A DNA stretch of 64,000 bases. It comes from Candidatus Bathyarchaeota archaeon. Lineage in GTDB: Archaea; Thermoproteota; Bathyarchaeia; Bathyarchaeales; SOJC01. This document shows positions 1 through 64,000 of this stretch, one piece after another (the first letter of the stretch is position 1; each line of letters begins with the position of its first letter). Under the pieces are notes generated by a model. The model made no database searches, had not been told where the DNA came from, and was given only the letters and a program-made list of their open reading frames with translations. The translations under genes and the position numbers were made by a program. The stretch covers positions 1,746,393 through 1,810,392 of the forward strand of contig CP070649.1 in assembly GCA_020354575.1 (NCBI GenBank), given 5' to 3'.

Positions 1-807
1 ACAGCGACTCACCTCAAGCAAATATTTTCTTGTGGAGCAAGAGCTCTAATCAATTATGTTTTGATGAAAAATGATTTCAATATTTTGACGGGGAAGATCC
101 TCAATCTCAACTTCCCCTCTATTGTAGATAGCATGGAAACTGAAGGAAAAATAGTGCCTTATGGTTACAGCTCTGGTACTTACGCCAGACTCAATCCTGT
201 ACTCAATCAGGTTGCTTTATTACCTCAACAACAGGAAATTGACGCACTTGGTCCAGGAATAGGAAGAGCTGATTGGGAAAAGAGGTTTGAGCTCGTATAT
301 CAAACAGCGTTGCACCAAGATGTAAAAGCAGTAATGGGAGTAACACCGGTAATTTTATCCTTTGCTCGATTTATATCAAAAAAACATAGAAAAAAACCAA
401 AGGATTTATGGAAGTTCAAGGCTCTTTTCTGCACAAGCGTAAGGAAAATTCATTTCAGATATGCACCTGTATTGAAATCTTATTTTAATGAAGTTCCAGT
501 CATAGAGATGTATACTGCGACAGAAGGAGTGTATGGCCAGCAACTAGATGATTTTCCGTACATTTGTTTTAATTACGATAAATATCTATTTGAAGTCGAA
601 ACGGGGAGAGGCCTCAAAATGCTCCATGACCTTAAGAGAGGAGAATGGGGGAGACTGATCGTCTCTTCTTGCCTCTTTCCACGATATGACATCGGAGATA
701 TGGTTGAATCTATGGGCAAGAATTATTTTCGAATTTTTGGCAGAGCTAAGGCTTTGCATATTTTGGAACATAGATTGTATCGGCTGTTGTATGGATGGCT
801 TCTTTAA
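1..807 (+). CDS. GH3-family acyl-adenylating-like protein (3' part)
   Basis: The frame is open from base 1, so the gene begins before the window; a TTG at 61 is internal, not a real start. The segment (about 268 residues) has the look of the C-terminal half of GH3/auxin-responsive-promoter family proteins of the ANL adenylating superfamily: a YTATEG stretch near residue 171 resembles the family's acidic A5-type motif and is followed by a PRYDIGD stretch. These enzymes adenylate a carboxylate; the substrate cannot be read here. The protein stops soon after the FGRAK motif (the hinge region), so the usual mobile C-terminal domain is short or missing. The 3' end overlaps the opposite-strand zinc-ribbon gene by 4 bases. 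The family call is moderately sure, the function unknown. Confidence 0.6.
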   Translation, partial: TATHLKQIFSCGARALINYVLMKNDFNILTGKILNLNFPSIVDSMETEGKIVPYGYSSGTYARLNPVLNQVALLPQQQEIDALGPGIGRADWEKRFELVYQTALHQDVKAVMGVTPVILSFARFISKKHRKKPKDLWKFKALFCTSVRKIHFRYAPVLKSYFNEVPVIEMYTATEGVYGQQLDDFPYICFNYDKYLFEVETGRGLKMLHDLKRGEWGRLIVSSCLFPRYDIGDMVESMGKNYFRIFGRAKALHILEHRLYRLLYGWLL

Positions 808-1184
808 GGTCTTGGGTTTCTGCGTGAAGATTTCATTGCTCCGTAGATGGCGAAAAGGATGATAACTATGCCGATTGACACTAGAAGTACGGCGCCACGC
901 CATGAACTGGGAAGATCTAAAAGGGCTGTTATCAGAGATGTTGCTCCAATGATAACGATGATAATACCGAAAATCAAAATCCAGAAACGACTTACCTCTT
1001 CCTTCTCATGTTTCTCGGTTTTCTCTTCTTTCTCGTGTCTTTCGGTTTTCTCTTCCTTTTCATATTTTTCGTAGGTCTCACGAGAAATTGCTCTTAATTT
1101 GAGAGAAGCTCCACATTTAGGACAATGCTCCATTTCCTCCGTAACTTCACTCCCACATTTCTGACAATATGGCAACTTCTTCAC
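804..1184 (-). CDS. Zinc-ribbon membrane protein with charged linker
   Basis: A 126-residue protein starting at GTG. Residues 7-24 form a zinc ribbon (CQKC and CPKC pairs), residues 38-62 are a glutamate/lysine-rich linker built from repeated EKEEKTE units that probably forms a coiled coil, and two hydrophobic helices (about 67-88 and 94-113) follow before a short basic tail. The ribbon would face the cytoplasm. No enzymatic motif is visible. It is common in archaea for such zinc-ribbon/TM proteins to be uncharacterised. It stands alone, convergent with the GH3-like gene and divergent from the thiolase operon. Confidence 0.7.
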   Translation of the reverse strand: MKKLPYCQKCGSEVTEEMEHCPKCGASLKLRAISRETYEKYEKEEKTERHEKEEKTEKHEKEEVSRFWILIFGIIIVIIGATSLITALLDLPSSWRGAVLLVSIGIVIILFAIYGAMKSSRRNPRP

Positions 1185-1357
1185 CTTAATGGATATGGAT
1201 TGTGGCAGTTACAAATATAAGCGTTAATGCCTTAGACTTGCAAGGCAAAATATAGGCATGCATTGTTATAGAAATATTTCTCACTCTAAGGTTGGCAAAC
1301 ACTTAAGAAAGCGCAGAATAAAAGGGGATAAAGCTCGCAATTAAAGGAGCGATAAAG

Positions 1358-2566
1358 ATGATGAAGGCAACGCGACCAGCGATCATTAGTGTAGGCAGAA
1401 CAAGATTTGGAGAGCACTATGAGACAGAGCCTGAAAAGCTAGTTGAAGAAGCAGGGTTAACAGCCTTAGATTCTGCGAAAATCGAGCGGAAGGATCTAAA
1501 CGCATGCTACTTTGCAGATTACTTTCTCCCAATAACCAACAAGATAGGACTGGAAGAAGGGTTTTTGTCTGAGCTCTTAGAATTGAACATTCCAATGGAA
1601 ATAACTAGATCCTTTAGTTCAGCCCTCTCAAACGCCAGCAACGCTATTTTGGCCGGAAAACAGGACCTTGTGCTTGTTGGAGGTATGGAAAAAATGACAG
1701 ATCGTTGGGATAAAATTCGAGACGATTTGATGTTACTAGAGGATCCATGGAGCTATTACGCAGGCTGCACACCAGAAGCAAATCATGAGCTTATGTTCAG
1801 AGCATATATTAAAAAATATGGAATCGCTGGACAAGAACTAGATATTTTAAACACCGCGTTGGCTGAATTCTCAGTGAAAAATCACCAAAATGCGTTGAAT
1901 AACAAGTATGCTCAGTACCATAGGAAAATCTCGGTAAATGAAGTTTTAAAGGCAAGGACCAGAGCAAGAAGGCCTTTGGGGCTGTTTGATTTTGCACCAA
2001 TATCTGATGGGGCCTCAGCATTAGTATTAGCAAACTCTGATTTAGCTAAATCTTACACTAAAAAGCCAGTCTACATTCAAGGCTATTCTCTTGCAACAGA
2101 TTATATCACTTTTCCCTCACGCAAGGATTTGACTGGGTTTGCTGCAACTAGACTTGCAATGAAAAAATCTCTCAAAGAAGCAGATATCGGGTTGAATGAT
2201 ATCTCAATTTTGGAGCTTTATGATCAGTCTACAATGATGGGTATGGTCTCTTTAGAAGATTTAGGATTTTGTGAGAAAGGCAAAGCATGGATGGACATTC
2301 ACAGATGTTTGCGAGAAAGTGAAGACCACTATCAACTCAACGGTAGAAGGCTCTTTATTAACATGAATGGCGGACTTAAAGCAGATGGCAATCCGTTAGG
2401 CGCTACTGGAGGAGCGGAAATATTTGAAGTTTTCAAGCAGCTAAGGCGCGAAGCGGGTGAGAAACAGGTGAATGCAAGCGAGGACCTTAAGCATGGTTGC
2501 ATTCATGAGCTGGAAGGCTTCGGTACTAAGGCGTACATATACATATTAGGAAGGGAGTTGGAATGA
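1358..2566 (+). CDS. Thiolase-family protein lacking canonical catalytic residues
   Basis: A 402-residue protein of the SCP-x/archaeal thiolase family: N-terminal SVGRTRFG, then LVGGMEKM (about 107-112), and a C-terminal GGLKADGNPLGATG block. Archaeal thiolases condense or cleave acetoacetyl-CoA and are usually co-encoded with a DUF35 protein and HMG-CoA synthase. Here the helix that should carry the nucleophilic Cys reads ITRSFSSALSNASNAI (82-97) with no cysteine, and the histidine of the GHPxG motif is Asn (GNPLG). One Cys is present near the C-terminus (HGCIHE). Start ATG 1358 is preceded by AAAGGAG. The stop overlaps the next start (ATGA), so translation is coupled. It may be a non-catalytic scaffold or use altered chemistry (inference). 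Confidence 0.85.
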   Translation: MMKATRPAIISVGRTRFGEHYETEPEKLVEEAGLTALDSAKIERKDLNACYFADYFLPITNKIGLEEGFLSELLELNIPMEITRSFSSALSNASNAILAGKQDLVLVGGMEKMTDRWDKIRDDLMLLEDPWSYYAGCTPEANHELMFRAYIKKYGIAGQELDILNTALAEFSVKNHQNALNNKYAQYHRKISVNEVLKARTRARRPLGLFDFAPISDGASALVLANSDLAKSYTKKPVYIQGYSLATDYITFPSRKDLTGFAATRLAMKKSLKEADIGLNDISILELYDQSTMMGMVSLEDLGFCEKGKAWMDIHRCLRESEDHYQLNGRRLFINMNGGLKADGNPLGATGGAEIFEVFKQLRREAGEKQVNASEDLKHGCIHELEGFGTKAYIYILGRELE

Positions 2567-4086
2567 GTAGCGAACCTATTGAAAGACGAGTCGCTTATTT
2601 AGGGGATAGATTGCGAGGGAGTCGCTGTAAAATTTGTGGCAAAGAATACTTCAAACTTAAAAACTATTGTGGAGATTGTGGAAGAGCAAGTTTTAGCAGG
2701 ATGGAAAATATCGATTTTTTTTATGAGGAAGGGACACTTGATTTTTGCACAGTTATTAATAATCCTACAAATAAATTCAAGAAATTGGGATCCTATATTT
2801 ATGGAATAGTGTCCTTCCATGACGGGAAAGTACGTTTTCCGGGTCGGCTAACCGATTATGCAATTGAAGATGATGATGAGATTATTCTAAGTGATTTCGA
2901 AGGCAGAAAGGTTATTCCTAGGTTTAGAAGAAGACATGCTGTTGAACCGAGCGGAATTGTACCGACCATATCTTTGGCTTTCACTTTCTCAGATGAATAC
3001 TATCCATATCAAGAGTATAAAATAGAGAAGCCTTCAAAGGAATATGAAAAACCAGGGATTGTTGCATACGGGACCTATTCTTCTAGGTTTAGAATTAAGG
3101 AGAGGACAATAGAGCGTGCTGTTCCATTTTTAGATGAAGATGCTATAACAGCTGCTGTAGAAGCGGGAAAAATGGCTCTTATCCACTCCAGGGCTACTCA
3201 CAAATCAATCATTAAGGTCTATGTAGGCTCGGAGTCTAACCCGTATGCTGTCAAACCTATCGCTTCCAAAGTGGCACAAGTTCTGAAGCTTGGGGAGGAA
3301 TGTCAGGCTGAAGGAGTTCAATGCGTTGATGCTATAGATACTGAATTCGCCTGCAAGGCTGCAACTAGTATGTTTAAGGACGCTGCTTCTCTCGTCTACT
3401 TCTCAGACCAAGAAGATACTCATGCTATGGTAATTGCCACGGATAACTCTCAATCTGCTCCAAGAGGGGAACCAGGTGGTGAATTAGACCTCTTTGTGGG
3501 TTATGGAAGTGCTGCATTCATTTTTGGTGTGCATGATGTAATCGCTCAATTTGAAGGCTGGAACTCAATTACCTCTGATACTCCCGATTTCTGGAGGAGA
3601 GATACCCAACCTTACCCAAGTCATGGCGGTAGATTTACAGGAGTACCAGCTTACTTTAAGCATGTCACAAAAGCTGTCAAAAAACTTATGGATAGGTTAA
3701 GACTAAAGCCGATTGATGTTAACTACTTTGTAGCACATCAACCCAACGCAGTATTCCCAGCCCGAGTTGCAAAAGCCTTGGGTTTCAATGAAGAACAGTT
3801 TCTCCCAGGACTACAAGTGGCCACCTTTGGAAATACATATTCAGGCTGTTCGCCAATAGGCTTAGCTGCAGTTCTTGATATCGCAAATCCAGATGAAAGA
3901 ATTCTAGTAGCAAGTTATGGCTCAGGAGCGGGAAGTGACACTTACTCCTTTATCACGACGAGACAGCTAATTAGAAAAAGAGCTAGACAAAAATTCACGA
4001 TCAGACATCAAGCAGAAAATGAGTTCTTAAAATATGTTAATTATGACACTTACAGAAGATTTAAGAATGGAATGCAATCAGCCTAA
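2563..4086 (+). CDS. DUF35 OB-fold/zinc-ribbon fused to HMG-CoA synthase
   Basis: A 507-residue fusion. Residues about 18-150 are a DUF35 module: rubredoxin-like ribbon (CKICG and CGDCG) followed by an OB-fold region with YIYGIVSF. Residues about 160-480 are an archaeal-type 3-hydroxy-3-methylglutaryl-CoA synthase, with the catalytic Cys in DTEFACKAA and the histidine motif AHQPN followed by GNTYSGCSPIGLAAVLD. HMG-CoA synthase condenses acetyl-CoA with acetoacetyl-CoA at the entry to the mevalonate pathway for archaeal lipids. In other archaea the thiolase, DUF35 protein and synthase are three polypeptides of one complex; here DUF35 and the synthase are one chain and the thiolase is the overlapping upstream gene. 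The order DUF35-synthase is reversed or separate in most relatives as far as I recall. Confidence 0.9.
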   Translation: MSSEPIERRVAYLGDRLRGSRCKICGKEYFKLKNYCGDCGRASFSRMENIDFFYEEGTLDFCTVINNPTNKFKKLGSYIYGIVSFHDGKVRFPGRLTDYAIEDDDEIILSDFEGRKVIPRFRRRHAVEPSGIVPTISLAFTFSDEYYPYQEYKIEKPSKEYEKPGIVAYGTYSSRFRIKERTIERAVPFLDEDAITAAVEAGKMALIHSRATHKSIIKVYVGSESNPYAVKPIASKVAQVLKLGEECQAEGVQCVDAIDTEFACKAATSMFKDAASLVYFSDQEDTHAMVIATDNSQSAPRGEPGGELDLFVGYGSAAFIFGVHDVIAQFEGWNSITSDTPDFWRRDTQPYPSHGGRFTGVPAYFKHVTKAVKKLMDRLRLKPIDVNYFVAHQPNAVFPARVAKALGFNEEQFLPGLQVATFGNTYSGCSPIGLAAVLDIANPDERILVASYGSGAGSDTYSFITTRQLIRKRARQKFTIRHQAENEFLKYVNYDTYRRFKNGMQSA

Positions 4087-4095
4087 ACCAAACAT

Positions 4096-5283
4096 GTGAG
4101 GGAATCCTCGATGGAAGAAGAATCTCAAGAACAGCAAACATGGCAATTTGCCCGATTAATATTGAAGGTGCTTTATAATCCAACTAGGGCATTCGAAGAA
4201 ATAATCAAAAGACCGATGATTAAGGGTCCAATTCTTATTCTGATAATAACGTTACCTTTAATTCTTGCTGGACAATACATTAGCGGAACCAAGTTTTTCT
4301 TAGAAAATCCAATACCTGATGAAGATTTGTGGACGGAGAAACCGTTAAACTCAGCATCATTCCTTTGGACCTCCAATGATAATATCACTTTCGATGATGG
4401 CGATTACATTTCAGGCAACTATAGCGTTTCATCTTCTCTAATTAACACGTCCACCATATGGCTACGTTTGACAGATATTGGAAGGATCAACTGCGGTACA
4501 GAAGAATTCAATCGCTTGTCATTTAAAATCAAATGGATAATCGAAGGAAATGCAATCCCAACTGCAATTTTGCAGTTGTTTTCTCACGATGAAAATCGTA
4601 GATTCGAATCAAATATAACACACATAATAGCCAATAGCTCAGGTATTTGGGAAAATGTAACTGTAAGCTTGGCGACTAATAATACTAACACCTGGATTCC
4701 GACCTCTAACCAGCCCAGTTGGGATAACATTACTGGAGTAGAGTTCCAATTGTTTTATGACGGAAACACAAATCTCACCATAAGAATAGATGATCTATTC
4801 TTTGGAAAATTCATTCCCATATCGTCTTCTGCCACCTTTGATATACAAATACTATATCTACTCTTGCGAAGTAGTGCTGATCATTTATTCGAGTGGCTGA
4901 TATTATCTGGATTGGTTTTACTGGCTCTAAAAAGCTTCACGGATTGGAAAGGGGTTTGGAAAGAAATCTTCTTCACTATAGGATATGTTTATTCAGCTTT
5001 CATTCTGAATTTTGCAGCTCTTGTTGTCCTATTCTCAGTTTTACCAGCACTTTTCATTCCTTATCGAATCACATACTTAGAGTACCTTGATCTCTATCAA
5101 GGTAGCTGGGGTACACCTATCTCCGTTGTAACACTGCTTTTTTACGGATGGATCATGATTCTTTGCACAATCGGTGTAAAAAAGATGCAGGAAATGTCTT
5201 GGAGCAAAGCACTTCTTATTGGCTTTGGAGCTATTCTGATAAGTTTGGTGTTTAGTTCACTCTTGCTCAGTATGTTCTTTTAA
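4096..5283 (+). CDS. Yip1-like multi-pass membrane protein with inserted exterior domain
   Basis: A 395-residue protein. The N-terminus (ARLILKVLYNPTRAFEEI) is typical of archaeal YIP1-family proteins. One TM helix lies at about 44-63; residues 65-245 are hydrophilic, rich in N-x-S/T sequons and look beta-rich, like a carbohydrate-binding or LamG-type sandwich exposed outside; four or five TM helices follow (about 252-395). Function unknown; the family is involved in membrane traffic in eukaryotes but not understood in archaea. It starts at GTG 4096, 9 bases after the synthase gene (an ATG at 4111 is an alternative), so it may be the third gene of that operon. Its end overlaps the convergent regulator gene by 27 bases. 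Confidence 0.65.
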   Translation: MRESSMEEESQEQQTWQFARLILKVLYNPTRAFEEIIKRPMIKGPILILIITLPLILAGQYISGTKFFLENPIPDEDLWTEKPLNSASFLWTSNDNITFDDGDYISGNYSVSSSLINTSTIWLRLTDIGRINCGTEEFNRLSFKIKWIIEGNAIPTAILQLFSHDENRRFESNITHIIANSSGIWENVTVSLATNNTNTWIPTSNQPSWDNITGVEFQLFYDGNTNLTIRIDDLFFGKFIPISSSATFDIQILYLLLRSSADHLFEWLILSGLVLLALKSFTDWKGVWKEIFFTIGYVYSAFILNFAALVVLFSVLPALFIPYRITYLEYLDLYQGSWGTPISVVTLLFYGWIMILCTIGVKKMQEMSWSKALLIGFGAILISLVFSSLLLSMFF

Positions 5284-5685
5284 AATCGGTTCATTTGTGG
5301 GTGTGCAAGGTGGTGAGCAAAAATTGCATTGTTCCATGTCTAGCTTGGAATTTGATTGTTTACATAATTCGCACATAAGGCGCTTTTCTCGTACAAGTCT
5401 ACAAGTAAGACAAATCTGAAAAGCAAGTGCCATTACATTTGACTCGTGACTAACTAGTAGAGCAGCCATTTTCTCAATCTGCACTTTTATCGCTTTTTCT
5501 CTTGCTATAGGAAGAATACTTCCTCTCACGTGATGAGAGTATTTGCTTATTGCAGTTTGCGTTATGCCTAGCAGGTTTGCTGCTTCTCTTTGCTTCAGTC
5601 CATAGGATTCAATTAATTCTTTGGCAAGACAAGCACGAATTGCCGGAACCACGGATTTCACCGCAACTTCGCAAGGGAGTTTCAT
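5257..5685 (-). CDS. HTH transcriptional regulator with cysteine-rich tail
   Basis: From ATG 5685 the protein has 142 residues; the longer frame to 5757 would run through the promoter and operators, so the inner start is chosen. It opens MKLPCEVAVKSVVPAIRA, followed by a helix-turn-helix (LKQREAANLLGITQTAISKY, about 29-48) of the lambda-repressor type seen in a family of archaeal regulators. The last third has three Cys-pair groups (CLTC, CELC, CNFC plus one more Cys), suggesting a bound metal or Fe-S cluster and a sensory role (inference). Divergent from the regulator at 5749, with which it shares a TATA element and palindromes, so the two are probably auto- or cross-regulated. Confidence 0.75.
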   Translation of the reverse strand: MKLPCEVAVKSVVPAIRACLAKELIESYGLKQREAANLLGITQTAISKYSHHVRGSILPIAREKAIKVQIEKMAALLVSHESNVMALAFQICLTCRLVREKRLMCELCKQSNSKLDMEQCNFCSPPCTPTNEPILKEHTEQE

Positions 5686-5718
5686 TGCCTTTCTTCCTGA
5701 CAGAGGATGTTGGAAAAG

Positions 5719-5727
5719 GTATATAAG
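5719..5727. promoter_or_regulatory. Symmetric TATA box between divergent regulators
   Basis: GTATATAAG lies behind the purine-rich GGAAAAGG, a good BRE for rightward transcription. Its centre is about 26 bases before the ATG at 5749, which would make that mRNA leaderless. Read leftward, the same element is about 37 bases before the ATG at 5685. It may serve both genes, though only one start per strand can be guessed. Confidence 0.5.
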
Positions 5728-5743
5728 TATGACGTTCGTCATA
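5728..5743. promoter_or_regulatory. Perfect palindrome, candidate operator 1
   Basis: TATGACGTTCGTCATA is a perfect 16-base inverted repeat directly downstream of the TATA box. It shares the half-site TATGAC with the palindrome at 5747-5764, the two centres being 20 bases apart, that is two helical turns on one DNA face. Confidence 0.7.
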
Positions 5744-5746
5744 ATA

Positions 5747-5764
5747 TTATGACGCATGTCATAA
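5747..5764. promoter_or_regulatory. Imperfect palindrome, candidate operator 2
   Basis: TTATGACGCATGTCATAA has 7-base arms (TTATGAC/GTCATAA) around GCAT and overlaps the proposed leaderless ATG at 5749. A regulator bound here would block both start-site access and translation start of the rightward gene. Confidence 0.65.
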
Positions 5765-6783
5765 GAGCAATAGAGGAAACGTTTTTGAAAAAGACCTATT
5801 CTCCTTTCTCCCCTCAGAAGGCTGATAAAAAAAACGAAGCTCTTATGACATACGTTTCATTCAACGAGCAGTTGAGAGATCGCGAGTTTGCTGGAGATTC
5901 GTTATGGCTGTCAAGAAAAATGGTTAACAATGGGTGCACCTTGGAGCAAACACGGCAAGTGATGGAGGAGCGATGCAAAGACTGCAATGTTATTTCGCCA
6001 ATGTTTTGTGTAGAGCATTGCGAGACATGGAAAGTCAAGAAAGAGCTTCGTGAAACCAATAAAGCGCTTTCAGGAGATGACCATGGAGAAAGATTGATGA
6101 ATGCCATCAAGAATAAGAGAAGACTAGCGGTTATTGACATTCTCCAAGAAAAAAGGGTCTCTCTTGACGATTTGCAGAAGAAACTTAAAAAATATGGGTT
6201 TTTTCACAGTCAAAAAACGATTAATGGATATTTGCATCCATTGCTAGAAGCTGGCTTGATTATTAAAAGTGATCAAATCCTGGAACTTACACTGTATGGT
6301 AAAAGGATTCATGAAGCTATCTACAGACATGGTTATACAGGACAGCTGCCAATTCATTCGAACAGTTATGAGGAGAAAATCCTTGAAGTCCTTTTACAGA
6401 ATGCGAAAACCCACAATGAGTTGCAAGTCATTGTACCAATTAAGAGTCTTTCAAGGGTCTTAAAGCGGTTATTAGATCGTGGTTTGATATTAAATAATTC
6501 TCCTTCTGACCATGTTTTCTATTTTCGTACAAGGAGAGCATTGGCTTTAGAGAAACTTTCACCAACACACAAAAAGATCTGCACAACAATCCCACCAGCA
6601 GGAATCTCAACCCGTGAGTTGTCGAAAATCATGGAAATCAACATTCGTCGAATGTACAAATATTTGCGTGCTCTACGAGGCAAGAAACTAGTATTTAGGA
6701 GAAGAATACCAATTAGATTTGAATTATCAGCCAAGGGAAAAAGGTTGGCTGAATTCTTAAACGAAATTACAAATATTAAATAG
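5749..6783 (+). CDS. Cys-cluster and winged-helix transcriptional regulator
   Basis: A 344-residue protein from ATG 5749, chosen because it sits about 26 bases after a TATA box; ATG 5845 (residue 33) is the other candidate. Near the N-terminus a cluster CKDC, FCVEHC (about 73-90) resembles metal or Fe-S binding sites in archaeal regulators. The rest is helical with at least two or three winged-helix-like units (for example VSLDDLQKKLKKYGFF at about 142-157, ISTRELSKIMEINIRRMYKY at about 283-302), ending in a basic wing. DNA binding is probable; target and signal are unknown. It faces the other cysteine-rich regulator across the paired palindromes. Confidence 0.65.
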   Translation: MTHVIRAIEETFLKKTYSPFSPQKADKKNEALMTYVSFNEQLRDREFAGDSLWLSRKMVNNGCTLEQTRQVMEERCKDCNVISPMFCVEHCETWKVKKELRETNKALSGDDHGERLMNAIKNKRRLAVIDILQEKRVSLDDLQKKLKKYGFFHSQKTINGYLHPLLEAGLIIKSDQILELTLYGKRIHEAIYRHGYTGQLPIHSNSYEEKILEVLLQNAKTHNELQVIVPIKSLSRVLKRLLDRGLILNNSPSDHVFYFRTRRALALEKLSPTHKKICTTIPPAGISTRELSKIMEINIRRMYKYLRALRGKKLVFRRRIPIRFELSAKGKRLAEFLNEITNIK

Positions 6784-7097
6784 ATTTGCCAACTGCTCGG
6801 TCTACCAAGAATGGGTGTTCCTCTCTCCTCCAGCAGAGTCTCCTATTGATTCGCTGATGCATTCTAATCGAATTTCGATCTATGTGCGATTTTGTAAAAG
6901 CTGTTCACTCCAGTCCGGCTCTGGCCTTTAGAAGTAGTTGCTCTAAAGAGGAAAATTTCGCTAATGAGAAATGGATTATTGAAATCAATAGAGTGCGCTC
7001 TCTTAGTGGTAGCTAAAATATTGGTAAATCACATCCAGACCCAACTAATTAAATTCAAAGCAGATATTAATAATACTAGTCAGATGGATGTGCTATC
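6784..7097. other. Intergenic stretch without gene
   Basis: No reading frame with family resemblance, no tRNA and no repeat was seen. An AT-rich piece near 7047-7075 (TTAAATTC, then ATTAATAATAC) could hold the promoter of the glycosylase gene. A CTCCAGTCCGGCTCTGG hairpin near 6908-6924 is weak. Confidence 0.4.
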
Positions 7098-7940
7098 GTG
7101 GAACTCCCTGAGCTGACAATTCTAGCAAGACAGATGAAAGATGAGCTAGTAGGAAAACAAATTTCTGAAGTTAAAATTGCTAATCCTAAATGTTTAAACA
7201 TGCCTTTCAAACAGTTCGTAAAAGCTATCATTGGAAGAACCATCAAATCAGTTGCGAACAAAGGCAAATGGCTTTTCATCGAACTCGATTTAGACTACTT
7301 TCTACTTTTTAATCCTGGAATGGGAGTGGATATCATTCACTTTGAAACTAGCAACCAATTACCAGAAAAAGTCCACATAAAATTCACTCTTAACGATCAA
7401 ACAGGCTTCTCAGTGCGCGTCTGGTGGTTCTGTTATCTACATCTAGTGCGGAAAAATAAGCTCATTGAGCACAAATTAACGGGAAAATTAGGCATATCGC
7501 CACTGGATAAAAGGTTTACATTGAATCTTTTTAAAAGCCTTCTTATCAAGAGAAGAAGCAACATTAAATCTTTTTTACTTGACCAGAAGAATATAGCAGG
7601 TATCGGTAATGTCTACATTCAAGACATTCTCTACAACGCAAAACTTCATCCCAAGCGAAAGATCCCTTCGTTGAGTGCAACAGAGATTGAAGCTCTTTAT
7701 GCATCTATGAAGTCGGTGTTGAAAGAAAGCATTGAGCTAGGAGGATTAGCTTATGAGAGAAATTTTTACGGTGAGAAAGGTGGCTACGGTAAGAAGCAAT
7801 TCAAAATTGCCTACAAACCTGACAATCCCTGCCCTATTTGTCAAACTCCTATTCAAAAAATAAAGACGGGTTCAACTAGCAGTTTCATCTGCTCCAATTG
7901 TCAACCGCTAAATGTGAAAAATGGTGAAGCAACCAATTGA
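7098..7940 (+). CDS. Fpg/Nei-family DNA glycosylase, N-terminal Pro missing
   Basis: A 280-residue protein starting at GTG. It has the family's ELPEL N-terminus, the helix-two-turn-helix segment with FLLDQKNIAGIGNVYIQDILY (about 160-180), and a C-terminal zinc finger CPIC...CSNC (about 249-269). Fpg/Nei enzymes excise oxidised bases and nick DNA using Pro after the removed Met as nucleophile. Here Glu directly follows the initiator; the preceding codon is ATC, so a Pro cannot be restored by choosing another start. A subgroup of Fpg-like proteins in archaea and clostridia is known to begin (M)xELPE, so this is probably that subgroup rather than damage. Activity therefore is uncertain. Confidence 0.85.
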   Translation: MELPELTILARQMKDELVGKQISEVKIANPKCLNMPFKQFVKAIIGRTIKSVANKGKWLFIELDLDYFLLFNPGMGVDIIHFETSNQLPEKVHIKFTLNDQTGFSVRVWWFCYLHLVRKNKLIEHKLTGKLGISPLDKRFTLNLFKSLLIKRRSNIKSFLLDQKNIAGIGNVYIQDILYNAKLHPKRKIPSLSATEIEALYASMKSVLKESIELGGLAYERNFYGEKGGYGKKQFKIAYKPDNPCPICQTPIQKIKTGSTSSFICSNCQPLNVKNGEATN

Positions 7941-8010
7941 ACTCAGTCATTTTCTCTTCTTTGTAAGCCGCTCCTACACGAGTATCAACATTGTTTTCTA
8001 TATTCTTATG

Positions 8011-8241
8011 CTAGACAGTTTCAACTCTGATTATTTCAGGAACTTTACGTTTCAGGAAGTTTTCAACTCCCCATTTCACTGTCATAGTTGACATCGGACA
8101 GCCTGCACAAGCTCCTTTAAGCTTAACACGAGCAACCCCATTATTAACATCAACGAGTTCAACATCTCCTCCATCAGCCTGCAGATTGGGTCTAATCTCT
8201 TCAATAGCTTCTTCAACTCTTTCTAATATCTTCGCTTTCAT
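8011..8241 (-). CDS. NifU C-terminal domain Fe-S scaffold protein
   Basis: From ATG 8241 the product has 76 residues and is a single NifU/Nfu C-terminal domain: IRPNLQADGGDVELVDV and then the CAGCPMS cluster-binding motif (C-x2-C). Such proteins carry and deliver Fe-S clusters in the cytoplasm. The open frame runs on to 8325 but the extra 28 residues do not resemble the family. A GTG at 8250 is another possible start. Many Fe-S proteins occur in this window, but there is no sulfur-mobilising gene beside it. Confidence 0.85.
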   Translation of the reverse strand: MKAKILERVEEAIEEIRPNLQADGGDVELVDVNNGVARVKLKGACAGCPMSTMTVKWGVENFLKRKVPEIIRVETV

Positions 8242-8419
8242 TCTATTCACTAAAAGAGAATGAGTAGATGTGCCATAAAAACTTCTCTTAATGCAGCCGC
8301 CTGCAATCCGTAAAAGTAGAAACATTATTTTTTAAATAAGAAATGGTAACAATGTTTTCTGTATTCGTGAAAGTGAGTTCACTCCACTCTTCAAATTAAT
8401 TTCATTGTGAGAAGTACAA

Positions 8420-8974
8420 ATGTCAATATGCACTCAAAAACTAAAGAACATTGCAAGCAAGCTGGACTCAGCATCAGCTGTGTATGACGCAGGTGCCGCT
8501 GTTGCACTTTTGATTAGACCCTCAAATGATGATATTGAAATCCTCATAGTGCAGAGAACCGAGAATATATTAGACCCATGGTCCGGACAAATGGCGTTTC
8601 CAGGCGGAAGACGTAACTTGAAAGATCAGAATCTGAAGCAGACCATTATTAGGGAAACCTTTGAAGAGACAAACATTGACCTCGCTCAAGGCTGTCGCTT
8701 TCTAGGAGTGTTAGAAAAGACAAGATCAACTGTGCAACCAAAGTTACATGTAGCGCCCTTCGTCATTCTATTGGAGCAAGAGCCGATCATCAAATTAAAT
8801 GAGGAGCTTGAAGGATTTTTATGGGTCCGTATGAAAAAATTACACGAAAGTAAAGGAGTTGCAGAGATGCCCTTTGGCGAAGTTCCAGCTTATATCATTG
8901 AAGGTTATGTTATTTGGGGTCTGACTTATAGAATTCTGAAGAAATTCTCTAAGATTCTTGCAAGCTGCAGATAA
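8420..8974 (+). CDS. NUDIX hydrolase, CoA-pyrophosphatase-like
   Basis: 184 residues. The N-terminal half of a Nudix fold contains AVALLIRPSNDDIEILIVQR and MAFPGGRRN followed by TIIRETFEETNIDL (about 73-90), the Nudix box region with the REtxEE core that binds Mg2+. The FPGGR lead-in and overall layout are like the NUDT7/CoA pyrophosphatase group, which cleaves CoA to phosphopantetheine and ADP. The glutamate that starts the box is Gln (DQNLKQ) and the final Gly is Asn. Substrate is therefore open. It is transcribed alone. Confidence 0.8.
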   Translation: MSICTQKLKNIASKLDSASAVYDAGAAVALLIRPSNDDIEILIVQRTENILDPWSGQMAFPGGRRNLKDQNLKQTIIRETFEETNIDLAQGCRFLGVLEKTRSTVQPKLHVAPFVILLEQEPIIKLNEELEGFLWVRMKKLHESKGVAEMPFGEVPAYIIEGYVIWGLTYRILKKFSKILASCR

Positions 8975-9070
8975 GTAATGATTTTTAGTGTGAACACAAG
9001 TCAAGAAATGGAATAATTGCTTTATCAAGAATGACTTAGATTTAAACGAGGAGAAAAGGAGATTGGATTA

Positions 9071-9253
9071 TTGGCGGACATCAGATTTATTGCTAGCCTA
9101 GATGTTGTGTCACGATTATTAGCTGACCCAATTTGGAGGAGAAGAGCCAAGAAGATAAGGACGCTAAAAGAAATGGAACAAATTCTCTTAGAGTTCTGCA
9201 AGATTAATGGAAAAATACTTCGCATTGACAATGGTTTTGTTTATCTCTACTGA
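9071..9253 (+). CDS. Small hypothetical protein
   Basis: A 60-residue product beginning at TTG, preceded by a strong GAGGAGAAAAGGAG ribosome-binding region at 9048-9061, which is the main reason to call it. Predicted to be mostly helical, with a basic patch (WRRRAKKIR) in the middle and a hydrophobic end (ILRIDNGFVYLY). No family recognised. It lies about 100 bases before the transglutaminase-like gene. Confidence 0.45.
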   Translation: MADIRFIASLDVVSRLLADPIWRRRAKKIRTLKEMEQILLEFCKINGKILRIDNGFVYLY

Positions 9254-9355
9254 GATGGCGTACCAATATCATCCAGCAATATTATATGGGAATTCAGATT
9301 TCGCTTTCATAGATCTTTTCATGCTGAACCAAGATGTTTCATTGGGAAATCATAA

Positions 9356-10483
9356 ATGCGTAAGCAGGTTCTCAGAAAATTCATCATAACGTTTGTGTTT
9401 GAGCTTTTTCTATTTTTGATGTTGTTTAGAATCGGTTTAGCTCAGAATTACGAGCGGCAATTCTTTCTACAAGATGAGCAGGATACTTATCAATTGACTC
9501 TTTCAATAACTTCTTCGCTTTACGAATATTATCAGCAAAAAAACCATCTTTTGACACAGAACAATTTCGCAACTTTTGTGACGCCATATTCTATGGCATT
9601 AGTAGCTGCTGATGTTCGAAGCGTCTTTCCAAGCGAAGAGGGCTATGTGAACGCTGCTCTTATGTTGGTTCATCAAATCCCTTACCAGATTATTGAAGAG
9701 CCCAAATATCCAGTTGAAACAATAATTGAAAATCAGGGCGATTGTGATTTGCTATCATATGTATGTGCTTCATTGCTAAAAGCTCAAGATCTAGATGTTG
9801 TTCTATTCTATTATGAAACTGAGAGTCATATGAATGTAGGCGTACATCTCCCTAATCCTCCTAGAGATGCGCGTACGCCCAGTTCTTATGTTGATTACGC
9901 TGGAACTAGATATTACATGGCAGAGTGTACTGGTAATGATTGGCAGAATGGTTGGAGGGTTGGCGAATGTCCCTCTGAGCTCGAAGGAGCGATTGTTACC
10001 GTTGTGCCATTGGAGGGTTACGAGCAGGTCTCCCCAGGGCAGGTTTCGTCAAGTTATGGAACAATGGAATCCTCTTTAATATCATTAGCTTTTTCACAGG
10101 ATCTAGTGATTGAGGGAAGTACCATCATAATCAGTGGGGTTGTTTCAGCCTCAACCCTAAATGGCACAGTTACGTTATATGCATCAACAAGCGAAAATTG
10201 GCTCGCCATTGAGACTGTTAGCTTGGATTCGACTGGTCAATACACTTTTTCATGGAATCCAATGTCTTGGGGACTTTACTACGTAAAAGCAAGCTGGTCG
10301 GGGAACGAAGAACATGCAGGAGCAGATAGTGCGATTGCTTCTATTTTCGTTGTGCCAAAATTCTTGTTATTAGTTGGTGGAGGATTAGTCATTGTGGTTA
10401 TCGTTTCAATCATTTTGCTATTGATGTATAGAACCACGCGACCGCAGGAAATACAAACCCCAACTGAATATCAATACCAATAA
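9356..10483 (+). CDS. Transglutaminase-like surface protein, C-terminally anchored
   Basis: 375 residues. Residues 1-29 are a signal peptide ending at GLAQ. Residues about 95-220 have the transglutaminase/papain-like triad: GDCDLLSYV with the Cys (about 125), SHMNVGVHL with the His (about 158), and an acidic YYMAECTG strand. Residues 235-330 are an Ig-like/Big repeat (YYVKASWSGNEEHAGADS) of the kind found on archaeal cell surfaces. A TM helix (about 336-360) and a short basic tail anchor the protein, leaving the domains outside. The role is probably cleavage or cross-linking of surface peptides (inference). Confidence 0.8.
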   Translation: MRKQVLRKFIITFVFELFLFLMLFRIGLAQNYERQFFLQDEQDTYQLTLSITSSLYEYYQQKNHLLTQNNFATFVTPYSMALVAADVRSVFPSEEGYVNAALMLVHQIPYQIIEEPKYPVETIIENQGDCDLLSYVCASLLKAQDLDVVLFYYETESHMNVGVHLPNPPRDARTPSSYVDYAGTRYYMAECTGNDWQNGWRVGECPSELEGAIVTVVPLEGYEQVSPGQVSSSYGTMESSLISLAFSQDLVIEGSTIIISGVVSASTLNGTVTLYASTSENWLAIETVSLDSTGQYTFSWNPMSWGLYYVKASWSGNEEHAGADSAIASIFVVPKFLLLVGGGLVIVVIVSIILLLMYRTTRPQEIQTPTEYQYQ

Positions 10484-10565
10484 GTCAATAGTCAATTATC
10501 GCTATTGGCTGTATTAGAGAATATTTCGAAAGTGAAGGTGTTGCAGCCATGAATGCTGAAAGCTT

Positions 10566-11144
10566 ATGTACATGCAAAATAACATACGCCCACATTCATT
10601 TGATGTGATTCTATTGGATTGGCCAACTAAGAACGACGTGAAAATGCTTAATTCAATGTCCCGTGAAGAACTCCTACAACTTTTCTTTCTACATATCAAG
10701 AACATTTGGCGAGTTGATGGTCTTTATTTCCTTGGAATAGAAGAGGAGTTTGGCACCACAGCAGCTACTCAGATTGATACGTATTGCTGGAATATCATTG
10801 GAAAACTTGAGGCTAGAGAGCTGCGATGGGCTCTAAGAATAAAGAAAAAGGATATTACCGCCCTTCTGCAGGCTTTGAAAAATTCAAGTTGGGCTCTTTA
10901 TCAAATTGGGAAAGAATACGAAGCATCTGAGAAAAAGGGAGTTTTTCGAGTAACCCGTTGCAGGACTCAAGAGACGAGAGTCAACAAAGGTTTAGGAGAA
11001 TTTCCATGCAAACAAGTGCGGCTAAGCTACCTTCAAAGCTTTGCAAAAGAGTTTAACCAAAGAATAGAGGTTGTATGTAAAGCATGCCCTCCCGAAGCAC
11101 ATTCAAATAATGTATGGTGCGAATGGGAATTTATTTTACATTAA
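10566..11144 (+). CDS. DUF6125-like protein
   Basis: 192 residues. The region SMSREELLQLFFLHIKNIWRVDGLYFLGIEEEFGTTAATQID (written here only as its key points: LLQLF, VDGLYF, EEEFG, A..D) matches the layout I associate with DUF6125, where a VDGxWF stretch and a conserved E are followed by a helical pair. The C-terminal third has scattered cysteines (CRTQ, FPCKQ, VCKACPP, WCEWEF) that could bind metal. The biochemical role is not known. No operon partner: the neighbour downstream is on the other strand. Confidence 0.5.
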   Translation: MYMQNNIRPHSFDVILLDWPTKNDVKMLNSMSREELLQLFFLHIKNIWRVDGLYFLGIEEEFGTTAATQIDTYCWNIIGKLEARELRWALRIKKKDITALLQALKNSSWALYQIGKEYEASEKKGVFRVTRCRTQETRVNKGLGEFPCKQVRLSYLQSFAKEFNQRIEVVCKACPPEAHSNNVWCEWEFILH

Positions 11145-11207
11145 AAAGCGGTTTCTATTTTTGCAACATGCGTGATTCGGGTCGTGGTAAGTTACGTCTG
11201 TTGTCAG

Positions 11208-11933
11208 CTATTCAATCAACTCTAAAATCTCCTCGAAGATATAGTTATTGAATCCTTCATTGGTGCTTTTACTGAAAAGAGTGACAACACAATTTCTAGT
11301 GATGCCAACCACAACTCCACGTTTCTGAGCTTCAAAGACGACATACCAAATCTTACCGTGTTCAAGATAGTCGCGATAAAGTTCGCTGTCGACCAAGTCG
11401 GATCCCGCTAGACAAAGCTTTTCTATTCCAGGGAGATCAACTTGATCGAACCATATGAGCCTAGTTGCTTGTGGGTTCGATTCGTGAAGCTCTTTGAGAG
11501 TCTCATGGGGAATTCTCACTTCAATGATAGCATGAGAGGTGATGAAAAGCGCTTTGCTTAGCTTATTTGCCACATAATTTGTGAGGAGCTTCTTTACTCC
11601 TCGTGCTACAGAAGGTGCGGAAACAATAATAAAAGTTCTCCTCTTGAAGGATTTTATCCAAAAAGTGGATTCTTCCGTAATGGGAGTTTCAATTAATTTG
11701 CGCCTATAGAATCTTTTGCATATGAAATCCTTGCTAAAAATCCCTGAAATTTCATTTCTCTCAAGTTTCAGATCCAGAATCTCTGTGATTAAATTGATGG
11801 TTTCTCCACTTTCTGTTCTGTGAGGTTCTTCCTCACGAAAATCTTTGAGCTTCCCGATGATTAGTCCTGTATCAATTTCCTCTTTTATTTCAAAAATCTT
11901 AGCTGGCAGAACCATCTTATCCACCACTAACAC
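11208..11933 (-). CDS. Uncharacterised archaeal protein
   Basis: 241 residues with a mixed alpha/beta pattern and no signal peptide, TM helix or metal motif. The N-terminal 90 residues are charged (EEIDTGLIIGKLKDFREEE), the middle has a beta-alpha-beta look (RRTFIIVSAPSVARGVKKLL), and the C-terminal part ends FNNYIFEEILELIE. I do not recognise the family. It is in the same direction as the CBS-protein gene, which ends about 100 bases away upstream in transcription terms, but there is no sign of coupling. Confidence 0.55.
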   Translation of the reverse strand: MLVVDKMVLPAKIFEIKEEIDTGLIIGKLKDFREEEPHRTESGETINLITEILDLKLERNEISGIFSKDFICKRFYRRKLIETPITEESTFWIKSFKRRTFIIVSAPSVARGVKKLLTNYVANKLSKALFITSHAIIEVRIPHETLKELHESNPQATRLIWFDQVDLPGIEKLCLAGSDLVDSELYRDYLEHGKIWYVVFEAQKRGVVVGITRNCVVTLFSKSTNEGFNNYIFEEILELIE

Positions 11934-12036
11934 AATTCAAATTAGACCTTAAAAGCTTCTTGGACTATCTATTCGCGAATCAAGATGGGAAACTTAGCCT
12001 GAATCTTTTTTATCTAGTGCACAAGCGGTTTGGAGT

Positions 12037-12492
12037 TCATACGACATAGTAGTCAACAACTTTTTGCATGCGTTTTGGTGCAATCTTTTTACTAAGCCTT
12101 TTAAGCAAGCGAATCATCTGTGGTTGAAAGCGGGCAAGATCTGTGAGGGTTACTAGCCCGATCAATTGTCCGCTTTTAACTACGGGAAGCTTCTTAATTT
12201 TCAGCCTGAACATAAGTTTAGCAGCTTCTTCCAGCTCCATATTTGGTTCCACAACAATTAGAGGTTTAGACATCACATCCTTTACTTTTGCTCTCCTAGG
12301 ATTCTTGACTTGACTCACTACTCTTTTCAACAAATCTCGTTCAGTTATTATGCCAACTGCTCTGCCTTCTTTTGTGACGAGAAGGCAGCCTATCTCGAAT
12401 TTATTCATGACATCAGCTGCATCTTTTACGGTCGCCTCCTCGTCTATCGTAATAACTTCCTTCACCATAATATCTTCAACTTTCAGAGACAT
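12037..12492 (-). CDS. CBS-pair domain protein
   Basis: 151 residues made of two CBS domains: VEDIMVKEVITIDEEATVKD with GIITERDLLKRV (about 47-58), then VKDVMSKPLIVVEPNMELEE with IGLVTLTDLARF. CBS pairs bind adenosyl ligands such as AMP, ATP or SAM and usually gate another protein. A helical tail (SKKIAPKRMQKVVDYYVV) follows. It has no fused effector and no operon partner, so its target is unknown. It is the paralogue of the CBS protein at 41491. Confidence 0.9.
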   Translation of the reverse strand: MSLKVEDIMVKEVITIDEEATVKDAADVMNKFEIGCLLVTKEGRAVGIITERDLLKRVVSQVKNPRRAKVKDVMSKPLIVVEPNMELEEAAKLMFRLKIKKLPVVKSGQLIGLVTLTDLARFQPQMIRLLKRLSKKIAPKRMQKVVDYYVV

Positions 12493-12667
12493 AAGCTTAC
12501 AACTACCTTTTAATATTCTAAATTATCCTTCAGATTGTAAAGATTCTCATATAGTCTTTTCAGATCTTTCCTATATAAGCAACAAAAACTGAACTAGTCT
12601 TTTGGAATGCATATTCATCTAAAGAATTCTCGGAGATTAGTTCTAATTGTTGATTCTCGTTTTGAGG

Positions 12668-13870
12668 TCATGCAGTCCCGATTTGCTTAGCTTTAACCTT
12701 CTTAGCAATCATCCTTCCGAATTCTATCGCCTTATTTAGTTCATTTTCACTTGGCCTGAACTTGAACTCAAGGTCGCTCTCAATGAGCTCTAATCCGGTA
12801 GCTTTGATTAACGATTCAGCTTCCCCTTTTGCTCCTCCTCCCCAACCATAAGACCCAAAGACAGAAGCGAATTTTTTCTGTGGTCTCAACCCCTTCATAT
12901 AGGTTAGGAAGGAGGCAACCGTTGGAAAGAGGCCATTATTCAAAGTGGGTGATCCAATCAATACCGCTTGTGCATCAAGTATGTCAGTAATTACTTCCGT
13001 GTTGTTAGAGCTGTTCAATCTATGCAATTTAACCTCAACTCCCTCACTGGCTATACCCTCAAAAAGCGCTACTGCTATTCTTTCAGTGCTTCTCCACATC
13101 GTGTCATAAACAATAATTACTTTCGGTTCCGCGACGCCACTAACCCACTTGCCATAAGTCTCAACAATCTTTTCAGGTCGACCTCGCCATACCACGCCGT
13201 GAGATGGCGCAATCATATCGATCTTGACTTCTGAAAGAGCTACTAATGCCTTTTTTATGGGTCTCCAAAGGTGCATCACTATATTGGCGTAGTAGGTCTT
13301 GGCTTCTTGCATGAGAATCGCTTGATCCACCTCGTCATCAAATCTCTTAGAGGACGCAAGGTGCTGACCAAAGGCGTCATTTGAGAAGAGCAACTTTTCT
13401 TCAGGGACATAGGTAACCATAGAGTCAGGCCAGTGAACCATGGGGACTGGAAAAAATTGAAGACTTCTACTGCCCAATCTGATGTCAGGCTTCTCCTTTA
13501 TCGTTGTGCATTGCAGATCCTTCCCATAATATCGCTTCAACTCTTTCATCCCGGATTCTGTAGCTATCAACTCAGCGTTTTTGGCCAAGGTCATGAAGGC
13601 ACGAATTCCGCCTGAGTGGTCAGGTTCAGCATGGTTAGAAATAAGAAAATTAATTTTAGTTGGCTCTATGATTTTCTTTATTCTCTTCAACATTTGGGGG
13701 AAAAAAAAGTCCTTAACAGTATCAATCAATGCAACCTTGTCATCCACAACTAGATAAGCATTATAGCTTGACCCTCGATTGGTTACATACCCATGAAAGC
13801 TCCTAATATTCCAATCTATCGCTCCAACCCAATAGATGCTGTCTTTCAATCGTATCAAATCAATCACCAA
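12668..13870 (-). CDS. fprA: Flavodiiron protein (FprA-type O2/NO reductase)
   Basis: 400 residues: an N-terminal metallo-beta-lactamase-fold diiron domain (1-250) and a C-terminal flavodoxin domain (253-395). All diiron ligands are visible: the HAEPDHSG motif (His, Glu, Asp and His; about 80-87), VHWPD, SNDAFGQH and PSHG. The flavodoxin part starts IIVYDTMWRSTERIA for FMN phosphate binding, with SPTLNNGLFP and SYGWGGGA loops. These cytoplasmic enzymes reduce O2 to water or NO to N2O, in methanogens with F420H2, protecting anaerobes. It is separated by 72 bases from the PAC4-like gene on the same strand and may be cotranscribed. Reductase partner not in the window. Confidence 0.95.
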   Translation of the reverse strand: MVIDLIRLKDSIYWVGAIDWNIRSFHGYVTNRGSSYNAYLVVDDKVALIDTVKDFFFPQMLKRIKKIIEPTKINFLISNHAEPDHSGGIRAFMTLAKNAELIATESGMKELKRYYGKDLQCTTIKEKPDIRLGSRSLQFFPVPMVHWPDSMVTYVPEEKLLFSNDAFGQHLASSKRFDDEVDQAILMQEAKTYYANIVMHLWRPIKKALVALSEVKIDMIAPSHGVVWRGRPEKIVETYGKWVSGVAEPKVIIVYDTMWRSTERIAVALFEGIASEGVEVKLHRLNSSNNTEVITDILDAQAVLIGSPTLNNGLFPTVASFLTYMKGLRPQKKFASVFGSYGWGGGAKGEAESLIKATGLELIESDLEFKFRPSENELNKAIEFGRMIAKKVKAKQIGTA

Positions 13871-13942
13871 TGGTTCAGAGAGAGGAACGTCAGATTATTT
13901 CGCTCCTAATATTCTTTTCGACAGCATTTCAATTGCATAAAT

Positions 13943-14347
13943 TTATGTTCTAATACGTTCTCCAGAACGTTCAGATTTATGTTTGGCTGTGACCTTTTCG
14001 AAAAGCTTCATAAGAACGGGATTTGCCTCGGTCTCGCTTACAGTCTTAAGATATATAGATACAAGACCTATCTTGCCAGTCTTTGTTGCCAGGTGTTCTG
14101 CCAGCATGCGTGCAGTTGTGGTATTCCTATCTCCTAAAAGCACGGAAGAGGGAGGGGAGTGAACTTGCACTCCGTTGGTAGGGGGGACAGATGCAGCTAA
14201 GGTGCCTAGTTTATCTTCTGCTTCGCTAAAGAAAGCTAAGACAGCATTTCTAGTTTCGATATAAATGGCAAAGAACCGCATATTCCTCTCTGCAAATTCT
14301 TCTTTTACAATCGTCGCTCGAGGCAAACTGAGTTCACCAAACCACAA
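13943..14347 (-). CDS. PAC4-like (proteasome assembly chaperone 4) protein
   Basis: 134 residues from a TTG start, 3 bases after the parvulin stop codon. The central region (about 63-105) contains SSVLLGDRNTTTARMLAEHL followed by ATKTGKIGLVSIYLK. From memory, eukaryotic PSMG4/PAC4 has the corresponding SLLGDTSDTTSTGLAQRLARKTN and VFVSYNL in the same order, after a beta-strand segment (here NMRFFAIYIETRNAVLAF, then a LGTLAASVP strand like LAVAM in PAC4). The resemblance covers the whole fold. PAC3-PAC4 guides assembly of the 20S alpha ring. Whether this protein acts on the archaeal proteasome is inference; no proteasome gene is here. A remote alternative is an unrelated archaeal family with the same motif. 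Confidence 0.6.
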   Translation of the reverse strand: MWFGELSLPRATIVKEEFAERNMRFFAIYIETRNAVLAFFSEAEDKLGTLAASVPPTNGVQVHSPPSSVLLGDRNTTTARMLAEHLATKTGKIGLVSIYLKTVSETEANPVLMKLFEKVTAKHKSERSGERIRT

Positions 14348-14350
14348 TGA

Positions 14351-14626
14351 TTATTCTAGTCTTCTTATTATGTGATATCCGAATTTTGTTTTCACGATAG
14401 GTGAGAGCTGCCCTTTCTTAAGCACAAACGCAGCTTTCTCGAATTCCCTTACCATCTTTCCTCTACTAAAAGATCCAAGGTCGCCTCTTCGTTTTCCTGA
14501 TGGGCAAATGGAGACTTCTTTAGCGATTTTTGAGAATTTTTCTCCTTTTCTTAATCTTTCAAGAATTATTTTAGCTTCCTTCTCTGTTTTAACGAGGATG
14601 TGTGCACAATGAACTCTATTTGGCAT
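14351..14626 (-). CDS. Parvulin-type peptidyl-prolyl isomerase
   Basis: 91 residues, a single stand-alone PpiC/rotamase domain. It begins RVHCAHILVKTEKEA and continues through the classical parts RLRKGEKFSKIAKEVSICPS, RRGDLGSFSRGKM, EFEKAAFVL and FGYHIIRRLE. Small cytoplasmic parvulins isomerise X-Pro bonds during folding. It has no signal peptide or anchor. Its stop is 3 bases from the TTG start of the PAC4-like gene, so the two are almost certainly one transcript; a folding/assembly role for the pair is a reasonable inference. Confidence 0.95.
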   Translation of the reverse strand: MPNRVHCAHILVKTEKEAKIILERLRKGEKFSKIAKEVSICPSGKRRGDLGSFSRGKMVREFEKAAFVLKKGQLSPIVKTKFGYHIIRRLE

Positions 14627-14733
14627 GAAAAATAGTATATGGGAACCGTTTTATAAGATCATGCATGCATCATTTTGTTGTCGAAGGAGGAAAAAGTGTC
14701 CTCTATAAATGTAATTTCGTTTATTACCCTTAT

Positions 14734-15322
14734 ATGAAAAGACCAAACACGCCCAAGAGTAAGGCAAGCAACATTCTGAATTTGCTTCGAAAGGAGTTTA
14801 AACTGCCAGGATGGAAAGCCGGAGCAAGAGGCTTTCGAAAAAATTCAATGTACAACCCGCAGTTCTTTCGAAAGCCGACGTAACAGAAATTGAAGAAGCG
14901 CTTAAAGTAGCAGGGCTATATCACAAGAAAGCACAGGTTATCAAAGGCCTTGCTGATGTATTTTTGAAAGATTTTAAGGGTTCGCTTGACTTCGTTTTCA
15001 GGTTACCTCTCGAACAAGCTCGGAGAAAACTGCTTTAGCTCCTAGGTGTGGGTCCTAAACGGCTGATGTGGTGCTTCTTTTTGGTGCAGGAAGATCAACA
15101 ATACCGATAGATACCCATGTTGATCGAGTTTCGAAACGACTGGGACTAGTCAATTCAGAAGCTGATTACGAGAGCATGAGGAAACAACTTCAGCAACTAT
15201 TCACTCCACAAGACTATTACTCCGTCCACACCTTATTGATCTCTCAAGGGAGAAGATAGTGCAGAGCAAGAAAACCAAAATGCAGAGTTTTTCCAATTAG
15301 TCATCTATCCCCATCCAACTAA
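14734..15322 (+). pseudogene. Broken endonuclease III (nth-like) gene
   Basis: Three pieces in different frames together resemble endonuclease III, a base-excision glycosylase/lyase with an HhH-GPD fold and a C-terminal Fe-S cluster. Piece 1 (from ATG 14734) has ILNLLRKEFKLPGW; the region that should hold ISQNTTD is missing. Piece 2 (from about 14811) has RLSKKFNVQP and IEEALKVAGLYHKKAQVIKG, then an in-frame TAG at 15036-15038. The HhH part LLGVGPK follows in that frame; one base is missing after it, and piece 3 gives DVVLLFGAGRS, IPIDTHVDRVSKRLGLV and LISQGRR, then TAG at 15257 just before CRARKPKC, the start of the cluster motif. One deletion, two stops and one frameshift mean the gene is dead. 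Confidence 0.85.
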
Positions 15323-15458
15323 TCAATTCTAACTTGCACTCGCACTCACGCGAGTATACATGCAATACTTAATTTCGAGCCAAGCTGCTCGTCTTTCAAG
15401 CCTCCATCTTCCAACACACCAGCAAAATCCTGTCTCCACCCTGTGGAAGCCCATTACC

Positions 15459-15515
15459 CGACGAACTCAACGAAAGCGACTATAACGACAAAACCGACGA
15501 AATCGACGAAACCCG
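15459..15515. repeat. Short CGACGAA-type repeats
   Basis: CGACGAA occurs at 15459, 15494 and 15503, and related CGAAAGCGAC/AACGAC pieces lie between, giving about 57 bases of degenerate short direct repeats. They sit in the gene-free part (15323-15541) between the broken nth gene and the convergent RNase H-fold gene. Nothing else was seen in that part. Read in one frame the repeat would encode an acidic stretch, but no start codon precedes it. Confidence 0.4.
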
Positions 15516-15541
15516 CATAAGTAAATATCAGTGCGCACAAG

Positions 15542-16231
15542 TTATTCATTAGAGCTTGAAGGTGTGCTCAGCTTTGATTCCCACAAATTCTTTCTCTTTC
15601 CTCTCTTTATCACGCGACCTTGCCTTTGTGCGATTTCTATGGCAGAGCTGACATCAATTTTTGCTCTTCTACGCGAGGTTTGGCCGAGATACTGGCTTGT
15701 TCCTTCTTCTTCAACGCTTTCAAAAACTACGTTTTGAGAAATACTTGTACGCATACCTAAACGGTTCCAAAGCTCTCTTGAATAGGGAGCTGCCCCGTTC
15801 CCAATTCTGATTGCAGCATTTGTAGATGAATAACGTCTTAAGGTCTCCTCTATCTTTTTCATTGTTTCAGCAGCGCTCGAACAGTTTCCCGTCTCGAGTA
15901 ATTCGCCGTCTCCAAGAATTGCTACTCCGAAATTCTCGCCAGGATCAACGCCAATGATAAGTCGATCAAAAGATTTATTTCCTCTAATTATTCTCATCGC
16001 TTCATCAATAATTTCCACGGGCTTTGCGTTTTCATCATATTCTAACACATTGTGATGGATTATTTTGCAGCGCTCTTTATTCGATGTAATGACCACTTCC
16101 ACATCCAAGGGAATTCTGTCACTCGGAATAAGGCTCATAAAAGGCAAATCTCGTCTTTTAAGCTCATTCACGAGCAAGTAATATATTTTCCCGGAGATCG
16201 TCGCTAATGCAATTTTTGGTTTCATAGCCAT
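15542..16231 (-). CDS. RNase H-fold (RuvC/DUF460-like) protein
   Basis: 229 residues. The clear signature is DRLIIGVDPGENFGVAILGD (about 88-107), the first beta-hairpin with the first catalytic Asp of RNase H-fold resolvases and of the DUF460 group. A further strand (AAIRIGNGAAPYSRELW) and a late RRRAKIDVSSAIEIAQRQGR segment with an Asp could give the remaining metal ligands. The N-terminal 80 residues (KIALATISGKIYYLLVNELK) form a separate alpha/beta domain. A basic C-terminus suggests nucleic-acid binding. Activity is not shown. Divergent from radB, with 78 bases between starts, so a repair role is a fair guess. Confidence 0.65.
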   Translation of the reverse strand: MAMKPKIALATISGKIYYLLVNELKRRDLPFMSLIPSDRIPLDVEVVITSNKERCKIIHHNVLEYDENAKPVEIIDEAMRIIRGNKSFDRLIIGVDPGENFGVAILGDGELLETGNCSSAAETMKKIEETLRRYSSTNAAIRIGNGAAPYSRELWNRLGMRTSISQNVVFESVEEEGTSQYLGQTSRRRAKIDVSSAIEIAQRQGRVIKRGKRKNLWESKLSTPSSSNE

Positions 16232-16309
16232 CCTGTCGTCTTTGCAAAGTCATTGCAAACAAGGTTATTAGTTTTAGTGTTATTAATTCGTTTGGCATGT
16301 GAAATCTCT

Positions 16310-16993
16310 TTGCAGAGAGTAATTCCAACAGGTTGCAGTTCGATTGATAAACAATTGGGAGGTGGGTTGTTAGGAGGACGCTTGTTGCTTGTTTATGGAG
16401 AAGCTGAGACTGGAAAAACTACTTTTGCTATCCAATGCGCTGTTAACTGTGCAAAAACCGGTTTCAAAACATTTTTTATAGATTGTGACGGGGCATTCTT
16501 CCCAAGACGTATGGTACAAATAGCTGCCCATGAGTCCAAGGAAATTGGATCCCAGATAATGCTAATGAAACCAGAAACTCTTGAACAGCAAGCGGTCATC
16601 ATTGATAAGTTGAACGAGTATATTAGCAAGAAAGTCGGGCTAATTATTTTTGATACTATAACGAGTCTTTATAGTGAAGCTCTAGGAGATGACAAACAGA
16701 GTGTATTTAGCCTTAACCGTCAATTAAATCGACAAATGGCATATTTAGCGCAGATTTCAAGGACCCAAAAAGTGGCTAGTCTTGTTGTTGGTCAGGTACG
16801 AAGCGTAATGAATAAATATGATTTGGTGCAACCCGTTGCTATGCGGGTTTTGAAATATTGGGCAGATGCTGTTATAATTCTGAATCCAACGACTGAAGCG
16901 CACGTGATCAAAGCTACAATTAAAACCCGTGCAACTCAAAAGCCTTCCAAACAGATATTCCTAAAGCTGGGAGAAAAAGGCTTACACGAGTAA
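16310..16993 (+). CDS. radB: RadB-like RecA-family ATPase
   Basis: From TTG 16310 the product has 227 residues; the frame also opens at TTG 16253, but the extra hydrophobic residues do not look like RadB. Features: VIPTGCSSIDKQLGGGLLGG at the N-terminus, Walker A GEAETGKTT (about 30-38), Walker B VGLIIFDT (about 108-115), a loop LNRQLNRQMAYLAQISRTQ and SLVVGQV. RadB is an archaeal Rad51/RadA paralogue of about 220 residues that binds DNA and modulates homologous recombination without strand exchange. It lacks the N-terminal HhH domain of RadA. Likely expressed with carS, which starts 20 bases later. A KaiC-type ATPase is the alternative. Confidence 0.8.
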   Translation: MQRVIPTGCSSIDKQLGGGLLGGRLLLVYGEAETGKTTFAIQCAVNCAKTGFKTFFIDCDGAFFPRRMVQIAAHESKEIGSQIMLMKPETLEQQAVIIDKLNEYISKKVGLIIFDTITSLYSEALGDDKQSVFSLNRQLNRQMAYLAQISRTQKVASLVVGQVRSVMNKYDLVQPVAMRVLKYWADAVIILNPTTEAHVIKATIKTRATQKPSKQIFLKLGEKGLHE

Positions 16994-17013
16994 GAGATGA
17001 GTTTGAAAGACCT

Positions 17014-17502
17014 ATGTTGGAATTAATCGCAGAAGCCCTCGTATTTATATTTCCTGCATACAGCGCTAACGCAGTTCCTGTAGTTTTTGGCGGTGGTCAC
17101 CCATTAGATTTTGGTAAGACCCTTAAGGATGGTAAACCTATTTTTGGATCTCATAAAACTTTTAAGGGTTTTTTTGCAGGGCTGATTGTTGGCACTCTAG
17201 TAGCTGTCGGAGAGAGTTTTATTTTCAACTATGACATACTCTTGGGCTTTGCGCTTTCTTTTGGTGCGTTATTAGGAGATTTGATAGGTGCTTTTTTTAA
17301 GCGAAGACTGGGTTTTGCTCCTGGAGCGTTTTTTCCTATAATTGATCAGATTGACTTTGTATTAGGTGCCCTGCTTTTTTCTCTTCTCATTTCTCCACCG
17401 ACCCCAGTAATTTCGATCATCATTCTTATCATTACAATTCCCATTCACATTCTGACAAATCTTATTGCATATTTGGCAAATGTTAAGAAGAAGCCATGGT
17501 AA
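17014..17502 (+). CDS. carS: CDP-archaeol synthase
   Basis: 162 residues with four to five TM helices. The signature region reads AYSANAVPVVFGGGHPLDFG (about 16-35), then GSHKTFKGFFAG and LSFGALLGDLIGAFFKRRLG, ending with FPIIDQIDFVLGALLF. These are the CarS (formerly DUF46) residues that bind CTP and 2,3-digeranylgeranylglyceryl phosphate. The enzyme forms CDP-archaeol, the branch point to all archaeal phospholipids, in the membrane. ATG start at 17014. It follows radB by 20 bases, probably on one transcript, and converges on the OSTC-like gene. Confidence 0.95.
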   Translation: MLELIAEALVFIFPAYSANAVPVVFGGGHPLDFGKTLKDGKPIFGSHKTFKGFFAGLIVGTLVAVGESFIFNYDILLGFALSFGALLGDLIGAFFKRRLGFAPGAFFPIIDQIDFVLGALLFSLLISPPTPVISIIILIITIPIHILTNLIAYLANVKKKPW

Positions 17503-17513
17503 TTTTCACAATT

Positions 17514-17945
17514 TCATTGAAACGGACTGATTGTGCTGGGAAATAGGAAAAATTCGACGATAATCCATCCGATTAGCAAAAGGAGCAATCCTATCAAAAG
17601 TGTGGTGAATGCTTCTCTTGGGCTATAGGCATATTTAGTGCTCTGATACATTAGTATTAATCCCAATATTCCCAGTGAGTATAGAATCATGGAAGCTATA
17701 CTTTCTCCTAATAGCTGTTCGTTTAAGGCTTGAGGGTAATAGGGTATTACTCTGCCACCACTAACAAAGGCGATTATCGGTTGTTCCAGAATATCGTAGA
17801 TCCCTCCCCCCAGTAGGAAAACAGAGGTCGCAATAGCCAGTGATGCTAAAAGAATCGTTGACGGTTTAAGCGTTATTATTTTCCAATAGGTTTTTTGAAG
17901 GTAATAGGAAAGCGACGATGCGCCTTTTTTTGCCTTACGGGACAA
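17514..17945 (-). CDS. OSTC/Ost3-like membrane protein
   Basis: 143 residues: a basic N-terminus, three TM helices and a short exterior tail. TM1 ends FLLGGGIYDILEQP, then a loop with RVIPYYPQALNEQLLGE, TM2 SIASMILYSLGILGLILMYQ, a SPREAF loop, and TM3 LLIGLLLLLIGWIIVEFFL. From memory, human OSTC has the same sequence of events: [16 protein letters not shown], a loop, [20 protein letters not shown], a loop, and FLLLFIGFVCVLLSFFM. OSTC and the Ost3/Ost6 membrane part bind STT3 in the eukaryotic oligosaccharyltransferase. A role as an AglB-associated subunit in archaeal N-glycosylation is inference. No aglB is in the window. Confidence 0.6.
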   Translation of the reverse strand: MSRKAKKGASSLSYYLQKTYWKIITLKPSTILLASLAIATSVFLLGGGIYDILEQPIIAFVSGGRVIPYYPQALNEQLLGESIASMILYSLGILGLILMYQSTKYAYSPREAFTTLLIGLLLLLIGWIIVEFFLFPSTISPFQ

Positions 17946-18064
17946 GCTTTTCTTAGCTCCTCAGGTAACATACGTACGATTCGCTCTATATGAATTAAAT
18001 AATCTACTTAAATTTTCCCTTCTCTCTAAGATGGGGCATGATTTAGTTTCAAGAATAAATATTT

Positions 18065-18862
18065 ATGGATGCCTATCCAGAATACACTTTTCTTGTATTC
18101 AAGAGTGAACGTAAAATGTACGAATTCATCCTCTATTTTGAAACTGGGTCTCCATATGAAAAGGAAACGAAAAGAATCATCAGATTTTTGGAAAAAATTC
18201 GAAAGAAATGGAATGCAGATTTTGACCTTAATCATGTAGAAACGCTGTCAGAAACACAGGTCGAGCGGGTGAAGGATGACATTCGCAAAATTTCACCTCA
18301 GATAAGAGGAAAAATTGTGAGTTCCAAAGGAAAGATTCTGCCTCTTTCTAATAATAAGAACCTGAACACACAAAATACACCAATTCTCTTGATTTACGAC
18401 AATCAAACACCGATCAATGTTTATCCTCACATGCTCGGGACAGCATATTTTGAAATAGGAGCAACATTAGAGAATATTCTAAAAGATGGCCTCAAAGCCC
18501 ATATGATTGCAAAGGGTATTCTTGAAGAACCTGTGCAAAAAATCCTAGCAGACGACCCATGGATCCTAGGGCAAGGAATGAAATTTATTGCTGCAGATAA
18601 AGATGTAGATTTCGGCGTGGTTGATGTGATTCTTGAAGATGAAAATGGAAGAATGGTGATTGTAGAGATTGAAACAGAAGCAACTGAAACTGCAGTAGCG
18701 CAGGTTTCTAGGTTAGCTGCAGGTTATGCATCCCAAAATAAATCCTCTTTGGATCATTTACGAAAGGTAATTGTGTGCCTGAATTTCAATGCAAGAGCAG
18801 CGAAGGCTTGTCGTGGAGCTAATGTTGAGCTTTTCCAATTAGCCATGCAAAAAATCTGTTAA
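18065..18862 (+). CDS. NucS-like RecB-nuclease-fold protein
   Basis: 265 residues from ATG 18065 (ATG 18116 is another candidate start). The C-terminal 90 residues match the NucS/RecB-type nuclease domain: DVDFGVVDVILEDENGRMVI with the Asp, then VEIETEATETAVAQVSRLAA and a closing KVIVCLNFNARAAKACRGANVELF. NucS cleaves mismatched or branched DNA. The usual D...ExK catalytic set appears as D...E-I-E, so the lysine is replaced by Glu and the activity is uncertain. The N-terminal half (FILYFETGSPYEKETKRIIR) is not like NucS; it is an alpha/beta domain of unknown type. Alone on its transcript, 32 bases before the NIF3-like gene. Confidence 0.65.
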   Translation: MDAYPEYTFLVFKSERKMYEFILYFETGSPYEKETKRIIRFLEKIRKKWNADFDLNHVETLSETQVERVKDDIRKISPQIRGKIVSSKGKILPLSNNKNLNTQNTPILLIYDNQTPINVYPHMLGTAYFEIGATLENILKDGLKAHMIAKGILEEPVQKILADDPWILGQGMKFIAADKDVDFGVVDVILEDENGRMVIVEIETEATETAVAQVSRLAAGYASQNKSSLDHLRKVIVCLNFNARAAKACRGANVELFQLAMQKIC

Positions 18863-18894
18863 AATACAAAGATAAAGAATACATAATATGAGAA

Positions 18895-19722
18895 GTGGAA
18901 AAGATGGTAACTACAAAAGAAATCATGGGTTTGGCTCTGGATTTAGCTGGGTTCACATCAGTACCACAAGATAGCGGCATATACATTCATGGAAGAAATA
19001 TTAGAAATATACTATTTGCAATTGATGCAGATGTTCCAGAGCTTCTGTTAGCCAAACAACTAGGTTGTGACGCGGTAATCTCTCACCATCCGAAGGGAGG
19101 TTTACCGATGATTAATTTTCACGAAGTTTTCAAAAGACATATTCAACAAATGGTAGGTGCCGGAGTTCCCCGACTTGAAGCTGAAGAAGCAGTACAAAGA
19201 AAAATCAGCGCTTTGGAGGTAGAAGGGCATACTAGAAATTACGGTCATGCAGTGGATGTAGCTCGCCTCCTGAAATTGCCTTATATGAACATTCACACCC
19301 CTTTGGATGAGCTAGGAAGGAGGATTATGACGCAGAAAATAAGTCAGAAACTTGACGAAGACGCTACCGTAGGAGATGTAGTTTCAGCCTTGAAGAGTAT
19401 CTCAGAATTTCAGAACGCAACCACAGGCATTAAGATCCGCTTAGGTACTGCAATGAATTTAGCTGGGAAGGTTATGATATCGCATGGCGCTGGAACGAAC
19501 GGAGGTTATGAAATTGCGAGGACTTACTTCAAACATGGCATAAGCACACTCATATATATCCATATAAGTCCAGCAGATCTTGAAAAGTTAAGGGTTGACA
19601 AGGCAGGCAACATGATAGTTACAGGCCACATCGTAAGTGACTCGGTAGGAATAAATCCATTTATTAAAGAACTAGAAAATAGAGGTCTCTCCATAACTAG
19701 ATTGGGAGTTATTCCTCCATAA
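18895..19722 (+). CDS. NIF3-like dinuclear metal-centre protein
   Basis: 275 residues. The family's metal-binding parts are visible: ISHHPKGG (about 62-69), a later GHTRNYGHA and the C-terminal IVTGHIVSDSVGINPFI (about 241-257), placing His and Asp ligands. NIF3/YbgI proteins hold a dinuclear metal site; biochemical roles proposed include GTP cyclohydrolase-like hydrolase activity, but it is mostly unknown. The start may be GTG 18895 or ATG 18904, both close. It lies 32 bases after the NucS-like gene, so cotranscription is possible. Confidence 0.85.
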   Translation: MEKMVTTKEIMGLALDLAGFTSVPQDSGIYIHGRNIRNILFAIDADVPELLLAKQLGCDAVISHHPKGGLPMINFHEVFKRHIQQMVGAGVPRLEAEEAVQRKISALEVEGHTRNYGHAVDVARLLKLPYMNIHTPLDELGRRIMTQKISQKLDEDATVGDVVSALKSISEFQNATTGIKIRLGTAMNLAGKVMISHGAGTNGGYEIARTYFKHGISTLIYIHISPADLEKLRVDKAGNMIVTGHIVSDSVGINPFIKELENRGLSITRLGVIPP

Positions 19723-19750
19723 AGAAAGTTTAAGCGAAATTAGCGGGGAT

Positions 19751-20667
19751 ATGTCGATGAAGTTTATCCGTTTCTCAACTTTTGAAGGAGTCTCTTTTGG
19801 AGTTTCAAATGAAGATGAGATAATTTGCTTGGTTACATTGGCAAAAACACTAAAGAAATCTTTTCCTTACAATCTAGAAGCTTTGATCTCATAAGGCATA
19901 AACGAAACTGACGTGGAATATTTAATTCAAAGCGCAGACAGAACAAATCTTGAAATGGCAAAACGTCCCCTATGCGAAGTAAACCTGCTTCCGCCGATAA
20001 TAAACCCGCCAAGAATCGTCTGTCTAGGTCTAAACTATAAAGATCACGCTGCAGAACAAGGAATCAGACCTCTGATAAACCTGTAATTTTCATGAAGCCA
20101 AATACAGCCATCATTGGTCCTAATGACGATATAATTAAACCAAATTTTGTGAAGCAACTGGATTATGAAGCAAAGCTTGCTATCATCACTGGCAAAGAAG
20201 TTGAGAATGCCTCAATTAATGATGCAAAATCTTGCATTTTCGGATACACAATACTAAACGATGTTTCTGCTCGCGATATTCAATTCAAAGACCTACAATG
20301 GACACGGGGGAAAAGCTTTGATACTTTTGCACCTATTGGCCCTTGGATTACAGCTGCTGATCAAATATCAGATCTAGCTAATCTTTATGTACGCACGCGA
20401 GTCAACAACGAGCTTCGACAAGGCTCAAACACTGAGAATATGGTGTTAAATGTGTTTGCAATTGTATATCACCTTAGCCGTGTCATGACACTAAAACCAT
20501 GTGACATAATCGCAACAGGCACTCCTGCAGGTGTAGGCTTTTCCATAAAACCGCACCCCAAGTTTCTCAAGGTTGAAGACACAATAGATATCGAAATTGA
20601 AGGCCTAGGCGTGTTAAGAAACAGAGTAGCTGCCGAAGACTTGAGCGTTGTTAGCCTCGGAGGATAA
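19751..20667 (+). pseudogene. Broken fumarylacetoacetate-hydrolase-family gene
   Basis: In the frame starting at ATG 19751 the protein reads MKFIRFSTFEGVSFGV and later PPRIVCLGLNYKDHAAEQG, typical of the N-terminal part of FAH-family enzymes, but TAA at 19892-19894 interrupts it. Just after the AAEQG region the frame shifts by one base (about 20071-20077); the second half is open from 20092 (MKPNTAIIGPNDDI, then YTILNDVSARDIQF, TRGKSFDTFAPIGPW and TGTPAGVG). The second half alone lacks part of the metal site. FAH-family proteins act as hydrolases, decarboxylases or isomerases in aromatic and sugar-acid breakdown. One stop and one frameshift suggest a dead gene. Confidence 0.85.
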
Positions 20668-20719
20668 CTTTTTAGGGCTTCAGTAGTCATAAGTCAGTTA
20701 GTCTTAGTAGGGAAATTCT

Positions 20720-21346
20720 GTGCGATTCCAGCTGACGGAAATTGAAGGCGAGTTTCTAGTCAAATTGGCCCGTAAGGCTGTAGAGAAATATCTGAAGATC
20801 GGAAAAATAATCAAAACACCCCAAAAACTAGGCGATAATTTAACCCGACGTTGTGGAGTTTTCATAACAATCAACAGCCTTGAACTTGGGAAGAAGATAT
20901 TAAGAGGGTGCATAGGCTATCCTTACCCGACAACAATGCTTGCACAAGCAATTATAGAATGTGCAATCAGTTCGGCAACTCAAGACCCTCGATTCCCTCC
21001 GCTTTCCGCAGATGAGCTTGACAACATCGTCTTCGAAATCAGTGTTCTTACACCACCAGAACCTATAAAAATCGGAAATCCAAAGGATCTTCCTTCAATA
21101 ATTAAGGTGGGAGAAGACGGACTTATCGTAGAAAGCGGAATGCAGAAAGGATTGCTATTGCCTCAAGTTCCTATCGAATGGAATTGGGATGAAAGAGAAT
21201 TTCTCTCTCATTGCTGCATAAAAGCAGGATTGCTGCCAGATAGTTGGTTAACAAAATCAACAAAGATTCATAAATTTCGTGCGATAATTTTTGAAGAAGC
21301 AACTCCCAAGGGCAAGATCAAACGTAAAGTTCTAAGGAGGCACTAA
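20720..21346 (+). CDS. AMMECR1-domain protein
   Basis: 208 residues, one AMMECR1 domain (TIGR00296 type). The signature LRGCIGYPYPTTMLAQAI is at about 69-86, preceded by RRCGVFITINS and followed by ATQDPRFPPLSADELDNIVF and EISVLTPPEPI. The domain is conserved in archaea and eukaryotes; the human protein is linked to developmental disease, and the archaeal role is not known. Begins with GTG at 20720. It is followed after only a few bases by the glycosyltransferase gene. Confidence 0.9.
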   Translation: MRFQLTEIEGEFLVKLARKAVEKYLKIGKIIKTPQKLGDNLTRRCGVFITINSLELGKKILRGCIGYPYPTTMLAQAIIECAISSATQDPRFPPLSADELDNIVFEISVLTPPEPIKIGNPKDLPSIIKVGEDGLIVESGMQKGLLLPQVPIEWNWDEREFLSHCCIKAGLLPDSWLTKSTKIHKFRAIIFEEATPKGKIKRKVLRRH

Positions 21347-21350
21347 AACA

Positions 21351-22556
21351 ACGCGAGTACAATTCGCCCCAAGCGGTGTGGGTCTTGGGCACGCAGGTCG
21401 ATGTATCCCGATAGCAAAAAGATTGCAGAAGAGAAACAGAAAGACAGAGGTCTTTTTCTCAACATATCTAGATGCTGTAAGTTACATACGTCAAGAAGGA
21501 TTTATTGCTGTGGAAGTCCCATCGATGGATTTCAAAGTCAAACCAGATGGATCAGTTGATTTTAGACAAACTGCTATGAATCCAGGTCCCTTTGTAGCTC
21601 CTTTCAATTTTTTGGAACAAGTGAATAGGGAAATTGAAGTTATGGAGACCCTCAGACCAGATGTGGTTGTATCAGATTCGAGGGCTTCACCTCTCATAGC
21701 TGGACGAATTTTAAGAATTCCATCTGTTTGTATACTTAACCAGTTTCAGGTCATTATTCCAAGAAGAACTCACTATTTGCGACTCGCCAAATTTGCAGAT
21801 GCTATGACTCTAGCAATTCTAGGCAAGATTTGGACGACAGGAGATAAGGTGCTGATTCCTGACTTTCCCCCTCCATATACCGTGTCTACAGATAACCTAC
21901 GCATCCCTCCTGCCTACAGAAAAAAGATACAACTAATTGGTCCAATTCTACCTGTTCGTCCCGATGCATTACTCAGTAAAAAGGAGCTTAGAAAAAAACT
22001 TGGTTTGCATGGTGAAAAGCCGGTGATCTTTGCCCCCATAAGTGGACCTTTGAAAGAACGGGTCTACCTTTTGAATATCCTTCAAGGAATTTTTACGAAT
22101 TTTCCAAACGAGTATCAGATCGTTATGTCTTCGGGATATCCAAAGTCCAATGAAAGCTCTGTCCGATGCGGCAATTTCACGAGTTTCAGATGGATCTCGA
22201 ACCGTTTCGAATACATGAAAACATGTGACATCGTGATATCCAGAGCAGGGCATGGCACTCTATTGCAGACAATGTGTTATGGGAAACCCGCTATTTTAAT
22301 TCCTACTCCTAATCATACGGAACAATTCAACAACGCTAGAAGAGCTCTAAAGCTTGGCGCTGCTTTAATAATCGAGCAAGATGACCTTAATAGAGAAGTT
22401 CTTCTTTCCATCGTACAAAGAATGTTAAAGGAAAAGAAAAGAGAGGAGAGAGCTATTGAACTACAAAAAGAAGTTTCAGAGTTGGACGGATTGGAGAAGG
22501 CTATAGAAATAATTATAGAAGTAGCTGAAAGAGGAAAATTGAATGTTTCTGCCTAG
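21351..22556 (+). CDS. MurG-like glycosyltransferase with ACG at its start position
   Basis: About 401 residues, a GT-B fold UDP-sugar glycosyltransferase (GT28/MurG or UGT-like). The N-terminal loop reads RVQFAPSGVGLGHAGR. The second half has the usual donor-binding CDIVISRAGHGTLLQTMCYG and ILIPTPNHTEQFNNA. An AAGGAGG site at 21334-21340 is spaced 10 bases from an ACG at 21351, where ATG would be expected; there is no ATG, GTG or TTG before GTG 21378. Starting at 21378 would remove the first beta strand and glycine-rich loop. It overlaps nadC by 14 bases. The lipid or protein acceptor cannot be told. Confidence 0.8.
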   Translation, partial: TRVQFAPSGVGLGHAGRCIPIAKRLQKRNRKTEVFFSTYLDAVSYIRQEGFIAVEVPSMDFKVKPDGSVDFRQTAMNPGPFVAPFNFLEQVNREIEVMETLRPDVVVSDSRASPLIAGRILRIPSVCILNQFQVIIPRRTHYLRLAKFADAMTLAILGKIWTTGDKVLIPDFPPPYTVSTDNLRIPPAYRKKIQLIGPILPVRPDALLSKKELRKKLGLHGEKPVIFAPISGPLKERVYLLNILQGIFTNFPNEYQIVMSSGYPKSNESSVRCGNFTSFRWISNRFEYMKTCDIVISRAGHGTLLQTMCYGKPAILIPTPNHTEQFNNARRALKLGAALIIEQDDLNREVLLSIVQRMLKEKKREERAIELQKEVSELDGLEKAIEIIIEVAERGKLNVSA

Positions 22557-23406
22557 ACGAATTCTGGAAGAGAAGCTTTATAGATTCCTAAGGGAAGACG
22601 TTGGGCAAGGGGACATTACAACATCTCTTACTATTCCTAAGAGAGCATTTGCTGAAGCATTAGTTGTCGTAAAGGAAAAAGGCCTGATAGCTGGAATAGA
22701 AGAAGCTATGGCTTTATGTGAAAGCCTAAATCTAAAGGCAAGTGCCTTGACACTTGATGGAGCTCCAGTTGAACCCAAAACTGCAATACTACGAATTTCA
22801 GGTAATGCCAGAACGCTGCTCTCAGCAGAGCGGACTGTTCTTAATATTCTATCTAGAATGAGTGGCATAGCCACCTCAACGAATCGAGTAGTAAGCAAAA
22901 TCGATTCTGCAGGCTTCAAGACGCGGGTGGCATCTACTAGAAAAGTTGCACCTGGATTTGGCTTTTTTGATAAAAAGGCTGTCATACTCGGTGGTGGTGA
23001 TTCACACAGGCTCAAGCTTGATGATCTAGTTTTGATAAAGGATAATCATATAAAAATCGCAGGTAGCATAAGATCTATAATTCAAAAAGCTCGCGCGACT
23101 GCCTCATTTTCCAAAAAAATCGAAGTTGAAGTACCATCAACAAGCGACGCTGTTGAGGCAGCAAAAGCTGGTGCTGAAATAATCATGTTGGATAACTTCT
23201 CTCCAACCGAAGTGAAGGAAACAGTATCCCTTTTAACAAAAGAAGGTTTTAGAAGCAGAGTATTGCTTGAGGCAAGTGGTGGAATTACCGAGAAAAATGT
23301 TTTGAACTACGCTGCAACGGGAGTCGATATTGTGAGCATTGGAGAAATCACTCACAGTACCAGGGCAATGGATTTGAGTTTGGATATCGTCAAGGTGAAA
23401 AAATGA
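22543..23406 (+). CDS. nadC: Nicotinate-nucleotide pyrophosphorylase (quinolinate phosphoribosyltransferase)
   Basis: 287 residues. It converts quinolinate and PRPP to nicotinate mononucleotide in the de novo NAD pathway. Family parts in order: EDVGQGDITTSLTIP (18-32), LLSAERTVLNILSRMSGIAT (88-107), STRKVAPGFGFFDKKAV and ILGGGDSHRLKLDDLVLIKD, then MLDNFS and LEASGGI with IGEITHS at the end of the barrel. Start ATG 22543 lies inside the glycosyltransferase gene. nadA and nadB are not in the window. Confidence 0.95.
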   Translation: MFLPRRILEEKLYRFLREDVGQGDITTSLTIPKRAFAEALVVVKEKGLIAGIEEAMALCESLNLKASALTLDGAPVEPKTAILRISGNARTLLSAERTVLNILSRMSGIATSTNRVVSKIDSAGFKTRVASTRKVAPGFGFFDKKAVILGGGDSHRLKLDDLVLIKDNHIKIAGSIRSIIQKARATASFSKKIEVEVPSTSDAVEAAKAGAEIIMLDNFSPTEVKETVSLLTKEGFRSRVLLEASGGITEKNVLNYAATGVDIVSIGEITHSTRAMDLSLDIVKVKK

Positions 23407-23494
23407 TGCAAGTAGCAGTCCATATTAATCTGATTTCGCAAATTAAGCGATGATATATCTCATGGAACATTTTTTGCAGCATATATTTACACTT

Positions 23495-24163
23495 TTATCC
23501 TAAGAGGAAAACGAAAAAAACCAGCACTATTAGGTTCAAAGTTACATGAGCGATCGTTGATATAACATACGAGTTCCAACGATGATAAATGTAGCCTAGA
23601 AATAAACCTAGTAGAAAAGCCGAGATCGTGTAGAGTGCCTGTGGATCAAAGTGGAAAAATCCAAACGCTAAAGAGGAGGTGATTAAAGCAGCCCCGAAAG
23701 AGTGCCTGCTGTTAACGGAAGTCTGTAGAAAACCTCTAAACGTAAACTCTTCACATATGCCAGCTAAAGACAATGCAATCGTGAGAAACAGTAGACCCTG
23801 TGGAGACTTGCTTATGTCTAAAATAATTTGGTTGGCTTCTGAGACAACATCACTGGGTCCAATAATCGAGACTAGCAAATTTGAAATAACTAAATCCAAT
23901 AAAAATAGAACGGCACCAAAGGCTAGCCCCAATAGAATGTTTTTAGACGTTATTTTAAATCCAATATACTTTTTGATATCTATCTCTTTAGAGAGTAAAT
24001 AACCCATTGGGATTATAATAATCAATAACTCACCAATGATTAGGGCAAAAGCGTACCCAAACAAGTAAGTTAATGCTCCACCGAGAAATAAGATAAGAAA
24101 GAACGTCATTACTATGGCTAGAATAGCTGAAAGAGGCGATATCTCGTTCTTATTATCATTCAT
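23495..24163 (-). CDS. CPBP intramembrane glutamic protease
   Basis: 222 residues with seven or eight hydrophobic helices. The CPBP/Abi motifs are present: EEFTFRGFLQ (about 137-146, motif 1, with the two Glu and Arg), FGFFHF (about 168-173, motif 2 with His) and a final ISTIAHVTLN (about 200-209, motif 3 with His and Asn). The family includes Rce1, which trims prenylated proteins, and many prokaryotic members of unknown substrate. Alone on the minus strand. Confidence 0.9.
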   Translation of the reverse strand: MNDNKNEISPLSAILAIVMTFFLILFLGGALTYLFGYAFALIIGELLIIIIPMGYLLSKEIDIKKYIGFKITSKNILLGLAFGAVLFLLDLVISNLLVSIIGPSDVVSEANQIILDISKSPQGLLFLTIALSLAGICEEFTFRGFLQTSVNSRHSFGAALITSSLAFGFFHFDPQALYTISAFLLGLFLGYIYHRWNSYVISTIAHVTLNLIVLVFFVFLLG

Positions 24164-24214
24164 CTGCTAAACCTCTCCCCCGGTTAACTTTAGTGCTGCA
24201 TGCATCTTTCCTAT

Positions 24215-24913
24215 CTAATGTTGCTTCTTCGGAGAGATTTTTAATATTCGAAATCCTCTCGCACATGGATTAGCCATTTCCATCAATTGGATTCTATTCA
24301 GAACCTTCTCTTTATCTTCTGCATATCCCACTACATCGTGCTCAGCAGGAATAAGTGAGTGTAGGGTAACTCTATTCTGCACAATTCTTGCATAGCATTT
24401 AGAAGGTAAACCCAAGAGCTGCTCTTTTCCCTCCTTAACCATTTTTTCACATACATAAAGCACCGCATGAGCACCTGTAGTAAGCTCGGCTATTCTCACT
24501 GGAATGCTTTCTTTGCCAATTGCCAGCACATCCACGCCATATATACGTTTGATGTCAGTTGATAACTTCCTTAATTTAGGCAAGATTCTCAATATAGAGC
24601 TACGAGCTTTCCCTCGAAGCTGAACTGGAGAGATTTCTTCAACTAGGAGTCCGCCCATGGACATATCCAGGTGAACCACTTGTGCTCTCACGTCCTTTAG
24701 CAATTTTTGGCAAAGCTCAAGTTCATGGATTATCAAAGCATGTCCAGTTTCTATTGGAGCAAAGATTGGTTCTACCAAGAATTCACTGGCCCTTCTGTAA
24801 GGCGGTTCTACTAGAACGGTTGCTGCAGCGACAATTTGCAGCGGTTCAAAACGAGGATTCAAAATGGCTGCCCCTGAGTCAGCTGCAATAACTCTCAAAC
24901 ATTTCCACCGCAC
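24215..24913 (-). CDS. DUF4152-family protein (PF2046-like)
   Basis: 232 residues. The opening RVIAADSGAAILNPRF and ATVLVEPPYRRASEF match the archaeal DUF4152 family. I recall that a Pyrococcus member (PF2046) has an RNase H-like fold with single-strand DNA exonuclease activity; this fits the Asp near the start of strand 1 and the VVHLDMSMGGLLVEE strand. GTG at 24913 or TTG at 24898 could be the start; the second gives the family's usual beginning. It lies 40 bases downstream of rlmE, on the same strand, so a joint transcript is likely. Confidence 0.7.
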   Translation of the reverse strand: MRWKCLRVIAADSGAAILNPRFEPLQIVAAATVLVEPPYRRASEFLVEPIFAPIETGHALIIHELELCQKLLKDVRAQVVHLDMSMGGLLVEEISPVQLRGKARSSILRILPKLRKLSTDIKRIYGVDVLAIGKESIPVRIAELTTGAHAVLYVCEKMVKEGKEQLLGLPSKCYARIVQNRVTLHSLIPAEHDVVGYAEDKEKVLNRIQLMEMANPCARGFRILKISPKKQH

Positions 24914-24953
24914 TACAACATATTAACGTGCACATTTAACAATTAGGACAATA

Positions 24954-25583
24954 TTAACAGCTAGAGAGATCTGGGAGACCTTGAAACCCCATGCCGAGTA
25001 TAAAAATCTCGGCACTTTTGGCTCGGCTCGCTTTAGGTTTTATTATTTCCACTCTAGAGAAATGTTGCTTGACTCTATCAACAAAGCTCTGGAACATATC
25101 TCCTTGAAAAACTTTCACAAAGAAATTTCCATTTTTATTTAGAAATTTCAACGCTAGGGACAGGGATTGCTGGGCTAAGTCGATCTGGCGTGCGTGATCC
25201 ACTTCCCATACTCCAGAAATGTTCGGTGAAACGTCAGAGATTAGAGTGTTAGCTAAGAATGGTAAGTTTAAAGCAATTTGCCTCTCTGTTTTTGGGTTAG
25301 TTATATCGCCAACGATAACACGGACATTGGAGGCTTTCAAAGGCTTGGTTGTCTTTGAATCAACTCCCAATATTAAACCTTTTTTTCCTACAATTTTCTG
25401 AGAAACTTGCAGCCAACCACCAGGTGCAGCACCCAAATCAATTACAACATCACCTTCTCCAATGAAGTGATACTTTTTTACTGCCTGCAGAAGTTTATAC
25501 GCTGCTCTGGAGCGGTATTCTTCCTCTTTTGCTTTCCTGTAATAATAATCTCTTTTTCGCTCCCTTACCCACGTCTTAGGCAA
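24954..25583 (-). CDS. rlmE: RlmE/FtsJ ribosomal RNA 2'-O-methyltransferase
   Basis: 209 residues of the FtsJ family, which methylates a uridine ribose in the peptidyl-transferase centre of large-subunit rRNA. Visible motifs: RSRAAYKLLQ, the SAM site VIDLGAAPGGWLQVSQ (about 48-63), and the K-D-K-E set with Lys in SRAAYK, Asp in LISDVSPN, Lys in GNFFVKVFQG and Glu near the end. It starts at TTG 25583, 2 bases after the stop of the TFE-beta gene, so both genes are on one transcript. Confidence 0.95.
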   Translation of the reverse strand: MPKTWVRERKRDYYYRKAKEEEYRSRAAYKLLQAVKKYHFIGEGDVVIDLGAAPGGWLQVSQKIVGKKGLILGVDSKTTKPLKASNVRVIVGDITNPKTERQIALNLPFLANTLISDVSPNISGVWEVDHARQIDLAQQSLSLALKFLNKNGNFFVKVFQGDMFQSFVDRVKQHFSRVEIIKPKASRAKSAEIFILGMGFQGLPDLSSC

Positions 25584-25585
25584 TC

Positions 25586-25963
25586 CTAGCTGTCACCTTG
25601 CTCTTCTCCCTCTTCTCGAGTTAGATGAATGAGCCACTCGGTGAGTCTCTCACAATCATTTGGTGACATTGCACCATATGCTCCACATCGAATGCTTTCA
25701 GAACATGTTAGGCAAGGGCAGTCTATTATAGAGTTAATAGATGCAGGTTTTCTCTTGGGAAACAATCTGTAAGTCCATCGACCTTCGAAAAGCTCACGCT
25801 GACGTCGTATAAGTCCTTTATTTTCAAGCTTAATTGAGATTCTAGAGCCTTCTCTACTACTAGCATCTAGTTTTCGCCACAAGTCTGACTGAAGCACACC
25901 TTTGTCACTAGTATTTGCGATAAATTGTAGAGCTTTATGTTCCAAGTCACTGCGTTTGGGCAT
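25586..25963 (-). CDS. tfeB: TFE-beta / RPC39-like transcription factor subunit
   Basis: 125 residues from ATG 25963 (a GTG at 25987 would add 8). The N-terminal part is a winged helix (ALQFIANTSDKGVLQSDLWR, then RISIKLENKGLIRRQRE). The C-terminal part has four cysteines spaced C-x2-C-x5-C-x10-C (CLTC, then CGAYGAMSPNDC) followed by LTEWL. From memory that is the spacing and sequence of the Fe-S domain in eukaryotic RPC39 and archaeal TFE-beta (CPVFxxCxxGGxxSPxxC, TEWLEF). TFE-alpha/beta assists promoter opening by archaeal RNA polymerase. It lies directly in front of rlmE. Confidence 0.85.
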   Translation of the reverse strand: MPKRSDLEHKALQFIANTSDKGVLQSDLWRKLDASSREGSRISIKLENKGLIRRQRELFEGRWTYRLFPKRKPASINSIIDCPCLTCSESIRCGAYGAMSPNDCERLTEWLIHLTREEGEEQGDS

Positions 25964-26102
25964 TTTCTTACTTTCCTTGAAATCCACATAAAATATGTTT
26001 ACCTCAAGATAAAAGGATGTATGTAAAATGCTATTTTCTTATGGCCTTAGAAGCATTTAATTTGCTGAATGCATATTGCGTCGTGGATAAGATGGTGATT
26101 CA

Positions 26103-27110
26103 TTGCCAAAATTTTGCCTAGGTATTGAAGCAACAGCGGATGATTTCAGTGTTGGAATATTAGATTTCAATGGAAATGTTCTAGCTAATGTAATTAGCGC
26201 TTTTATACCCAAAATGGGGGGAATCCATCCTCGAGAGGCTGCAAGACATCATGGAAAAGTTGTTGGACAAGTAATTTCAACTGCTTTTCAAGAAGCGCAT
26301 GTCAAACCCGAAAAACTTGCTCTAATATCTTTTTCGCAAGGTCCAGGTCTTGGACCTTGTCTTCGCACGGGAGCTACAGCTGCCAGAGCATTAGCAACCT
26401 ATCTTGATATCCCGCTGGTGGGTGTCAATCATTGCGTAGCTCATATTGAAATCGGTAAGCTTGCTACAGGAGCCAAGGATCCTGTGACATTATATGTTTC
26501 AGGGGGCAATACAATTGTATCGGCTTTTGAAGCCCGATATTATCGAGTTTTTGGTGAAACTTTGGATATAGCTGTGGGCAACTGCTTAGATATTTTTGCT
26601 AGGGAAGCGGGATTACACCAGCGTGCGGGAATGCCTTTGGGAGCAATAGTCGAGAAACTGGCTGAAGAAGGAAACGAGCTTGTTGATTTACCTTATTGTG
26701 TTAAAGGCATGGATTTATCATTTAGCGGGTTACTTACCGCTGCAATTAGGCTTTTTGAAGTTCGACAATATCGACTTGAGGACTTGTGCTTTAGTATGCA
26801 GGAAATAGCCTTCTCGATGCTTACAGAAGTTACTGAACGGGCTCTAGCACATACTGAGAAACGTGAGGTTCTTTTAACAGGAGGAGTAGGAGCAAATAAA
26901 CGCTTGCAAGCAATGCTAAGGACCATTGCTGATGAACATGATAGTCGCTTTTGTGTTGTTCCAAAACAATATGCATTAGATAATGGAGCTATGATTGCAT
27001 GGACAGGTATTCTTGCTTATGAACATGGAAAAATCATACCTGTTGAGAAGAGTTTTGTGCGTTTGAAGTGGAGGCTTGATGAAGTAGAAGCACCATGGGT
27101 TGGTGGATAA
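26103..27110 (+). CDS. kae1: KEOPS subunit Kae1 (t6A synthesis)
   Basis: 335 residues. Kae1/TsaD transfers the threonylcarbamoyl group to A37 of ANN-decoding tRNAs. It opens with GIEATADDFSVGIL, then GIHPREAARHH (iron-binding histidines), SQGPGLGPCLRTGA, VNHCVAHIEIG, LYVSGGNTIV and the late ALDNGAMIAWTG (Asp ligand). An in-frame TAA at 26088 leaves TTG 26103 as the only start. The bud32 gene follows at once, and pcc1 lies 3 kb on. Cgi121 and Sua5 genes are not in the window. Confidence 0.97.
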   Translation: MPKFCLGIEATADDFSVGILDFNGNVLANVISAFIPKMGGIHPREAARHHGKVVGQVISTAFQEAHVKPEKLALISFSQGPGLGPCLRTGATAARALATYLDIPLVGVNHCVAHIEIGKLATGAKDPVTLYVSGGNTIVSAFEARYYRVFGETLDIAVGNCLDIFAREAGLHQRAGMPLGAIVEKLAEEGNELVDLPYCVKGMDLSFSGLLTAAIRLFEVRQYRLEDLCFSMQEIAFSMLTEVTERALAHTEKREVLLTGGVGANKRLQAMLRTIADEHDSRFCVVPKQYALDNGAMIAWTGILAYEHGKIIPVEKSFVRLKWRLDEVEAPWVGG

Positions 27111-27111
27111 A

Positions 27112-27777
27112 ATGCTGATCAAAAAGGGAGCAGAAGCTAATCTTTTTCTAGAGAGATGGCACAACAAGAAGGTTATTATGAAGCAACGATTCCCCAAGAA
27201 ATACAGACTTCCTGAGATTGATGAAAGAATTCGTAATTATCGTACTATTCACGAATCCCAGCTCCTTCATCATGCAAAAGAGGCGGGAGTTTCTACTCCA
27301 ATGATTTTCCTAGTGAATTTAAAAGACTCAAACATTATCATGGAATTTATTGAAGGCAAGCAAGTTAAGCAGATTCTTAATAAACTCTCCTTCAAAGAAC
27401 GAAAGCACTTATGCAGGCAAATTGGCGAACTTATTGGACAGCTTCACTACAGCGGAGTTATTCACGGCGATCTAACGACTTCAAACATGATATTGACTCG
27501 AAATGGCAATGTGGTCTTTGTAGACTTTGGCCTCGGAGAAAAAAGTGTAGAGCTCGAATTGAGGGGAGTGGATCTTCATCTCATGAAGAGAGCGTTTCAA
27601 AGCACTCATTTCCTTCATGCAGAAGAATGTTTCAAAGCTGTTTTAGAAGGCTATGCAAAGGTAGTTGGAGATGAGATGACCCGAGTTATTTCGAGAAAAA
27701 TCATTGAAATCGAAAGTCGAGGTCGCTATATTTCTGAAAGAAGGAAGGTAAATAATGACTTATCTTCCAAAGGATAA
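27112..27777 (+). CDS. bud32: KEOPS kinase Bud32
   Basis: 221 residues from ATG 27112, one base after the Kae1 stop; a GTG at 27100 would overlap it. This small RIO-like atypical kinase/ATPase activates Kae1. Family parts: LIKKGAEANLF with the glycine-rich strand, the catalytic VIHGDLTTSNMIL and the metal-binding VFVDFGLGE, with the usual basic C-terminus (IEIESRGRYISERRK). In some archaea Kae1 and Bud32 are one fused protein; here they are adjacent but separate. Overlaps the next gene by 23 bases. Confidence 0.95.
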   Translation: MLIKKGAEANLFLERWHNKKVIMKQRFPKKYRLPEIDERIRNYRTIHESQLLHHAKEAGVSTPMIFLVNLKDSNIIMEFIEGKQVKQILNKLSFKERKHLCRQIGELIGQLHYSGVIHGDLTTSNMILTRNGNVVFVDFGLGEKSVELELRGVDLHLMKRAFQSTHFLHAEECFKAVLEGYAKVVGDEMTRVISRKIIEIESRGRYISERRKVNNDLSSKG

Positions 27778-28339
27778 GATTGTATATTTTGCCACGAGCA
27801 ACATACACAAGTATACTGAAGCTTGTCAAGTTTTAAGTGAGTGCAAAATAGTGACGGCAATGTTGAAGAAAATCGAGGCAATGGAAATTCAAGATGACAA
27901 CTTGGCAAATATAGCGAAGTTCAGCGTTATAGATGCAACTAGAAAATGCCATCTACCTATTATCGTTGAAGATGCAGGTTTGTTCATTGAAGCTCTAAAT
28001 GGTTTTCCAGGCCCCTATTCTTCATATGTTTATAGGACAATTGGAAATGACGGTATTCTTAAACTAATTAAAAACATAATTGAAAGAAAGGCTTGTTTCA
28101 AGTCAGTTGTTGCATTTCATAGTCCTGAAAGAGTTGAGCCAATGTGCTTTCGTAGTGAGGTTGAAGGGAAAATAGTTAGAGAAAAACGTGGTAGCCAGGG
28201 ATTTGGCTTCGATCCAATTTTTGAACCTCTCAATTCCTCAAAAACCTTTGCTGAGATGCCGTTTGAGGAGAAAAATCGACACTCTCATAGAGGTTTCGCT
28301 CTTTGCAAATTTGCGAAATGGTTCACATCGAATCGCTAA
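27755..28339 (+). CDS. XTP/dITP diphosphatase (Ham1/RdgB)
   Basis: 194 residues. It removes non-canonical purine triphosphates (XTP, dITP) to monophosphates and so prevents mutation. Visible motifs: YFATSNIHKYTEA (about 11-23), IVEDAGLFIEALNGFPGPYS (about 69-88), SQGFGFDPIFEP and RHSHRGFALCKFA. Both ATG 27755 and the coding overlap with bud32 indicate coupling with the KEOPS genes. Confidence 0.95.
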   Translation: MTYLPKDKIVYFATSNIHKYTEACQVLSECKIVTAMLKKIEAMEIQDDNLANIAKFSVIDATRKCHLPIIVEDAGLFIEALNGFPGPYSSYVYRTIGNDGILKLIKNIIERKACFKSVVAFHSPERVEPMCFRSEVEGKIVREKRGSQGFGFDPIFEPLNSSKTFAEMPFEEKNRHSHRGFALCKFAKWFTSNR

Positions 28340-28396
28340 CTCAGAAGTTTTAAATATCTGCGATGTGTCGTTTTAAGAGCTCTGGAGGATGAGCTA

Positions 28397-28837
28397 TTGC
28401 CGAAACAGCGAAAGGGAAGGTCACATTCTATACGTCCAGTAAGCAAGCGCACACCTTCTTGGTGTAGATATGAACCTGAGGAGGTTGAGGCGCTAGTTAT
28501 TAATTTATCAAGAGAAGGGCACTCTGCCAGCAAAATTGGCACAATATTAAGAGATCAACATGGTATTCCCCTTATAAAGCCTATAACTGGAAAGAGTATA
28601 ACCCGAATTTTAGAAGAAGCAAATATGAATCCAGCTGTTCCTGAAGACCTTGAGATGCTTTTAAGGAAGGCTTCACGCCTTTTAACTCATGTTGAGAGAA
28701 ACAAGATGGATTTGGCAAATAAGCGGGCGCTACAGATTATTGAAGCTAAGATACATAAATTATCGAAGTATTATAAGAGAAAGGCTGTCCTCAAACCTGA
28801 TTGGAAATATGAACCAAAGGCTGCATCTATTATTTGA
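28397..28837 (+). CDS. rps15: Ribosomal protein uS15
   Basis: 146 residues, the normal length for archaeal uS15, with the archaeal/eukaryotic N-terminal extension (RPVSKRTPSWCRYEPEEVEA) and the conserved C-terminal part LLTHVERNKMDLANKRALQI and KLSKYYKRKAVLKPDWKY. It binds helices 20-22 of 16S rRNA. Starts at TTG 28397 after GGAGG at 28382-28386. It shares a few bases with the frame of the next gene. Confidence 0.97.
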   Translation: MPKQRKGRSHSIRPVSKRTPSWCRYEPEEVEALVINLSREGHSASKIGTILRDQHGIPLIKPITGKSITRILEEANMNPAVPEDLEMLLRKASRLLTHVERNKMDLANKRALQIIEAKIHKLSKYYKRKAVLKPDWKYEPKAASII

Positions 28838-28851
28838 TTTTTGGGGTGGAC

Positions 28852-30303
28852 ATGCCGATAGAAGAAGCCAGCGTTAGAACCTTCTTGAATAATGCCTCTG
28901 AAGCTGCAAAAATCATTATTGAATGTGTTGAAGCAGATGGTTTCATTCATGTAGTCTCTCATCTAGATGCAGATGGCTTGGCAGCGGCGGGTATTATCGG
29001 GAAAGCATTGTGGAGACTTGGGGCAAACTTTCGTTTAAGAATTCAGCAATGGGTGGACGAGAGAATCATCCTAGACATAACAACGGATAAGCCTAAACTT
29101 GTAATTTTAACGGATTTAGGTAGTGGCTATCTAAATGTGTTAAGTGACCACCTTTCTGATTACCAAATAATTGTCTTAGACCACCACAAACCTATAGGTT
29201 ATGCAACGGCAAATGTGCTGCAACTTAATCCTCACCTTTATGGAATCGATGGCTCTAAGGACATCAGTGGTGCAGGTGTGACGTTTCTCGCTGCTAACGC
29301 GATAAATGATGCAAATAGGGATCTAGCAGCAATAGCGGTAGTAGGTGCTTTGGGTGATTTACAGGATAAATTCGAACAGAGGGCATTAGGTGGAGTAAAT
29401 GAGAAAATTGTAGCTGACGCTGTGGCTTCTGGGCTATTAAAAGTTGAGAAAGACCTCATGTTTTTTGGGAGAGAAACACGTCCTATACACAAAGCCTTAG
29501 CTTACACTACAAATCCTTTTCTCCCCGGTCTTAGTGGTGAAGAAGACAAAAGCCTTGCTTTTCTTCTCAGCTTGGGGATAAAACCAAAACATGGAGACAA
29601 ATGGCGAGCATTGAGAGATCTTCCTAAGAAGGAGAGACAGAAACTTTGCTCCGCACTCTCAGACCACTTGATTTCTAGGGGTTATCAGAAGAATGTATTA
29701 AGCTTGATTGGTTCAGTGTACACACTTGTGCATGAAGAACCATGGACACCGCTAAGAGATGCCCGGGAATTTTCAGTTTTATTGAATGGTACAGGACGTA
29801 TGGAAAGAGCTGGCTTAGGTGTGGCAATTTGCATGGGCGATCGAGGTTCAGCCTTGGAGCAAGCTGAAGCTGTATTGGAAGAATATAGACGAACTATTAT
29901 GAAATATCTGGGTTGGCTATCAGAAGAGCCTGGACGCATTGAAGAGCTGGAGAGTATCTATGTAATTCATGGAGGAAGCTTCATTAATGAAAAGGTTATT
30001 GGTACCCTTTCATCCATTCTCTCAACCAATCTGCCAAAGTTAGAGAAGCCCATTATTGCGTATGCAGCAGTTGCTGGAGACAATGTGGTAAAAGTTTCAG
30101 CTCGAACTTTAGATATACTTACTAGCAAGGGTTTAGATTTGGGCGAGATCATGCGCACAACCGCGGAGAAATTTGATGGCGAGGGTGGCGGACATGATAT
30201 CGCTGCGGGAGCTCAAGTCCCTTTCGAAGATGTTGAAGCTTTTGTCAAATTAGTCGACGAATCAATCAAGAGGAAGATGGAGCAGATTGAAACTAAAAGC
30301 TGA
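28852..30303 (+). CDS. RecJ-like DHH/DHHA1 single-strand exonuclease
   Basis: 483 residues from ATG 28852. A DHH nuclease: motif I VVSHLDADGLAAAGII, motif III QIIVLDHHKP (the DHH), then NPHLYGIDGSKDISGAG, and DHHA1 with GGGHDIAAGAQ at the C-terminus. Archaeal RecJ/GAN proteins are exonucleases; GAN is part of the replisome with GINS and is homologous to eukaryotic Cdc45. It lies between rps15 and pcc1 and its end overlaps the pcc1 start by 17 bases. This placing with ribosomal and KEOPS genes is common in archaea. Confidence 0.93.
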   Translation: MPIEEASVRTFLNNASEAAKIIIECVEADGFIHVVSHLDADGLAAAGIIGKALWRLGANFRLRIQQWVDERIILDITTDKPKLVILTDLGSGYLNVLSDHLSDYQIIVLDHHKPIGYATANVLQLNPHLYGIDGSKDISGAGVTFLAANAINDANRDLAAIAVVGALGDLQDKFEQRALGGVNEKIVADAVASGLLKVEKDLMFFGRETRPIHKALAYTTNPFLPGLSGEEDKSLAFLLSLGIKPKHGDKWRALRDLPKKERQKLCSALSDHLISRGYQKNVLSLIGSVYTLVHEEPWTPLRDAREFSVLLNGTGRMERAGLGVAICMGDRGSALEQAEAVLEEYRRTIMKYLGWLSEEPGRIEELESIYVIHGGSFINEKVIGTLSSILSTNLPKLEKPIIAYAAVAGDNVVKVSARTLDILTSKGLDLGEIMRTTAEKFDGEGGGHDIAAGAQVPFEDVEAFVKLVDESIKRKMEQIETKS

Positions 30304-30559
30304 GCTTTCCCTTGCTTACAAAACTGAAAAAGAAGCAGAAGCTGTTGTGAAATCAGTCTCACCAGATAATATTAATGTACCATTAGGCTTGAAGGTCAAG
30401 ACAGCGAGGAAATCCTGTGATTTATGGACACTAGTACTCTGCGAAAAGTCACTTGAAACATTCATAGCTACTCTAGACGATTTTCTGGCTTGTGTGTCTA
30501 TCGCTGAAAAGGCCTTCGAGACAATTAATTCAAATAACAAAGGCTCGAGTATAAAATAG
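30287..30559 (+). CDS. pcc1: KEOPS subunit Pcc1
   Basis: 90 residues from TTG. The alpha/beta plait of Pcc1, which dimerises and docks to Kae1, shows in LKAELSLAYKTEKEAEAVVK, the SVSPDNIN turn and the helical end (ATLDDFLACVSIAEKAFETI). It overlaps the recJ-like gene by 17 bases, so it is in that operon. Together with kae1 and bud32 the window encodes three of the four core KEOPS subunits. Confidence 0.9.
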   Translation: MKLKAELSLAYKTEKEAEAVVKSVSPDNINVPLGLKVKTARKSCDLWTLVLCEKSLETFIATLDDFLACVSIAEKAFETINSNNKGSSIK

Positions 30560-30651
30560 TCCTTTCAAATCGAAATATCAAGCGTTCTTATGAAGCTTTT
30601 ATGTATTATGTTATTTTATAGATTGAAATAAGTGATTCCAAGAGAGGACGT

Positions 30652-31944
30652 TTGGAAGATTTGCTTGATATAAAATTGATTCGTGAACAACCAGACATCG
30701 TCAAGAAAAATTTAAAGAAGCGGGGCGATTTCAAGAAGCTGCAAATGCTGGATGCATTAACTATTCACGATGTTGAATGGCGTCGACTTTTGACATTGGC
30801 AAATGAGCGTCGCCATGAAAGACGAGTTATCACAAAACAGATAGCTAACCTGAAGAAGGCTGAAAAGGCAGCTGAGAAGCAAATCGAGAAAGGACGTAAG
30901 CTTGACGTTGAAATTAGTGCGTTAGAGAAGCAGGTGAAGAAACATAAGCAAACAGCCAATGACATTCTTATGAGACTACCCAACCTTTTACACGCTTCTG
31001 TACCTATTGGGAGAAACGAAAACGATAATATTGCGATAAGACTATGGGGAAAGCCTCCGATTTTGGATTTTAGTCCTAGAGATCATCTAGAAATCGCGAA
31101 AAACCTAAATTTAATCGATGAGGAACGAGGTGCCAAAGTCGCAGGACATGGTTTCTTCTACATAAAGGGTTATTTAGTTATGTTAGATTTAGCACTGCAA
31201 CGGTTTGCAATTGATTTCATGATTGAGAAAGGATACCAACTCGTTGAACCGCCTTTCATGCTCAGACGAAAGTCCTACGAAGGCGTAACTGACTTGTCGG
31301 ATTTTGAGAATGTCATGTATAAAGTTGAAGGCGAAGATTTGTATATGATCGCTACAGCTGAGCATCCATTGGCGGCTATGTTTATGAACGAAGTCTTGCT
31401 TAAAGAGGCTTTGCCAATTAAGTTAGTTGGTGTGAGTGCTTGTTTTAGAAAGGAAGTTGGCTCTCATGGTAAATATACTAAGGGTCTATTTAGGATGCAC
31501 CAATTTAACAAGATCGAGCAGTTCATTTTCTGCCATCCCGACAACTCTTGGGATTTTCATGAGGAATTACAGCAAAATGCTGAGGAGCTTTATCAAAGAC
31601 TTGGATTGCACCATAAAGTTGTTGTACTCTGCAGTGGGGACACGGGCACAGTTCAGGCAAAAACATATGATATTAATATCTGGATGGCTGACGGGACATA
31701 TCGAGAAGTTGGTTCAAACTCGAATTGCACAGACTACCAAGCTCGACGGTTGAACATTCGTTTCCGAGAGAAAGAAGGGCAAGCCCCAAAAGGTTTTCTT
31801 CACACTATAAATAACACTGCTTTGGCGACAAGTCGAACAATGTTGGCTATACTTGAGCAATACCAACAGAAAGATGGCTCTGTTCTAGTCCCGCATGCTT
31901 TGATTAAGTACATGAATGGGTTGAAAAAATTAGAACCACATTAA
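30652..31944 (+). CDS. serS: Seryl-tRNA synthetase (common type)
   Basis: 430 residues, a class II enzyme. The N-terminal long coiled-coil arm (about 28-105, QIANLKKAEKAAEKQIEKGR) recognises tRNA-Ser. The catalytic domain has motif 2 VGVSACFRKEVGSHGKYTKG and HQFNKIEQF, and motif 3 GFLHTINNTALATSRTMLAI. It is the bacterial/eukaryotic-like type, not the methanogen SerRS2. Starts at TTG 30652. It lies within the information-processing cluster. Confidence 0.96.
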   Translation: MEDLLDIKLIREQPDIVKKNLKKRGDFKKLQMLDALTIHDVEWRRLLTLANERRHERRVITKQIANLKKAEKAAEKQIEKGRKLDVEISALEKQVKKHKQTANDILMRLPNLLHASVPIGRNENDNIAIRLWGKPPILDFSPRDHLEIAKNLNLIDEERGAKVAGHGFFYIKGYLVMLDLALQRFAIDFMIEKGYQLVEPPFMLRRKSYEGVTDLSDFENVMYKVEGEDLYMIATAEHPLAAMFMNEVLLKEALPIKLVGVSACFRKEVGSHGKYTKGLFRMHQFNKIEQFIFCHPDNSWDFHEELQQNAEELYQRLGLHHKVVVLCSGDTGTVQAKTYDINIWMADGTYREVGSNSNCTDYQARRLNIRFREKEGQAPKGFLHTINNTALATSRTMLAILEQYQQKDGSVLVPHALIKYMNGLKKLEPH

Positions 31945-31996
31945 AAATGTTTTAATACTGGAATGGTGATTTTCCAGACACAACGAGGTCAAATAA

Positions 31997-32599
31997 TTGT
32001 CTAAACGTGGGAGACGCATTCGTGATAAATGGCGAAACAAAACTTGGTATATAGTCATGACGCCAGACTATTTTGGAAACGTGGAATTGGGGGCTATACC
32101 TGCTGATGACTCCAAGAAACTGATCGGCAGAGTGGTCGACGCCACCCTTTATGACATAACAAACGACTTCGCCCACCAATATCTAAAAATGTATTTCCAA
32201 ATTATCAAAATAGAGGGGAAAATGGCCCACACTATATTCAAAGGACACGAATATAGCCGAGATTATCTGAGAAGCTTGGTCCGTCGGAGAACTACCAGTG
32301 TTGATGCTGTTCTCAATATTACAACAAAGGACGGCTACAAGCAAAGAATATCAGTATCTGCTTTCACTTTGAATCGCGTTAAAACTTCTCAAGAAGTAAT
32401 TATAAGAAACATCATGCGGCAGATCGTAGATGAAAAGTCTGCCATACTCACATTCAACCAATTTGTTCAAGAGGTAGTATTAGGAAAAATAGCATCAGAT
32501 ATTTATAATGAAGCGAAAAAAATCGCTCCTATACGCCACATTGGCATAAGAAAATCTAAGCTAACCTCTCAGCCAGAAATAGTTGGTGTGACTGCCTAA
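31997..32599 (+). CDS. rps3ae: Ribosomal protein eS1
   Basis: 200 residues, the expected length of archaeal eS1 (S3Ae). The beginning SKRGRRIRDKWRNKTWYIV and parts such as HQYLKMYFQI, KGHEYSRDYLRSLVRRR and PIRHIGIRKSKL are typical. eS1 binds at the platform of the small subunit near the mRNA exit. Starts at TTG with GAGGT 8 bases before. 52 bases separate it from serS. Confidence 0.96.
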   Translation: MSKRGRRIRDKWRNKTWYIVMTPDYFGNVELGAIPADDSKKLIGRVVDATLYDITNDFAHQYLKMYFQIIKIEGKMAHTIFKGHEYSRDYLRSLVRRRTTSVDAVLNITTKDGYKQRISVSAFTLNRVKTSQEVIIRNIMRQIVDEKSAILTFNQFVQEVVLGKIASDIYNEAKKIAPIRHIGIRKSKLTSQPEIVGVTA

Positions 32600-32628
32600 G
32601 AATATTTCACTAGCAACGTGAGAAAGAC

Positions 32629-33252
32629 GTGGAATTCTACGATCGAAAAGACAAGAGAAAAAGGGTTGCTCACGAAGCAGCAAATTTGCTATATACTGAG
32701 CAAGAGAAAGAATATAAGCAAGCTCAATATCGCGCTGCAAAAACTCTAGGCATTCATGTTCTCCCAAGTAATTTGGAGATAGCAATGGAGCTCGATGAAA
32801 TCGCTAGAGCAAGTGAAGGCAAGAAAAAGCAAGAAAAACTCGTTACAATGAGGCAACAAGCTCTTCTGATTATGCAAACCCTTGATAAATTTAATCCAAT
32901 CCTAGTTGGGAGTGTTTGGCGAGGAACAGCGCACCACAATAGCGACATTGACATAATAGCTTATACGCAGAAGCCACAGGTCGTTATATCTGCCCTGGAA
33001 AAAAGCGGTCGCTCGATAACCCAAAAAAAATTTCAGACAACCACAAAAAAAGGTGAAAAGCAACACTCGTTGCACATATATGTCAAGCTAAAGATACACG
33101 CTACAGCAGAAATTGTGGTTCGCAATTCTGAAGTCCTTGATCGCAAGATTAAATGCGAGATTTATGGAGACTTGGTCACTGGATTAACGATTGGCGAACT
33201 AGAGAGAGTTTTGGAAGAAAATCCAGCACGAAAATTCTTGCCAACTTTGTAA
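32629..33252 (+). CDS. Nucleotidyltransferase-fold protein
   Basis: 207 residues from GTG, 29 bases after eS1. The nucleotidyltransferase core motif LVGSVWRGTAHHNSDIDIIA (about 93-112) is the Gly-Ser plus DxD signature of the polymerase-beta superfamily. The other parts are helical and basic (KRKRVAHEAANLLY, KKKQEKLVTMRQQ). Minimal forms of these proteins occur as toxin partners, but here it is of 200 residues, conserved beside eS1 in related archaea as far as I recall, so a tRNA or RNA-modifying role is equally likely. Confidence 0.75.
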   Translation: MEFYDRKDKRKRVAHEAANLLYTEQEKEYKQAQYRAAKTLGIHVLPSNLEIAMELDEIARASEGKKKQEKLVTMRQQALLIMQTLDKFNPILVGSVWRGTAHHNSDIDIIAYTQKPQVVISALEKSGRSITQKKFQTTTKKGEKQHSLHIYVKLKIHATAEIVVRNSEVLDRKIKCEIYGDLVTGLTIGELERVLEENPARKFLPTL

Positions 33253-33370
33253 TTCATGTTGAGCTATCAAACCTAATTTTCCAGAGAGAAAAGCCTGCAT
33301 CATTCAAGGGATTAGAAGACCACATGGATGCTAATGTGCTTTTTGTAGCATAATCCAGATCAAAATCGGA

Positions 33371-34558
33371 TTATTGAGTAACGGAGTGATACCAATTTAT
33401 TATGAATTCAGGCAATCTCAGTCCCCTTTCGCTTAATCTTTCCGCTAATTTGACTGGTAGGGGACTCAGCACATAAGCTGTTCTCATATAGAATCTTCGG
33501 GGTTGACCAGGTTTGACCGTTTCCTCTAAGAGTATCTGCAAATCCGACTTTTTTGCTAAGGTTGACTTTCTTTTTCCAGTTATCGATAATACAGATCCTT
33601 TCAATTTTTTGAAAATCTCACACCAGCTGATTAAAGGCTTGGTTTCCCCAGAAAAGGATACTAAGATTTCCAGATCTCCAGCTCTCGGACGAGGTGTGTT
33701 TACGCCTCTGGCTATATAGACATTGTCCCCCAAGAAACTTTTGAAATGGAATAGTCTTACACCCGCCATTTTCACAATTTCATTAGCAGTGCCCTTCCCT
33801 CCTAGAAATACGTTTGTACGTCTTTCTAACAAATCCACAAGACGATTATAATTCTCCGATTCTACATTAGAGTCAATCATGTGTCCTAGTTGATCAAATT
33901 CTTGTTTGCAGAGTTGGAGAACCTCGCTCACCTGAAGATTTCTGAAAATCGCCTCCGTCATCATGCATAAAAGGAGCAAGCTTCCAAGCTCAAACATATC
34001 TCCCATAATGCCCATTTCACTATAGTCCAAAGAAGGTTTCGATCTTCCCCGTCCTTTTAACTCAATTACATGTCCATATTCTGACACTAATCGTCCTAGT
34101 TGAGAGTCTAGATTCGAGGTTACAAGCCCCATAGAGAATCTGGTGCTTTTCTTATCTTCAATGTATTTTGCCAAATCCTGAGCCATTGTTAAGGGATCTT
34201 CTGAAAGTCCGCTGCCAGAGTTAATAAGAAGAAGGGTTCTTTTGAAGCGTCTCTCTAATTCGGTTGCAGCGTCGTACATGTTTTTCCCAGGGAAACCTGG
34301 GTCATCTGGGGTCAAAACTACTTTATTTCTCCAGCCGATTTGACTCATAGCTATTTGACTCATAGCGGCATTCAAAGAATACAATGACCTTCCTGATCCA
34401 CTGCAGACCAAGCAATTAGCAGATTTCAAGTCTTCATAAAAAGGTAGCAATTTTCTTCGTTTTAGGTTTAGAAGATTATCCCTAATTCTATTTACATATC
34501 CTATGTTACTGATCTTGCTCCGGATTTTTCTCACCTCTCTTCCAGGACATACTAACAC
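33371..34558 (-). CDS. Double SIS-domain protein
   Basis: 395 residues with two sugar isomerase (SIS) domains. SIS 1 (about 45-190) has ANCLVCSGSGRSLYS at its start, LLLINSGSGLSEDPL and a SMGLVTSN strand. SIS 2 (about 240-385) has RTNVFLGGKGTANEIVKMAG, LEILVSFSGETKPLI and VLSITGKRKSTLAKKSDL. SIS pairs bind phosphosugars in GlmS, hexuloisomerases and regulators; no glutaminase or DNA-binding part is present. The second domain resembles 6-phospho-3-hexuloisomerase, which would fit an archaeal ribulose monophosphate route, but no hexulose-phosphate synthase is nearby. Confidence 0.8.
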   Translation of the reverse strand: MLVCPGREVRKIRSKISNIGYVNRIRDNLLNLKRRKLLPFYEDLKSANCLVCSGSGRSLYSLNAAMSQIAMSQIGWRNKVVLTPDDPGFPGKNMYDAATELERRFKRTLLLINSGSGLSEDPLTMAQDLAKYIEDKKSTRFSMGLVTSNLDSQLGRLVSEYGHVIELKGRGRSKPSLDYSEMGIMGDMFELGSLLLLCMMTEAIFRNLQVSEVLQLCKQEFDQLGHMIDSNVESENYNRLVDLLERRTNVFLGGKGTANEIVKMAGVRLFHFKSFLGDNVYIARGVNTPRPRAGDLEILVSFSGETKPLISWCEIFKKLKGSVLSITGKRKSTLAKKSDLQILLEETVKPGQPRRFYMRTAYVLSPLPVKLAERLSERGLRLPEFIINWYHSVTQ

Positions 34559-34632
34559 GATACAAATATAAACAATATATTCAGTCAGCGAAATACTAAA
34601 GTTCTTAGATGCTAAATACCACTTGATATTCT

Positions 34633-35205
34633 ATGCCCATAAGCAAACATGAATTTGATAATGGAAAACTGAATGATAGAATAGAAGAAGAAATAATTAA
34701 CTTTTTAAATGAAAGGAAAAAGCGAGCTTTCACATCACAAGAAGTTATGGAAGGAATTCGCTATCACACTGAATTTAACACTCCTGAAATTATCAAAATG
34801 TCAACTTTTGCTGTTGCAGATTTTGCAGCTTTTCTTCATTTTCTAGTAGAGAAAAAGAAAATAAGAATGAAGGTTGTCAGAACTCGAATGTATTTTATGG
34901 CTGGAGGAGCAAAATTTTCTAATTGCCCCAAATGTGGGACCGAACTCAAACCTAAAAAGACTTGGAAAATGGCGGGACGACCTAACCGCCAGGGTGAAAG
35001 TCTACAACTCCATATTGGGCTTTTTTCTTGTCCAAAGCATGGATCATTTAGACGAATGTTAGGAAAGCAGAAGATAAAAGCCCAGATAAAAAAAAGGCTG
35101 GCAACAAAGAAGAAGAAAAAAGCGCTAATTAAAAGAGATGTGAAAAAGAAAGCAGTCAAAAGAAAAAGCAGAAAAAAGAAATCTGACGCTTGGATAATTG
35201 TCTAG
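34633..35205 (+). CDS. Winged-helix/zinc-ribbon protein with lysine-rich tail
   Basis: 190 residues. Residues about 15-80 look like a winged helix (RIEEEIINFLNERKKRAFTS, QEVMEGIRYHT, FLVEKKKIRMKVV, MYFMAGG). Residues 97-140 hold a zinc site (CPKCGTELKPKKTW and the later CPKHG). Residues 140-185 are nearly all Lys and Arg (KKRLATKKKKKALIKRDVKK and more), a tail like that of DNA-compacting or ribosome-binding proteins. I do not know a family. A chromatin or RNA-binding role is possible from charge alone. It is divergent from the SIS gene and convergent on glnA. Confidence 0.65.
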   Translation: MPISKHEFDNGKLNDRIEEEIINFLNERKKRAFTSQEVMEGIRYHTEFNTPEIIKMSTFAVADFAAFLHFLVEKKKIRMKVVRTRMYFMAGGAKFSNCPKCGTELKPKKTWKMAGRPNRQGESLQLHIGLFSCPKHGSFRRMLGKQKIKAQIKKRLATKKKKKALIKRDVKKKAVKRKSRKKKSDAWIIV

Positions 35206-35245
35206 TGTAAATGTTTAGCCTTTTTGACATGAGATTCACGCAACG

Positions 35246-36565
35246 TTACAGGTTTTGATACCTGTGATGCTCCCAATCAGTTATACTTGTATGAAAGTCC
35301 CGCCATTCGGTTGATTTAACCTCAAGATATTTGTCGAATGTTGTCTCCCCTAGTGTTTCCTTTGCCAGTTCGCTATCCTTTAGCTCTTCAATTGCTTCTT
35401 TGAGGTTGCCAGGCAAGGTTTTAATGTAGAATTTAGCAAGTTTTTGATCATCAAATCCATACACATCTTCCTCTACTGCTTTTGGAGGTTCAATCTTTTC
35501 TTCGATGCCCTTAAGCCCAGCAGCCAACATAACTGCAAAAGCCAGATAGGGATTACAACTTGGATCGGGACACCTCAATTCTAGCCGTGCTGATTTCCTT
35601 CTACCTTTTGTATATTTCGGAACGCGAATCAAGGCTGATCTATTTCGTTGGCCCCAGCAAATGTAAACTGGTGCTTCATATCCTCGAACAAGACGCTTAT
35701 AGCTGTTCACAGTAGGGCACAAAAAAGCTGCAATTTCACGAATATACTTCAGTTGACCACCCATGAAATGGTAAGCAAGAGAGGATAAACAGTATTGATC
35801 TTCTTCGTCATAAAAGAGATTTTGATTGTCGCCGCCAAAGATTGATTGATGTGTATGCATCCCGCTACCATTAATTCCATAGAAAGGCTTGGGCATAAAA
35901 GTCGCATGTAAGCCTTTGTCACTTGCAACTGTTTTAATTGCTTGTTTGAGGATCAGTACGTTATCTGCACTCTTCAAGGCTTCCGAGTATTGTATATCGA
36001 TTTCATGCTGACTTGGTCCAACTTCGTGATGGGACATTTCAACTTGTATGCCTAATTTTTCCAGTGTGGAAACCATACCTGCTCTTATATCAGTTGCCAA
36101 GTCTTGTGGTGAAAAGTCAAAATATCCTGCAGTGTCGTGATACTCCTTATTCTCCTTTGATTGAAATAGGAAAAACTCAATTTCGGGTCCCACATAGAAG
36201 GCATATCCCTTTTTCTGTGCTTTGTCTAGGATTCGTCTTAAGATGTACCGAGGATCCCCTTCAAAGGGATTTTTGTCTGGCTTATGAACATCGCAAATTA
36301 TTCTAGCCACATTTCTTTGGTCACGTAACCAAGGAAGACGAATATACGTTGAAATATCAGGCACAAGCAGCATGTCACTTTCGTGAATTCTTGTGAAACC
36401 TTCTATAGATGAACCGTCAAACCACTTTCCGTTATCAAGACAATCCTCCAATCCTCTTGGCGAAATTGTGACGCTTTTTAAGCGCCCAAAAAGATCACAA
36501 AACATTAAATCTATAAAATCTATGTTTTCGCGCTGTGTTTCCTGCAAAAGTCTTTCTCTTTCCAT
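35246..36565 (-). CDS. glnA: Glutamine synthetase, type I
   Basis: 439 residues. It makes glutamine from glutamate, ammonia and ATP. Seen: the N-terminal DLMFCDLFGRLKSVTI, WFDGSSIEGFTRIHESDM (the family signature near 50-66), GPEIEFFLF (metal Glu), VEMSHHEVGPSQHEID, the GINGSGMHTHQS loop and NRSALIRVP. The adenylylation-site tyrosine region common in enteric forms is not conserved, as usual in archaea and GSI-alpha types. Transcribed alone, divergent from the acetoacetyl-CoA synthetase, with 235 bases between. Confidence 0.97.
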   Translation of the reverse strand: MERERLLQETQRENIDFIDLMFCDLFGRLKSVTISPRGLEDCLDNGKWFDGSSIEGFTRIHESDMLLVPDISTYIRLPWLRDQRNVARIICDVHKPDKNPFEGDPRYILRRILDKAQKKGYAFYVGPEIEFFLFQSKENKEYHDTAGYFDFSPQDLATDIRAGMVSTLEKLGIQVEMSHHEVGPSQHEIDIQYSEALKSADNVLILKQAIKTVASDKGLHATFMPKPFYGINGSGMHTHQSIFGGDNQNLFYDEEDQYCLSSLAYHFMGGQLKYIREIAAFLCPTVNSYKRLVRGYEAPVYICWGQRNRSALIRVPKYTKGRRKSARLELRCPDPSCNPYLAFAVMLAAGLKGIEEKIEPPKAVEEDVYGFDDQKLAKFYIKTLPGNLKEAIEELKDSELAKETLGETTFDKYLEVKSTEWRDFHTSITDWEHHRYQNL

Positions 36566-36800
36566 AACATTTCACCTGATTTTGCGAAGTGATTACACCT
36601 TTTGGTTCATACAATCTAATTTAAAACTTATTTACACGACATTGCCATTTTTCAATCGCTAATTGAGAAAATCGTTATCCAAGACTTGTGCACATCAGCA
36701 AGACGCTTGAATTAATGTAAAACATTGCATCGCAACCCTTATTTGGCAAAAACATAGTTTTTCGTACACCTTTGGATTAATTCAGGGAGGTTCGTAAGAA

Positions 36801-38765
36801 ATGAGAAGTCCACTTTGGAAGCCTTCTGAAGATCGCATGAAACAGGCTAATATCACCAAATTTACTGATTTTGTCAACAATGCATATGACAAGAATATTG
36901 GCTCTTATTATCAATTATATATGTGGTCAATAGAAAATCTATCGGACTTTTGGGCAGCTGTATGGAAATTCGTGGAGATTAAGGCTTCTCGAAACTACGA
37001 GATTGTGGTCGACAATTTAAGTAAATTTCCAGGGGCAAGATGGTTTGTCGGGGCAAAATTAAACTTCGCCGAGAATCTTCTGAAGTACAAAGATCCTCAC
37101 GCTGCCTTCGTATTCAAAGGAGAAACCAAGAGATCAAACCAAATGACCTATCTAGAACTACACTGCTCCGTAGCGCGATTGGCAAAATCCTTACGTAATA
37201 TAGGAGTAGTTGCAGGGGATCGTGTAGCTGCTTATATGCCTAACCTTATGGAAACTGCTATTGCCATGATTGCCACGACGAGCACAGGCGCAATTTGGTC
37301 TTCCTGTGGTGCCGAACTTGGACCTAAAGCAGTTCTGGATCGTTTCAGTCAAATCGAACCCAAGGTTTTGTTCACCACAGATGCCTATTACTACAAAGGG
37401 AAAATCTTCAATGTTTTATCTAAAGCCAAAAAGGTAGCGGACGGACTACCATCCCTCGAAAGGATTATCGTTATTCCTTATATTGAAAGCAGACCTAAGA
37501 TTAATTCCATTGCCTGTTCTGAGCTCTATAGTGATTTTTTAGCTAGAGAAATGAAACCACAAATTCGTTTTGCCCAATTACCTTTCAACCATCCAGTATA
37601 CATCATGTTTTCTTCAGGCACAACAGGCAAACCAAAATGCATGGTTCAAGGAGCAGGAGGAGTTCTTATCAACCATCTCAAAGAATTAATCCTTCACGCT
37701 GATTTGAAACGTCAAGACAATATTTTTTACATAACAACTCCAAGTTGGATGATGTGGAATTGGCTGATTAGCTCCTTGGCAGTTGGAGCCACCGTTATAT
37801 TGTACGATGGCAATCCAACATTCCCTGATTGGAGAACTCTGTGGCAAATGGTTCAAGATGAGAAAATTACAATTTTCGGCTGCAGTGCAAGTTACATCAA
37901 CTACCTAAATAACATCAAAGCTAAACCTGGCGAGGATTTCGATCTATCCTCACTTAGAGAAGTATCTCAAACTGGTTCACCTCTTTCTGTCGAAGGATTT
38001 GAATATGTTTACAACCGAATCAAAAAGGACGTGCATTTGAATTCAATTTCAGGTGGCACCGATATCAATGGTTGTTTCGCTGCAGGAACACCAGTCCAAT
38101 CTGTATATGCTGGCGAGCTACAAGGTCCAGCCTTGGGGATGAAGATAAAAGCCTATAATGAAATCGGTGCCTCGGTAATTGACCAACAAGCAGAGCTCAT
38201 CTGCGAAGCTCCCTCACCTTCAATGCCGCTCAATTTCTGGGATGATCCTGATGGTGAAAAATATAGAGATGCTTATTTTAAAAATTATCCTGAAGTCTGG
38301 CGTCATGGTGACTGGATACTCATTCATGGCGATACAGGGGGGATAACTTTCCTTGGACGTTCCGACTTCACCTTGAAACCTTCAGGAGTACGCATAGGTC
38401 CATCTGAAATTTATAATGTCGTGGAAAAACTTGAAGAAGTTGCGGATAGCTTAGTTGTTGGACAAAAATGGATGGGCGATCAACGCATCATTCTCTTCGT
38501 CAAACCTGCAACTGGATTTGAGTTAACTGAGACGTTGAAACATAAAATCAAAGCATCCTTACGAGTCGAGGCATCCCCAAGACATGTTCCGGCCCTTATC
38601 ATTGAGAGCCCAGAGATTCCTTATACTTTTAACATGAAGAAAGTTGAGAGCGCAATTTCAAATATATTGAACGGAAGACCCGTATTAAACAAAGATGCTC
38701 TAGTCAATCCAGAATCTCTGGACTTCTACGCAAAGATATCTTCTGAGCTTCAAGAGACCAATTAA
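36801..38765 (+). CDS. Acetoacetyl-CoA synthetase
   Basis: 654 residues of the ANL superfamily (acetate-CoA ligase-like). Activates acetoacetate to acetoacetyl-CoA with ATP. Seen: the N-terminal RSPLWKPSEDRMKQANITKF, characteristic of this type, the A3 loop IMFSSGTTGKPKCMVQG (about 270-286), SISGGTDINGCFA, the hinge HGDWILIHGDTGGITFLGRS and the C-terminal domain with the late catalytic MKK. The GGAGG box precedes ATG 36801. The product is the substrate of the HMG-CoA synthase and thiolase at the start of the window. The tRNA-Thr gene begins 4 bases after its stop, on the other strand. Confidence 0.93.
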   Translation: MRSPLWKPSEDRMKQANITKFTDFVNNAYDKNIGSYYQLYMWSIENLSDFWAAVWKFVEIKASRNYEIVVDNLSKFPGARWFVGAKLNFAENLLKYKDPHAAFVFKGETKRSNQMTYLELHCSVARLAKSLRNIGVVAGDRVAAYMPNLMETAIAMIATTSTGAIWSSCGAELGPKAVLDRFSQIEPKVLFTTDAYYYKGKIFNVLSKAKKVADGLPSLERIIVIPYIESRPKINSIACSELYSDFLAREMKPQIRFAQLPFNHPVYIMFSSGTTGKPKCMVQGAGGVLINHLKELILHADLKRQDNIFYITTPSWMMWNWLISSLAVGATVILYDGNPTFPDWRTLWQMVQDEKITIFGCSASYINYLNNIKAKPGEDFDLSSLREVSQTGSPLSVEGFEYVYNRIKKDVHLNSISGGTDINGCFAAGTPVQSVYAGELQGPALGMKIKAYNEIGASVIDQQAELICEAPSPSMPLNFWDDPDGEKYRDAYFKNYPEVWRHGDWILIHGDTGGITFLGRSDFTLKPSGVRIGPSEIYNVVEKLEEVADSLVVGQKWMGDQRIILFVKPATGFELTETLKHKIKASLRVEASPRHVPALIIESPEIPYTFNMKKVESAISNILNGRPVLNKDALVNPESLDFYAKISSELQETN

Positions 38766-38769
38766 AGAA

Positions 38770-38842
38770 GCCTCGGGCGGGATTTGAACCCGCGACCACC
38801 GCCTTACCAAGGCGATGCCCAACCGGGCTAGGCCACCGAGGC
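38770..38842 (-). tRNA. tRNA-Thr (GGT)
   Basis: Reverse complement folds with acceptor arms GCCTCGG and CCGAGGC, a T arm with GGTTCAAATCC, and an anticodon stem TCGCC/GGCGG around the loop TTGGTAA, anticodon GGT, which reads ACC and ACT threonine codons. 73 bases without intron and without encoded CCA. Its 3' end is 4 bases from the stop of the acetoacetyl-CoA synthetase gene. Confidence 0.95.
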
Positions 38843-38989
38843 AAAATACTTTCTTTCAGAAAAGAACCACTAGCAAGAAATTTAGAACTTTCGGTTGATT
38901 CTGCGCTTCTGGATGATTAATAGCTGTTTAAAGCTCACGTGCATGCAAATTGATGCATCCACGCGCGGGTTAGATGCATCTCTAATGTT

Positions 38990-39334
38990 TTAGCATGATT
39001 CACAGCGTGGGCATTTCCATTTAGTATCTTCAAGTTTTTTTGGATGCTCTTGGTTATCTAGTTGTTCTTTCCAGTCGTGATACAAGCCACACTCTTTCGT
39101 AAATGCCAATTCTGGGGAGTCATAGCACTCAAACTTGAATTGAGAATATTGGCTGCTAGTCCAATCTTTCAGTATTTGATTGATGTCATTATCAGACCTG
39201 CCGACATATTTTGGTATAAAATCGCCGCCTATCTCTACATAACCGAGTGCGTACACACCTGAAGATGAAGTAACAACTGTGTCAATTATCTCTCTGTTAA
39301 GTTGAAAGGGGCCTTTCAATCCAGTTTGGGGCAT
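38990..39334 (-). CDS. GIY-YIG-like nuclease-domain protein
   Basis: 114 residues. A GIY-YIG-like core can be traced: SGVYALGYVEIGGDFIPKYV with GRSDNDINQILKDW (about 25-58), then ELAFTKECGLYHDW (about 73-86, with the Glu expected at the metal site) and a C-terminal CPRCESC zinc pair. GIY-YIG domains cleave DNA or occur in repair and homing proteins. The characteristic GIY tripeptide is GVY and YIG is YVG. The gene lies between two tRNA genes, a place where accessory DNA is often found. Confidence 0.55.
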   Translation of the reverse strand: MPQTGLKGPFQLNREIIDTVVTSSSGVYALGYVEIGGDFIPKYVGRSDNDINQILKDWTSSQYSQFKFECYDSPELAFTKECGLYHDWKEQLDNQEHPKKLEDTKWKCPRCESC

Positions 39335-39437
39335 GAGACTACATTAGGTTATTTGTTTTTAGGTTTTTCCTATTTTTTTCTTAGAAGGAACAACACGCAT
39401 CAGACATTTTGATGGATTCCGGAAAAGAACATTTACG

Positions 39438-39446
39438 CTTATATAC
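39438..39446 (+). promoter_or_regulatory. TATA box of tRNA-Leu
   Basis: CTTATATAC, centred about 28 bases before the mature 5' end of the tRNA at 39470, as expected for an archaeal promoter whose transcript begins at or just before the mature end. Confidence 0.65.
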
Positions 39447-39469
39447 ATTCTCGATAGTTTGAAGTGTAA

Positions 39470-39557
39470 GCGGGGGTCTCCAAGCCAGGTCAAAGGAGCA
39501 AGGCTTAGGACCTTGTCGCGTAGGCGTTCGTGGGTTCAAATCCCACCTCCCGCACCA
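39470..39557 (+). tRNA. tRNA-Leu (TAG)
   Basis: The gene starts GCGGGGGTCTCC and ends CTCCCGCACCA, with a T arm GTGGGTTCAAATCCCAC and a long variable arm typical of leucine tRNA. The anticodon stem CAAGG/CCTTG encloses the loop CTTAGGA, so the anticodon is TAG. The terminal CCA is encoded (39555-39557). No intron. Confidence 0.95.
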
Positions 39558-39658
39558 TCAATATCAGCTACATGCATTTGCGTGTATATTGGAATGATTG
39601 TTATAGCCACCAAAAGAAACTAAGAAAAGTCATAACGCGTATTATATCATGAAGAAAC

Positions 39659-40225
39659 ATGAGCCAACGGGGACGCCCAAAAAAATACAAATGGTTTCTT
39701 TTAAAGGATCTAAATAGTGAATATTCATCGGGCGCTCAATACCTAAAATGGGCTAGTTCAAATAATACTGCCCTCCAAACAATCGCTTCAACAGGCTGTC
39801 CTAGGTGTCAAAGTAAAAATGTTGAATTCCGCCATGATCAGAAATACATGATCATCCGTTTCCATTGCATTGAATGCCGTCATGAGACTTCCTATAAAAT
39901 TAAACCACCCAATCCTGGCAGCATCGTAATCATCCCGTTCTTTTATAACGGTATCCAAATTGGTGAGAAGATTGTAGATCACTATCATCCTGCAACAAAG
40001 CGACAAAGAAGTGATGCTCTCATAATTATGGTTTCTCGTGGCATTGAGGGTGGTAAGTATAGCCTGGGTGGCGAGTGGTACGTAGATGGAAGGGTTGGCG
40101 GCATATATAGTCAAAAGCGATACTACAGTAACTTTGATGAGATAACAATAACGTGTAACTGGAATAAAATGCAGGCAGAACATGAAAATAGATTACGTAA
40201 ACTTGAAGAGGATATCGCCGTCTGA
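39659..40225 (+). CDS. Zinc-ribbon hypothetical protein
   Basis: 188 residues. The N-terminal 40 residues begin SQRGRPKKYKWFLLKDLNSE, a basic AT-hook-like start. A zinc ribbon CPRC...CIEC (about 47-74) lies inside RFHCIECRHETSYKIK. The rest is beta-rich (SIVIIPFFYNGIQIGEKIV, YSLGGEWYVDGRVGGIY) with a charged helical end. No family recognised. Alone between tRNA-Leu and the R15P isomerase gene; I see no partner. Confidence 0.5.
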   Translation: MSQRGRPKKYKWFLLKDLNSEYSSGAQYLKWASSNNTALQTIASTGCPRCQSKNVEFRHDQKYMIIRFHCIECRHETSYKIKPPNPGSIVIIPFFYNGIQIGEKIVDHYHPATKRQRSDALIIMVSRGIEGGKYSLGGEWYVDGRVGGIYSQKRYYSNFDEITITCNWNKMQAEHENRLRKLEEDIAV

Positions 40226-40455
40226 TTTTCTGTAATAATATTGAGGAAACAGAACACTTTTTTGGAATCTTTAATTCTAGCGATTAGCCTTTCCTGTTTG
40301 ATTTTTATATTCAATGTAAATTCAATAAATTTAATTCACGTATCTAACCCTGCCTTCTAGAACCTATGCAGAATCTAGCAAATCTCTGTTGAGAACCCAA
40401 ATGAGATATAGCAAAGCTTTTTTTCTGAACATCACGGAGATAATTTGAGAAGAAG

Positions 40456-41415
40456 ATGACAAAAACTGATGAAGTCAAAAGAGTTGCCCAAGATATAAAG
40501 TTGATGAGAATTCGTGGTGCGGGCAAAATTGCACGGGCGGCAGCTGAAGCTCTTCTTACAACTGCTCAGCAATCTAAAGCTAAGAGCTCCCTTTCCCTGA
40601 TGAAAGAGGTTGAGACAGCTGCAAAACTCCTTCTAGATACACGACCAACCGCCGTATCATTGCAGAACAGCATACGTCGCATCGTGAATGAAACAAGAAT
40701 AGCCAACAATAGGAACATAAAAGTAGAGAAAATGCGACAGTGTATCGTCGAAACATCTACAAAATTCATTCAAGACTCTCTAAGTGCCATTGAGCGTATT
40801 GGCGTCATCGGGGCTGGGAGAATCGAAGATGATGACTTGATAATGACCCACTGCAACAGTGCCACAGCAACAAAGGTGCTTAGCACAGCCTTTGCTAACG
40901 GTAAGCATTTCAAAGTTTTTGCAAGTGAAACTAGACCTCGTCTTCAGGGGAGAATTACCGCTAAAACATTAAGTAATCTGGGAATACCTACTTCATTAAT
41001 TGTTGATAGCGCGATTCGATTCTTCATGACTAAAATGAACAAAGTAATTGTGGGAGCCGATGCAGTAGCTTCCAATGGAGCAGTTGTAAACAAGATAGGA
41101 ACTTCTCTAATGGCGCTAGCCGCTCACGAGGCAAGAGTCCCATTCTTTGTTACAGCTGAAACCTACAAATTTAGTCCGGAAACTGTTCTAGGGCAGCTCG
41201 TTAAAATAGAAGAGCGTGATTCCTCAGAGATTATATTGGAAAAGGAGTTGCTCAAAATGCCGAATGTCAGCGTCCGTAATCCTGCATTCGATGTAACCCC
41301 ACCTGAGTACATAGATCTCATCATAACGGAAAAGGGAATTATCCCTCCTCAAGCAGCTATAATGATAATTCAAGAAGAATTTGGCTCCATAACAGCTGAA
41401 AAACTGGAGTATTGA
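40456..41415 (+). CDS. e2b2: Ribose-1,5-bisphosphate isomerase (eIF2B-like family)
   Basis: 319 residues. R15P isomerase converts ribose 1,5-bisphosphate to ribulose 1,5-bisphosphate in the archaeal AMP/nucleoside degradation route that ends in type III RubisCO. The signature parts are MRIRGAGKIARAAAEAL near the N-terminus, MTHCNSATATKVL with the catalytic Cys (about 136), and VGADAVASNGAVVNKIGT with the catalytic Asp (about 201-205). The eIF2B-alpha and methylthioribose-1-phosphate isomerase relatives lack some of these residues or have another length. AMP phosphorylase and RubisCO are not in the window. Confidence 0.9.
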   Translation: MTKTDEVKRVAQDIKLMRIRGAGKIARAAAEALLTTAQQSKAKSSLSLMKEVETAAKLLLDTRPTAVSLQNSIRRIVNETRIANNRNIKVEKMRQCIVETSTKFIQDSLSAIERIGVIGAGRIEDDDLIMTHCNSATATKVLSTAFANGKHFKVFASETRPRLQGRITAKTLSNLGIPTSLIVDSAIRFFMTKMNKVIVGADAVASNGAVVNKIGTSLMALAAHEARVPFFVTAETYKFSPETVLGQLVKIEERDSSEIILEKELLKMPNVSVRNPAFDVTPPEYIDLIITEKGIIPPQAAIMIIQEEFGSITAEKLEY

Positions 41416-41490
41416 ATCCTCGCAACAGATACCAGCATGACAAGTCCTAACAGGTTTTATAAAAGCACTTAAGGAACTAGGGAAATATTA

Positions 41491-41943
41491 ATGGATGAAG
41501 AGAGGATACGAATGGCGGGAATAGTGCTTGTGCGAGATGTCATGTCAAAAGATGTAAAAGTCGTCAGACCTGACACTTCAGTTAAAGAAGTCGTAGCAAC
41601 TATGAACAAATTTGACATAGGGTCTATTGTTGTTGTGCAAAGCAGTCGCCCTGTGGGCATAATAACTGAGCGAGACATACTCAAGAGAATTGTAGAACCC
41701 TGTTTAGCACCAGAAATCCTACGCGCGAGAGAAGTTATGAGCAGTCCTATAATAACCATTCAAGAGACTGCTAGCATTGACGAAGCAACTAATCTCATGG
41801 CTAGAAAGAGGATTAAGAAACTTCTCGTTATGAGTGACGAGAAGCTTGTCGGAATACTTACTCTCACTGACATAGTTACGCAAGTGCCAAATATGCTTGG
41901 AATCTTGGAAGAGCTCGTTAGACCCTACAGCCGATCGTATTGA
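41491..41943 (+). CDS. CBS-pair domain protein
   Basis: 150 residues, two CBS domains: RDVMSKDVKVVRPDTSVKEV with IGSIVVVQ and GIITERDILKRI, then REVMSSPIITIQETASIDEA and VGILTLTDIVTQ. Such pairs bind adenylates. It lies 76 bases behind the R15P isomerase, an enzyme known from Thermococcus to be stimulated by AMP, so an adenylate-sensing role is tempting (inference). It is a close relative of the CBS protein at 12037. Confidence 0.9.
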   Translation: MDEERIRMAGIVLVRDVMSKDVKVVRPDTSVKEVVATMNKFDIGSIVVVQSSRPVGIITERDILKRIVEPCLAPEILRAREVMSSPIITIQETASIDEATNLMARKRIKKLLVMSDEKLVGILTLTDIVTQVPNMLGILEELVRPYSRSY

Positions 41944-42040
41944 GTTATATATCTCATGTATGCAAGCTAAAGCTCTAGAGTTTTAATATGTTAGAGATCA
42001 GATTGTATAAAGAATCCTGAAGAAAGGGGAATATCGGTTT

Positions 42041-43003
42041 ATGGATAAAGCTAAAATGGTGAAAATCTACCGGAAAATGCTCGAGATAAGATTTTTTGAG
42101 GAAAAAGTCTTTGAGTTGTATGGTCAGAATCTTGTGCCTGGAACCATCCATCTTTATGCAGGACAAGAAGCTGTAGCAGTCGGTGTGTGCGAAAATCTGC
42201 GTGAAGACGATTATATTGTAAGCACACATCGAGGTCATGGACATTGTATCGCAAAAGGAGCAAAATTAGATAAAACTATGGCAGAGATCTTGGGCAAAAA
42301 AACGGGATATTGCAAAGGGAAGGGAGGGTCGATGCACATCGCAGATTTCAGTATAGGCATGCTTGGGGCGACAGCTGTGGTAGGTGCAGGACTTCCAATC
42401 GCTACAGGTGCAGGACTTTCGATCAAGTTGAGAGGAACAGATCAAGTAGTAGCTTGCTTCTTTGGAGATGGGGCGTCCAACCAAGGGACTTTCCATGAGG
42501 CTATTAATATAGCTGCAATATGGAAGCTTCCAGTCTTATTTGTTTGCGAGAATAATCTTTACGCCATGGGAACTTGTCAAACGCAAGTTATGCTTCTTAA
42601 GGATATTGCCAAGAGAGCCTCTGCGTATGGAATTCCAGGAGTTTCAGTAAATGGAAACAATGTTTTGGATATTTTTGAGGTAGCGCAAGAAGCAGGCAAA
42701 AGAGCGAGAAATCACGAGGGACCAACTCTCATTGAATGCAAGACATATAGACATAAAGGGCATTCCCGCTTTGATCCGGCGACTTACAGACCCAAAGAAG
42801 AAGTTAAAGCATGGTTAGAACAGGACCCTCTTCATCAATTCAAGAAGTGGCTCTTGGAAGCTGGAAATGTTGAAACCACATATTTGGACCAAATAGAAAA
42901 ACAAGTAATCACGGCAATAGAATCAGCGGTCAAGTTTGCCAAGGACAGTCCCTATCCAGACCCCCATGAGGCATTGGAAGATGTTCATGCAGAATGGAGA
43001 TGA
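42041..43003 (+). CDS. pdhA: 2-Oxoacid dehydrogenase E1 alpha subunit
   Basis: 320 residues. E1-alpha of pyruvate, acetoin or branched-chain 2-oxoacid dehydrogenase. The thiamine-diphosphate motif CFFGDGASNQGTFHEA and NLYAMGTCQ (together the GDG...N signature) sits at about 145-182, and the phosphorylation-loop-like YRHKGHSRFDPATYRP at about 235-250. With E1-beta it decarboxylates the oxoacid onto lipoyl-E2. It begins the operon E1alpha-E1beta-E2, spacing 6 bases each. Chain length and motifs do not fix the substrate; acetoin and pyruvate are both possible. Confidence 0.93.
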   Translation: MDKAKMVKIYRKMLEIRFFEEKVFELYGQNLVPGTIHLYAGQEAVAVGVCENLREDDYIVSTHRGHGHCIAKGAKLDKTMAEILGKKTGYCKGKGGSMHIADFSIGMLGATAVVGAGLPIATGAGLSIKLRGTDQVVACFFGDGASNQGTFHEAINIAAIWKLPVLFVCENNLYAMGTCQTQVMLLKDIAKRASAYGIPGVSVNGNNVLDIFEVAQEAGKRARNHEGPTLIECKTYRHKGHSRFDPATYRPKEEVKAWLEQDPLHQFKKWLLEAGNVETTYLDQIEKQVITAIESAVKFAKDSPYPDPHEALEDVHAEWR

Positions 43004-43009
43004 TCTCAA

Positions 43010-43984
43010 GTGCGCGAGATAACTTATAGAGACGCACTGCGGGAAGCGCTATCAGAAGAGATGCAAAAAGATGAGACAGTGTTTTTACTGGGGGAGGATA
43101 TAGGACGTTGTTGGGAAGGTGCTTTCAAAGTAACTAAAGGACTGGCCGAAAAATTCGGTGACGAACGAGTTAGGGATACTCCGATTAGTGAATCAGCGAT
43201 CGTTGGCGCTGCAGTAGGAGCTGCAATAACTGGAATGCATCCGATTGTTGAGATAATGTTCGGAGACTTGACCACCCTGGCCATGGATCAAATAGCTAAT
43301 CAAGCTGCAAAAATCCGGTATATGTTTGGAGGACAAGTTGAAGTTCCATTAGTTGTGAGAACTCCTTTTGGAGGTGGAGTTAACATTGCGGCCCATCATT
43401 CCCAAAGCCTCGAAGCATGGTTTATGCATATTCCAGGGCTACTAGTCGCGCTTCCTTCAACGCCTTATGATGCAAAAGGGTTATTAAAAACTGCAATAAG
43501 AGGTGGTGATCCTGTGATGTTTTGTGAGCATAAATTGCTCTATCCGATCAAAGGATTGATACCTGATGAGGATTACACTGTCCCCTTTGGTGTAGCTGAA
43601 GTTCGGAGTGAAGGCAAAGACGTAACGATATTTGCCACCAGTTTTATGATTCATAAAGCATTAGAGGCAGCTAGAATGCTAAAGAAAGAAGGCGTAAGTG
43701 TTGAAGTTATGGATCCACGAACACTAGTTCCCTTAGACAAAGCAAAGCTGATCAGTTCAGTCCAGAAAACGGGACGTTTAGTTATCGTAAGCGAAGGATG
43801 TAAGACAGCTGGAGTGACCGCGGAAATTGCGGCTGTTGTGGCTGAAGAAGCCATAGATTACCTTGATGCCCCGATAAAGCGAGTTGCAGAGCCTGACACT
43901 CCAATTCCTTTCAGTCCTCCCCTGGAGAGATATGTTTTACCAAATGAGAAGAGGATAATAAAGGCAGTTAGGGAAATCATCTAG
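43010..43984 (+). CDS. pdhB: 2-Oxoacid dehydrogenase E1 beta subunit
   Basis: 324 residues. The transketolase-like pyrimidine domain (EMQKDETVFLLGEDIGRCWE, RDTPISESAIVGAAVGAAIT) is followed by the C-terminal domain (GKDVTIFATSFMIHKALEAA, AEPDTPIPFSPPLERYVLPN). The Glu in the first domain (about residue 30) activates the thiamine. It forms an alpha2-beta2 tetramer with the product of the preceding gene, from which it is 6 bases away. Confidence 0.93.
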   Translation: MREITYRDALREALSEEMQKDETVFLLGEDIGRCWEGAFKVTKGLAEKFGDERVRDTPISESAIVGAAVGAAITGMHPIVEIMFGDLTTLAMDQIANQAAKIRYMFGGQVEVPLVVRTPFGGGVNIAAHHSQSLEAWFMHIPGLLVALPSTPYDAKGLLKTAIRGGDPVMFCEHKLLYPIKGLIPDEDYTVPFGVAEVRSEGKDVTIFATSFMIHKALEAARMLKKEGVSVEVMDPRTLVPLDKAKLISSVQKTGRLVIVSEGCKTAGVTAEIAAVVAEEAIDYLDAPIKRVAEPDTPIPFSPPLERYVLPNEKRIIKAVREII

Positions 43985-43990
43985 GGAGGA

Positions 43991-45139
43991 ATGATCAAAT
44001 TGGTTACAAAACTTGTCATGCCCAGGCTTAGTTTGACCATGGAAACTGGCAATATAATTCAATGGTTTAAAAATGAGGGGGATCCTGTTGAAAAAGGTGA
44101 GCCTGTTGTAGAGGTGCTTTCTGAAAAAATTACGTACGATGTTGAATCTCCAGCAGCAGGAATCCTCCGAAAAATCTCGGCAGAAGAAGGTTCGGATGTG
44201 CCTGTGGGCGAGACCCTCGCCTATATAGTAGGACCAGGGGAAGAATTATCCGAAACAATAATTGAACCTAAAATTCAGCCGATTGTTCAAATTGAGGAAC
44301 AAGAGCGTGAAGAAGAATTACTAGAACATACTGAGGTTAGAAAACGCATTCCTGCTTCACCCTCAGCAAAGAGGATGGCCAGGGAGCATAACGTTGATCT
44401 GACTCAATTGCAAGGCACTGGCTTCGGTGGTAGAATTGTGGAAGAAGATGTCCAACGTTTCATATTAGAAAAGGGAACACTATCACCCATCGTGAGTGAG
44501 GAGGTGCCATTGATTGGCATTAGAAAAACTACTGCACACCGTCTAACTTCTAGCTTTCAGACTGCACCCCATAGTTTCATTATTATGGATTCTGATATGA
44601 CAAAGGCTGTAGAACTACGAGAGAAGACCCGAGTCTCTTTTACAGCGATGCTAATTTATGCTGTCGCAAAAGCTTTGCGTGAATTTCCAAGGGCAAATTC
44701 CACACTTGTGGATGGGAAAATTCGAATCTACGAAGATATAAACATCGGTGTTGCTGTTTCCACTGAGAAAGGCCTCCTTGTTCCTGTGATACGCCAGGCA
44801 GATCGATTGCAGATTGAGGAGATCACCACTGCACTGGAGGATTTAACGGAAAAAACAAGACAATTCCAATTGCCTAAGGAATTGATGGTTGGAGGAACTT
44901 TTACCGTGACAAACCTTGGAATGCATGATGTGGATATGTTCTTGCCAATAATTAACCCTCCTGAAGCAGGGATCCTTGCAGCAGGGAGAATTGTAAGGAA
45001 ACCAATAGTTGAGCATGAAAAAGTTGAAATCAAACCAATAATGACGCTCACACTTGCATATGATCATAGAATATTGGATGGTGAACCCGCTGCAATATTC
45101 TTGGGAAAAATTAGAAGGATAATTGAGAAAGAATTGTAG
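43991..45139 (+). CDS. pdhC: Dihydrolipoamide acyltransferase E2
   Basis: 382 residues. Lipoyl domain about 7-82 (LTMETGNIIQWFKNEGDPVE; the lipoylated Lys is in LSEKITYDV, about residue 48); a peripheral subunit-binding domain at about 117-155 (IPASPSAKRMAREHNVDLTQ); catalytic domain at about 160-382 with the HRILDG histidine motif near the end. Only one lipoyl domain and a short linker. Acyl-CoA is formed here; E3 (dihydrolipoamide dehydrogenase) is not in this operon or the window. A lipoate ligase is not seen either. Confidence 0.93.
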   Translation: MIKLVTKLVMPRLSLTMETGNIIQWFKNEGDPVEKGEPVVEVLSEKITYDVESPAAGILRKISAEEGSDVPVGETLAYIVGPGEELSETIIEPKIQPIVQIEEQEREEELLEHTEVRKRIPASPSAKRMAREHNVDLTQLQGTGFGGRIVEEDVQRFILEKGTLSPIVSEEVPLIGIRKTTAHRLTSSFQTAPHSFIIMDSDMTKAVELREKTRVSFTAMLIYAVAKALREFPRANSTLVDGKIRIYEDINIGVAVSTEKGLLVPVIRQADRLQIEEITTALEDLTEKTRQFQLPKELMVGGTFTVTNLGMHDVDMFLPIINPPEAGILAAGRIVRKPIVEHEKVEIKPIMTLTLAYDHRILDGEPAAIFLGKIRRIIEKEL

Positions 45140-45178
45140 CTGAACGATGCCCATACTAATTTAACATGTATGCATGGA

Positions 45179-45454
45179 TTATTCCTTTGTAATTACAACA
45201 GTCTGCTTTCCCTTGGGTATTACACCGACTTTCTCAAGCAGCCAGAAGATAAACCATATAATGACACCATAGACGACTCCGTTGAAGATAGCGATGATTA
45301 ATACCGATGCATCGAGTCCAAGTACATCGTAGTCAAACGTTTCAGGCAGACCCAGGGTATCATAGACAAGTCGCCCTGGGGGGAGGTCTTGGTAGCCAAT
45401 AGTCACCACTAAGAAGATTACAAAGGCTGCGAGAAATACTATTGCACCTCTCAA
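45179..45454 (-). CDS. Small two-helix membrane protein
   Basis: 91 residues with two TM helices (about 3-21 and 48-74), between them an exterior loop (LPPGRLVYDTLGLPETFDYD), and a short basic cytoplasmic end. No family recognised. It is on the opposite strand, convergent with E2 and divergent from the alcohol dehydrogenase pair. Confidence 0.6.
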   Translation of the reverse strand: MRGAIVFLAAFVIFLVVTIGYQDLPPGRLVYDTLGLPETFDYDVLGLDASVLIIAIFNGVVYGVIIWFIFWLLEKVGVIPKGKQTVVITKE

Positions 45455-45576
45455 TTTTTCAACCTCATTTTATGTTGGATAGCATAGTATGACAGCATGT
45501 CTCTTTATAACATTTGCTAGCTGATCTCGGAAAATTTTAAGTGTGTAACAACCTCTTTCAAAACTCGGTGCCATTG

Positions 45577-46602
45577 ATGAAGGCAGCAGTATACTATAGT
45601 CTTGATAATATATTAATTGAGAACCGACCAATACCCAAAATTAGCTCAAAAGAAGTTTTGGTTGCAATGAAAGCTTGTGGTGTATGTGGTTCAGATTTAA
45701 TGGGGTGGTATCTAAAAACACGCGTACCACAGGTGCTTGGGCATGAGCCATCAGGTGTGGTTGTTAAAGTTGGCAAGATGGTTAAAGAGTTTGAAAGTGG
45801 TGATAGAGTGTTTGTTCACCACCACGTAGCTTGTTTAACCTGCCACTATTGCAGAGATAATGGATACACGTTATGTAAACAATTTTCCAAAACTCATTTA
45901 GACCCAGGGGGTTTTGCAGAATATTTCCGAGTTCCAGCACCAAATCTTCAAATCGACACCTTGAAAATTCCTCCCAAACTCTCTTTTGAAGAAGCCACCC
46001 TCATTGAACCAGTTGGGTGCTGTTTACGAGCGTTGAATAAATGTGATATCGCAAAATCGGACTCTACTGTAATTATGGGTGCTGGCTCCTCGGGATTAAT
46101 TTTCACAATGCTATTGCGGGCGTTTGGGGCAAGCTTAATTGTTACAACAGATTTTGCTGAGTATAGGTTGAAAGCAGCGAGACAGGTAGGTGCAGATTTA
46201 ACCGTTAACCCTGAAACCGAAAGTATAATCGATGTGGTTAAGAAGGCAACTGATGGACGGGGTGCAGACGCAGTTATTGTCGCTGCTCCTAATGTAAATG
46301 CTTATCTAGCAGGGCTAGAGTTGTGCCGTAAAGGAGGGAAGCTATGCGTTTTTGCGCCTACACAACCTGAAGATTTCATGCGCTTGTCCATTAATAAATT
46401 GTTTTTTTCCGAGATCAAGCTAATTCCTTCTTATTCAACATCGCATATAGAAACCAGAATGGCTCTAAGACTTATTGAAGCTAAAAGAGTCGATGCAAAG
46501 AAGTTGATAACACACAAATTCCCATTAGCCAAAACCGCTGACGCGCTTCAAATGGCAGCGCGAAACAAGAATTGTGTTAAAGTGGTGGTTTTGAATGAGT
46601 AA
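45577..46602 (+). CDS. Zinc-dependent alcohol dehydrogenase (MDR), first of pair
   Basis: 341 residues from ATG 45577 (an upstream GTG at 45541 in the same frame adds 12 unlike residues). Medium-chain dehydrogenase of the sorbitol/threonine type. Catalytic zinc: CGVCGSDLMGW and LGHEPSG; structural zinc C-x2-C-x2-C-x7-C in CLTCHYCRDNGYTLC; NAD-binding GAGSSGLIFTMLL. Substrate is probably a polyol or sugar alcohol (inference). It overlaps the next gene by 8 bases, giving a tight operon of two related enzymes. Confidence 0.88.
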   Translation: MKAAVYYSLDNILIENRPIPKISSKEVLVAMKACGVCGSDLMGWYLKTRVPQVLGHEPSGVVVKVGKMVKEFESGDRVFVHHHVACLTCHYCRDNGYTLCKQFSKTHLDPGGFAEYFRVPAPNLQIDTLKIPPKLSFEEATLIEPVGCCLRALNKCDIAKSDSTVIMGAGSSGLIFTMLLRAFGASLIVTTDFAEYRLKAARQVGADLTVNPETESIIDVVKKATDGRGADAVIVAAPNVNAYLAGLELCRKGGKLCVFAPTQPEDFMRLSINKLFFSEIKLIPSYSTSHIETRMALRLIEAKRVDAKKLITHKFPLAKTADALQMAARNKNCVKVVVLNE

Positions 46603-47638
46603 TGGAAAAATGAAAGCAGCCATGCTTTATGGAGTGAAAGATCTTAGAGTCGAAGATATTGAAAGCCCCCAAATAGATAAAGGAGAAATTCTAGTCGAGA
46701 TTAAAGCTGCAACAAGTTGCGGAACAGATCTAAAAATTTTTCAAAGAGGTTACGTGAAAAAAATAATCGAGCTTCCAACTGCTTTTGGTCATGAATGGGC
46801 TGGTGATGTTGTTGAGGTTGGTAATAATGTGACATGGCCAAGGAAGGGAATGCGGATTAGAGCTGGAAACAGTGCTCCGTGCCTGCGGTGCAAGATGTGT
46901 CAGAATGGAAAATACAACTTGTGCGAAGATATGCTTTGGCTGTGGGGTGCCTACGCGGAATATATTCGCGTTCCAGCTCGTACGATTTTAGTTAATGCGC
47001 AGGAAATTCCGCTTCACATAAACTATGAAGAAGCTGCAATGGTAGAACCTCTTGCATGTGTAATGTATGGTGCTGAGAAGGCTAACATTAAACTTGGGGA
47101 CAGTGTAGCGATAATTGGCGCTGGACCAATCGGTCTTCTTCATCTTCTCATTGCCAAGAAACGGGGTGCAGAGAAGGTGATAATTAGCGATTTACTTGAT
47201 GAAAGGCTTGAATTTGCTCAAGATTTAGGAGCGGACGAAATAATTAACGCTAAAAATGAAGATACCATTGAGAGGATTAGGCAACTAACAAAGGGTTATG
47301 GCGTGAATGTGGTGATTGAAGCCATAGGATTTCCATCAACTTGGGAGCAAGCGTTAAAAATGGTCTCTAAAGGAGGAACAGTGCTTGAATTTGGAGGGTG
47401 CCCGCCTGATACTAATATCGTGATGAGTACAGAACTCCTGCATTATGGTGATGTAACCGTAATGGGTTCTTTTCATGCAACCCCAATCCATTTCAAGAGA
47501 GCTATGAACCTCGTAGCATCTGGCGGATTAAATGTAAAACCCTTAGTGACAAGGCGAATGCCTTTAGACAAAATTCAAGAGGCATTCGAAATTCTTACAA
47601 CCTCTAAATCTGACATAAAAATCGCCATAATTCCATAG
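46595..47638 (+). CDS. Zinc-dependent alcohol dehydrogenase (MDR), second of pair
   Basis: 347 residues, a paralogue of the preceding product. Catalytic zinc: TSCGTDLKIFQRGY and FGHEWAG; structural zinc CLRCKMCQNGKYNLC; NAD loop GAGPIGLLHLLIAKKRG. The long insert between the zinc sites and the KIFQRGYVKK loop are typical of threonine/sorbitol/ erythritol-type enzymes. Two overlapping paralogues suggest either two steps of one polyol route or a hetero-oligomer. Confidence 0.88.
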   Translation: MSNGKMKAAMLYGVKDLRVEDIESPQIDKGEILVEIKAATSCGTDLKIFQRGYVKKIIELPTAFGHEWAGDVVEVGNNVTWPRKGMRIRAGNSAPCLRCKMCQNGKYNLCEDMLWLWGAYAEYIRVPARTILVNAQEIPLHINYEEAAMVEPLACVMYGAEKANIKLGDSVAIIGAGPIGLLHLLIAKKRGAEKVIISDLLDERLEFAQDLGADEIINAKNEDTIERIRQLTKGYGVNVVIEAIGFPSTWEQALKMVSKGGTVLEFGGCPPDTNIVMSTELLHYGDVTVMGSFHATPIHFKRAMNLVASGGLNVKPLVTRRMPLDKIQEAFEILTTSKSDIKIAIIP

Positions 47639-47720
47639 GTCGATCAACTAGAAGGCAACAACACAAAGAGTTTAAATGCAAAGCTTGTTGTATGCTTCAG
47701 TTATTGCGAGGCATAGACGC

Positions 47721-49346
47721 ATGGCGAAATATGTCTTCATTACAGGTGGTGTGCTTTCTTCTGTTGGTAAGGGAATAATCACTTCTTCAGTAGGCAAAAT
47801 GCTTCAAACTCGAGGTGTCAAAGTCACGGCTATAAAAGTCGATCCGTATGTAAATGTTGATGCTGGAACGATGAATCCATACATGCATGGGGAGGTCTAT
47901 GTCACAGATGATGGTGGAGAAACAGACTTGGATTTGGGGTGGTATGAGAGGTTCTTAGATCTGAATTTAAATATGAACAATAATGTCACAACAGGCATGG
48001 TGTATAAGAGGGTAATTGAGAAAGAACGAAAAGGCGATTATTTGGGTCGCTGCGTCCAGATAGTGCCTCATGTCACAGATGAAATTAAGCAGCGAATCCG
48101 CAATGTTGCAAGTCATACAGGAGCAGAAGTCGTGCTAACAGAGTGTGGCGGCACTGTCGGTGACATAGAAGGCTTACCCTTCCTTGAAGCCATAAGACAA
48201 ATGCGACTAGAGGAAGGATATGAAAGTACTCTATACATTCACGTAGCTTTAGTTCCAATACTTGACGTCACGGGGGAAATGAAAACCAAACCACTTCAAC
48301 ATAGCGTAAATGAACTCCGCCGTATAGGTATCCAACCCGATGTAATAGTAGCTCGATCAAAAGAAATAATTGATGTAGAAGCGCGTCGAAAAATCGCTCT
48401 TTTCGGGACGATCCCTCAAAACGCTGTCTTCTGCTCCTTCAATGTGCAATCGATCTACGAAGTTCCACTAATATTGGATGAACAAGGAATGGGGAGCTTC
48501 ATTCTAAACCGCCTCGATATCAAAGCGCAGAAGCCGAGATGGAAGGAGTGGAAGCGATTTGTGAATGATGTTTTGAATCCACGGTCTGAGGTTAAAATCG
48601 CATTAGTCGGGAAGTATGCTGGTTTGGCAGACAGTTATGTGAGTATGAATGAAGCCCTTAAACATGCAGCTGCAGCTTGCCAAACCAAGGTATCCTCAGA
48701 TTTCATAGAAGCTGAGATATTCGAAAATCATCCAGAGAAGCTTAAAACTCTCAACAGTTACAACGGTATATTTGTTCCATATGGTTTTGGCTCAAGAGGT
48801 GCTGAAGGCAAAGTCTCAGCTATACAGTATGCAAGAGAAAACAACATGCCGTTTTTAGGAATATGTTATGGCTTCCAATTGGCAGTGGTGGAATTTGCCA
48901 GAAATGTCTGCGAACTAGAAGGTGCAAATAGTACTGAGATCGATGCAACTACGCCGTATCCAGTGATCGATCTTATGCCAGAACAACACAAAGTAGAAAT
49001 CAAAGGAGCATCAATGCGACTTGGCACTCATAAGATTGTGGTAAAAGGGAACACCTTGGCTTTCTCCTTATACGGATCCAAAGAAATATTGGAACGGCAT
49101 CGTCACAGGTTCGAGGTTAACCCCGAATATAGGCCTACATTAGAAAAAAAAGGATTGATCTTCTCAGGTGAAAGTGTCGATGGTAAGAGAATGGAAATCT
49201 TGGAGTTGAAGGCCCCTTGTTTCTTCTTTGCTTCTCAATTTCATGGAGAGTTCAAAAGCCGCCCAGGAAGACCTGATCCGGAATACTTTGGTTTTGTAAA
49301 AGCTTGCTTGGAAAAACATTTGGGGAGGGCCATTCAAAAGTCTTAA
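47721..49346 (+). CDS. pyrG: CTP synthase
   Basis: 541 residues from ATG 47721; the frame opens 45 bases before but the extra residues do not match the family. Converts UTP to CTP with glutamine. The N-terminal kinase-like domain begins KYVFITGGVLSSVGKGIITS, and has the KVDPYVNVDAGTMNP metal site; the glutamine-amidotransferase domain has the nucleophile in LGICYGFQLAVVEFAR (Cys near residue 380) and the His-Glu pair in ASQFHGEFKSRP at the end. Normal length for the family. Confidence 0.97.
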   Translation: MAKYVFITGGVLSSVGKGIITSSVGKMLQTRGVKVTAIKVDPYVNVDAGTMNPYMHGEVYVTDDGGETDLDLGWYERFLDLNLNMNNNVTTGMVYKRVIEKERKGDYLGRCVQIVPHVTDEIKQRIRNVASHTGAEVVLTECGGTVGDIEGLPFLEAIRQMRLEEGYESTLYIHVALVPILDVTGEMKTKPLQHSVNELRRIGIQPDVIVARSKEIIDVEARRKIALFGTIPQNAVFCSFNVQSIYEVPLILDEQGMGSFILNRLDIKAQKPRWKEWKRFVNDVLNPRSEVKIALVGKYAGLADSYVSMNEALKHAAAACQTKVSSDFIEAEIFENHPEKLKTLNSYNGIFVPYGFGSRGAEGKVSAIQYARENNMPFLGICYGFQLAVVEFARNVCELEGANSTEIDATTPYPVIDLMPEQHKVEIKGASMRLGTHKIVVKGNTLAFSLYGSKEILERHRHRFEVNPEYRPTLEKKGLIFSGESVDGKRMEILELKAPCFFFASQFHGEFKSRPGRPDPEYFGFVKACLEKHLGRAIQKS

Positions 49347-49391
49347 ACAAGAAAGAGTAATCTGCCCATTGAAACATGGGTGTCTTATCTA

Positions 49392-50477
49392 ATGAATGAA
49401 AAACAGAAAGTAGCGCTTAGAACCATTCCCTTTCTTATCATTGGCATTTTAGTCTTCATTCTTTACTTGGTATTTTTCGTCAACATTCCTGAAATGGTCC
49501 AGGTAATTCAAAAAGCAGACATGCTGATTTATTTGTTAGCAGCATTTGCACTCATTTTATCAACGTTTTTTTTTAGCTTAACCTGGCAATATCTCCTAAT
49601 TCCCTTATCAGTAAAGGCTTCTTTAAGAAGGGTTTTTTTGTTCGTATGGGTTGGCGTCTTTGCCGATCTTCTTGTTCCGGCAGAGTCTGTCAGTGGAGAA
49701 ATTGCTAAAGCCTATCTCATGTCGAGAGAACCAGACGTTAATCCTGGAAAAGTCGCTGCTTCTCTTGTTGGTCAACGAATATTTGGCACGATTACAACTA
49801 CTTTCACTCTTCTCACCTGTTTTTTGGGATTACTAATCGTTGATTATTCAATGTCAAACTTGATGCTTCAAATTCTTGTCCTAATGGCTGCTGTAAGTGC
49901 TTTTGCCTTCGCATTTCTAGTGGTTATTTGTATTAAGGAAGAATGGACGGAGAAATTCGTCATTAAAATCTTACATTTCGTGGAACGAATATCCAAAGGA
50001 AGGTTCAGATTGGAGCATCTTCAAAGCAATATCCTCGAGGCCTTAAGAACATTCTATGAATCGCTAAGGACGTTTGGCTCCAAGCCAGCTAGATTGATAC
50101 CAGCCATTCTTTTTAATATTCTCTCGTGGCTTTTTAATATTGCAATTGTTTTTTTGGTTTTTGCTTCAATAGGCTACCTAGAGCCAGACATTCCAACTCT
50201 TTTATTCAAAGTTACTACGGTTTATACTCTTGTTGTTGCAATAAAATCGATTCCTATAGGCGTTCCAGCGGAAGTGGGGTTGCCAGATATTCTCATGACG
50301 ACCTTGTTTGGTCTCTTTGGAATCCCGTTAGAGAGCATTAGCGCAGCTGCTACTGTTCTCACAAGAGTTTTAACGGTATGGGTGAGTTTCTTTATTGGAT
50401 TTGCTGCAGTACAATGGTTGGGAGTTAAAAGCCTAGTCGAGAGTGGAATCTTTGGCAAAAAGACGGACAAAGTATGA
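49392..50477 (+). CDS. Flippase-like lysylphosphatidylglycerol synthase TM-region protein
   Basis: 361 residues from ATG 49392 (GTG 49380 also possible) with seven or eight TM helices. The LPG_synthase_TM/UPF0104 family look is given by VWVGVFADLLVPAESVSGEI, ASLVGQRIFGTITT and the late IPIGVPAEVGLPDILMTTLF. Related proteins flip or transport lipids in surface glycan and aminoacyl-lipid routes. No catalytic transferase domain is fused. Its end overlaps the start of the next gene by 35 bases. Confidence 0.8.
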   Translation: MNEKQKVALRTIPFLIIGILVFILYLVFFVNIPEMVQVIQKADMLIYLLAAFALILSTFFFSLTWQYLLIPLSVKASLRRVFLFVWVGVFADLLVPAESVSGEIAKAYLMSREPDVNPGKVAASLVGQRIFGTITTTFTLLTCFLGLLIVDYSMSNLMLQILVLMAAVSAFAFAFLVVICIKEEWTEKFVIKILHFVERISKGRFRLEHLQSNILEALRTFYESLRTFGSKPARLIPAILFNILSWLFNIAIVFLVFASIGYLEPDIPTLLFKVTTVYTLVVAIKSIPIGVPAEVGLPDILMTTLFGLFGIPLESISAAATVLTRVLTVWVSFFIGFAAVQWLGVKSLVESGIFGKKTDKV

Positions 50478-51816
50478 GATTTTTTCAGATCTGCTAGATA
50501 TCGTTGCCCGGAAAGGGTACTGTCGATTAACCAGAGCTTCCTATGGGGCAAACTTGCCAGTTGACAGAGCCAAGAAATCGCTAACTTTCCTTGCTTCAAG
50601 GGGTTTTCTCAAAGAAGAAGATGCTGATGGTTCCAAAGTGTATAAGATTACAAAACGTGGACTTGAGTATCTGGAAACTTTTAGACAGATGCACAAACTC
50701 TTTGCTGCTTTGGATGAAAAGATTTCGCCGCCACAAGCAAGACCTTCAATATATCTTGCGGAACCAAAACCGAAGAGCCAAATACATACAAAAATTACCC
50801 TCAGCAAAAACCAGGCAAAAATTGGTGAAAAAATAGAGTTAGAATTTAAAATTTCAAATATGGGAAGGACACCTGCGACATTTGTTAAGATCGAGGAACT
50901 CTTTCCAAGGGGATTTGCTGTACTTAACAAATCGAGCTTCAACTTTGAAGATAACAATCTCAACATGAATTTAAAAAGGCTCGATCCATTAATGATTGAG
51001 GAGATCAGGCTCACGCTAAGACCTTTAGAAGAAGGTGTTTTTGTAGTGAAACCAAAGATTTTCTATGTAGAGGAAAACGGATATCAAAATTTCTGCGAGT
51101 CTGAACCTCAAACAATTAATATTTTAGAAGAGGACCTTTCCAAGCGCGTTAGCACAGGATACAAAGAGCTTGATAATTTGCTTTTAGGAGGAATACCTCT
51201 TAATTACGCAGTTATATTAACCTCTATCTCTTGCGATGAGCGGGATTTATTAGTAAGAAAATTCATCGAGTCTGGAGTTAAAGAAGATAATATAACTTTC
51301 TACGTGACCTTTGGCGCAAGCGGAATGAAACCGCTCACAGAAAATTTTCAGTCGAACTTCTACCTCTTTATATGCAATCCCCAAGCAGACCAAGTAATTG
51401 AAAGTTTGCCTAATGTATTCAAATTAAAAGGAGTTGAAAACCTTACAGAGATTAGCATCGCGTTAACCTCAGCTTTCCGGAAATTAGACAAATCGTCAAA
51501 CAAACGGAGAAGAGCATGTATAGAAATCATTTCAGACGTTCTACTACAACATCACGCGGTCCAAACCAGAAGATGGCTAACCGGGATCATCACGGAACTA
51601 AAATCAAAAGGTTTCACGACTCTCTCAGTTATGAATCCTCAAATGCATACATCAGAAGAAGTTCAAGCAATTCTAGACCTTTTTGAAGGAGAAATTAACA
51701 TCCACGAGAAAGAAGGTAAAAGGGTGACTAAGAAGTTCCTAAGAATCAAGAAGATGTATAATCAAAGATATCTAGAGAGCGAAATGCCCCTGATAAAAGA
51801 GCGAATTCAAAGTTAG
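50443..51816 (+). CDS. Winged helix-Ig-fold-KaiC-like ATPase fusion (Walker A lost)
   Basis: 457 residues from GTG 50443 (start uncertain; the first 34 codons overlap the flippase gene). Domains: a winged helix (about 8-75, FSDLLDIVARKGYCRLTRAS, SLTFLASRGFLKEED); an Ig-like/CARDB domain (about 115-205, KISNMGRTPATFVKIEELFP); and a RecA/KaiC-like domain (about 225-440, with VSTGYKELDNLLLGGIPLNY). Where Walker A should be, the sequence is ILTSISCDERDLLVR and lacks the GKT or GKS. ATP hydrolysis is therefore unlikely. The winged helix suggests a DNA-binding regulator. Confidence 0.6.
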   Translation: MESLAKRRTKYEIFSDLLDIVARKGYCRLTRASYGANLPVDRAKKSLTFLASRGFLKEEDADGSKVYKITKRGLEYLETFRQMHKLFAALDEKISPPQARPSIYLAEPKPKSQIHTKITLSKNQAKIGEKIELEFKISNMGRTPATFVKIEELFPRGFAVLNKSSFNFEDNNLNMNLKRLDPLMIEEIRLTLRPLEEGVFVVKPKIFYVEENGYQNFCESEPQTINILEEDLSKRVSTGYKELDNLLLGGIPLNYAVILTSISCDERDLLVRKFIESGVKEDNITFYVTFGASGMKPLTENFQSNFYLFICNPQADQVIESLPNVFKLKGVENLTEISIALTSAFRKLDKSSNKRRRACIEIISDVLLQHHAVQTRRWLTGIITELKSKGFTTLSVMNPQMHTSEEVQAILDLFEGEINIHEKEGKRVTKKFLRIKKMYNQRYLESEMPLIKERIQS

Positions 51817-51917
51817 AGCTTCAAAAAAGTAATATCTTTCAATAGTCACAATTTGTGACTACTTGATGTGCGTTGCCTTTTATACTCACCCTTCCCCATT
51901 ACGATTAGGAAAAGCAT

Positions 51918-53147
51918 ATGACAGGAAACGTTGTTCCTCCAAAAAGCACCGTCACCTTGGATGTTGTGGAAGGAAATTTAGAAGTGGGAAGACGGGCTAT
52001 AGTGAAAGGCGAAGGAGTCACTCCAAAAGTCACAGTCTCAGGAACGGTTTATAGTGAAGGCGACTGCGATTTTGAATGCAGTTTATCAGCTGAAAATCTT
52101 GATGGAGAAGATGATATCACTATCAAAGGAGACCTTGAAATTAAGAACCGAGTTAGTATAGATGATGGACGTTTACATGTTTCAGGGAACATGACCGCAA
52201 AAAGAGTTGATGTAGGTAGGAGCATAACCGTAGAGAAAAACTTCAATGCTGAAGAGGTCGATGTTGGAGGACGACTAAAAGTGGAAGGAGATACTACTGC
52301 TAAAAAAATAGACGTGGGAGGAGCCTTCGAATCCAAAGGCATGGCAAAGGTCGAAAGGATTGACGTCGGTGGCTCTGTTAGAATTGGAGCAAAAGCTGAC
52401 ATAGAGAATATTGATGTAGGGGGAGCGGTGGAGGTTAACGGTGGCAGAGTGGGCAGAGTTGATGTAGGTGGCAGTTTTGCTTCTAGAGAACCACTAGAAT
52501 TTGAGAAGATTGATGTTGGTGGTGCGGTCAAGCTTGCTGGAGATAGCAAGGGGGGCGATATTGCTGTGGGCGGACATTGTAAGGTTGAGGGCGATTTAAA
52601 GTTTGGCGAAATTGATGTCGGTGGATTAATTTATATATCCGGTTCAGCGGAAGGAGGCGATTTAGATGTCGGAGGAAAAGTACAAGTTCGTGGTAATCTG
52701 AAGCTGTCTGGCAAGCTCTATGTAGGAGGAACAGCAGAAATAAACGAAGCTTTGTTTGCTGAAGATGTGGATGTCGGTGGACGGCTATATGCAAGAAAAG
52801 CAATTGTAAATTCTGAGGCTTCTGTAGGAGGCGCTATTGAAACGAGTGAAGGGATCAACGCTTCATATATAAGTATTGGGAGAAGAGGCAAAGTTAAAGG
52901 ACCAATAAGAGCTAACGAGGTCGTCATCGGTAAAAAGGCGCGTGTCGAAGATGTTACTGCAAAGATAATCACGTTTGAAAGAGAAGTCAAAGCTAGGAAC
53001 GTTTATGGAAAGAGAGTTAGATTGGAGTCAGGTTGTCATGTTTCTGGTGAGGTTCAGTACACGGAAAGCTTAGATGCTGAGCGAGGAGTGCAATTCTCAA
53101 AAACACCTAAACAAGTGGAAAAACTGGATTTAGACTTACAAAGCTAA
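51918..53147 (+). CDS. Bactofilin-like polymer-forming repeat protein
   Basis: 409 residues. From about residue 97 to 339 there are some 15 repeats of about 17 residues, each with a core (I/V)DVGG or close variant (for example KIDVGGAFESKGMAKVER and NIDVGGAVEVNGGRVGRVDV). A right-handed beta-helix with one repeat per turn would be expected; bactofilins are polymer-forming proteins with such a fold and similar period. The ends (1-90 and 340-409) have looser repeats and a charged tail. A cytoskeletal or surface scaffold is inference. It stands after the KaiC-like gene with 101 bases between. Confidence 0.7.
   Translation: MTGNVVPPKSTVTLDVVEGNLEVGRRAIVKGEGVTPKVTVSGTVYSEGDCDFECSLSAENLDGEDDITIKGDLEIKNRVSIDDGRLHVSGNMTAKRVDVGRSITVEKNFNAEEVDVGGRLKVEGDTTAKKIDVGGAFESKGMAKVERIDVGGSVRIGAKADIENIDVGGAVEVNGGRVGRVDVGGSFASREPLEFEKIDVGGAVKLAGDSKGGDIAVGGHCKVEGDLKFGEIDVGGLIYISGSAEGGDLDVGGKVQVRGNLKLSGKLYVGGTAEINEALFAEDVDVGGRLYARKAIVNSEASVGGAIETSEGINASYISIGRRGKVKGPIRANEVVIGKKARVEDVTAKIITFEREVKARNVYGKRVRLESGCHVSGEVQYTESLDAERGVQFSKTPKQVEKLDLDLQS
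52200..52934 (+). repeat. 51-base tandem coding repeat (17 residues)
   Basis: In the bactofilin-like gene the GATGTTGGAGG-type core (encoding DVGG) recurs about every 51 bases, with residues 97, 114, 131, 148, 165, 181, 198, 215, 232, 249, 268, 284, 302, 318 and 336 starting each core. The repeats differ in sequence, so recent duplication is limited. Confidence 0.8.
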
Positions 53148-53269
53148 TTAATATACGCTCAAACTTTGCACGCAAAGGCATGTATTAGGATCAAGAAAGC
53201 GAAAGAATAAACATAGCTAGCGTTTATTGTGATATTCCGGGGATAGATAGTGATTCTCCAAGCACATTT

Positions 53270-53276
53270 TTTATAT
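53270..53276 (+). promoter_or_regulatory. TATA box for ECF S gene
   Basis: TTTATAT, with an AT-rich run before it; its centre is 26 bases before ATG 53299, favouring a leaderless transcript from that start. The ATG at 53275 overlaps this element. Confidence 0.4.
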
Positions 53277-53298
53277 GAGTTTTGTTCCATTAAGAGAC

Positions 53299-53805
53299 AT
53301 GTCACCTAGGTCTGCAGAAAGATCTCTAGTCGAAATATCCATATGGGCAGTTGCAGCAGCACTGGTTTGTATAGCAACTCTAATTATCCGAATCCCAAAT
53401 CCTATGGGAGGATACTTCAATATTGGAGATGTTATGATTTTCGTGAGTGCATTAACCTTTGGCCCAATTGCTGGTGGTGTCGCGGGAGGAATAGGTTCAG
53501 CCTTAGCAGACCTTATCGGATTTCCTGTTTTTGTAATTCCGACACTATTTATAAAGGGTATTGAAGGCTTCCTTGCAGGGTTCATTTCAAATAAAAAAAC
53601 CATTTTCCGAGATCTACTTGCTGTAACCATAGCTGGCATTGAGATGGTAGTAGGATACTTCATAATTGAAGTCTATTTGTGGGGGATAGGAGAGGCATTA
53701 TTGGAAATTCCTGGGAACATCGGTCAAATAGTTATTGGAGGGTTCATAGGAATACCAATAGCGGTGATACTTCGAAATAGATTACCTGAAATTATGAAAA
53801 GTTGA
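53299..53805 (+). CDS. ECF transporter S component
   Basis: 168 residues from ATG 53299 (ATG 53275 lies inside the TATA-like run). Five or six TM helices. IWAVAAALVCIATLIIRIP, YFNIGDVMIFVSALTFGPI and AGGVAGGIGSALADLIGFPV are typical of substrate-binding S components of energy-coupling vitamin or metabolite transporters. The specificity cannot be read. EcfA and EcfT genes are not in the window, so it would share a common energy module. Confidence 0.8.
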   Translation: MSPRSAERSLVEISIWAVAAALVCIATLIIRIPNPMGGYFNIGDVMIFVSALTFGPIAGGVAGGIGSALADLIGFPVFVIPTLFIKGIEGFLAGFISNKKTIFRDLLAVTIAGIEMVVGYFIIEVYLWGIGEALLEIPGNIGQIVIGGFIGIPIAVILRNRLPEIMKS

Positions 53806-53921
53806 CTTATCTTTTCCAAATAAAACGTTGAATGGACATTTTAGTTTTTAACGCTCCAGAACAATTTATTAAATAACTTAGTAACGCAAATTGATAATTT
53901 CAGCGTATTGAGGTTAAAGGA

Positions 53922-54929
53922 ATGAAGGTTCCCGTGGGAAAAGTTCCACCAAAAATTCTAGAAGAAATAATCTTCAATCATTTAGGGGTAAAGCGGAAAG
54001 AAGTTGTTGTGGGTCCTTCCTTCGGGTTGGACGGCGCTGTAATAAAAGTTGGACACAAAGTCGTTGTAACTTCAATGGATCCAATTACTGGAGCTTTAGC
54101 AAGAATAGGGTGGCTAGCTGTGAATATCAATGCGAATGACGTGGCAACCTTTGGAGTGCAGCCAGCTTTTTTTTCTTCCTGCATTCTGCTGCCCGAAAGC
54201 GCAACAGAAAAAACTGTGAAAATTATTTGTAGGCAAATAGATCAAGGTGCGAAGAAACTGGGTGTAGCCATAACGGGTGGTCATTCAGAAATTACACCAA
54301 ATCTATCATTTCCTATTGTGATTGGCCATTGCATGGGGATAACTGATAGAGGAAAATATGTGACATCGCAAGGAGCAAGCGCTAGTGATAAACTTGTACT
54401 TACAAAGTCTGTAGGAATAGAAGGCACTGCAATCCTATCAATAGATAAACGTACTCGATTAGCCGGCAAAATGAGGGCATCGACGCTAAAAAAAGCTGAA
54501 GATCTTTTTGACCACATTAGTATTGTTAAAGAAGGCACAATAGCCTTTAAGACGGGATATGTAACAGCAATGCACGACCCAACAGAAGGGGGAGTAGCTG
54601 GAGGCATCCACGAGTTAGCAGACGCCTCAAATGTAGGGTTTAGAATTCTCGAAGAGCGATTGCAGATTACCAGCGAGACCTTAGAAATTTGCAAGTTTTT
54701 TGAAATTGACCCATTACAACTTGCAGCTTCGGGGAGCTTGCTAATCGCAATAAAGAAGGGATTTGCAGACAGAATCGTAGAAGTCTTGAAAAGGCATAAA
54801 ATCAGCGCATCAATCATAGGTGAAATTCTACCTTCAGTCAAAAAGCGGGTTATTGTAAGTAGGAATGGCCACGAAGAGGAGCTAATTAGACCAAAATCTG
54901 ACCATCTTTGGCAGGCTTTACAAAAATAG
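53922..54929 (+). CDS. HypE-like AIR-synthase-family protein
   Basis: 335 residues. AIR synthase/PurM fold with ATP-binding parts: VGPSFGLDGAVIKVGHKVVV, then TSMDPITGA, NVNANDVATFG-type text as NINANDVATFGVQPAFFSS, TGGHSEITPNL and AMHDPTEGGVAGGIHELADA. HypE dehydrates the carbamoyl to cyanide for NiFe hydrogenase using a C-terminal Cys; this product ends HLWQALQK with no such Cys. So it is a HypE-like paralogue of unknown use. No hydrogenase genes are here. Confidence 0.85.
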   Translation: MKVPVGKVPPKILEEIIFNHLGVKRKEVVVGPSFGLDGAVIKVGHKVVVTSMDPITGALARIGWLAVNINANDVATFGVQPAFFSSCILLPESATEKTVKIICRQIDQGAKKLGVAITGGHSEITPNLSFPIVIGHCMGITDRGKYVTSQGASASDKLVLTKSVGIEGTAILSIDKRTRLAGKMRASTLKKAEDLFDHISIVKEGTIAFKTGYVTAMHDPTEGGVAGGIHELADASNVGFRILEERLQITSETLEICKFFEIDPLQLAASGSLLIAIKKGFADRIVEVLKRHKISASIIGEILPSVKKRVIVSRNGHEEELIRPKSDHLWQALQK

Positions 54930-54976
54930 CTGAATCCTCATGAAATGGCATTCCAATTATAGAAATGCCCTTCACA

Positions 54977-55582
54977 TCAAGTTTGTAAGACCACAAATGT
55001 ATTAGATGCTTTCTTATTGATGTACTTGAGGTTCTTGAGGAAATATTTAATCTTCACTAATCTGAATTTTCTCTCAAAAATCTTCAGCCATTCAGTGAGG
55101 GACAAATGCCAAATGTGCGTTTTGTCTGCTTGAGTGTCATTCAAATCCGTTGTTGGAATAGAGAAGATTACTAGGCCATTTGCCGTCGCAATCCTTGATA
55201 TTTCTTCTAGCACCTTATTGAGCTTCTGACAGTGCTCCAGAGTTTCCAACATAGTAACTATGTCAAAGGTTTTCTCCTTAAATGGGAGAGCGTTTACATC
55301 AGCTAGAATTATGTCTATGTTTGGGTATAATCTCTTTGCCTTTCTAATTGCCCATTTGGAGACATCACATCCAACCGCTTTGTATCCCTTCTCAGAAAAT
55401 TTATAAATAAAATCGCCAAATGCACATCCAACATCCACCAAGATTCCTGTCTTTCTATTAAGATCACTCAGTATGGAAATTAATGTTCGAAATCGAAGCC
55501 ACGCAGTTACTCTGTATGAAAATGACTCATAATTGATCGGTGATGTCTCACCTTCAAAATAGTCTTTATCAAACTCTCTCAT
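54977..55582 (-). CDS. Class I SAM methyltransferase
   Basis: 201 residues. The SAM-binding loop GILVDVGCAFGDFIYKFSEK (about 47-66), GCDVS, then DIILADVNALPF and FDIVTMLETLEH, typical of Methyltransf_11/23 small-molecule methylases. Start overlaps the end of the GT2 gene (ATGA type), so they are one operon. Substrate probably a glycan or lipid carrier (inference from neighbour). Confidence 0.85.
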   Translation of the reverse strand: MREFDKDYFEGETSPINYESFSYRVTAWLRFRTLISILSDLNRKTGILVDVGCAFGDFIYKFSEKGYKAVGCDVSKWAIRKAKRLYPNIDIILADVNALPFKEKTFDIVTMLETLEHCQKLNKVLEEISRIATANGLVIFSIPTTDLNDTQADKTHIWHLSLTEWLKIFERKFRLVKIKYFLKNLKYINKKASNTFVVLQT

Positions 55583-56340
55583 TTCAACCTGCCTGAATAT
55601 TTCGTTAAAGTTCGGAGAATTTGATAAAAGAAGTAGCCAACATAGAAACCGTAAGATGGTATCAATATTGGGTATTTATAGAATAGGCCTTGCTTTATTT
55701 CATCAGTAGCGATGTTAACAGCCGTGCCCGTAGTCCAGACATTTAATGGACGTCGATGAATGCAAAATGGATCATAAGTTGACACGACTTTAAATCCCTT
55801 CTCAATTATCCATTGCTTTATATAAGCATCTTCAAAAACATGAAGATCATCTGGAATTTCAATGTCTTTTATAGCTTCGTAACGCACTAGCAAATCGTGT
55901 GTTCCACCTCGGGTATCAAAGATTTTCATAGTTATTCGTTTGAACAACGCTAGAATTGCTGGATTTTTGATGACAGACCATAGCTCGATACCCCAAATTG
56001 CCCCAACGTCAGCTTTTATTAATTTCTCAGCTTTTTCAAACCACTTATCACACAACAAGACATCGCTATCGACAAATGCAAACCATTCAGTTTGAATCAT
56101 ACCGATAGCTGTCTGTCTTGCTTTTCCTCTTGTTCCTTTTTCGGAAATTAGAATAACATTATGATACTTGTCTTCAAACTCGTTTATTATATCTAAAGTG
56201 GAATCAGTCGAATACCCATCAACCACAATCAGCCTATTGATTGGGACATTCTTATAGATAGCTTCAAGGCATCCCCATAGTGTTTCTTCACTGTTTTTTG
56301 TCAGAACGACTACATCTACTTTCATCTGATGATTCAACAC
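55579..56340 (-). CDS. Family 2 glycosyltransferase
   Basis: 253 residues. GT-A fold: VDVVVLTKNSEETLWGCLEA, VVDGYSTDSTLDIINEF (nucleotide-sugar site) and FAFVDSDVLLCDKW with the DSD metal motif, then an acceptor-side HVFEDAYIKQW. Uses a nucleotide-diphospho sugar at the membrane inner face; acceptor unknown. It overlaps the methyltransferase by 4 bases. Hydrophobic segments near the C-terminus may bind the membrane. Confidence 0.88.
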   Translation of the reverse strand: MLNHQMKVDVVVLTKNSEETLWGCLEAIYKNVPINRLIVVDGYSTDSTLDIINEFEDKYHNVILISEKGTRGKARQTAIGMIQTEWFAFVDSDVLLCDKWFEKAEKLIKADVGAIWGIELWSVIKNPAILALFKRITMKIFDTRGGTHDLLVRYEAIKDIEIPDDLHVFEDAYIKQWIIEKGFKVVSTYDPFCIHRRPLNVWTTGTAVNIATDEIKQGLFYKYPILIPSYGFYVGYFFYQILRTLTKYSGRLK

Positions 56341-56465
56341 TGTACATTTGAGGGTAGTTTTAGTGCTAGTCAGGTTCCTTCAGTTAAAAGAGCATTATAA
56401 TATTTATGCTTAAATAGCCGGGCTTCTTAGCTTAGGAGTGGAAAAAATTCCGTGGAACATTTCAA

Positions 56466-57500
56466 ATGAAGTTCTCGCTTCTCAAGATTCTTAGGTTGCT
56501 TAAAAATTCCTTCGCTTTCAATAAACCTCATCATGTACAGTGGATGCTCACTTACCGCTGCAATTACCGGTGCAAAAGCTGTGATGTCTGGCGAGATCAG
56601 AAACCGATGAAAGAGCTTTCCACTGAGGAAGTGAAGTTAGGGCTCGATGTCCTGCGCAGAATGGGAGTAATCGAAATTGTTTTTTCAGGAGGTAACCCTC
56701 TTCTGCGCGATGATATTGGGGAAATAATTGAATATGCATCTCGATACTTCATCACAACAGTTTATGATAATGGAAGCCAAGCCGTGAAGAAAATTAATGC
56801 TTTGCGCAAAGCTGATTTTGTGGCAATATCTCTAGATACTCTGGATGAGAAAAAGTATGATTATTTGAAAGGAATTCATGGTGCTTGGAGAAAGACATTG
56901 AATGCCGTACAGATTTTGCATGATCAAGGAATTACAGTGGGAGTTTCACCTACAATTTCACAACTCAATATGCATGAGATCTTAGACTTCACTGAGCACT
57001 TCACTTCGAAAAGAATTCCAGTTCTTTATTGTTTATATCAACATGATGCTCTTGAACATCCGTTATTCCAAATAGGTGAGAAAGATGAAGAGCTTGAAAT
57101 TGTGGATAAGGCTTCTTTGACAAAAATCTGCGACGCACTTATTGAGAAGAAAACTGAACAAAGCGGAATTCTCATAACTAAAAAAATGCTTCGTGTTTTG
57201 AGCACATTATACTCGAGTGGAAAAAGGAATTGGGAATGCAAAGCTCTACATTCCTTTTTCATGATAGATCCGCAGGGAAGGATAGCCGGGTGTCATCTTC
57301 AAGAACCCGTTGCCACTATCTTTGACCTCCCTAAGGCGTGGAATAGTCAGAAGCTAGATAATCTAAGAGAAAAATACCGTGGGTGTAACCAGTGCTCCTA
57401 CATGTGTTACATGTTTTATTCTCTACATGCAAATGTCAAAGGCAATCTCGAGATAATAAAAGACCAGTGGAGAAATGCCAAATCATTAACGTCGCTTTAA
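56466..57500 (+). CDS. Radical SAM protein with SPASM-like C-terminus
   Basis: 344 residues. Cluster motif CNYRCKSCDVW (C-x3-C-x2-C) near residue 30 and the following VIEIVFSGGNPLLRDDIGEI (GGE-like strand). A further cysteine set near the end (CKALHSFFM, GCHLQEP, GCNQCSYMCY) looks like a SPASM/Twitch auxiliary cluster. These enzymes modify peptides or cofactors with a 5'-deoxyadenosyl radical. No substrate peptide was seen nearby. The upstream bases 56402-56465 are AT-rich, and the gene is alone. Confidence 0.88.
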   Translation: MKFSLLKILRLLKNSFAFNKPHHVQWMLTYRCNYRCKSCDVWRDQKPMKELSTEEVKLGLDVLRRMGVIEIVFSGGNPLLRDDIGEIIEYASRYFITTVYDNGSQAVKKINALRKADFVAISLDTLDEKKYDYLKGIHGAWRKTLNAVQILHDQGITVGVSPTISQLNMHEILDFTEHFTSKRIPVLYCLYQHDALEHPLFQIGEKDEELEIVDKASLTKICDALIEKKTEQSGILITKKMLRVLSTLYSSGKRNWECKALHSFFMIDPQGRIAGCHLQEPVATIFDLPKAWNSQKLDNLREKYRGCNQCSYMCYMFYSLHANVKGNLEIIKDQWRNAKSLTSL

Positions 57501-57536
57501 ACCTATATCCTCTAGTTTAAGAATTAACATATTATA

Positions 57537-57621
57537 GCAGGGGTTCCCAAGCTAGGTCAAAGGGGTGAGGTTCAGGACCTCATGGCGAAGGCCTTCGTGG
57601 GTTCAAATCCCACCCCCTGCA
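57537..57621 (+). tRNA. tRNA-Leu (CAG)
   Basis: Begins GCAGGGGTTCCCAAGC and ends CCCCCTGCA, with a T arm GTGGGTTCAAATCCCAC and a long variable arm. The anticodon stem TGAGG/CCTCA encloses TTCAGGA, so the anticodon is CAG. No encoded full CCA and no intron. A weak TATA-like ACCTATATCC lies about 32 bases upstream. Confidence 0.95.
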
Positions 57622-57722
57622 CAGATAAAATAGGCAGGTATTACCTCGTGCATCCTCATAAAACTCGATTGAAGACAAGAAACGTCCGGGTAAAAAAATG
57701 GCTAGATTTCAAAAGATTAGCT

Positions 57723-57992
57723 ATGGAAATCAGACCAACGAGCATCGTGTATATCATCGCCCAAAGCATTCCTGCAAGTCATCTAACAAGCTTAAAACTA
57801 ATTCTACCTGCAGATTGCACTCAGTATATTTTCATTGACACTGCAAAGGGCAATAAATTGCGCCAGACAGAAATTCGAATACACAGAGATCAAAAGGGAA
57901 ACCGCTTCCTCGAAGACGAGGATGTTAAAAGCTTCTTAAAAAAGGAATTATTAAGAGAAGATTTGAAAATCCTCTCATACTGGACAATATGA
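57723..57992 (+). CDS. Small hypothetical protein
   Basis: 89 residues from ATG 57723 (TTG 57669 is possible); a longer frame starting inside tRNA-Leu is rejected. It contains IVYIIAQSIPASHLTSLKLI, TQYIFIDTAKGNKLRQTEIR and a helical end (VKSFLKKELLREDLKILSYW). No family recognised. Close to the start of the CysRS-like gene with which it shares direction. Confidence 0.45.
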   Translation: MEIRPTSIVYIIAQSIPASHLTSLKLILPADCTQYIFIDTAKGNKLRQTEIRIHRDQKGNRFLEDEDVKSFLKKELLREDLKILSYWTI

Positions 57993-58089
57993 AAAGCTTA
58001 AATAGATTCGAAATTCGACAAAATGACATATGCAGATGGCAAAAAATTAATACATTGCTCTCGCTGGTCTTTCCTCAGAGTGAGAGTTT

Positions 58090-59346
58090 TTGCTCAGAGT
58101 ATACAATACTTTGTCAAGGCGAATTGAAGAATTCAAGCCGCATAAGGATAAGAGAGTCAAGATGGTTACTTGTGGTCCTTCTATTTATAGAAAACCGCAT
58201 ATAGGAAACTACCGAACTTTTCTCTACGAGGATATTCTTCAACGGTATCTTGAATACAATGGCTACGAGGTCCTCCGCCTAATAACAATTACTGATATCG
58301 AAGACAAAGCAATAATCGAAGCTCAAAAAGAAGAGATGCCCATTAAGAAGCTAGTAGAGAAAAATAGAGCGCTATTTTTGAAGGATTTTAAACTTCTGCG
58401 GATGAAAAGCCCTACTTACAGCTCCTGTATGATGGTATGCTCATCCACAGCAATAGAAAAAGCTGCTCAACTTATAAAAACTCTACTAGAGAAGGGACAT
58501 GCATACCATTACACATACAAGAGTAGAGACAACATCTATTTTGATCCACTGAAATTTGCTGAATTTGGTAAATTATCAAAGTTGAATATAGAGAAATGGC
58601 CAAAGAGAAAACGTCGCTTCCATAAAGATACCTATGAAAGATCGACATGGAACAAAGGAGACTTCATTCTATGGCATGGCTATAAGAAAGGAGATTCAGA
58701 TTATTGGAATACTGAGATTGGGAAGGGACGACCAGCATGGAACATACAAGATGCAGCATCCATTGCCAAATATTTAGGCTTAAGCGTGGATGTAGCCTGC
58801 GGAGGAATTGATAATCTTACAAGACACCATGATTACACTGTTGCAATTATTGAAGGGATCACAGGCAGAGAGTTCGCCCATTATTGGTTTCATGGTGAAC
58901 ACCTTCTCGTCAATAGTAAAAAAATGTCCAAAAGCAGGGGAAACGTTTTTTACCCAAACGACTTGACACGAATGGGCTACAAGGGCGATTACATACGCTT
59001 CTTCCTTATTTATGGTCACTATAGGAAGCGACTGAATTTTACACTTGAGAAAATTAGAAAGGCGAGTCAGAAACTCGACACCTTCAAAAACATGGTCAGT
59101 GGTCTAATGAAAGCGAAATCAAACATCTCTAGCTCGCACACACGTCCAATTATTGAAGGTATTCTGCCAAGTTTTGAGAAACACATGAATGATGATTTGA
59201 ATGTAAAAGCTGCGTTTGATGACCTCTTCAGTATTATCTCAAAGCTGGAACACAAAAGATTCCAAGGAAAAATGAGTGCCAGCGACAGCCACAAAGCAGT
59301 AAGTGATCTGAGAAAAATAGATAACGTGCTTCAAGTGATCTTTTAA
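58090..59346 (+). CDS. CysRS-like protein with altered zinc site
   Basis: 418 residues of class I aminoacyl-tRNA synthetase, cysteine type: VTCGPSIYRKPHIGNYRTF near the N-terminus (HIGN for HIGH), ITDIEDKAI and late SKKMSKSRGNVF (KMSKS). The ordinary CysRS binds cysteine with zinc held by C28, C209, H234 and E238 (E. coli numbering). Here C28 is present, the WHIECSAM position reads WNIQDAAS (Cys to Asp), and the HHENE position reads HHDYT (the His kept, Glu to Thr). So cysteine recognition may be lost or changed. It could be a paralogue such as a MshC-like ligase (needs a search), or a divergent CysRS. Confidence 0.7.
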   Translation: MLRVYNTLSRRIEEFKPHKDKRVKMVTCGPSIYRKPHIGNYRTFLYEDILQRYLEYNGYEVLRLITITDIEDKAIIEAQKEEMPIKKLVEKNRALFLKDFKLLRMKSPTYSSCMMVCSSTAIEKAAQLIKTLLEKGHAYHYTYKSRDNIYFDPLKFAEFGKLSKLNIEKWPKRKRRFHKDTYERSTWNKGDFILWHGYKKGDSDYWNTEIGKGRPAWNIQDAASIAKYLGLSVDVACGGIDNLTRHHDYTVAIIEGITGREFAHYWFHGEHLLVNSKKMSKSRGNVFYPNDLTRMGYKGDYIRFFLIYGHYRKRLNFTLEKIRKASQKLDTFKNMVSGLMKAKSNISSSHTRPIIEGILPSFEKHMNDDLNVKAAFDDLFSIISKLEHKRFQGKMSASDSHKAVSDLRKIDNVLQVIF

Positions 59347-59443
59347 CTCCTATCAAAAGCAAGGGGAGGATGTATGTTCACACAAAATCTCTGCAATCAT
59401 TATTTTTAATACTTGTAGATTGATACATATCCTTTTGAGTAAA

Positions 59444-60382
59444 ATGCTTGTATCCAATGAATGCATTATGTCAACAGCTGCTGCTGCAGGTTACGGAGTA
59501 GGAGCGTTTAACATCAACAATTTGGAAACTCTAATGGCAATTGAGGAAGCAGCAGTGGAGGAAAAATCGCCAGTAATTGTTGCAATTACTCCTAGCGCCA
59601 TTAGATATGGTGGATTAGATTATCTAGCTTCAATTGTAAAAGTAGCTGCCAAACGGATTTCAGTTCCAGTGTCTTTGCATCTTGATCATGGAAAGGATTT
59701 AGAAACCATAACGAGATGTCTTAAAGCAGGCTTCACTTCTGTCATGATTGATGCATCTCATCTCGAGTACAAAGAGAATGTTGCGATGACAAAAGCCGCG
59801 GTGAGTTTGGCACATAAAAGCGGTGCCTCGGTGGAGGCGGAACTTGGAGTATTAGCAGGTATTGAAGAGGACTTGGTTAAGGAAGGAGATGTGGTTCTAA
59901 CTGATCCCCATTTAGCGGAAGAATTCGTGAAGCGCACCAAAGTAGATGCACTAGCCATTGCAATTGGAACCTCCCATGGGGCCTACAAATACAAAGGAGA
60001 CCCTATGTTAGATTTTGAACGGTTGAAAGCTATTAGAAAACAGACTGATGTTTTATTAGTTCTACATGGAGCTTCTAACGTTCCATTATGGGTAATTGAG
60101 AGAGCCACAAAGTATGGTGCTGAATTAGCCGGAGCCAAAGGAATACGCGAAGATCACATACAAAGGGCAATATCGTTAGGAATTTCAAAAATAAACATCG
60201 ATACCGACCTACGGTTGGCTTTCACGGGGGCAGTTCGACAAGTCTTAGCTACTTCGCCAAAGCAATTTGATCCAAGAAAAATCCTAGGTCCCGCAAAGGA
60301 GGCAATGAAGGAAGTTGCTCAAATGAAAATGCGATTGTTCGGAAGCTCAGGCAAGGTTGTCGCAAAGGAGATGAATGCTTGA
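59444..60382 (+). CDS. fba: Class II fructose-bisphosphate aldolase-like enzyme
   Basis: 312 residues from ATG 59444 (an earlier TTG adds unlike residues). Class II zinc aldolase: GYGVGAFNINN, LHLDHG (Zn His), EAELGVLAGIEED, GTSHGAYKYKG (Zn His), LVLHGASNVP (Zn His) and INIDTDLRLAFTGAVR. It interconverts fructose 1,6-bisphosphate and triose phosphates, or is a tagatose-type relative. Most archaea use class I or the bifunctional aldolase/phosphatase, so this bacterial-type enzyme is unusual. It overlaps the phosphofructokinase by 4 bases. Confidence 0.9.
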   Translation: MLVSNECIMSTAAAAGYGVGAFNINNLETLMAIEEAAVEEKSPVIVAITPSAIRYGGLDYLASIVKVAAKRISVPVSLHLDHGKDLETITRCLKAGFTSVMIDASHLEYKENVAMTKAAVSLAHKSGASVEAELGVLAGIEEDLVKEGDVVLTDPHLAEEFVKRTKVDALAIAIGTSHGAYKYKGDPMLDFERLKAIRKQTDVLLVLHGASNVPLWVIERATKYGAELAGAKGIREDHIQRAISLGISKINIDTDLRLAFTGAVRQVLATSPKQFDPRKILGPAKEAMKEVAQMKMRLFGSSGKVVAKEMNA

Positions 60383-61410
60383 AAGTTGGAATCTTAAGCG
60401 GAGGAGGAGATGCTCCAGGAATTAATGCGGTAATCAGAGCTGTGGTCAGAAAAGCAATCCAAGGATATAGTTTTGATGTTATTGGAATAAAGGATGGGTG
60501 GCGGGGTCTTCTTGAAGAGCAGTTCATTATATTAGATTTAAAGTCAACAGCGGGATTGCTCCCTCGTGGTGGCTCCATTCTGGGAACTTCAAGAACTAAT
60601 CCTTTTAAATGGAAAAATGGACCTCAGCGTATTTTTAAGAATGTGGAAATCCATGGAATTGATGCAATAATTGTGATTGGTGGAGATGATACTTTGGGGG
60701 TAGCTTACAAGCTTTCTAAAATGGGGCTACACTGTATAGGCGTCCCGAAAACAATTGATAATGATCTTGAGGGGACGGATTACACTTTTGGCTTCCAAAC
60801 AGCAGTTTCAATCGCCTGTGACGCCCTCGATAGACTCCATACTACAGCAGAGACCCACCATCGAGTGGTAATCCTTGAAGTAATGGGCAGGCAGACTGGC
60901 TGGATTGCTTTATGGGCAGGCCTTGCTGGGGGAGCAGATGCTATTCTGATTCCTGAGAAACCCTTCAATGTTAATGACATCTGCGAGATAATTAGGCACA
61001 GAAAAAAGCGAGGGAGAAACTTCAGCATAATTGTTGCAGCTGAAGGTGCGAAACCCAAAGGGGGAAAAGAAATCGTTTACAGTCCTGGCGTGGATGCTTT
61101 TGGAAATGTCAGATTAGGTGGCGTAGGCTATTACCTAGGAAGAGAAATCGAAAAACGATATGAAGGCATTGAAACCCGTGTCGTGGTTCTGGGCCATATT
61201 CAGCGGGGTGGCTCTCCAACCGCGTTTGATCGTGTCTTGGCTACAAGATATGGAATTGCTGCCATAGATCTCGTTAGAGAGGGCATGTTTGGTCAGATTG
61301 TAGCATTGAAAGGAAACAAAATTGTATCTGTGCCATTAGAAGAGGTCGCAGGAAGGCGAAAGGGGGTGGATTTAAAGCTTTATGAGATGGCGAAGGTTTT
61401 CTTCGGATAA
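60379..61410 (+). CDS. pfp: 6-Phosphofructokinase, PPi-dependent type
   Basis: 343 residues from TTG 60379. PfkA-family: GILSGGGDAPGINAVIRAVV at the start, VIGGDDTLGVAY (about 98-109) and VPKTIDNDLEGTDYTFGFQT (about 119-138), MGRQTGWIALWAGLAGGADA and GHIQRGGSP. Two residues are diagnostic: GGDD in place of GGDG (Asp where ATP enzymes have Gly104) and PKTIDND in place of PGTIDND (Lys124). Both are known in PPi-dependent enzymes, whose reaction is reversible. It is coupled to the class II aldolase gene. ATP cannot be excluded by sequence only. Confidence 0.88.
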   Translation: MKVGILSGGGDAPGINAVIRAVVRKAIQGYSFDVIGIKDGWRGLLEEQFIILDLKSTAGLLPRGGSILGTSRTNPFKWKNGPQRIFKNVEIHGIDAIIVIGGDDTLGVAYKLSKMGLHCIGVPKTIDNDLEGTDYTFGFQTAVSIACDALDRLHTTAETHHRVVILEVMGRQTGWIALWAGLAGGADAILIPEKPFNVNDICEIIRHRKKRGRNFSIIVAAEGAKPKGGKEIVYSPGVDAFGNVRLGGVGYYLGREIEKRYEGIETRVVVLGHIQRGGSPTAFDRVLATRYGIAAIDLVREGMFGQIVALKGNKIVSVPLEEVAGRRKGVDLKLYEMAKVFFG

Positions 61411-61573
61411 GGCGGACATATAACACCTCGAAGGATATGTTAGCTGTTAGCTTGATTTCTTGTGTGTTTTTATCCCTAAGATGGATTCCACGTTCATAAG
61501 GGCTTTATCCAGACTGCATTAAATCACCATGTATTCAATCTCAAAAATTATCTACCATGCACGCGTGGTCTTA

Positions 61574-61942
61574 ATGCCTAGGAAAATAAGATTTGTTGAG
61601 GACTCAGGTAATTTCCCTGTTCTAATTAATAGTGAGCAAATAGAACTCGCGACTTTTGACGATAAACTGTTTTTAGCCATAGACAAAACACTGAAGGAGA
61701 TCTTCAAAGAGGTAGGAACTAAGGCCATTTATGATTATCTTGAGAGAAAATATCAGCTGGAACAGAAGGAGATATCGAGGAATCCAAAGACATTTTCAAC
61801 TGGTCTGAAGGCATTACTAGGTTCAGCAGCACCAATGATTGAGACACTAATTATTAATAATTTGCATCGAGAGCTTCATCTGAAATCCAAAAAGAAAGAA
61901 AATTCTGATTTCTCTCAGTATATTATGGAGTTGAGGAGGTGA
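61574..61942 (+). CDS. NitrOD5-like domain protein, first copy
   Basis: 122 residues from ATG 61574 (the frame begins at 61529). One helical domain (about 45-105) shared with the protein at 62634: LFLAIDKTLKEIFKEVGTKA and IYDYLERKYQLEQKEI followed by a FSTGLKALLGSAAPMIETLI helix. I recognise this as the NitrOD5-type output domain found with receiver domains in thaumarchaea and relatives. Function is not known. It is 4 bases before the receiver gene. Confidence 0.6.
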   Translation: MPRKIRFVEDSGNFPVLINSEQIELATFDDKLFLAIDKTLKEIFKEVGTKAIYDYLERKYQLEQKEISRNPKTFSTGLKALLGSAAPMIETLIINNLHRELHLKSKKKENSDFSQYIMELRR

Positions 61943-61946
61943 ATAG

Positions 61947-62411
61947 ATGATGGATGAGCCCATCAAAGCGCTTGTTATAGATGATGAAGAAAGCATTAGG
62001 AGTGTAATGGTAAAAATCTTAGAGGCAGAAGGTTTGGTTGTTGATACAGCCAGAAATGGAAAGCAAGCAATCGAAAAATCAAAGGTAAATTTCTACCATC
62101 TTGCTTTTATAGATATAAAGCTTCCCGATGTTGAAGGAATAGAATTATTGACTACTCTTAACAATAAAAGGCCAAATATGATCAAAATCATTATAACTGG
62201 ACATCCATCTCTGCAGAATGCTATCAGGGCAGTGAATAAAGGTGCAGATGCATATATCGTGAAACCCTTCAATGTAGAGAATATTCTTAGCATAGTTAGA
62301 GAGCAACTAAGGAAGCAAAAAGAAACTAAAAAATATAGTCAAGAAAAGGTGACAGAGTTTATTGAAAGCCGAGTTAGAGAACTAGAAGCTGCAAATCAGA
62401 GAAATATCTAG
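61947..62411 (+). CDS. CheY-like response regulator receiver protein
   Basis: 154 residues. Receiver domain: the DDEES acid pair near residue 12, phospho-acceptor Asp in AFIDIKLPD (about residue 54), IITGHPS with the Thr and YIVKPF with the conserved Lys. After the domain comes a charged helical segment (VTEFIESRVRELEAANQ). No DNA-binding output in the same chain, so it probably acts through a partner such as the NitrOD5-like products on both sides. No histidine kinase is seen in the window. Confidence 0.92.
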   Translation: MMDEPIKALVIDDEESIRSVMVKILEAEGLVVDTARNGKQAIEKSKVNFYHLAFIDIKLPDVEGIELLTTLNNKRPNMIKIIITGHPSLQNAIRAVNKGADAYIVKPFNVENILSIVREQLRKQKETKKYSQEKVTEFIESRVRELEAANQRNI

Positions 62412-62633
62412 CTAGTCTTGTTCTTGTTTGTAAGCTAGCTTTTGATGCATGTAGCTGCTAGTTGCTTTTGAATGTAGAGGTAGTTGCAAGGGTGCATATA
62501 GTCGGATTTAAGACATATATCGATTTTTTATATATATCGAATTTCGAGTGAACGGATATATTGTGTCATGCGATAGAATATGTATACAAGTACGTCATAG
62601 AAACAGTTCAACAGAACTACAGTTTGAGGGAAA

Positions 62634-63029
62634 ATGTTGAAGCAGGAGTTTATGGCAAATGTCGTAAGCGTTTTGCGTATCGAGATTGAGACTCCTAGAG
62701 GAAACGCCCGTAGCAAAGGATTCAAAAGGCTATTGATGGACTCTGTCGATGAAAGTCTATCTACACTCGGGCACTCTGCAAAACGTGCGATCTATTTTCA
62801 CTTGGAAAGGTCCTACAAAGTAAACAAGGTCGATATACCTGAGAGGATCGAAGATTTCGCAAAGGCGATTGAAGATATATTTGGAGATGGAGCTAGACTT
62901 ATTGAGATACAAATTATGAGAAAATTGTATGAAAAGACGGGATATGATATTTTAAACTACCCGCCTAGTGATGATTTATCTTTTGTCGAATATTTGCGGG
63001 CACAAGGCAGCTCAAGTAATAATCGTTGA
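62634..63029 (+). CDS. NitrOD5-like domain protein, second copy
   Basis: 131 residues from ATG 62634 (ATG 62652 possible). The domain (about 35-110) has SVDESLSTLGHSAKRAIYFH, LERSYKVNKVDIPERIEDFA and IEDIFGDGARLIEIQIMRKL, like the protein at 61574 but clearer. Between this gene and the receiver gene are 222 AT-rich bases with two direct copies of ATATATCGA (62515 and 62532). Probably the output module for the receiver protein (inference). Confidence 0.65.
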   Translation: MLKQEFMANVVSVLRIEIETPRGNARSKGFKRLLMDSVDESLSTLGHSAKRAIYFHLERSYKVNKVDIPERIEDFAKAIEDIFGDGARLIEIQIMRKLYEKTGYDILNYPPSDDLSFVEYLRAQGSSSNNR

Positions 63030-63328
63030 ATTTCGATCCAAGACGATTTTAGAACGGGCGAATTTGGAGTCAGAAAGAAGAGGCTCACTGAATTCTTGTC
63101 ATGACATCCAACATCCGCCCGCATTTTAAATTCATGAACAGCAGAGAAATTTATTAGTTATGAAGTAGGAATAAGCAAATCTGTGCCTTTTAAGCATAGG
63201 ATTTTGCTTTCGTATTTATTATTCTGTTTTTTCATGAACCCACGAATACTCGAGAAGTAGAGAGATTTTCCAGAAACCTTAAATGATTTCAGAATAAAGA
63301 GTTAGTTGTCGTTGGAGAAGGAGAAGCT

Positions 63329-64000
63329 GTGAGGCTTAACAGCTCACAAGTAATATTGCTACTGATGAGTCTAATGGCCATTATTTTTCTTGGTTTGATA
63401 GTTCAGAAAATATCAATTGCTTATGCTCAACCATCATGGCCTCAAACCTGGATGGAAATTGATTGGGACAAAAACGAAAATGGGGCACAGGATGACATGC
63501 GGGATGTCGAGTATGCCTATTACCAAAACGATGGCAGCTATTTATATCTAAAACTTGAGTGTTATGCTCTGCCTGGTGGAGAGTGGCCAAGTGGTGACGC
63601 CCGGTATAAGTGGTTCATAGACCTAGATGGAAATATGTATTATAGTGGAGGGAACATAGTAGATGCTGAGTATCTCCTTTTTGTTGAAGACACGAATCAT
63701 GATGGGACGGGGGAAATGTTTCTAGTTTTTGATGGGAATGGTGATAATAATTTTGGCGAGACAGAACCGTGGCCTCCCGAGAATTACGCGGATTATGAAA
63801 TCACTAATACCAATATAGGAGAGTGGAGAATAGTCGCCCCTTATCAGATCGAAATGTACATAAGCTGGGCTTCGATTGGAGATCCGATTTCTTATGGACT
63901 ATTCTGGGCGACCGACCAACAAAATCCAAATCTAGACCAGGGTCCAACCACAGACAGATCGGATGAGGAACAAGCCATTATAGTCCACAATGTCGCAGCA
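63329..64000 (+). CDS. Secreted protein, 5' part
   Basis: The frame is open to the end of the window (224 codons). It begins at GTG 63329 after GGAGAAGGAG, with a signal peptide (about 1-33, hydrophobic LLLMSLMAIIFLGLIV, ending at YAQP). The rest is acidic and rich in aromatic residues and Asp-Asn loops such as DTNHDGTGE, DGNGDNNFGE and IDWDKNENGAQDD, which suggest calcium-binding loops or a beta-rich surface domain. No cell-wall motif is seen as the C-terminus is not included. The preceding bases 63030-63328 carry no visible gene. Confidence 0.8.
   Translation, partial: MRLNSSQVILLLMSLMAIIFLGLIVQKISIAYAQPSWPQTWMEIDWDKNENGAQDDMRDVEYAYYQNDGSYLYLKLECYALPGGEWPSGDARYKWFIDLDGNMYYSGGNIVDAEYLLFVEDTNHDGTGEMFLVFDGNGDNNFGETEPWPPENYADYEITNTNIGEWRIVAPYQIEMYISWASIGDPISYGLFWATDQQNPNLDQGPTTDRSDEEQAIIVHNVAA

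Follow-up and report, generated by a model that had tools for sequence, protein, structure and literature searches.

Paired palindromes between two divergent cysteine-containing regulators in Bathyarchaeia as candidate operators of a probable autoregulated redox regulator

Two palindromes in the spacer between divergent regulator genes of a Candidatus Bathyarchaeota archaeon are read here as the paired operator of an autoregulated redox regulator, which would also control the divergent partner gene and a small regulon; judged from sequence comparisons, this whole reading was given a probability of about 0.57. Very probably, the palindromes are conserved operators of a regulator that carries a cysteine tail and controls its own gene. 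Positions are those of the window, the whole 64,000-nucleotide stretch of DNA that was analyzed (contig CP070649.1).

Paired operators in a divergent promoter

The regulator gene (5257-5685, minus strand; ATG at 5683-5685) encodes a 142-aa protein with an XRE-like helix-turn-helix and three CxxC motifs, and the partner gene (5785-6783, plus strand; probable TTG start at 5785) encodes a protein in which CxxC-x7-CxxxC precedes tandem winged-helix domains. The C-terminal tail of the regulator follows the pattern CxxC-x9-CxxC-x11-CxxC, and C5, C92, C95, C105, C108, C120 and C123 were invariant in 27 aligned homologs; these six tail cysteines and C5 are the conserved, ligand-like cysteines looked for in a thiol or metal sensor. 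The four partner cysteines were invariant in 12 aligned homologs, and the cysteine sets that a sequence-only reading had noticed in both proteins were thus borne out. HTH_3 (PF01381) matched the regulator at 22 bits, below the 23-bit cut-off, over residues 46-73 of the 166-aa ORF only. Its AlphaFold2 model (overall pLDDT 73.7, tail at low confidence) placed helices at residues 32-39 and 43-50 with pLDDT ~90, the latter being the approximate position of the predicted recognition helix. Comparison by sequence with solved structures gave a best E-value of 0.0017, Foldseek with the model returned no match at E ≤ 0.001, and the MqsA-type antitoxin model TIGR03830 scored 22.2 bits against a curated cut-off of 61.8. 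In the partner (model mean pLDDT 82.8), HTH_45 exceeded its Pfam cut-off; Foldseek placed ArsR/HlyU-like winged helices at probability 0.98-1.00 but at E ~0.1 or worse, with no match at E ≤ 0.001, and the ArsR/SmtB model NF033788 (24.5 vs 55 bits) and the MsvR model (14.1 vs a cut-off of 220) remained below threshold.

The proximal candidate site, operator 1, is TATGACGTTCGTCATA at 5728-5743 (core ATGACGTTCGTCAT, 5729-5742), and the distal one, operator 2, is TTATGACGCATGTCATAA at 5747-5764 (core ATGACGCATGTCAT, 5749-5762). Both have the form TATGAC-N4-GTCATA, with centers 20 bp apart, in agreement with the common TATGAC half-site and spacing described earlier from the sequence. The description of the first as a perfect 16-base palindrome does not hold: its 7-bp arms flank a TT center and 14 of 16 positions pair, operator 2 has arms of 7 bp each around a 4-bp center, and neither site is palindromic over its full length. 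As also described, the pair lies beside a single TATA box and between divergent regulators; this AT box (5720-5727; TATATAAG on the plus and CTTATATA on the minus strand) is separated by 1 bp from operator 1 and its ATGAC core. It appears to be the TATA box of the regulator promoter and is possibly read by the partner as well, whose own TATA may be either this common box or AT-rich sequence lying between the two operators.

Exact TATGACN4GTCATA occurred twice in the 64-kb window, only at the two operators, where base composition predicts 0.0065 occurrences, and a genome search of the kind proposed with the earlier reading found five in the 1.84-Mb genome (one contig) against 0.19 expected, the other three being at 630368, 861469 and 955739. 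There was no excess when up to three mismatches were allowed in the window (25 matches vs 25.5 expected) or up to two in the genome (71 vs 69 for a reversed control). The signal is limited to exact and near-exact sites, and loose matches are uninformative. A degenerate third half-site, TATGACATACGTTTCA (5844-5859, plus strand), inside the 5' region of the partner, has three mismatches and is alone not above chance.

Comparison of the spacer in relatives, also proposed with the earlier reading, covered 30 ortholog loci, 29 of them with upstream DNA (L039 starts at a contig end). Upstream of the regulator, every one of the 29 has a site with no more than one mismatch, and 22 have two. The proximal site begins 55-63 bp before the regulator start codon and the second lies 18-22 bp farther out. 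As for a third site, one-mismatch matches were seen in L025, L029 and L030, between -178 and -186 relative to the regulator start. In the 29 aligned promoters (the L027 row placed on its distal site), information content was high in the operator and in TTATATA, which directly follows the proximal operator and is strongly conserved, and low in the flanks. Across 61 genomes (this one and 60 relatives) the strict motif ATGACRYRYGTCAT was found 84 times, against 2 for the reversed control.

Center-to-center spacing in 30 two-operator loci was 18 bp in 2, 19 in 6, 20 in 8, 21 in 13 and 22 in 1, so that 21 of the 30 stand at 20 or 21 bp. The earlier proposal of two dimers on one DNA face fits this in part: the spacing is near two helical turns, but its range of 18-22 bp is not rigid, and same-face cooperativity is plausible. 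The divergent partner is present in 28 of the 30 two-operator loci. Two sites were found in 23 of 24 partner-adjacent loci vs 1 of 8 without the partner (Fisher p = 1.8e-5), a count that omits L024 and L039 and in which all seven one-site loci come from genus g20 and so amount to nearly one evolutionary event. The exceptions are L114, partner-adjacent with one intact site and one with a shortened center, and L035, with two sites and no partner; L141, of a separate lineage, has one site and no partner, and L138, which also lacks the partner, has two sites and, on the divergent side, an Oxidored_q6 gene (hydrogenase small-subunit type). Because the second site goes with the partner, its simplest reading is that the distal operator would serve the divergent promoter of the Cys4 winged-helix protein. 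Three tandem operators at 21-bp spacing were seen upstream of the regulator in L148 (Candidatus Bathyarchaeota archaeon A05DMB-2).

The partner start was examined separately. A leaderless start at 5749, within operator 2, had been proposed and was found to be unsupported, since near relatives have a GGAGG-like site in common and most start downstream of the operators. In the window GAGG at 5773-5776 (plus strand) is the likely ribosome-binding site of the partner, and GGAGG occupies the same place in L014-L020. Past the distal operator lies a pyrimidine element, TCTCCTTTCTCCCC (5800-5813), considered as a regulatory site. At 21 of the 30 loci with two operators, two of these loci being without the partner, it matched at no fewer than 9 of 11 positions, 30-44 nt beyond the distal operator; 0 of 8 one-operator loci scored reached this level. 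The element occurs once in this genome and falls on a conserved stretch of the partner gene that encodes SPFSPQ. Elsewhere in the window, an HMG-CoA synthase gene (2563-4086), adjacent to a thiolase gene, encodes a polypeptide that also shows weak N-terminal matches to a ChsH2-type zinc ribbon (E = 0.0087) and OB-fold (E = 0.038); elsewhere in archaea the DUF35 part is known as a separate protein.

Candidate regulon and promoter geometry

Thirty-six strict-site regions not at regulator genes, part of all sites, were fetched (3 from this genome and 33 from relatives), and neighbors within 500 bp were identified by blastp; the names crtI, crtZ and sulfite-oxidase were assigned here from Pfam family matches. 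Thirty regions adjoin redox-type genes (20), DUF362 (2), DsrE (1) or TFB (7), many of the molybdenum-enzyme (Mo) and TFB rows being near-copies from genus g20. An Oxidored_molyb (sulfite-oxidase-like) gene stands beside 14 of the 36, in two pieces in L086, L106 and L107. Genes of crtI-like or DUF116-crtZ-like type stand beside 3, and a cytochrome b-like small membrane protein beside 2, with a sub-threshold Pfam match in one and none in the other. A flavodoxin-like ORF with two operators accounts for one region, and one of the DUF362 genes, a family without assigned function, is next to a nitroreductase gene. The six regions in no class are L043 (polysaccharide-flippase-type gene), L088, L093, L097 (ABC-transporter ATPase of no assigned substrate), L099 (zinc-ribbon-like ORF) and L102. 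The carotenoid site of this genome has a crtI-like gene on one side and a run of DUF116, crtZ-like and 2-thiouracil desulfurase/DUF1722 genes on the other, near lycopene cyclase and UbiA genes. Predicted targets of the regulator here are carotenoid-type genes and a cytochrome b-like gene; those in relatives comprise genes for sulfite-oxidase-like enzymes, a flavodoxin and a DsrE-family protein, along with DUF362 genes and a paralog of TFB.

Several neighborhoods were recorded in their own right. An additional site in G060, read by eye, precedes a NifU-like gene and has a thioredoxin-like gene upstream; in G051 the site is preceded by a catalase gene and followed by TFB; and in G005 DsrE alone is behind the site, the FTR, glutaredoxin-like and SOD genes being on its opposite side. 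A carotenoid-type cluster in a Bathyarchaeia genome (L045:5324-12091) comprises crtI-like, lycopene cyclase, crtZ-like and UbiA genes and a 2-thiouracil desulfurase/DUF1722 protein. The operator stands upstream of TFB genes at L078, L081, L084, L087, L104, L108 and L089, and control of these genes would make a general-factor cascade possible.

Repression was judged the probable main mode of control from the placement of the sites. On the minus strand the right half of operator 1 falls at the BRE position of the regulator's TATA box, for which reason negative autoregulation, in which the regulator turns off its own promoter, is most likely; a conserved operator over the regulator's own core promoter was found at 29/29 loci with upstream DNA. 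A hand-made TATA matrix was applied to 25 promoters. The top-scoring box began 13-15 bp past the start of the site, at the edge of the core, in nine (crtI-like twice, TFB four times, flavodoxin, DUF362 and one Mo gene). In ten it began 7-11 bp ahead of the site (seven Mo, two DUF116-crtZ-like and a weak case at DsrE), and six fitted neither class at first rank. The regulator's own promoter belongs with the former class. From core end to start codon the distance was 56-59 bp for six g20 TFB genes, 59 bp for both DUF362 genes and 41-49 bp for the regulator. Sites downstream of TATA would block the polymerase complex, and sites upstream of TATA, on the BRE, are read as repressing too.

The two positional classes (9 vs 10 of 25, with 6 in neither) would also suit a regulator that activates from upstream of TATA (itself, TFB, flavodoxin, DUF362 and perhaps crtI-like genes) and represses from downstream (most sulfite-oxidase-like genes, DUF116-crtZ-like genes and DsrE), much as OxsR of Haloferax is reported to activate upstream and repress downstream of BRE/TATA (PMC9426492). 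We consider such a dual role unlikely: the upstream site is on the BRE, 1 bp from TATA, and should hinder TFB, and in G000 and G011 crtI-like and DUF116-crtZ-like genes flank a single operator.

With repression kept as the favored mode, redox is slightly more likely than not to be the signal; cysteine oxidation or metal loss would alter DNA binding and hence transcription. The redox or metal signal first suggested from the cysteine sets stands insofar as the other sites adjoin largely redox-type genes (30/36 with DUF362 and TFB included), while the signal itself is read from those neighbors, and most rows are sulfite-oxidase-like near-copies from one genus. That the regulator is instead a zinc or iron homeostasis sensor seems unlikely. 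The CxxC pairs and the weak ArsR-type similarity of the partner favor it, and in the other operator classes described below 17 of 22 members carry His in place of C108, an exchange that fits a structural zinc as well as a sensor; on the other side, no metal transporter or storage gene was recognized behind the fetched sites, where L097 has its ABC ATPase.

The protein and the residue that go with the motif

A regulator homolog was found at E ≤ 0.001 in 55 of the 61 genomes and the partner in 27. The regulator profile found 76 loci in named genomes, the best being Candidatus Bathyarchaeota, including Candidatus Bathyarchaeum. With a regulator cut-off of E ≤ 6e-25, chosen after the data had been seen, the strict motif was present in 31 of 32 genomes that passed and in 1 of the other 29; the sole miss, G025, carries two one-mismatch sites, and the lone match among the others, G047, lies inside an apparent ribosomal L3 gene (read by eye). 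Eight genomes with such a regulator and no partner match (G024, G027, G030, G033, G039, G045, G048 and G057; G027 is 69% complete and its locus lies where a contig ends) all carry the motif, and three with the partner and no such regulator (G031, G037 and G043) carry none, nor any site with at most one mismatch in their partner promoters. On this co-occurrence (8/8 vs 0/3) the motif goes with the XRE-like minus-strand protein, not with the winged-helix partner, and one protein, not both, explains both sites; we infer that it binds them, presumably as a dimer. Binding by the partner instead, itself a predicted regulator that co-occurs with the second operator, was rejected on the same counts as highly improbable.

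The wider family was used to look at operator specificity. From it 105 members with at least two tail cysteines and with upstream DNA were taken, and a perfect xxNAC-N3/4-GTNxx palindrome was found within 115 bp upstream of 58, shuffled sequences giving a mean of 1.3 and a maximum of 5; the 47 members without a site of this form carry no information on residue 48. Short palindromes are common and loosely matched sites stand at chance level, but chance or non-regulatory inverted repeats are a negligible explanation in view of the excess of exact matches, the 84 strict matches against 2 in the control and these shuffled counts.

In the 58 loci the operator base N was G with K or R at residue 48 (36/36), T with L or M (7/7) and A with Q, N, H, W or Y (15/15), and only column 48 separated the operator classes fully (1.30 of 1.30 bits; next best 1.01). 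The T class palindrome has the same distance from the start as in the window family; the A class shows more variation, its center often being 3 bp long. In a sister subfamily (L117, L118, L120, L121, L216, L218 and L147), ATTAC-N4-GTAAT stands upstream and residue 48 is L or M. The R48 member L300 has TGACAATGTCA, consistent and outside the count, and the Y48 member L282 has ATAACAAAGTTAT (counted) and CTACAATTGTAG, and is ambiguous. In a tree built without the recognition-helix columns, the three operator classes formed three groups with just two changes. These alignments are therefore suggestive, and make chemical sense, but are not proof, that residue 48 sets the third operator base: with only two changes on the tree, common descent could explain the pattern, and residue 48 was not accepted as proof of contact.

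Relation to known regulators and meaning

The regulator appears to be a ThiR-type relative in which a cysteine tail replaces ThiN. The N-terminal helix-turn-helix is alike, the regulator profile finding haloarchaeal proteins, one of which, L151 (30% over query residues 1-122, E = 6e-12), was scanned for domains; L151 has ThiN after the helix-turn-helix (E = 6.8e-44), whereas the window protein has no ThiN match and the three-CxxC tail instead, and the neighboring gene sets differ. Proteins with this helix-turn-helix and ThiN are presumably ThiR, with a role in thiamine metabolism, and we take COG2522 to be the family name of the regulator. A search of open-license papers yielded no description that we recognized of such a regulator or operator, and COG2522 gave none.

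XRE/HTH_3 repressors of the lambda Cro type have tandem operators. The window system resembles them in its HTH_3-like region, palindromic sites and likely autoregulation, and differs in its sub-cut-off HTH_3 score (22 vs 23), archaeal TATA/BRE context and cysteine tail. SurR and MsvR are cysteine-containing archaeal regulators of redox genes, of the winged-helix type and with other operators. ThiR is listed as a predicted thiamine regulator in Pyrococcus (PMC10746257). OxsR of Haloferax, a thiol-based TrmB-family regulator of oxidative stress, is alike in being cysteine-based and archaeal and in having palindromic sites at set places with respect to BRE/TATA (PMC9426492). It is unlike the window regulator in its winged-helix family, in one key Cys against three CxxC and in a CG-rich motif.

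Taken together, these observations permit a tentative further reading, to which we give somewhat less than an even chance: that an uncharacterized Cys-tail ThiR relative is a lineage-wide redox switch of Bathyarchaeia, with its operator placed at the BRE both in its own promoter and in others, a dedicated TFB paralog under its control, as a general-factor cascade, in one genus or more, and the third operator base set across the family by residue 48, which would let paralogs within a cell have distinct operators. Bathyarchaeia are widespread, mostly uncultured archaea, and to our knowledge little is known of how they control gene expression. A conserved operator, a predicted binder and about 30 candidate target promoters would make a redox response testable in vitro. 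A possible case of a TFB switch is also offered, and a simple specificity rule is suggested for a large archaeal regulator family, its profile matching (E ≤ 1e-8) in 129 of the 151 genomes sampled from the phylum, some of these matches perhaps being of the ThiN type.
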